In this document: positions 1 to 21,886 of the stretch, piece by piece
How the letters are laid out: each line of letters opens with the position of its first letter
Numbering within the stretch: position 1 is the stretch's first letter
Virus record (IMG/VR): IMGVR_UViG_3300029286_000272
Coordinates: 1 to 21,886 of that record
DNA: 21,886 bases
Strand: one strand, 5' to 3'
From: a virus
Notes under the pieces: generated by a model
The model's input: the letters and a program-made list of their open reading frames with translations, nothing else
Told to the model about the DNA's origin: nothing
The model's database searches: none
Translations under genes and position numbers: made by a program

Positions 1-2
1 CT

Positions 3-221
3 GATGCTGGCGGCGATGCGTATCAGCTTGCTAATGGTGCTGAAGGCCAGATGAAGTTCATCATTCTTAAAACTGATGGCGGTGGCGACGCGGTGATCAC
101 TCCGGCTAACTTTGGCCAGGGTACTACGATCACGATGGCCGATGCCGGCGATGCGTGGACGGGTTTGTTCACGAATGGCAAGTGGTATACTGTCGGCCAG
201 AACGGATGCATAATCGCTTAA
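3..221 (+). CDS. C-terminal part of a phage virion (decoration/fibre-like) protein, 5' end outside window
   Basis: The frame beginning at base 3 is open to the TAA at 219-221 and gives 72 residues. The start lies outside the window. The protein is rich in Gly, Asp, Thr and Ala and contains short beta-type segments such as EGQMKFIILKTDGGG, VITPANFGQGTTITM and the ending NGKWYTVGQNGCIIA. This pattern (a 'xGEGQxKxIxL...G.AVITPANF..GTTITF.DAGD' style fold) is familiar from small phage head-decoration or virion-fibre proteins. The position directly ahead of further virion genes agrees. The opposite-strand reading of this stretch has no protein-like features. I am confident that it is coding and less sure of the exact virion role. 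Confidence 0.7.
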   Translation, partial: DAGGDAYQLANGAEGQMKFIILKTDGGGDAVITPANFGQGTTITMADAGDAWTGLFTNGKWYTVGQNGCIIA

Positions 222-226
222 CCTAA

Positions 227-290
227 TTAAGCGTTATCCCCGTCCCTCCCTGCGACTCTCGCAAGGCAGGGACGGATTGGATAGCGTTAA
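227..290. other. long intergenic stem-loop between two virion genes
   Basis: A 64-nt nearly continuous inverted repeat. The outer arms TTAA-CGTTATCC (227-239) and GGATAGCG-TTAA (279-290) pair with one G-U and one bulged base. The inner arms CCGTCCCT (240-247) and AGGGACGG (268-275) pair, followed after a mismatch by CCT/AGG and GCGA/TCGC around a small CTC loop. No T-run follows, so it is not a typical intrinsic terminator. It could be an RNA processing or mRNA-stabilising hairpin, or limit read-through. It ends only six bases before the ATG at 297. Confidence 0.6.
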
Positions 291-296
291 ATCAAA

Positions 297-860
297 ATGT
301 CTAATCTAGCTACAAACTTAAACCAAGCCTTTACCTTTCAGTTCAACGTGACAACCTCGGGAACTCCGGAAGCGTTGTCGATAAAAAAATCGGCAAATAC
401 GATCGGATTTGCCGACAATGATCCATCTGCGGATACAATCACTGATTCGGGAAGCGGATTTTTAACCGCCGGATTCCAGCCGGGGGACGTGATTACGGTC
501 TCCGGATCGGTCTCGAATAACGGTACTTATGTGGTGACCGGAGTAGCCGCGGGTGTGTTGACTCTTGATACTAAACACGCGCTGACTACCGAAGCGGCCG
601 GGGCGGTGGTTAGAATTACCGCGGGCAAGGCGATCCCCGACGGTGTGGCGGTGACGATCAAGGCTAAAGATGGAAATACTGGAGTGATCCATATTGCCGA
701 TAGCGCGGCCAAGGCCCTTAATACTTCCGGGGGTAGTTTCACCCTGACCCACAATGAATCAGTTGGTTTGCAAGTAAATAATATCAATCAGATTTATGTT
801 GATGCCACTGTGAGCGGGGAAGGGGTTGAGGTAATCCTTGAACGCAACTATGTCGCTTAA
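297..860 (+). CDS. small beta-rich phage virion protein (decoration/head-fibre type)
   Basis: 187 residues, starting at ATG 297 with no SD and with the long hairpin directly upstream. Residues about 35-108 form a beta domain with the phage-typical run FQPGDVITVSGS followed by NNGTYVVTGV and a LTLDT strand. This small module recurs in many phage structural proteins. The C-terminal half (about 110-187) has GNTGVIHIADSAAKAL, LTHNESVGLQVNNINQIY and a GEGVEVILE ending, as in decoration or receptor-type virion proteins where a 'N-Q-I-Y-x-D' strand precedes the last beta hairpin. There is no signal peptide or membrane segment. It lies between another virion-like protein and a coiled-coil protein, inside the late block. 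The virion assignment is an inference from sequence style and context. Confidence 0.65.
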   Translation: MSNLATNLNQAFTFQFNVTTSGTPEALSIKKSANTIGFADNDPSADTITDSGSGFLTAGFQPGDVITVSGSVSNNGTYVVTGVAAGVLTLDTKHALTTEAAGAVVRITAGKAIPDGVAVTIKAKDGNTGVIHIADSAAKALNTSGGSFTLTHNESVGLQVNNINQIYVDATVSGEGVEVILERNYVA

Positions 861-1512
861 ATCGGACCGTAAAAAAAACGTCGACGACCGGGTGGGGAAA
901 TATCTTCAATCGGTCGTCGATCTCGAGAAAAAAAAGACCGGGTTGGAATCAACCATTGGCGTTCTTGAATTTAAGATTAAGGAACTTAACATTCAGATTG
1001 ATGAACTGAAACGTGGTATCTCCAAAAGAGGGGAACGTATTATATCTTTAGAAAATACCGAGCGCGAGATCGAAGCCTTGATTGAATCTTCGAAAGGTAA
1101 CGCTTCACAACTTTCGAAAGATATGCACCAAAAGATCCAGGTATCCGAGTCGATCATTAAGGATAAAAAACTTGAATACGAAAGAATAAAAGCGCAAATA
1201 TATATCGTATCTAACCGGCTTGATTCGCTGGCAGAACAGGCAAAGATTGTACAAAAAGAACGTGACGATGTTGCCCTGGAAACGGAACGGTTGCGAAATG
1301 AGTCTGGAGAGTTGGAATCAAAAAAATTGGAAATGGCGCGGTATCTTGAAAATGGTAGAATAGAACTAGCATCATTTAATGAAGCCTACCGAAAATTTAA
1401 CTCCAAAAAGATTGAAATGGACCGCCGGGAAATCGATCTTAAAATTTATGAGAAGCGTCTGCAAAAAAGGATCGACGCTTCCGGAGTTACTTTAAAAATG
1501 AAGTTAAAGTAA
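838..1512 (+). CDS. long coiled-coil protein, function unknown
   Basis: Almost the whole product (224 residues from TTG 838, 220 from ATG 850) is charged heptad-like helix, for example EKKKTGLESTIGVLEFKIKE and LDSLAEQAKIVQKERDDV, with no Cys or transmembrane segment. Two starts are possible. TTG 838 has GAGGT at 828-832 with a five-base spacer, whereas ATG 850 is 17 bases from that SD. Either way the start overlaps the end of the preceding virion gene, suggesting translational coupling. Long coiled coils next to fibre genes may be fibre shafts, fibre-assembly chaperones or scaffolds, but nothing here picks one. Resemblance to SMC or chromosome-segregation proteins would be only the generic coiled-coil signal. 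Confidence 0.75.
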   Translation: MNATMSLKSDRKKNVDDRVGKYLQSVVDLEKKKTGLESTIGVLEFKIKELNIQIDELKRGISKRGERIISLENTEREIEALIESSKGNASQLSKDMHQKIQVSESIIKDKKLEYERIKAQIYIVSNRLDSLAEQAKIVQKERDDVALETERLRNESGELESKKLEMARYLENGRIELASFNEAYRKFNSKKIEMDRREIDLKIYEKRLQKRIDASGVTLKMKLK

Positions 1513-1517
1513 ATACA

Positions 1518-2075
1518 ATGTTATTTCAAAAAGGAAATAAATTTGGATTCAAACAAGGAAATAAATTTGGGGTAGGGAATAAAAATGTTTTGGGAAAACA
1601 CTGGAAGATAAAAGATACTTCTCGGATGAGTTTAGCTAAAAAAGGAAAAATTCCTAAAAATCTTGAAGTACTAAAAAAAACTCCCCGAACAGAAGAGTGG
1701 AAAAAAAGGATTAGTGAAAGTGTTAAAAGAACCAAACATTCAAGTGAATTTATTAAAAAAATGAATGGAAGGAAGCCATGGAATTGGATAAAAGATAGAA
1801 CTATGTTGGTAAAAAAGCAAGAAAGGAACGATGTGGCTTATAAAGAGTGGAGGACAAATGTTTGGAAAAGAGATTCCTGGAAGTGTAAAATAAATAATTG
1901 TGATTGTTATGGAAGAATTGAATCTCATCATATCTTATCTTGGAAGGATTTTCCTGAATTAAGATATGATGTTAATAATGGCATTACTTTATGCCACGCT
2001 CATCATCCAAGAATACGAGCGGAAGAGAAACGACTAATTGCTGAATTTCGGCAATTAGTGTCAGTATCAAAATAA
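1518..2075 (+). CDS. HNH homing endonuclease with NUMOD-like N-terminal repeats
   Basis: A 185-residue basic protein. The N-terminus repeats a G-N-K-F-G element (residues about 6-22). Residues about 30-90 carry NUMOD3-like DNA-binding helices (DTSRMSLAKKGK, RISESVKRTKHSSEF). The C-terminus is an HNH nuclease: WKRDSWKCKINNCDC, then IESHHILSW with His137/His138, then DVNNGITLCHAHH with Asn153/154 and His162/163. Cys123, Cys128/130 and Cys159 are placed to bind structural zinc. The family nicks or cuts a specific DNA site and spreads its own gene. The gene is visibly more AT-rich than its neighbours and sits between two virion genes with only short spacers (5 and about 14 bases), as a free-standing homing insertion would. 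I see no group I intron core around it. Confidence 0.88.
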   Translation: MLFQKGNKFGFKQGNKFGVGNKNVLGKHWKIKDTSRMSLAKKGKIPKNLEVLKKTPRTEEWKKRISESVKRTKHSSEFIKKMNGRKPWNWIKDRTMLVKKQERNDVAYKEWRTNVWKRDSWKCKINNCDCYGRIESHHILSWKDFPELRYDVNNGITLCHAHHPRIRAEEKRLIAEFRQLVSVSK

Positions 2076-2089
2076 AAACATTGTCAGGA

Positions 2090-5089
2090 ATGTACGAAAA
2101 GCACGCTCCAAAACAGGCGGTATATGATATCACCGCCATTGAGGAGGAAATCTTGTCTGATCTTGCGGCGATCACTTATGCGACCGGCGATCTTTTATAT
2201 TTTAACGGGACCGATATCGTGAACCTTGGTATCGGATCTGAAGGACAAGTTTTAAAAGTTACCGGGGGGATTCCTGATTGGGAGGATTCTGGGAATCTTT
2301 TAGTTACCGGCACGGTTGCCGGCGCTACCCTGACTTCCGGACGGGTACCTTTCGCGACCACGGCGGGACTACTGACCGATAGTGCGGCATTAACTTTTAA
2401 TAGCGACACAGGAACTCTCACCGCCACTTATTTTGTCGGAGATGGTTCAGGTTTGGAGAATGTGGGCGCGACCGCAGCGACAGCCTTATCTTTTAATTGC
2501 GCGGTTTCAGAAGCGGTGAAAAAAGGCCAGGCAGTTTATGTTGTCGGCGGTGCTTCTGCATTGCCAAATATTGCCAAAGCGGACAATACCAACACCGCGA
2601 AATCTCGGGTGGTTGGTATTGCGGTTGCGGACGCTAATTCAGGAACGGTGCTTGTCCGCCGTGGCGGTACTCTTACCAATGTTGATACCCGACCGGCTAA
2701 CACTAATTTAAACCCAAACGGAGAAACTTGGCTTGAGGGTGATTTGTTATTTGCCACTATGGGCGGAGGTTTGACAAAAACAAGACCGACCAGCGGCCGG
2801 AGCGTTAAAGTGGCTTATTCATTAAAAGGAAGCGGAGCGACCGACACCCTCTTGGTCTATCCGATGGAAAACCCCGTGTGGGTTACAGCGGCGGGAGCTG
2901 AAGATATTGTTTTGCGGACAGGGGACGCTGTTGGTGTCAATAAAGTTTCATTAAGAGATTATGCCAATGTCGAAGTGGGATATTTTAATTCCGATGGTGG
3001 CGGTTCGCTGACAGGGTTGGCTTTGGGAGCGGGCAATTTGACGCTGACAGGTTCTATCGGAGCGACAGGCGCAAGGTCGCTGAAAGGTTGGTTTGCTGAT
3101 TTGGAGGTAACTAATGCCATTGCGGGAAGCGTTACAGGTAATGCCGGGACAGTGACCAACGCCACATTTACGACTGCTTTGACCAACAACGGCGGGGCGG
3201 GAACTTTAGCGTGGCCCGCGGCGGGGGCGACTTTGACCATTCCTACCGGGGGCGGGACTTTGGGAACCGCAGCGTTTACGGCTTCGACAGCTTACAAAGC
3301 CGCAGGTACAGAACCAGTAACCACGGGTGGTACAGGCTTAACAACGATAGCCGATGGTTCTATCTTGGCGGCAAATGCGGCTGATACTTTAAGCGCAATT
3401 ACCTGGCATAGCGCAGGAACAAAAGTACTGACCAATACCAGCGGTACGATTAGTTGGGAAAATGCCGCGGCAAGTGGAGCTACCACCGCTTTGGATAACT
3501 TGGCAAGCGTGGCGATAAACACTTCGTTGATTTCTGATACTAACGATACTGATGATTTGGGAAGCACGGATAAACATTGGCACAATTCTTACGTCAGTCA
3601 TGGAAATTTTGACGACATAACGGCAACGGCGGAATCGTTTTACATATACGCAAAAGACGACGGAGGGTATTTTAATTTTTCCGCTTCAGACGCTTCAACT
3701 CTCAATAAAGCAGGGGGAGGTTTTAATCTTTTCAGCGGACATGGCAACGGAAGCGGTAAAGGCGGCACGGTTTCTGTCCAAGCGGGGCACGGAGGTACGA
3801 CCGGATCTGGCGGGGATACCAAGATTTATGCCGGAGATTCGGGTTCGGGGGTAAGCAATGCCGGAAATTTGGAGTTTTATCTTTACAATGGTACTTCGGG
3901 AGGATCGAACGGATTGTTTAAAGTGTTCCCCGCAGGCGATTCTGTCGCCGCAATCCTTAATTTTGATTCGGTTGTTACCGCCGACAAAACCTTTACCTTC
4001 CCCAACGCTTCGGGGACGTTGGCTTTGACGAGCGATATTCCTACTGATTTCGCGGTTGAGGCATTAAATAATTTAGCTTCAGTCGCTATCAACACCACGC
4101 TAGTTTCCGATACTGACAACACCGACGCTTTGGGTACGGCGGCAGTCGGTTGGAGCGATTTGTTTTTGGGCAATGGCTCGGTGATTACTTGGAGTTCTGC
4201 TCCGAGTACGGCGGACATGACACTAACCCATTCGGCAAATCTTCTATCTCTAACGGGAGGCACGTTTGACGTATCTAATTTTTCAATGACCCAAGCCGAC
4301 AACGTCGGAGGTGTTTATTTACAGACAAGAGTCGGTTCGAGTCTAGGCTGTTACTGGAATTATTATGGCGCCTACAATGGGGCTGGCGGAGAGCAAAGAA
4401 CAATCTCATTAAAATCAAGAGGAACTATCGCCTCGCCTTCCGTTGTTTCCGACGGAGATATTATTGCGAATTTTTATTTTGACGGATATGACGGCGACGA
4501 GTACGCCCACGGAGCTAATTTTGGGGCTATGATTAATGGAACGCCTGGCAACGACGATATGCCTATGATGTTGTATTTTTCAACTTCTCCCGAAGGGACC
4601 AAATCTCCCGTTGAGAGATTTAGAATTGAGCAAGATGGCGGAATATTCTTTTTTAACCTGGCTTCAGCGGCGGCTTCAACCAATGTTAATGTCAATGCCA
4701 GCGGTGAACTTCACAAAGTAACGTCATCGGCAAGGTTCAAAGATAATATCAGAACGGCAAAAACAGACACTTCCAAAATTTACGACTTAAAGTTAAAAAA
4801 TTGGGAGTGGAAAAAGGACAAAACCGTTGTTGAAGAAAGCAGGGGTGTTACCGACTTTGGTTTGATTGCCGAAGAAGTGGCAACGATATTTCCCGAACTG
4901 GTGAACTACGAACCCGATTTTTCTTATAGGAAAGTGACGATTGACGATGGTTCGACATCAGTGGAACGATATGCCACATCGGAGCCAAAGCCATACTCGA
5001 TCAAAACCAGCGAATTACCGATGGTGCTTTTGGCGGAAATGCAGAAACTCAATAACCGTATCAAAGTGTTAGAAGCAAAATGCAAATAA
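2090..5089 (+). CDS. tail fibre / tailspike with C-terminal S74 intramolecular chaperone
   Basis: About 1000 residues. The first ATG is 2090; an in-frame TTG at 2081 is the alternative, and neither has a well-spaced SD. The body is Gly/Thr/Ala/Ser-rich beta fibre with phage-fibre phrases such as LYFNGTDIVNLG, PVTTGGTGLTTIADG and DKTFTFPNASGTLALTSD. Two copies of an 'NLASVAINT-L-SDT--TD-LG' module begin near 3490 and 4060. The last about 120 residues (from about 4718) match the S74/endosialidase-type chaperone: SSARFKDNI, then a WEWKKD strand, DFGLIAEEVATIFPELV, YSIKTSELPMVLLAEM and a terminal coiled coil. In that family the domain trimerises the fibre and then cleaves itself off; the Ser and Lys of SSARFK are the expected dyad region. 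Probable host-recognition fibre. Confidence 0.88.
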   Translation: MYEKHAPKQAVYDITAIEEEILSDLAAITYATGDLLYFNGTDIVNLGIGSEGQVLKVTGGIPDWEDSGNLLVTGTVAGATLTSGRVPFATTAGLLTDSAALTFNSDTGTLTATYFVGDGSGLENVGATAATALSFNCAVSEAVKKGQAVYVVGGASALPNIAKADNTNTAKSRVVGIAVADANSGTVLVRRGGTLTNVDTRPANTNLNPNGETWLEGDLLFATMGGGLTKTRPTSGRSVKVAYSLKGSGATDTLLVYPMENPVWVTAAGAEDIVLRTGDAVGVNKVSLRDYANVEVGYFNSDGGGSLTGLALGAGNLTLTGSIGATGARSLKGWFADLEVTNAIAGSVTGNAGTVTNATFTTALTNNGGAGTLAWPAAGATLTIPTGGGTLGTAAFTASTAYKAAGTEPVTTGGTGLTTIADGSILAANAADTLSAITWHSAGTKVLTNTSGTISWENAAASGATTALDNLASVAINTSLISDTNDTDDLGSTDKHWHNSYVSHGNFDDITATAESFYIYAKDDGGYFNFSASDASTLNKAGGGFNLFSGHGNGSGKGGTVSVQAGHGGTTGSGGDTKIYAGDSGSGVSNAGNLEFYLYNGTSGGSNGLFKVFPAGDSVAAILNFDSVVTADKTFTFPNASGTLALTSDIPTDFAVEALNNLASVAINTTLVSDTDNTDALGTAAVGWSDLFLGNGSVITWSSAPSTADMTLTHSANLLSLTGGTFDVSNFSMTQADNVGGVYLQTRVGSSLGCYWNYYGAYNGAGGEQRTISLKSRGTIASPSVVSDGDIIANFYFDGYDGDEYAHGANFGAMINGTPGNDDMPMMLYFSTSPEGTKSPVERFRIEQDGGIFFFNLASAAASTNVNVNASGELHKVTSSARFKDNIRTAKTDTSKIYDLKLKNWEWKKDKTVVEESRGVTDFGLIAEEVATIFPELVNYEPDFSYRKVTIDDGSTSVERYATSEPKPYSIKTSELPMVLLAEMQKLNNRIKVLEAKCK

Positions 5090-5147
5090 AAAAATATCAA
5101 CGGAACCGCTTATTGGTTGCAACTTGACGCTGTTTAATTAAATTAAT

Positions 5148-5588
5148 ATGAACGAAACGGCTTTATTCTTCAATTCAATAGTGACTGGACTTAACAGCTT
5201 AACGGTTGTCGGATTGATCGCACTGATAGTGATTTTGATTTTTGTTTGCCTAAAGATGGGATGGATCAAACCGGAATGGTTCGCGATAAAAACCGGTAGA
5301 GATGAAAAATTAGACAGTATTTTAAGCCTTGTCCAAAAGTTCGATGAAAATGATTTGAATCACACATGCAAGTCAATTGAGGTACAGCGCATAAACAGCG
5401 CATTGGAGAAGATAAATTCAACACTTGAATCGGTGTTGGTAACAATGAACACTCAAGCGGAACTTACAAGACAGGTGGTTTATGGACAAAAAAATATCTG
5501 TGATAAATATGATTTACACGATAAGCAGGCAAGGGATATAATGAATACATGCACTAATATATGGGAAAAAAAGTGCAAAGCGTTTTAA
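5148..5588 (+). CDS. single-pass membrane protein with coiled-coil tail, unknown function
   Basis: 146 residues. Residues about 18-36 (LTVVGLIALIVILIFVCLK) form one hydrophobic helix. The rest is soluble and helical with heptad-like stretches (INSALEKINSTLESVLV), and the C-terminal part contains four cysteines. The start ATG 5148 follows an A/T-rich leader without SD. The stop codon overlaps the strong AAGGAGG of the next small gene. A short N-terminal anchor plus a helical domain after the fibre gene could suit a lysis accessory (spanin- or holin-regulator-like) or a membrane-docked host-interaction protein. There is no family match I recognise, so the function stays open. Confidence 0.7.
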   Translation: MNETALFFNSIVTGLNSLTVVGLIALIVILIFVCLKMGWIKPEWFAIKTGRDEKLDSILSLVQKFDENDLNHTCKSIEVQRINSALEKINSTLESVLVTMNTQAELTRQVVYGQKNICDKYDLHDKQARDIMNTCTNIWEKKCKAF

Positions 5589-5598
5589 GGAGGTTACA

Positions 5599-5742
5599 AT
5601 GAAACAACCGTGGTGTTTAGTCAACCAGTGTGTCATTCCCAGGCATACTGCCAAGGAATGTGAAAACAAGCAGTGCCGGCAGTTGGTATATATGTGCCAG
5701 ACCGACATTGACGATATGATGTCTCGGATGGGAGGAGCATGA
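5599..5742 (+). CDS. cysteine-rich microprotein 1 of a tandem trio (47 aa)
   Basis: A 47-residue ORF opening with MKQPWCLVNQCVIPRHTAKE and containing Cys6, Cys11, Cys21, Cys26 and Cys33 (C-x4-C-x9-C-x4-C-x6-C). ATG 5599 is four bases after a near-perfect AAGGAGGT (5587-5594), one of the few strong SD sites in the window. Its TGA overlaps the ATG of the next ORF (ATGA). The Cys spacing and the 'C-V-I-P-x-x-T-A-K' segment align with the next two ORFs, supporting real, related genes. The cysteines could bind zinc or form disulfides; there is no signal peptide, so metal binding in the cytoplasm is the simpler reading. No family recognised. Confidence 0.62.
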   Translation: MKQPWCLVNQCVIPRHTAKECENKQCRQLVYMCQTDIDDMMSRMGGA

Positions 5743-5861
5743 ACGGCAGATATTATTGCACGAGGGACGATTGCTATGTCCCCTGGCAGAAAGCCAAACG
5801 GGTATGCCTGTGCAAGGGCAAGAGACGCGACCAGCGCTGCTGGAGGCTCCAGAGTGGATAG
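5739..5861 (+). CDS. cysteine-rich microprotein 2 of a tandem trio (40 aa)
   Basis: 40 residues from ATG 5739, which overlaps the stop of microprotein 1 by four bases. GGAGG (5731-5735) lies three bases upstream. It starts MNGRYYCTRDDCYVPWQKAK and carries Cys7, Cys12, Cys23, Cys25 and Cys34 in a strongly basic, aromatic sequence. Against microprotein 1 it shares an aromatic-Cys, the C-x4-C step and the 'C-(Y)-V-P-x-x-x-A-K' stretch. Against microprotein 3 the distance from Cys7 to Cys23 is identical. The overlapping start and the SD argue for translational coupling. Likely a small metal- or nucleic-acid-binding protein, inferred only from charge and cysteines. Confidence 0.57.
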   Translation: MNGRYYCTRDDCYVPWQKAKRVCLCKGKRRDQRCWRLQSG

Positions 5862-5997
5862 TTCCTTTCAATGCGGATTAAATGGGGGCTATATCGAGGA
5901 TCGCAAGGTCAAGCACCGTTGCAAGGTTAGAAAATGTTTCTTTCTTAAGGAAAGCAAACAATCTACCCTTGCCTGTTTTTCTCCGTCCGCCAGATAA
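5854..5997 (+). CDS. cysteine-rich microprotein 3 of a tandem trio (47 aa, GTG start)
   Basis: 47 residues from GTG 5854, which overlaps the TAG of microprotein 2. GGAGG at 5842-5846 is seven bases upstream, an ideal spacing, which decides this start over the longer frame running from 5776. It contains Cys7, Cys23, Cys28 and Cys41. The segment GYIEDRKVKHRCKVRKC aligns with the middle of microprotein 2 without gaps (Cys7 to Cys23) and repeats the C-x4-C step of microprotein 1. Position 12, Cys in the other two, is Gly here, so one ligand is lost or replaced. Third member of a probable duplication series; function unknown. Confidence 0.52.
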   Translation: MDSSFQCGLNGGYIEDRKVKHRCKVRKCFFLKESKQSTLACFSPSAR

Positions 5998-6088
5998 TAT
6001 TTCTACACCCTTAGGATATGCTGGCTTACGGAGAAAAGCGGATTAATAATCAGCGGATTACCCTAATAAGGTAGGCGCTAAAAAACGA
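5998..6088 (+). other. short non-coding gap with direct repeat GCGGATTA
   Basis: Ninety-one bases between the Cys-rich trio and the next gene. The octamer GCGGATTA occurs twice, ten bases apart, near 6039 and 6055. Only an 18-codon ORF can be read (from 6016) and I do not call it. There is no clear promoter or terminator. Confidence 0.3.
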
Positions 6089-6298
6089 ATGTCAGCTGGT
6101 GAACCAAACTATAGAAGGTTGCGTGAATTGGGAAAACTTCCCAATGATAAAATCAATAAGATTCCAGAATTAAAAGAGATCGAGGAATTGAAAAAAATAA
6201 TCAAAGAACTGAAAGGAAAAATGTGTAAAGATTGTCGCGACAAACTTTTCCCTAAAGAAAAAGTAACCCCGGCGGCGGAACAAACTCCTAACGCCTAA
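6089..6298 (+). CDS. small charged helical protein with CxxC motif, unknown
   Basis: 69 residues. Residues about 24-46 form a Lys/Glu-rich helix (ELKEIEELKKIIKELKGK), followed by Met-Cys-Lys-Asp-Cys and a Pro/Ala-rich tail. One CxxC pair could bind metal by dimerisation or be redox-active, but there is no thioredoxin fold at this length. ATG 6089 has no SD. The stop is five bases before the adaptor gene start, so it probably belongs to the same transcript. It may be an accessory virion or assembly factor; that is context only. Confidence 0.6.
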   Translation: MSAGEPNYRRLRELGKLPNDKINKIPELKEIEELKKIIKELKGKMCKDCRDKLFPKEKVTPAAEQTPNA

Positions 6299-6303
6299 AT
6301 TAA

Positions 6304-7749
6304 ATGTCATATCATCGTATCAATGTAAATATAAACGAACTTATCAACGGTGCGCCGACGTTGGTTTTAGACGCGGATGCCGCATCGGGTGCGGGAACGA
6401 TCACAGTTAAATCGATCATCGGCGCGGCGGATAAAAAGATACTTTTATTCCGACAGCCGGGCAGCGAACTGGCCGAGATCGGATCGATCAATGGCTCCCC
6501 CAGCGGCAATACCATTACGTTATTGAGCAATCTGACGGAATCGCATCCGGCCGGAACGACTGTTTATATCATCAGTTTCAATCAGGTAAGGTTTTATCAT
6601 TCCGCCACCGAAGTTGATGCTAACGTCAGTGATCTTACGTTGACGGCACTGGCCGCGGCTCAAGATATCGATCCGACCCAGATCGTTAATTTTTACAATG
6701 ATGCGGTGCAGACCAGCGGTTATTATTATTTCCGTTTCTCGGACAGCGTTAATACGGTCAATGATCGTTACTCCGACGCGATCCCATGGGGGGCTAAGGA
6801 GGGCAAGTTCGCCCGTAATCAAGTTGGTTACTTGTTGGATTATGTAAGTAAAAAACTTGACCATAATTGGGACGAAAGATTTTCACGCGATACTGCCTTA
6901 GATGAAATTAATGAGTGTCTTAGTTACATTCAAGGAAAATTAAAGCGTTGGTCGCGCTATTTAGTCAGCAATTACTCCTTGGGTCAAACGGCGCGCGGCA
7001 GTTTTGAGTTTACCTTGCCTAGCGATATCTATGACGCGACCAGCAATCGTTCGATCCTGCAGATCAGGATTGGCGGAATGATCGATCCTTTAACCTGGCT
7101 TGACGAAAAGGAGTTTGACCAGGTTATCTCCGGAGTTAAGATGTCGCCCCTGCGGACCCAGGCAGTTGCCACCGATGTGACTCTTGACGTTGATAATTCC
7201 TATGACTTTGATGATGATGGCACCCTTCATATATATACTGCCGGAACATTAGACGAGATCACCTACACCGGCGCGACGCGCAGCGCTACCGCGGGCCAGT
7301 TTACCGGTGTTCCGGCCACCGGTGACGGCGCCATCGGCGCGACCCATGCGGTGGATACGCTGGTGTGGCAGGATGAAGTTGAATCGATGCCGAAATACTG
7401 GACGATAAAAAACGGCAAGGTTTATATTTATCCTTTGCCGGACGAGACCTGGGAAAACAAGAACGTAGAGATCGATTGTACGCGCGAAGCTACCCAGGTT
7501 GATAGCGAGAGTGACACTATTGACACAAACCGTTATGATATGTGTAAGCACTGGCTACTTTGGCAGGGAAAAACCTACTGGAAGAACAATGGCAAGGTTG
7601 ATGTAAAAGATGATGACTTTTTAATCTTCAATGATATTTTAAAGTCGGCGATCAGGACAACTACCAGCGGACAGAAGTTTAAAATGACGCCTAAGATTAA
7701 TCAGATATCGTATCGTACAAGACGGCGGTATCCGTTTAATGTAGAATAA
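6304..7749 (+). CDS. head-tail adaptor / connector protein
   Basis: 481 residues. Residues about 165-260 hold a helical adaptor-type segment (GYLLDYVSKKLDHNWDE, ALDEINECLSYIQGKLKRW) followed by FEFTLPSDIYDATSNRSIL, and later MPKYWTIKNGKVYIYPLPDE, the 'P-x-Y-W-x-x-x-N/G-x-x-I-Y-P-x-P' signature seen in phage adaptor and gp4/gp11-type ring proteins. Two extra beta modules are present. One is near the N-terminus (VLDADAASGAGTITV through SGNTITLLSNLTESHPAGT). The other is at about 295-355 (DVTLDVDNSYDFDDDGTLHI to THAVDTLVWQ). Both types recur in other phage neck proteins. It would sit under the portal. The nozzle gene follows after two bases. Confidence 0.72.
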   Translation: MSYHRINVNINELINGAPTLVLDADAASGAGTITVKSIIGAADKKILLFRQPGSELAEIGSINGSPSGNTITLLSNLTESHPAGTTVYIISFNQVRFYHSATEVDANVSDLTLTALAAAQDIDPTQIVNFYNDAVQTSGYYYFRFSDSVNTVNDRYSDAIPWGAKEGKFARNQVGYLLDYVSKKLDHNWDERFSRDTALDEINECLSYIQGKLKRWSRYLVSNYSLGQTARGSFEFTLPSDIYDATSNRSILQIRIGGMIDPLTWLDEKEFDQVISGVKMSPLRTQAVATDVTLDVDNSYDFDDDGTLHIYTAGTLDEITYTGATRSATAGQFTGVPATGDGAIGATHAVDTLVWQDEVESMPKYWTIKNGKVYIYPLPDETWENKNVEIDCTREATQVDSESDTIDTNRYDMCKHWLLWQGKTYWKNNGKVDVKDDDFLIFNDILKSAIRTTTSGQKFKMTPKINQISYRTRRRYPFNVE

Positions 7750-7751
7750 CC

Positions 7752-9188
7752 ATGGCTAAATTAAGCGAAACGATTAAATGGCGTGATGTCTCTGCCGGAA
7801 ATATCCAGATGGTATCTTCGGATATCAAGTCCAAGAGCGTCATTAATACGTCGGTTCCATTCTCGCTCAACTTACTGTTTAACAAGACGCTTGGAGAAGC
7901 GGAGAGCCGCCTTGGCACCACGCGTGTCGGCGCGCAATTGTCGGCCGGAAATCCCTGCCTTGGATTGTTCCAGCACTTAGATTCCGACCCGACCAAGCAC
8001 GCGCTCTTCGCTGTCTTTGACACGCATATTTATAATGTTGGATCTTCGGCGGCATCGGGATCATTAACCGCTAGCGCGGATGCTAATTTTGCCACTTTCC
8101 TCAATGCCACCTTGATGCTCAACGGCGCCCAGAAGTATTCCTATACCGATGCCGGTAACTGGATTTCCTCCGGCGGTGTCTTTGACCTGACCAATCTGCC
8201 AGGCAACGCTAAGTTTCCGATCGAGTTTAAAGACCGGATGTATTGCGCGGTCACCGACCGGATCTATTACACCACTGCCGCTTCAACATCAACTCCATCC
8301 GTATTCTGGACCGCCGCGGGATCAGGATCTTTGCAGGCAGAGCAGGAGGATGGCGGTGGTACTCTTCAAGGGATAAATAAGGTTCCCGGGTATCTGATGA
8401 TCTATAAACAGCGGTCGCTGAAGCGTTGGAATTTCGATTCTTCTTTTCCTGAAGATCTGGTCAATATCGGTACGCAATCTCATAAGAGCATCGTGCGCGC
8501 TCGGGGAAAGAACTTCTTTTTCTATGGTCCCAATGGATTTTACGAAACCGACGGCGGATATCCGACCTGCATCTCGCGTCCGGTACAGGCGATCATCGAC
8601 GGTATCGCTAGTTCGTTTTATTCCAAGATCAACGGATGGAGCGATAACAACGATATTTATTGGTCGGTGGGAGATGTGACGGTTGATTGGGGACGAGGAT
8701 TTACCGAGTCATATTCCAACGTCGTCTTACGCTATAACATCGATATGCAGCAGTGGGCGCCCTTGCAGTATTATCATAAATTTTACGCCATGAACCAGTA
8801 TGTCTCCGGCGATGATACTCTGATCGCGGCGGGAGATGCCGACGGCCAGGTGTTGCGGCTCAACTACGGCAATAACGATTATTCCGGTCATGGGATAAAA
8901 TATCTGCTTCAATCACCCGAGTTTGATTTTTCGAATCGTCATTATTACAAGACCATCGATGATTGCATTTACGTTCATACCGACCGGACGATGGGCGCAC
9001 AACTGCAATGCCGGCTTGATTACGGACACTGGAAATCGATCGGAACCGTCAACGATATTGTTACCGAAGTAAAGGTCCAACCCAAGATCCGCGCCAGAGT
9101 CTTTGAGTTCCGCATCGTGGATATAACCACCGGAGAACAGGTCAAACTAAGAGGTCTTGACTTTCCTTCGGTTGATGTTGAGATATGA
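7752..9188 (+). CDS. tail nozzle / DNA-stabilisation protein (P22 gp10-like beta-propeller)
   Basis: 478 residues, close to the about 472 residues of P22 gp10. The sequence reads as repeated propeller blades: HALFAVFDTHIYNVG, FKDRMYCAVTDRIYYT, INKVPGYLMIYKQRSLKRWN, RGKNFFFYGPNGFYETDGG, SNVVLRYNIDMQQWAPLQYY and IAAGDADGQVLRLNYG. A C-terminal beta domain (residues about 395-478, YYKTIDDCIYVHTDR) follows. In short-tailed phages this protein plugs or extends the tail tube below the adaptor, and gene order adaptor-nozzle supports it. ATG 7752 lies two bases after the adaptor stop. Its stop overlaps the next start (ATGA, 9185-9188). The assignment rests on pattern recognition, not on a search. Confidence 0.65.
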   Translation: MAKLSETIKWRDVSAGNIQMVSSDIKSKSVINTSVPFSLNLLFNKTLGEAESRLGTTRVGAQLSAGNPCLGLFQHLDSDPTKHALFAVFDTHIYNVGSSAASGSLTASADANFATFLNATLMLNGAQKYSYTDAGNWISSGGVFDLTNLPGNAKFPIEFKDRMYCAVTDRIYYTTAASTSTPSVFWTAAGSGSLQAEQEDGGGTLQGINKVPGYLMIYKQRSLKRWNFDSSFPEDLVNIGTQSHKSIVRARGKNFFFYGPNGFYETDGGYPTCISRPVQAIIDGIASSFYSKINGWSDNNDIYWSVGDVTVDWGRGFTESYSNVVLRYNIDMQQWAPLQYYHKFYAMNQYVSGDDTLIAAGDADGQVLRLNYGNNDYSGHGIKYLLQSPEFDFSNRHYYKTIDDCIYVHTDRTMGAQLQCRLDYGHWKSIGTVNDIVTEVKVQPKIRARVFEFRIVDITTGEQVKLRGLDFPSVDVEI

Positions 9189-11092
9189 TATTTACCAACT
9201 CACAATCGGTCGAACTAGATCCTCAATTCAATTCGGCTCTGATCCGCGTCAAAGAGGATTCCCTGAAAGAATCTTTAGTTCCGTCCCTGCGTAACATTTT
9301 TACCGACGGGATCACCGCGGCCTCGATCCTTGATGGCCAGGTTTCAACTTCGCTCACGATCGCCACCGAAGGTTATATCCAGAGCGCTAATTATGAAGCC
9401 GGAGTTACCGGGTGGAAACTGACCGCGACCACCGCCTATCTTCCCGACCTTGACCTATCGGGATATTTGCTTGCCACCGGAGGTAAATATAAAACCGCCG
9501 ATAGCGGCGCGCGCGTGGAGATATTTCCCGATGCCAATACCGGCATCGTCGCTTACGATTCCGCGTCATCGGAAGTGTTCAAGGTTCTTGTCGGCGGTGC
9601 CAATGAAGGTGATGTTACCCTGGGAGATTATGCTAACAACAAGGGCGTCCAGTGGGACAAGTCGGTGGGAACATTTACGGTTAAAGGAGCGTTGGTCACC
9701 GGAAGCGGATCGACGATCAACGGCACTTACGTTGATTCGTTGAGTGTGGAAAAACTGACCGCGGGTACGATCACGAGCAAGGCGATAACGATGTCGTTTA
9801 CTGAGGGCGCGGGTGATTGTTATATTGCCTCAACCGGATTTGACGCAACCAACTGGCGCGGCGATGGCGTGGTGGCTTTGGGAATTGACGACAGTGACAA
9901 CAACTATGCGAAGTTTTTTGCCGGAAATTATTCAACCCATAAATATATCCGTTGGGATGGTAATAGATTGGTGGTTACGGGAGCGATCATAAATCTATAT
10001 TTGGCCGATGGCCACGATGGCGATATTGTTTGCAATGGGACTATTGAACCGGCTTCAATGACCAAGAGCGGCAATACCTATACTTTAAATCAAGATCTTT
10101 ATTGCAATAATTTGACGGTCAGTTCAGGAATTACTTTAAAACCGAACGGATACGCAATCTACGTTTTGGAGAATTTCACCAATAGCGGTGCGATAGAGTG
10201 CGATGGTGCAGTGGGCGGAGAAGGAGATATTGGAACATATCAAAGAAGCGGTGATCCTTATAGGTCAGATGGCGGCGTTGGAGGTATCGGTGGTGGGAGC
10301 ATTGGATCAACTTTCGGACGGGCTTTATCCGGTGCCAATGGAGGATATTCTGAGGTTGCGTATACTGCCCCAGACCAAGTAGATACCGATGGCGTTGCGG
10401 GAACCAGCAAAAATCCTTCTTTGGGGTCGAGCGGAGTGGCGGGAGGCAACGGAGCAAATTTATATTATAGTACCAATTTAACCTATTACGGAACCCATAT
10501 GCACGGCGGTGCCGCGGGAGTGGCAACCGAGGAACTCTTAAAATTAGGTGAGCCGCAAGATACATATGTCGGCTCTGGAGGAGGATCAACTCACGATATA
10601 TTTTTGGCATTAAGAATGGTTGCCTACGGGGTAAGTTCGGGAAAAACTTTATCTCACAGTGCTAGTAGCGGTGGCGGAGGTGCGGGATTGGGTCGGTATG
10701 CGGTAGAGGATTGGGGCGATGGAACGGCTCATCGTATGCACACCGGAGGAGGAGGCGGTGGAGGAGGCGGAAACGCAGGGATAATATTGATCGCCGCAAG
10801 GAATTTTATAAATTACGGAACGATAACCTGTAATGGAGGCGCAGGAGGAAAGGGAGGAAATTCAGTATCGGCGGGAGGTTGGCTTACCGGAGTAGGGGGA
10901 GGCGGAGGCGGTGGCACCGGAGGAATAATCATTATCATGCGCGGGGCGACATGGACACAAGGAACAATATCTGCCAGCGGCGGTACCGGAGGAGTGCATG
11001 GCAACGGTAATGCCGGAGAAGTCCCCGGCAATGAAGCCACCGATGGAGCAAACGGAAAGGCCGGTAAAATTTATTATTTTGTAATCAGATAA
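9185..11092 (+). CDS. tail protein with glycine-rich C-terminal adhesin-like domain
   Basis: 635 residues, coupled to the nozzle gene by ATGA. The N-terminal part contains YIQSANYEAGVTGWKLT and the preceding virion-attachment-like stretch, typical of phage fibre or tail proteins. Beta repeats run to about residue 330. From about 338 to 630 the protein is extremely Gly-rich with runs (GGVGGIGGG, GGGGGGGGGN, TGVGGGGGGGTGG) separated by hydrophobic strands (IILIAARNF, IIIIMRGATW, KIYYFVIR). This layout resembles glycine-rich receptor-binding adhesins, where polyglycine-II helices pack and exposed loops contact the host. That comparison is structural inference. Probable second receptor-binding protein besides the S74 fibre. 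Confidence 0.7.
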   Translation: MIFTNSQSVELDPQFNSALIRVKEDSLKESLVPSLRNIFTDGITAASILDGQVSTSLTIATEGYIQSANYEAGVTGWKLTATTAYLPDLDLSGYLLATGGKYKTADSGARVEIFPDANTGIVAYDSASSEVFKVLVGGANEGDVTLGDYANNKGVQWDKSVGTFTVKGALVTGSGSTINGTYVDSLSVEKLTAGTITSKAITMSFTEGAGDCYIASTGFDATNWRGDGVVALGIDDSDNNYAKFFAGNYSTHKYIRWDGNRLVVTGAIINLYLADGHDGDIVCNGTIEPASMTKSGNTYTLNQDLYCNNLTVSSGITLKPNGYAIYVLENFTNSGAIECDGAVGGEGDIGTYQRSGDPYRSDGGVGGIGGGSIGSTFGRALSGANGGYSEVAYTAPDQVDTDGVAGTSKNPSLGSSGVAGGNGANLYYSTNLTYYGTHMHGGAAGVATEELLKLGEPQDTYVGSGGGSTHDIFLALRMVAYGVSSGKTLSHSASSGGGGAGLGRYAVEDWGDGTAHRMHTGGGGGGGGGNAGIILIAARNFINYGTITCNGGAGGKGGNSVSAGGWLTGVGGGGGGGTGGIIIIMRGATWTQGTISASGGTGGVHGNGNAGEVPGNEATDGANGKAGKIYYFVIR

Positions 11093-11096
11093 AAAC

Positions 11097-12293
11097 ATGC
11101 CAACAACATTCAGTCCGTTACCAAACGGACAAGTACAAGTTTATAAGGACGGCAGGAATATGGGAACATACTCCTCTGCCGACGGGCAGAAATACTTCGG
11201 TACGGCATCTCGTCCTTCGGCCGGAACGATCGCACCTTCGAATGAGCCGACGATGAATTTATTGGGTAACCGGGGAAGCGCGGGTACGCTGGCACCAGAT
11301 ACCGCACCGAAGATGAACTTGATGCAGACGCCACAACAACAGGCGGCGGAGATTAAGGCGAAACTTGCCGACCTTCAGGCGCAGCAGGCGGCACTGGCAA
11401 AGTACGGCGTCAATGATACCAATCTTTTAACCAGGAACGCTTCCGGTGAATATGTCTTAAAGCCATCGGTCATCAATACCGATACGACTGCCGGAGGGGT
11501 TCAGAACGCCCAGAACATCGCGGCGAACAAACCGACGGCCGCTTATGCTTATAAAAACAGCGCCGCTTATCAAGCTCTTTCAGCGGAAGCGAAGAACTTT
11601 GTCGACCTTGGTTATGACACTATCTCTGTCGGCAGTGAACTTGAGGCGCAACAGTTGTCGGACGCGATCGCTCACGCGGTGGGAGTGGCCGAACCGTATT
11701 ACCGGGCGCAGTTAATCCTCGCCCTGGGCGAGATCCAGGGCGCGATCGCCAGGCAAAAAGGAGATTATGAGACTAAATATCGGATAATCAAGGCGACCCG
11801 GGATCGTATCGCCGAAGATGTATCCATCCAGAGCGGTAACTTAACACTGGAGCAGCAATCAGATCTATCTAAGATAGTGCGCGGATTCGATGAGGATCTA
11901 TTGGCGATCGCCGATACCGCTTCAGAGAAGGGTCTTGCCTTTGCCACCGGAGCGAGGAGCAAAATACTGGCCGATGAACGCCGCCGGGAAGAGTATCAAG
12001 ACGTGGTGCAATCAAGCAAGCGGGAATATAATTATAAGATCAACGAGTTGAGGACCAAGGCATCCCGCGGCGATGAAGATGCCGCCGCCGAACTGGCCGA
12101 CTTGGAGAAGGGAAACACCCTGGCGCTGCAAAAGATAGGACGTACCGCCGAGACGGTGTTGGGGTCGGCGAATATGCCTAATGTTCCCGGATATGTTGCC
12201 GGAGGCGGTGTGATAGGCAGCATTGAGGAGGATAAACGCAAGTCGATATTGTCGGACGTCACCGGCATGATGCAATTACAAAAGGGATTCTAA
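11097..12293 (+). CDS. Ala-rich helical internal virion / ejection protein
   Basis: 398 residues. The N-terminal about 85 residues are low-complexity and contain an imperfect duplication (SAGTIAPSNEPTMNLL and SAGTLAPDTAPKMNLM). From about 80 on it is Ala/Gln/Glu-rich helix (AAEIKAKLADLQAQQAALAK, RAQLILALGEIQGAIARQKG), ending in a short Gly-Val segment (VAGGGVIGS). Start ATG 11097 lies four bases after the previous stop and has no SD. Position between the adhesin-like and LysM proteins, ahead of the giant ejection protein, matches the three-gene ejection set of short-tailed phages. Function inferred from composition and gene order. Confidence 0.55.
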   Translation: MPTTFSPLPNGQVQVYKDGRNMGTYSSADGQKYFGTASRPSAGTIAPSNEPTMNLLGNRGSAGTLAPDTAPKMNLMQTPQQQAAEIKAKLADLQAQQAALAKYGVNDTNLLTRNASGEYVLKPSVINTDTTAGGVQNAQNIAANKPTAAYAYKNSAAYQALSAEAKNFVDLGYDTISVGSELEAQQLSDAIAHAVGVAEPYYRAQLILALGEIQGAIARQKGDYETKYRIIKATRDRIAEDVSIQSGNLTLEQQSDLSKIVRGFDEDLLAIADTASEKGLAFATGARSKILADERRREEYQDVVQSSKREYNYKINELRTKASRGDEDAAAELADLEKGNTLALQKIGRTAETVLGSANMPNVPGYVAGGGVIGSIEEDKRKSILSDVTGMMQLQKGF

Positions 12294-12297
12294 ATAT

Positions 12298-13323
12298 ATG
12301 GCACAAATAATCATCAATAAGGGCGACACTCTGGGGGCGCTCGCAAGCAAATACGGCACCACGGTTGAAAGCCTGGTTGCATCAAATAAAGGAAACGCCG
12401 CGGTCAAGTCGGCCAACCTGATCATTGCCGGCGGTAACTTGAACGTTCCCGATACCGTAGGCGCGCCCGCGGCCGGAGTGGCTCAAGGCGCGGGAACTCC
12501 CGTCTCGGGAGCGTTGGACGCGGCTAAGTCGCCCCAGGCGGCCGGAGCGATGGCGACCAGTGAGCTTGGCAACCTACGGGTGGCATTACGTTCCGCGTTA
12601 AACGAAGCCGGTGCCTCGCGCATGGCCTCTCAATACAGCCAGATAGCTCCCCTTGCCGGCGGAGTTCCCGGAACGCTGGGAAGCGTGGTCAATATGATCC
12701 GCAGCAACGTACAGGCGCCGGTGGAGAGTGTGTTTGGCGATATTACGACTGCCTGGCGGGAGGATATGGCCGCGCAAGATAAGGAAAAAGCGAGGATTCA
12801 AGAACTCCGGATCGAGTTTGGTTCGGCTATTCCGTCGACGGTGACATCATTGGATGAGGCCATCGGCTATGTGACGCCGTTGGTGGATAAGGAGAATAAT
12901 TTAAGATTGGCAAAACTTCAAGAGGAACAGGCGGTGGATAATGATGTGGATACTTGGGCGCGGTATATTGTTGACGGTGGAAGTCCGACGGCGATTAAAG
13001 ATGAAAATCTTAGAACTAAAGCCTTGGCACGTTCGCAAGTAATCATAAATGAAAGAGAGACTAAGGCCAAACAAGAATATATTGATGGTCTTAAATTCGA
13101 CAAAGAAAGGGGTAAGAAAACCTACGAAGATCTACGGCAAAAAGTTATTAATCAAGAAGGATTTACCTATGAAAATCGCAACGAGATGATTAACTATATT
13201 GATAAAATGGAAGCGGACGAAAAAGCGGGAATCGAAACTCAAAAAACACAAGCAAGCAACGAATCTATTTATAAAGCCACCAATCCTTTACAGATGTTAT
13301 ATGGTGTTGGAAAACCGTCATAA
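12298..13323 (+). CDS. LysM-containing ejection / internal virion protein
   Basis: 341 residues. Residues about 3-52 are a LysM domain: IIINKGDTLGALASKYGTTV, then ESLVASNKGN, and a NLIIAGGNLNVPD end. LysM binds peptidoglycan or chitin-like glycans. The middle is Ala/Gly-rich. The rest is helical and charged (LRLAKLQEEQAVDNDVDTWA), with later codons more AT-rich than the first half. No lytic catalytic site is visible, so it probably helps dock the ejected complex at the cell wall. It starts four bases after the preceding gene and ends 12 bases before the giant protein, with no SD. Possibly a virion protein; the LysM call itself is firm. Confidence 0.75.
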   Translation: MAQIIINKGDTLGALASKYGTTVESLVASNKGNAAVKSANLIIAGGNLNVPDTVGAPAAGVAQGAGTPVSGALDAAKSPQAAGAMATSELGNLRVALRSALNEAGASRMASQYSQIAPLAGGVPGTLGSVVNMIRSNVQAPVESVFGDITTAWREDMAAQDKEKARIQELRIEFGSAIPSTVTSLDEAIGYVTPLVDKENNLRLAKLQEEQAVDNDVDTWARYIVDGGSPTAIKDENLRTKALARSQVIINERETKAKQEYIDGLKFDKERGKKTYEDLRQKVINQEGFTYENRNEMINYIDKMEADEKAGIETQKTQASNESIYKATNPLQMLYGVGKPS

Positions 13324-13335
13324 CAATAAAAATCT

Positions 13336-16300
13336 ATGGCTTTTTACAATCCTGGAAAAAATGAAGATATCCATCAAGGTTTTTTATCTGTCTTGGGTAA
13401 TGATGATGCTTCATCTCCCAAAGGATTTTATGCCGCGACCCATCAAAAAAAGGCGAGTTCTACCGACCTCGAATCCATCGACGACCTGTTGAAACTGGCC
13501 AAAGAGAAGGGCCTGCTCGACGAAGCGATGGAGAACGAAGTGATGACTCCCAAACTGTCGGCGATCGAGAGGTTGGTTTCCGGTCTGGGCGCGCTCAATC
13601 CCGCGGAGGCGATCAGCCGGCAGATGGAGGGCACACAGAACTTCATGATGGCCTATCCGGAGACGGTGGTGCAAAGTGTGGCATCGGCGCTGACCGGAAA
13701 CGACTACGGAGAGCAGACCAAAAAGCGTTACTTTGCCGATGTGGCGCGCAACATGGGTATTGAGAATAATATCGCGGTGGGTGGTATCGGATTGGTCGGA
13801 GATATCCTACTTGATCCGTCGACTTATTTCGGCGGCGCGATCATGCGCGCGGGCGTTGGCGTAGTAAAAGTCGCGACCAAGGCGGCCGCTAAGGTGGGCA
13901 TCGGCGCGGTGGAAAAGGCGTCTCCGTTGGCCGCCGAGAAATTAATTGAGGCAGGAAAGAATATCAAAGAGGCGACAGGAGAACTATTTATAGAAGGTTG
14001 GGGTTCAACTACCGGCCTACGCGAGACAATGGTCAAACGTTTGGGAACGGCGGGACGCATCATGAACGGTTTGATGGAATCGAACATGAAGCGTCTGGGA
14101 AGCGGAGTATTGAACGCCGACCAGATGGACGAGTTCGCCTATTCTCTCCTTGCCGGCAAGAACGCCGAGCTTAAATTTGTCGAGGAGACCAATGAAAATT
14201 TGATCGAGACTTTCAATAAGGCGTATCCTAACGCGAAGTTTCCGTTAAAGGACGCCGAAGGCGCGATCCGCCGGATGGAGAACCTGGCGGCATCAGCTCC
14301 CAAGACTATTGAACGATTGACCGAGTTGCGGCAACGACTGGCTATGCCAGAACTGGCCGAAGATATCTACGGCCTTAAAGGAACGATCGCCGAGATCAAG
14401 GAACAGATCGCCGCGATCACCCCCAAGGCCGAAGGCGCCGCCGTAACCAAGGCCCAGAAGTCATTGATGGCCGGGATCGCCACCGACGAGCAGCAGAACG
14501 CGGCCTTGTTGTCGGCGATGTCCACGGACAAGATGGCCGACTTAGCCCAGATCGCCAAGCTCAAGGCACAGTTGGAAGCGATGGAGAAGGGAGTGATCGA
14601 TCCGATCCTAGGACAAGTTAAGAAGCAGATCGTCACCGACAGCGCCCGCTATTCCGCCGACGACATCATCAAATTGGCGATGCGTGGCATGGACCCCAAG
14701 CTGGCAATCCGAGACAAGATCGCCGAGTTGGATATGGCCATCCGCCAGGTGACCAACGACATGTTCAAAAAGCAGTCGATGTTGGAGAACATCCTGGGCG
14801 CGCGTTCGATCGCCAAGGACGAGATCCGGGAAGCGTTCAAGACCGGAGACTTTTCTTTACTTCCGGAGAAACTGGTCAACGCGCTCAAGCCCGCGATCAA
14901 GGCGGCGGGGTTTATGTCGATTAAGGTGGCGGATAACTTTAGCATAAAGGGCGAAGAGATTGGCAAAAGCATGTCCGAATCGGTTTCTCCATTTTTTAAA
15001 AGCCATGGCTTGACCGAGTATGCAACGGATGACTATAATAAATTTAAGACCGCCATTAGTGTTGACAAAACTACCGGATACGCTATAAAGCCTGATGGAG
15101 AATTGGTTAGTGTGTTTAATTCCGGAGTGAAGGGACAAGGTGAGGCTTCGGTAGTCGAGGCGATCGAGAACGGCGCGACTAAATTAGATGCTTTCGGTCC
15201 GTTAAAATCTTATTATGAGCGTTTTGGTTTCAAAGAAAAAAGTCGTTTAAAATGGGATGATCAATATGCTCCAGAAGGCTGGGACTATGCCAAAAATGGC
15301 CGGCCCGATATCGTCTTCATGGAGCTTGAAAAAAATGGAAATAAGGAATGGGAAGCGATACGTCGGAAATGGTCCGACGCCGGACAAAATGCGCCAGTAT
15401 ATGAAAGAAACTTTCGGCCTGTCGGAAAAGGAAATCGACGAATTGGAGGCCAAAGCGCAAACGGACGAGAAGAAATACTGGCAGGAACATCCGGAACAAG
15501 TCTAAAAATCGGAGCCATCTCCGAGGACGCCACTGTTGAAGCGGCGCTTTTGGCGCAAATAAGGCGTAATGCCGATAACGCGCGCAAGCTAGGGATCGAT
15601 GATCCATTCCAAATGTACTTTCCGTCGCTATCCAAGGATAATCTGGTTAAGACGTTCAATAAACTGCGGCCGCTGGGACTGTTCAACGAAGGCTGGCGCA
15701 AACAGTACCGCGGTCTGTTGAAGGATGAGGAACTGATCCGCAATCCGGCGCAGGCATTTTACAAGATCGAGTCTGAAGGTTACCTGAATCAATATAATCG
15801 CAAGATCATGGATGAGGTGGTAACCGATTTTGGTTTGCCTAAGAGCGCCTTTAAAAACGAGATGGCCGCCAAAGCCGAGGGTTACCGGATGCTTAAAACC
15901 AAGGGGCAGTTCGGCGAGGAGATCGGATGGCTCAAGAACGCCGACTGGAGCCTGGTCAGCGGCCAGATCAACGGTTCGTTTGGCGCGATCGACGCGCTGG
16001 CCAAGGCGACCGGGTTTGACGCGCTTACCAGCCTGTTCAAGCGCTTCGTGACCGGACCGTTCGCGCCGTTCCATATCCGCAACTGGGTGTCGGGCAAGAT
16101 CCAGAACTTTGAAGTGATCGGCAAGGCCGCACTTGACCCGGATACGATCGCCATCGGCAGCCGGGTGGCCGCGCGCATGGCCTCCGGATCATTCCGAGGA
16201 GTCTATGGTAAGACGGTAAGCGGCGAAGTAATGGTTACCGGCAAGGCTGCGCGGCGGTTAAAGTCGTTTGGTAAGGAGACCGCGACCTTGGGCGGCAAGG

Positions 16301-17457
16301 AATATTACTTAGACGACATCGGCAACGCGGTTGAGGATCGTTTCGGCGGTTCGTCGCAGTTCATTGCAGATGCCGAGGCGGTATTGAATGACGCTAACCT
16401 TTTGCAGGATGGCGCGGTTTTTGCCAAAGAGAGAATGAAGGACTTTGGCAAGCAAATAAAAAGCGTCAAGGGTATTCCCGGAGCGGTATTGGGAGCCAAT
16501 ACACCACACTTTAGAGCCGCTCGGGTGGTAGGAAACTTCATTGAGATGCAGCAGAAGACCGAGATGGTCGTGGCCGCGCTCAAGAAAGGATATGATATGG
16601 AAGGCGCCCTGAAGCTGGCCGAGAAGGCCGGCTTTGATTACCGCAACCTGTCGCAGTTTGAGAGCCACATCATGCGCCGGATCGTGCCGTTCTACACCTA
16701 CAATCGCAAGAACATTGAGTTACAGCTCAAGACATTGGGAGAGAATCCCCAGCGGATCAATCAGATCATCCGCGCTATTGACAACGCGCAAAACTTATTC
16801 TGGAAACAAGATATGACCGACCAGGAGAAAAAAAACCTACCGGCCTATCTGCGCGAGTATATCAATATGCCGGTAGGACGCAGCGATGAAGGCGTGCTGC
16901 AATTTGTCCGTACTTTCGGCACCCCCATCGAAGCGTTCACGGAAAACTTCAGGATGGCGGCCGAAGGCAAGGGCAGTTTTGAGCGCAGTTTTCTGGCGCA
17001 AGTATCCCGGGTTAATCCTTACCTGAAAGTTCCTATTGAGATCGGATTCGGAACCGACTCGTTTAGGATGAAAGATATCAAGGATGTTTATACTGCCAAG
17101 GAATATCAAGATGCTCCGCAGCCGATCAAAGACTTCTTGCGCTTGGATGAAGTAAAAAAGAAGTCGGCTACCGGACAGGAGTATACGCAATATGTGGCTG
17201 ATCCGGACCGGTTACACGTCATGCGCTCGCTGTTCACCAGCCGTGGATTCACCTACTTCAACAACATTTATAATGGTGACGCCCCGGCATTGTTCCGTAT
17301 TCTCGATGCAACAACGGGAATCAAATCCACCGAGGTCGACACCATCCGCCAGGAAGGCTACACTACGCGCGAAAAGGAAGAAGCGTTGGGAGATCTGCTG
17401 CGGCGTCATGGGATCGTGGGAGAGTTCAATAAACTGTTCATACCTAAAAACCAATAA
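13336..17457 (+). CDS. giant internal virion / ejection protein with embedded GNAT-like module
   Basis: 1373 residues, the largest gene here. It is mainly helical. Landmarks are GIGLVGDILLDPSTYFG (about 155), coiled helices (about 300-500), FVTGPFAPFHIRNWVSGK (about 905), PHFRAARVVGNFIEMQQKTE and IMRRIVPFYTYNRKNIELQL (about 1115), all in the style of podovirus ejection proteins and large polyvalent phage proteins. Residues about 555-662 look like an inserted GNAT-fold segment (ATKLDAFGPLKSYYERFGF, DDQYAPEGWDYA, GRPDIVFM). The next about 57 codons (15335-15502) look more protein-like one frame over, see findings. It has no SD and starts 12 bases after the LysM gene. It probably enters the host with the DNA. 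Confidence 0.75.
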   Translation: MAFYNPGKNEDIHQGFLSVLGNDDASSPKGFYAATHQKKASSTDLESIDDLLKLAKEKGLLDEAMENEVMTPKLSAIERLVSGLGALNPAEAISRQMEGTQNFMMAYPETVVQSVASALTGNDYGEQTKKRYFADVARNMGIENNIAVGGIGLVGDILLDPSTYFGGAIMRAGVGVVKVATKAAAKVGIGAVEKASPLAAEKLIEAGKNIKEATGELFIEGWGSTTGLRETMVKRLGTAGRIMNGLMESNMKRLGSGVLNADQMDEFAYSLLAGKNAELKFVEETNENLIETFNKAYPNAKFPLKDAEGAIRRMENLAASAPKTIERLTELRQRLAMPELAEDIYGLKGTIAEIKEQIAAITPKAEGAAVTKAQKSLMAGIATDEQQNAALLSAMSTDKMADLAQIAKLKAQLEAMEKGVIDPILGQVKKQIVTDSARYSADDIIKLAMRGMDPKLAIRDKIAELDMAIRQVTNDMFKKQSMLENILGARSIAKDEIREAFKTGDFSLLPEKLVNALKPAIKAAGFMSIKVADNFSIKGEEIGKSMSESVSPFFKSHGLTEYATDDYNKFKTAISVDKTTGYAIKPDGELVSVFNSGVKGQGEASVVEAIENGATKLDAFGPLKSYYERFGFKEKSRLKWDDQYAPEGWDYAKNGRPDIVFMELEKNGNKEWEAIRRKWSDAGQNAPVYERNFRPVGKGNRRIGGQSANGREEILAGTSGTSLKIGAISEDATVEAALLAQIRRNADNARKLGIDDPFQMYFPSLSKDNLVKTFNKLRPLGLFNEGWRKQYRGLLKDEELIRNPAQAFYKIESEGYLNQYNRKIMDEVVTDFGLPKSAFKNEMAAKAEGYRMLKTKGQFGEEIGWLKNADWSLVSGQINGSFGAIDALAKATGFDALTSLFKRFVTGPFAPFHIRNWVSGKIQNFEVIGKAALDPDTIAIGSRVAARMASGSFRGVYGKTVSGEVMVTGKAARRLKSFGKETATLGGKEYYLDDIGNAVEDRFGGSSQFIADAEAVLNDANLLQDGAVFAKERMKDFGKQIKSVKGIPGAVLGANTPHFRAARVVGNFIEMQQKTEMVVAALKKGYDMEGALKLAEKAGFDYRNLSQFESHIMRRIVPFYTYNRKNIELQLKTLGENPQRINQIIRAIDNAQNLFWKQDMTDQEKKNLPAYLREYINMPVGRSDEGVLQFVRTFGTPIEAFTENFRMAAEGKGSFERSFLAQVSRVNPYLKVPIEIGFGTDSFRMKDIKDVYTAKEYQDAPQPIKDFLRLDEVKKKSATGQEYTQYVADPDRLHVMRSLFTSRGFTYFNNIYNGDAPALFRILDATTGIKSTEVDTIRQEGYTTREKEEALGDLLRRHGIVGEFNKLFIPKNQ

Positions 17458-17462
17458 AACTT

Positions 17463-17717
17463 ATGACAATTAAAGAATTTTTGCTTCAATGGAATTGTTC
17501 TCCTGCCGGCAGATTATTCCGCCGCTTCTATATTGTCGGCCTGGCCGCGCTGATTCCGTACTTTATCAGCAAGGTAGGGCTTGACCCAATGACGATCGTT
17601 GACAAGATCATTACCTTGCCGGCAAGTGAGTGGTTATTCTTTGTTAAGTTGTTTGTTGGCGCGGGACTTGTCGGAGGAATCGATAAACTGACGCGTGAAT
17701 GGAAGAATTTATCGTAA
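17463..17717 (+). CDS. small two-transmembrane protein, holin candidate
   Basis: 84 residues. Two hydrophobic helices (about 22-38, FYIVGLAALIPYFISKV, and 57-74, WLFFVKLFVGAGLVGGI) are joined by a short polar loop, with a positively charged C-terminus (DKLTREWKNL). This size and topology fit small holins, which permeabilise the inner membrane for lysis. The gene is the last one of the late + strand block, just before the strong terminator. No endolysin is visible beside it on the same strand, so the holin label is provisional; a virion membrane protein is the alternative. Confidence 0.55.
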   Translation: MTIKEFLLQWNCSPAGRLFRRFYIVGLAALIPYFISKVGLDPMTIVDKIITLPASEWLFFVKLFVGAGLVGGIDKLTREWKNLS

Positions 17718-17754
17718 GGTGTATAATATAGGCAGCCTGTATTGATGCGCCCAA

Positions 17755-17798
17755 TCTTGACGCAAAAACCATCCGAAAGGATGGTTTTTGCGTCAAGA
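17755..17798. terminator. bidirectional intrinsic terminator, perfect 20-bp stem with GAAA loop
   Basis: TCTTGACGCAAAAACCATCC (17755-17774), loop GAAA, then its exact complement (17779-17798). In either direction the core is CCATCC-loop-GGATGG followed by TTTTT, the classic stem plus T-run. It lies where the + strand virion genes meet the - strand genes, so it can stop both convergent transcripts. Confidence 0.88.
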
Positions 17799-17916
17799 TT
17801 TCCCGGGAGTAGAAGGTATAAAGATTGAGCGTTTCCCTGTGATCTCCGGTGTAGAAGAAAAACAAGGCGAAACGATTTATAAGGCTGCCCGAGAATCACA
17901 CTTTTATTTTAATGGC
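17799..17916. other. 118-base gap with no gene called
   Basis: Short open stretches exist on both strands, but none has a credible start and protein-like continuation. The + strand reading through here continues antisense into the transglutaminase-like gene, so I do not call it. Confidence 0.4.
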
Positions 17917-18465
17917 TTAATTAAATTCCGTCAAATTACCCTGATATCTCCAAGCCACCTGATAGTCATTAGGGATGACGATCTCTTGCCCCGGCACGAC
18001 CTTGGCCCAGCGATCGTTCTGGCTCTCCATAACATATGCCGCCAGTTCGTCATTCTCATCAAGGGCAATGATCAACACCGCGCGATGGGGGATCTTCTCA
18101 CCGGTAACAGTCGTTACCATGCAAGTGAATCTGCCGGCGGTGTTCAAGTTGAAGAACTCCGCGGCGCGCGAGCAGAACGATCCGGAGAAGTTGTCGCAAT
18201 CGAAGGTGTCGGTGATATACTTTTTCCGCTCGGTCCAGTCCAACGCCATGATCTCCTGCCATATCGACCACTTGGCGACTTGATATTTCATGTCGTAAAG
18301 CGCGACCGAGATGGTCGGGAAGTATTTTTTGATCGCCGCGTTCATCTGTACTGAAGTGATCTTCTGATATTCCGGTTTGATGAAAGTGGTGACTGCTATC
18401 TCGATATTTTTACGCAGCAATTCGACAAACTGCTGGTAATTAGCTTTCAATTTTTCATCTGCCAT
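17917..18465 (-). CDS. transglutaminase-like (papain-fold) protein
   Basis: 182 residues. The diagnostic parts are TDTFDCDNFSGSFCSRAAEF with Cys90, PHRAVLIIALDENDELAAYV with His127, and MESQND (147-151), giving a Cys...His...Asp/Glu order like transglutaminase-like cysteine peptidases ('DCDDF...HA...E.Q'). The N-terminal about 80 residues are helical. No signal peptide is present. Upstream, GGGAA lies a few bases before ATG. It is the last gene of the - strand run, followed by the shared terminator. Possible roles are protein or peptidoglycan-peptide cleavage (a lysis enzyme next to the holin candidate) or a host-takeover hydrolase. His127 is followed by Arg rather than the usual Ala, a small deviation. 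Confidence 0.6.
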   Translation of the reverse strand: MADEKLKANYQQFVELLRKNIEIAVTTFIKPEYQKITSVQMNAAIKKYFPTISVALYDMKYQVAKWSIWQEIMALDWTERKKYITDTFDCDNFSGSFCSRAAEFFNLNTAGRFTCMVTTVTGEKIPHRAVLIIALDENDELAAYVMESQNDRWAKVVPGQEIVIPNDYQVAWRYQGNLTEFN

Positions 18466-18496
18466 TTGTTTCCCGCCAAATTACGGTCGGGTATTA

Positions 18497-18607
18497 TTAT
18501 TTTATTACCCAATTAAGAAACTCTTCCGCCGCCATCAACCCTACGACCACCGCCACTATCAACGCTATGTTAATGGTGTAGAGGATTTGCCAGTGCTTCT
18601 CAAGCAC
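18497..18607 (-). CDS. 36-aa single-pass membrane microprotein (GTG start)
   Basis: 36 residues from GTG 18607, whose start overlaps the stop of the zinc-ribbon gene by eight bases. AAGGA lies eight bases upstream of the GTG. The middle is one hydrophobic helix (ILYTINIALIVAVVVGLMAA) flanked by charged ends (LEKHW, EEFLNWVIK). Overlap and SD support a coupled gene. A membrane-acting peptide is likely; the role is unknown. Confidence 0.5.
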   Translation of the reverse strand: MLEKHWQILYTINIALIVAVVVGLMAAEEFLNWVIK

Positions 18608-18929
18608 CGCCTTCGTCCTTGGTTATCGTCCACTTGCTGTTCGTATAGTCAAAGTTCCACGTTCCGCAATTACATCGGTAAGGGAAAATAGGATTGCCAT
18701 TACCCAAAATTATGGTGTTACATATCGGACAAAACATCTTAAAAACTTTAACTCGCTTCCAAACTGGTTGTGGATTATTTTTATCTGTAAACCCCTTTTT
18801 CGTCGTCTGTAAACCATTCCTCTCCTCAATCTCCCTCTGGCCGACTGCCAAGGATTGATCCATATTCTTTTTTACTGCTTCGGTGGGGCATAGTTGTTTG
18901 GGCATAATTTCGCCAGTATAATTATCCAT
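18600..18929 (-). CDS. zinc-ribbon protein, unknown function
   Basis: 109 residues from ATG 18929 (an internal Met at residue 9 is an alternative start). The C-terminal half has a zinc ribbon: FCPICNTII with Cys67/Cys70 and YRCNCGTWNF with Cys86/Cys88, so C-x2-C-x15-C-x-C. The N-terminus is polar and probably helical (AVGQREIEERNG). It starts three bases after the stop of the 56-residue gene, so the two are probably co-transcribed. Zinc ribbons of this size often bind nucleic acid or RNA polymerase, but nothing here shows a partner. Confidence 0.68.
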   Translation of the reverse strand: MDNYTGEIMPKQLCPTEAVKKNMDQSLAVGQREIEERNGLQTTKKGFTDKNNPQPVWKRVKVFKMFCPICNTIILGNGNPIFPYRCNCGTWNFDYTNSKWTITKDEGGA

Positions 18930-18932
18930 AAA

Positions 18933-19103
18933 CTATTTTGTCTTCATCAGCCTTGCGACCAATTTTTTATCGTATGCCTTCGGTTCTTTTTCGACATCAT
19001 CAGCTAAACTCCGCAACCACTTAGCCAATCTTTTTACTGTTGGGCTTTTCATTTCTGGAAGTCCGTAAACTACTAATCTTGCGTGATAATCAAACTTTTC
19101 CAT
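18933..19103 (-). CDS. 56-aa basic helical protein, unknown
   Basis: 56 residues from ATG 19103 to TAG 18933, opening MEKFDYHARLVVYGLPEM, then SPTVKRLAKWLRSLADDVEK and a Lys-rich end. Amphipathic helices dominate and there are no cysteines or membrane segments. The preceding GGGAAG is nine bases before the ATG. It fills the gap between the zinc-finger and zinc-ribbon genes on the same strand with very short spacers, which is why I accept it despite its size. No family recognised. Confidence 0.6.
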   Translation of the reverse strand: MEKFDYHARLVVYGLPEMKSPTVKRLAKWLRSLADDVEKEPKAYDKKLVARLMKTK

Positions 19104-19137
19104 TTTATTTCGCTTCCCTTTCGGGATAGCGTATTAA

Positions 19138-19326
19138 TTATTTTTTTTGTGAATATTTCCAAGTTCCAGTATCTCCGTGCGTGAAAGTAATAGTGCAATC
19201 TTCTTTTTTTTCACGATGCATAGCCCGATGTCTTGTTATTCCGAGCCAATGAAAGTATTTTTTACAAGTATGGCAATAACAATTTTTTTCACTCGTTACA
19301 TACATAAATTTAAGTTTCCGGGCCAT
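19138..19326 (-). CDS. C2H2-like zinc-finger protein (62 aa)
   Basis: Read from ATG 19326 (62 residues). In-frame GTG 19335 and TTG 19338 would add three to four residues but lie inside the putative leader RNA. It contains CHTCKKYFHWLGITRHRAMH: Cys18-x2-Cys21, Phe25, then His33-x3-His37, a C2H2 finger one residue shorter than the classical C-x12-H spacing. The 'LGITRHRAMHR' helix is of the kind seen in small phage and bacterial finger proteins. The C-terminal part is a short beta strand region (CTITFTHGDTGTW). Likely DNA binding, perhaps regulatory. The start codon abuts the GGGGG strand of the putative leader RNA. Confidence 0.68.
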   Translation of the reverse strand: MARKLKFMYVTSEKNCYCHTCKKYFHWLGITRHRAMHREKKEDCTITFTHGDTGTWKYSQKK

Positions 19327-19423
19327 CCCCCGCACCAAGAAACGGGAGGATGGGTTGCCACTGGCGGGAGCTTGGAACTCTCCCTACTAAGTTCCTTGGA
19401 CTTCCGCACAGTCCCGTAGGGGG
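19327..19423 (-). ncRNA. putative structured leader RNA with pseudoknot
   Basis: Read on the - strand. CCCCC (19419-19423) can pair with GGGGG (19327-19331) to close about 97 nt. Inside are a hairpin with 5-bp arms (19410-19414 with 19398-19402), a hairpin with 6-bp arms (19390-19395 with 19374-19379), and GGGAG of its loop (19380-19384) complementary to CTCCC at 19366-19370, an H-type pseudoknot. The last GGGGG touches ATG 19326 of the zinc-finger gene. The stretch has no convincing ORF, while flanks on both sides are coding. Not a family I can name; it could act as a cis-regulator hiding the start. Confidence 0.45.
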
Positions 19424-19428
19424 TTATT

Positions 19429-19608
19429 TTAAAATGGTTTTATGATCCTTTTAGTGGTGATTTTAAAGAATTCAATATTGTCTTTATTGTCCCAATCGAC
19501 AAAGAAAAAAAGCAGAAGAATAAGGAATGGCAAGGCTAATAATTTAAACGGATATATCGTTAAGTTTAGTATTATTTTTCTTGGCCAATTCAAATATTTT
19601 AAGATCAT
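19429..19608 (-). CDS. 59-aa membrane microprotein
   Basis: 59 residues from ATG 19608, which overlaps the previous stop (ATGA), ending with TAA at 19429. A hydrophobic helix spans about 22-37 (KLLALPFLILLLFFFVD), preceded by a basic, amphipathic segment (LKYLNWPRKIILNL) and followed by an acidic DWDNKDN and a basic tail. Positive residues before the helix and acidic ones just after favour the N-terminus inside. The gene abuts the leader RNA. Unknown function; overlap and coding continuity support it. Confidence 0.6.
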   Translation of the reverse strand: MILKYLNWPRKIILNLTIYPFKLLALPFLILLLFFFVDWDNKDNIEFFKITTKRIIKPF

Positions 19609-19772
19609 TTCTTTCCCCCGCTTTTGGCGGGCGTGGTTACTTTTTCTTTAAATTCAGAACATTGATAAACGAGACCTTCACTGTTGTTTTCGATAAAACA
19701 ATTTTTGCCTGTGTGTTCGCAATACGGGCAGATATGACAGTGGGTTTGGCCTTCGGGTGAATCTTTAAACAT
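19605..19772 (-). CDS. 55-aa cysteine-rich (zinc-binding) microprotein
   Basis: 55 residues from ATG 19772 to TGA 19605. It contains CHICPYC (Cys12, Cys15, Cys18), Cys25 and Cys38, compatible with a small zinc knuckle or ribbon. Its start overlaps the end of the shifted phosphoesterase frame by eight bases, and its stop overlaps the next start by four, so it sits in a coupled chain. No SD. The tail is Lys/Gly-rich (TTPAKSGGKK). Function unknown. Confidence 0.62.
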   Translation of the reverse strand: MFKDSPEGQTHCHICPYCEHTGKNCFIENNSEGLVYQCSEFKEKVTTPAKSGGKK

Positions 19773-20281
19773 AGGTTTTAGTTTTATCCATTAGAATATC
19801 CAACCTTGTTGGCGGATATCCGGCCACTTCCGGTGAAATGTCTATGTGGTACTGCTTGTCATAGTAATCACAATATTCTTCGCTTCGGTGCATATTACCG
19901 TGGGTATGGCCGTGGATATTGTAGGTATTGAGGCCTTTGGGGGCGATGGGTTAGGTGAAGATAGTGGCCTCGGTATATTATCTCTATGCCATCAACGACC
20001 GCATACCAGCCGTTATTCATGTACCAAGTGATTGATTTTTTGTCGTGGTTGCCCCGGACTAATACCTTTTTACACTTTAATCCAGCCAATCTTTGATGAA
20101 CCTCTAAATCATCGCCGATACAAATATCCCCCAAATGGAAAAGGACATCTTCGACAGGGATTGTTTCCAAACCATTCCAAAGTTTCTCTTGCCAATCACC
20201 ACTTCGTTCTCCCCATTCATCAAGTTTGGTATGGGAAAAGTGAGTATCGGTTATAAGCCAAATTTTAGTTTCGTTATCCAT
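19765..20281 (-). pseudogene. calcineurin-like metallophosphoesterase split by a one-base frameshift
   Basis: The N-terminal frame from ATG 20281 shows the family's metal motifs: ITDTHFSH (Asp12, His14), FHLGDI (Asp52), RGNHD (Asn78, His79) and LTHRP. It then runs into nonsense and stops at 19895. Removing one base in the G5 run at 19939-19943 (C5 in coding sense) restores HRPKGLNTYNIHGHTHGNMH, the missing C-terminal GHTH motif, then DISPEVAGYPPTRLDILMD, ending at TAA 19765-19767. The restored length is 171 residues, normal for small phage or bacterial phosphoesterases of this type. Either a sequencing/assembly indel, a recent mutation, or +1 slippage on CCC-C. The enzyme would cleave phosphodiester or phosphomonoester bonds; the substrate is unknown. 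Confidence 0.8.
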
Positions 20282-20304
20282 TATTTTTTATTACATCCAC
20301 TTTT

Positions 20305-20408
20305 CACGGGGCAAGGATTCAAACCTTGCACTTGCAGATTTTATTTTTCTCTATTACCTGCTTCCCTCGTTTTTGACGGGATAACTTTGTAACTTTCGTC
20401 CACCCGTG
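20305..20408 (-). ncRNA. tRNA-like structure with oversized loops
   Basis: On the - strand CACGGG (20403-20408) pairs with CCCGTG (20305-20310) like an acceptor stem. A 5-bp T-arm with loop TTTGAAT occupies 20312-20328, seven bases before the 3' end as in tRNA. Five bases upstream TCTGC (20334-20338) pairs with GCAGG (20357-20361) like an anticodon stem. However the 'anticodon' loop is 18 nt, the D-arm side about 40 nt, U33 is absent and no CCA is encoded. So this is a degenerate tRNA, a tRNA mimic or an interrupted tRNA, not a normal one. Confidence 0.35.
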
Positions 20409-20422
20409 AAAGGTGGAAATAA

Positions 20423-20488
20423 TTAAAGCTTATAATCTTGAATCAATAGGAATAGCCAATAAAGCACAGCTCCGATTATTTGATTCAT
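20423..20488 (-). CDS. possible 21-aa membrane micro-ORF
   Basis: ATG 20488 overlaps the stop of the 160-residue gene (ATGA) and the ORF ends at TAA 20423. It reads as one hydrophobic helix (IIGAVLYWLFLLIQ) with a charged end. The four-base overlap and hydrophobicity are suggestive, but at this length chance is a real possibility. Confidence 0.3.
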   Translation of the reverse strand: MNQIIGAVLYWLFLLIQDYKL

Positions 20489-20967
20489 TTTTTTATCACT
20501 ACTTTAATTATTAGTTTTTTTCCATTTGGCTTGGTAAATTGATAACAAGGATGTAGCTCACCGTCCATAATGCAATAATTAACTTCTGTCACCTTCATCA
20601 CCTCGCACTCCTCCTCTTCGGGCAGGGCGGGGAAAACCATCCACCAATAATCCCAAGTACCAATTTCATAATAGATTTTTGGTAATTTAATTTCAGAAAT
20701 TTTATAACTATTCTTGCTGAACTCATTCATCACCCTCTCTCCCACCTTAAACTCGTACGGCTTGGGAGGGATTGGGGTTACTTTGGTAACGGTCTCCTCA
20801 ATCAGTGCTCCGTCTTTATCCATCGCAAAATCATTTTCGTTTTCTTTAAAGCCGTAAAAATGACTTATGGTGGCATAATAAACAACTGCATTTTTGCCGT
20901 TTTCATATTCCACCTCCACCGCAAACCCCTTGTTCAAATAAAACTCAATTTTTTGTTGGTTGGTCAT
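20485..20967 (-). CDS. hypothetical protein, 160 aa
   Basis: 160 residues from ATG 20967, overlapping the previous stop by four bases (ATGA). It starts with a helix (TNQQKIEFYLNKGFAVEVEY) and has mixed beta segments, a Pro stretch (VTPIPPKPYEF), the phrase KVGERVMNEFSKNSYKISEI (SH3-like 'vGdrV' strand) and an aromatic section (YYEIGTWDYWWMVFPALPEE). The two cysteines are far apart. The KVGERV strand suggests a small SH3-type beta barrel, but I cannot assign a role. It belongs to the - strand chain. Confidence 0.65.
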   Translation of the reverse strand: MTNQQKIEFYLNKGFAVEVEYENGKNAVVYYATISHFYGFKENENDFAMDKDGALIEETVTKVTPIPPKPYEFKVGERVMNEFSKNSYKISEIKLPKIYYEIGTWDYWWMVFPALPEEEECEVMKVTEVNYCIMDGELHPCYQFTKPNGKKLIIKVVIKK

Positions 20968-21008
20968 TTTGTTTTTGTTAATAAAGAAATTCCATACTCA
21001 ATAATTTT
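20961..21008. repeat. 48-bp direct repeat, copy A
   Basis: Identical over 48 bases to 21790-21837. It covers the last codons of the Ala-repeat gene and the first codon of the next gene. Confidence 0.88.
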
Positions 21009-21491
21009 TGTTTTCATTGCGGAACGGGCGGCGGAATCGGCGGAATAGGCGGCGAAATAGGCGGCGGAATCGGCGGAATAGGCGGCGGAACGGGCGGCGG
21101 AATAGGCGGCGAAATAGGCGGCGAAATAGGCGGCGAAATAGGCGGCGAAATAGGCGGCGGAATCGGCGGCGTCTTTATTATCTTGCGTTGGATTTTCTAT
21201 ACATTTTTGCGCGGCTTCAATGGCTTTGCGGGGGCGGTCATCTCCGGGGTATTGTCGTTCATAAATATCAATCACTTGCAAGGCGGAAAAACAGGCATAA
21301 CTGACATATTCCTTGTAATCCATAATCCTCACAATTAGCCAATTCGCCCAGTCCCACTTGTCATCGGCAACAAGGCGGCGAATTACGGCGACGGGTTCTT
21401 TGTCCTCATACTTGGATACCCAATCTTTGCCTTCGGCGCAGGCATAGATTGAGACCAAAAATTTGTCGGTGATTTTAAGATTTCGTGTCAT
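20964..21491 (-). CDS. alanine-repeat protein, Imm5-like
   Basis: 175 residues. The N-terminal half (LKITDKFLVSIYACAEGKDW, LQVIDIYERQYPGDDRPRKA, then IEAAQKC) resembles the Imm5-like / Ala-rich helical proteins common in phages and toxin-immunity loci, where 'YP-DDRPRKAIEAA' is a hallmark. Residues about 111-158 are a repeat of four-residue units (AAYF, AAYS, AARS, AADS) encoded by 12-nt tandem copies. The end is KTKIIEYGISLLTKTK. The start ATG 21491 overlaps the upstream gene by 17 bases, with no SD. The immunity role is only a family label; in phages the job is unknown. A partial second copy lies at the window end. Confidence 0.7.
   Translation of the reverse strand: MTRNLKITDKFLVSIYACAEGKDWVSKYEDKEPVAVIRRLVADDKWDWANWLIVRIMDYKEYVSYACFSALQVIDIYERQYPGDDRPRKAIEAAQKCIENPTQDNKDAADSAAYFAAYFAAYFAAYFAAYSAARSAAYSADSAAYFAAYSADSAARSAMKTKIIEYGISLLTKTK
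21018..21161 (-). repeat. 12-nt tandem repeat encoding A-A-Y-F units
   Basis: On the + strand the unit GGCGGCGAAATA and its variants (GGCGGAATCGGC, GGCGGCGGAATA and similar) repeats about twelve times without breaking the - strand frame. Every unit is a whole number of codons, so copy number can change without a frameshift. A coding minisatellite prone to slippage. Confidence 0.85.
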
Positions 21492-21714
21492 TGTTTTTTA
21501 GGTTAGAGATTAAATCAATAATTGTGTTTCTCGCTATCACTACGCCGTTGCTTTCATCTAACTTTTTTTTAAATAAACGAGGACTTTTCTGATAATATCC
21601 ATAAAGTTCTTTTTCCAAATCGGCCAGTTTTTCTGTCACTTGCCTTAAACTTTCAATCTTGGCCTTGCGGATTTCCTGGCGGAGGAAGGATTTTAATTCG
21701 CTTATTCTTTCCAT
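21475..21714 (-). CDS. coiled-coil protein, 79 aa as read, probably missing its true N-terminus
   Basis: From ATG 21714 it gives a helical, charged protein (ISELKSFLRQEIRKAKIESL, TEKLADLEKELYGYYQK). The same frame continues upstream without a stop to 21795 and reads EPWADRFDKEFPSPDGRDF, which resembles the N-terminus of small phage proteins ('W-x-x-R-F-D-K-E-F'), yet has no start codon. An ATG at 21796 is one base out of frame. So either a one-base indel hides the start or the duplication beside it removed it. Function unknown. Confidence 0.6.
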   Translation of the reverse strand: MERISELKSFLRQEIRKAKIESLRQVTEKLADLEKELYGYYQKSPRLFKKKLDESNGVVIARNTIIDLISNLKNNDTKS

Positions 21715-21789
21715 TCCGATAAAATCTCTACCATCGGGGCTTGGAAACTCTTTATCAAACCTATCAGCCCACGGTTCTTGGTTGTTGTT

Positions 21790-21837
21790 TGGTCATTTTG
21801 TTTTTGTTAATAAAGAAATTCCATACTCAATAATTTT
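21790..21837. repeat. 48-bp direct repeat, copy B
   Basis: Second copy of the sequence at 20961-21008. Beyond this core the two flanks diverge quickly on both sides. Confidence 0.88.
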
Positions 21838-21886
21838 GGTTTTTATTTCCGCCTCCGCCGCCCACGCCGCCGCCCTCGCCGCCCTC
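21793..21886 (-). CDS. C-terminus of a second Ala-repeat (Imm5-like) protein, partial
   Basis: The - strand frame entering at the window edge reads RAARAAAWAAEAEIKTK and then the same IIEYGISLLTKTK end as the 175-residue gene, stopping at TGA 21793-21795. Its Ala-repeat units use Arg and Trp instead of Tyr and Phe and different codons, so this is a diverged paralogue whose 3' end has stayed identical. The start lies outside the window. Confidence 0.7.
   Translation of the reverse strand, partial: RAARAAAWAAEAEIKTKIIEYGISLLTKTK

Follow-up and report, generated by a model that had tools for sequence, protein, structure and literature searches.

Two families of cysteine-rich microproteins and a conserved folded RNA in two phages with no other clear genes in common

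The window, as we term the whole stretch of 21,886 nt of viral DNA analysed here (IMG/VR record IMGVR_UViG_3300029286_000272), contains three short, overlapping ORFs encoding cysteine-rich microproteins, designated m1, m2 and m3 (Table 1). Two of these, m1 and m3, represent protein families that have been kept, along with a conserved folded RNA overlapping m3, in a second phage, IMGVR_UViG_3300029959_001569 (G001), in which no other clear genes are shared with the window. The evidence for each component of this cassette is set out below, followed by its distribution and the functions it might have.

Table 1. Features in and around the cassette, in window coordinates.
Feature	Position	Strand	Description
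Upstream flanking gene	5148-5588	+	one N-terminal transmembrane segment, coiled coil
Promoter-like site upstream of m1	5513-5542	+	TTTACA-18-TATAAT, 11/12, consensus scan
m1 SD	5587-5593	+	AAGGAGG, -11.5 kcal/mol
m1 ORF	5599-5742	+	47 codons, Cys-rich microprotein, Cys at C6, C11, C21, C26, C33
m2 SD	5731-5735	+	GGAGG, -9.6 kcal/mol, within MGGA end of m1
m2 ORF	5739-5861	+	40 codons, basic, Cys-rich; window phage only; possible m1-like duplicate
m3 SD	5842-5846	+	GGAGG, -9.3 kcal/mol, within m2
m3 ORF	5854-5997	+	47 codons, basic Cys-rich microprotein, GTG start, C7, C23, C28, C41
Structured RNA, probable three-way junction	5909-6062	+	overlaps 3' half of m3; fold conserved in G001
Hairpin 1	5921-5972	+	within m3 codons; pairing differs between window and G001
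Hairpin 2	5975-6039	+	arms 5975-5993 and 6021-6039

Three overlapping ORFs with strong SDs

A preliminary description of this DNA had reported three coupled ORFs, m1 overlapping m2 through ATGA and the GTG of m3 overlapping the TAG of m2, and all three were confirmed exactly where it had placed them. It had also remarked on their strong SDs, mostly absent from the neighbouring genes. These are indeed the strongest in the window, the median across the 26 starts tested, m genes included, being just -2.7 kcal/mol; none of the 15 long window ORFs (at least 120 aa) has an SD stronger than -6 kcal/mol, and most other genes are preceded by A-rich leaders with no SD. A search for short ORFs (30-80 aa) containing four or more Cys residues and preceded by an SD of -9 kcal/mol or better retrieved exactly m1, m2 and m3 from the window, compared to 0.18 expected from order-2 Markov simulations, and a cluster of three such ORFs was found in none of 60 simulations.

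The codons for the C-terminal MGGA of m1 contain the m2 SD, hence this motif alone is no evidence of protein function. The net charge of m2 is +7.4, that of m3 about +5.5 and that of the m3 homologue in G001 +6.5, with m1 being neutral. A feature missed by the preliminary description is the promoter-like site upstream of m1; as the region has two such sites, compared to 3.4 in shuffled sequence, it should be taken as suggestive only.

Homologues of m1 and m3 in a second phage

IMG/VR was scanned at the DNA level with the pattern C-x4-C-x2-P-x3-AK-x-C-x4-C, which has no matches in shuffles of the window. Of 23 matching stretches, one encodes a true relative of m1: the G001 protein MKVPWCIANNCVIPRHTAKECEEKNCRHLAYMCEADANKAIAAMGGA, which is 64% identical (E 3e-21 in a search of the G001 record) and retains all five cysteines. 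Differences between the window and G001 copies of the gene are distributed 15/6/29 by codon position over 141 nt, and scoring at the protein level supports frame +1 (z 6.2). The dN/dS comparison that had been proposed as a check gives a low dN of 0.26 with dS saturated; m1 is a real gene under purifying selection. Besides G001, a relaxed form of the pattern retrieved chance matches alone from viral contigs, and a profile of m1 gave weak chance matches alone against 384 genomes of one class and 380 genomes of the phylum Patescibacteria. A fold search with the model of m1 returned no match; the AlphaFold models of the microproteins were of low confidence, with pLDDT values of 72 and 66, and no fold was matched.

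The next ORF in G001, the ATG of which overlaps the m1 stop codon, encodes the homologue of m3 (MQRACALNWIEIKEQDFKHRCLQRKCFFSK..., 44% identical over 36 aa). The two genes are therefore adjacent and in the same order as in the window, with m2 absent. Three of the four m3 cysteines are kept (C7, C23 and C28, with C41 not conserved). The window and G001 genes can be aligned over 38 ungapped codons, giving a signal for frame +1 (z 3.8, P 0.0002) carried by the first 25 codons, C..KCFF (z 3.6), the last 13 having none. The differences are flat with respect to codon position over 25 aligned codons, and the reading of m3 as an RNA only, to which this flatness had pointed, was set aside after the frame test. 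Hence m3 is also a real gene, with a homologue in which cysteines are conserved.

Searching with the m3 motif led back to this G001 locus and to no second credible one, and a pattern scan of genome contigs retrieved Cys-repeat proteins of Myxococcota, with no relative among the matches listed. The best match to the m3 profile, in G149 (E 1.5e-5), was rejected: it has neither an m1-like neighbour nor the RNA element, and lies opposite a gene seemingly encoding a membrane protein.

The origin of m2

The preliminary description had named homologues with the same Cys pattern as support for its proposal, and a lack of homologues and of Cys conservation as grounds for refuting it; homologues with conserved cysteines are available for m1 and m3, such that this refutation fails. 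None was found for m2, the exact pattern of which retrieved chance matches alone from viral contigs, and nothing was found by scanning these contigs with an alignment of all three ORFs.

The three ORFs had been regarded as likely paralogues on account of shared motifs. The identical spacing of Cys7 and Cys23 in m2 and m3 is borne out, but m3 lacks the N-terminal C-x4-C and the proline, and has a glutamine before Cys7. Comparing local alignments to those of shuffled sequences, the similarity of m1 to m2 (p=0.02) and of m2 to m3 (p=0.05) is marginal, and that of m1 to m3 (p=0.48) is unsupported; likewise, profile comparison found nothing between the m1 and m3 families, and a marginal likeness between m1 and m2. 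By these measures m1 and m3 appear to be two separate families, for which common ancestry is unsupported, and m2 is best seen as an m1-like addition specific to the window, the sole possible m1-like duplicate among the three.

A conserved RNA overlapping m3

The preliminary description also missed a structured RNA that spans the end of m3 and continues past it. This RNA is a larger surprise than the microproteins, for which the earlier coordinates, SDs and novelty hold. Downstream of m1, DNA similarity between the window and G001 extends through the KHRC..KCFF codons and beyond the m3 stop to about position 6120, with a score exceeding those of all 500 shuffles. In both phages, the predicted fold consists of a closing stem and two adjoining hairpins, followed by CGGAU-ACC. 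The sense strand has fold z scores of -7.1 in the window and -7.2 in G001, the antisense strand -4.8 and -3.4, respectively. A scan of both strands of the record, scored by regression on base composition, placed 5921-6050 above every other stretch for structure; its counterpart came second in G001.

As MAFFT misaligned the 3' arm of hairpin 2, its pairs were counted by explicit pairing. Twelve are identical in the two phages, two exhibit double compensatory changes, one has a wobble change, one has been lost from both arms, and none is broken; two mismatches in the window are paired in G001. Hairpin 1, in which the 5' arms are alike, is less certain. A covariance model built from G001 alone, rather than from the two sequences, retrieved the window element (E 0.037) and no other foreign sequence from 966 kb. 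Judging from these predicted structures, the RNA conserved over and past the end of m3 is probably a three-way junction.

No Rfam family was matched at its gathering threshold; the best, RAGATH-20 (24.5 bits against 101.4), and the remaining matches were far below and were rejected. Hairpin 2 was discounted as a terminator, as no U-tract follows it. The hammerhead-like CUGAUG of G001 is missing from the window and was also discounted. Elsewhere, two further strongly structured stretches are present at G001rc 34561-34690, upstream of the integrase gene, and 21081-21250 (L137 minus strand). In the window, 17681-17850 ranks second for structure, on both strands; it lies between the convergent operons and is probably a bidirectional terminator.

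Hosts and distribution

G001 is a 36 kb tailed-phage record with an integrase gene about 1.4 kb downstream of the folded element. Its terminase (TerL) has 28 relatives in IMG/VR, and relatives in 38 of the 380 Patescibacteria genomes, the best having 56% identity (E 1e-168). As Patescibacteria were the only phylum searched, the assignment of hosts rests on the abundance and closeness of these matches, from which G001 appears to belong to a phage clade of these ultra-small bacteria. Searches with profiles found m1 and credible m3 sequences in none of the 28 viral TerL relatives, many of which are fragments, and neither m1 nor m3 was found in the sampled Patescibacteria genomes.

The structural genes of G001 and the window are unrelated. 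A 182 aa window protein of no known family (17917-18465, minus strand) matches a G002 protein with 42% identity over 174 aa, and the TerL of G002 is 71% identical to that of G001; this would link the window phage to the pool of Patescibacteria phages. A search of the 380 Patescibacteria genomes with the largest window protein found no match. Being common to two phages, its only known instances, and not found in the TerL relatives of G001, the cassette looks like a transferable accessory module, although two instances cannot prove transfer.

SD use in Patescibacteria and their phages

Strong SDs appear to be rare in this group. Taking the first ATG of each long ORF, such that start calls are approximate, 4.6% of 367 starts in the viruses with related TerL proteins (L139-L167) are better than -6 kcal/mol and 0.8% better than -9 kcal/mol, with 8% of 255 in Patescibacteria segments (L214-L233) passing the former threshold. 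An intact anti-SD, GGATCACCTCCTT, is nevertheless present after a 16S signature in two or more of these Patescibacteria genomes. All five m genes, three from the window and two from G001, have SDs of -9.3 kcal/mol or better; as the G001 m1 gene was found through its protein pattern, its strong SD (-10.3 kcal/mol) is an independent observation. A 33 aa zinc-ribbon-like ORF, MREMYCRKCKRQTVHKFNGFRVWICSICRSYRA, lies near TerL in the Patescibacteria genome G246 (L206:474, minus strand) with an SD of -10.0 kcal/mol; this is perhaps another SD-led Cys microprotein in a prophage of this type.

In Flavobacterium, the anti-SD is masked, and the extended SD of rpsU favours those ribosomes that lack bS21 and in which the anti-SD is therefore free (PMC9976891). 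As with the m genes, a rare extended SD is found in a lineage that keeps its anti-SD and hardly uses SDs (PMC9976891); however, the phylum is a different one, and m1 and m3 are not bS21. An rpsU-like logic for the m genes, with preference from ribosomes whose anti-SD is free, is suggested by analogy and is not a finding. The question raised is what purpose strong SDs serve where the anti-SD is kept yet mostly unused.

Flanking and other genes

Upstream of m1, G001 has a gene built similarly to that in the window; the encoded proteins have no sequence similarity, and the G001 counterpart exhibits a weak, sub-threshold likeness to XhlA (E 0.0026) and DUF2730. Downstream of the G001 cassette is a gene that, read from its sequence, appears holin-like and has no family matches. 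In the window, the CDS at 6304-7749 had been described as an adaptor, an identification that finds no support from any family, and scans of viral contigs with this sequence and with 13336-17457 found nothing. The latter encodes a protein of 1373 aa, within which residues from about 540 to 665 form an insert related to 'acetyltransferase' proteins of Streptomyces and Pseudomonas phages. An HNH endonuclease gene amid the structural genes (1518-2075), with a GC content of 0.32 compared to 0.47 for the window, is likely to be a homing endonuclease insertion. The 175 aa protein encoded by 20964-21491 (minus strand) ends in a repetitive SAAYFAAY-type tail; towards its N terminus it is distantly related (27%) to a sequence in a further viral record (L166/L179).

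Possible functions of the cassette

We tentatively interpret the locus as an accessory late-region cassette, in which microproteins that would bind zinc and RNA act together with the RNA that overlaps m3. Given the conserved spacing of their cysteines, m1 and m3, and also m2, would fold around zinc. The basic nature of m2 and m3, and the overlap of the RNA with m3, suggest that m3 (and m2) may bind RNA, the junction that shares sequence with the 3' half of m3 being the likeliest target. The resulting ribonucleoprotein or feedback loop could tune downstream late or lysis genes, a target suggested by position, with the membrane and coiled-coil gene upstream and, in G001, the holin-like gene downstream. 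Through the strong SDs, ribosomes in which the anti-SD is free might translate the m genes preferentially and at a high level. Two observations sit poorly with such a role: RNA binding leaves that of the neutral m1 unexplained, and the genes downstream of the cassette differ between the two phages.

The preliminary description had envisaged host-takeover or assembly proteins, but with a conserved RNA overlapping m3, and m2 and m3 being basic, an RNA-linked role is at least as well indicated. The microproteins may instead be takeover or anti-defence factors that act on host targets purely as proteins, with the RNA protecting or insulating the 3' end of the mRNA. Their sporadic, accessory distribution, with profile matches absent from the 28 terminase relatives of G001, would favour this account, as would the strong expression signals, and m1, the best conserved part, is not basic. 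Yet the similarity of the RNA past m3, including the junction and loop-adjacent sequence, exceeds the need of a stabilising stem, the cassette is sited with late, not early, genes, and PADLOC and Pfam matches are lacking. This account is a serious possibility, albeit one short of being probable, and the data separate it poorly from an RNA-linked regulator. A long inverted repeat, and the proximity of the G001 integrase gene, might alternatively indicate a DNA site for recombination, replication or packaging with accessory DNA-binding proteins; this is improbable, as in each phage the sense strand folds distinctly more strongly than the antisense, contrary to the expectation for a DNA palindrome, and no integrase gene is seen in the window.

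Location within a structural operon would suit zinc-binding virion or assembly proteins, but the structural genes of the two phages being unrelated makes a common structural subunit unlikely, and no structural gene has an SD as strong as those at three of the five starts, so we think this role very doubtful. It is scarcely credible that the ORFs arose by chance and the RNA element alone is real: m2 has no homologue, the last 13 codons of m3 have no frame signal, and codon-position differences are flat over 25 m3 codons, but the conservation of m1 is strictly codon-like and lies outside the RNA element, already contradicting this explanation for m1, and the C..KCFF frame signal of m3 and the strong SDs oppose it too. 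The most far-reaching form of the RNA-linked interpretation, in which a protein-RNA cassette transferable between Patescibacteria phages is picked out for translation by SDs hardly used elsewhere in phage or host, and so constitutes an SD-based switch in a lineage that ignores SDs, is unlikely.

Comparison with known systems

The preliminary description knew of no family with this arrangement, and m1, m2, m3 and the homologues have no above-threshold match in Pfam, PHROGs, NCBIfam or PADLOC. The closest resemblance is to Rhodanese_C (PF12368), the Cys-rich C-terminal domain of TrhO/YceA-type rhodaneses, with which the C-x4-C-x6-C of m1 aligns (E 0.0014, and 0.026 for G001). However, the scores of 19.4 bits, and 15.3 bits for G001, are below the gathering score of 26.9, half of the profile is covered, and m1 has no rhodanese domain; hence this looks like convergence of Cys spacing.

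Com of phage Mu is a small zinc-binding, RNA-binding translational activator, and would be comparable in manner of working only, as a very small Cys-rich late phage protein with an RNA hairpin in its operon; there is no sequence match through Pfam or PHROGs, the Cys pattern differs, and RNA or zinc binding by the m proteins is putative. The put sequences of HK022 are cis-acting phage RNAs, each composed of two adjoining stem-loops, that function in antitermination. The cassette RNA likewise has adjoining hairpins and lies in a transcribed part of a phage genome, upstream of other genes, but differs in having a third, closing stem, in overlapping a coding gene and in matching no Rfam family.

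As far as these collections show, the cassette is undescribed, consisting of two new microprotein families and a new conserved RNA; the recurrence of m1, m3 and the RNA together in an otherwise unrelated phage indicates that this package is real and new. The protein families offer a conserved Cys pattern that can be tested, alongside a new overlapping RNA in differing phages, and, little being known of Patescibacteria phages, an accessory module common to different ones offers a way into their biology.
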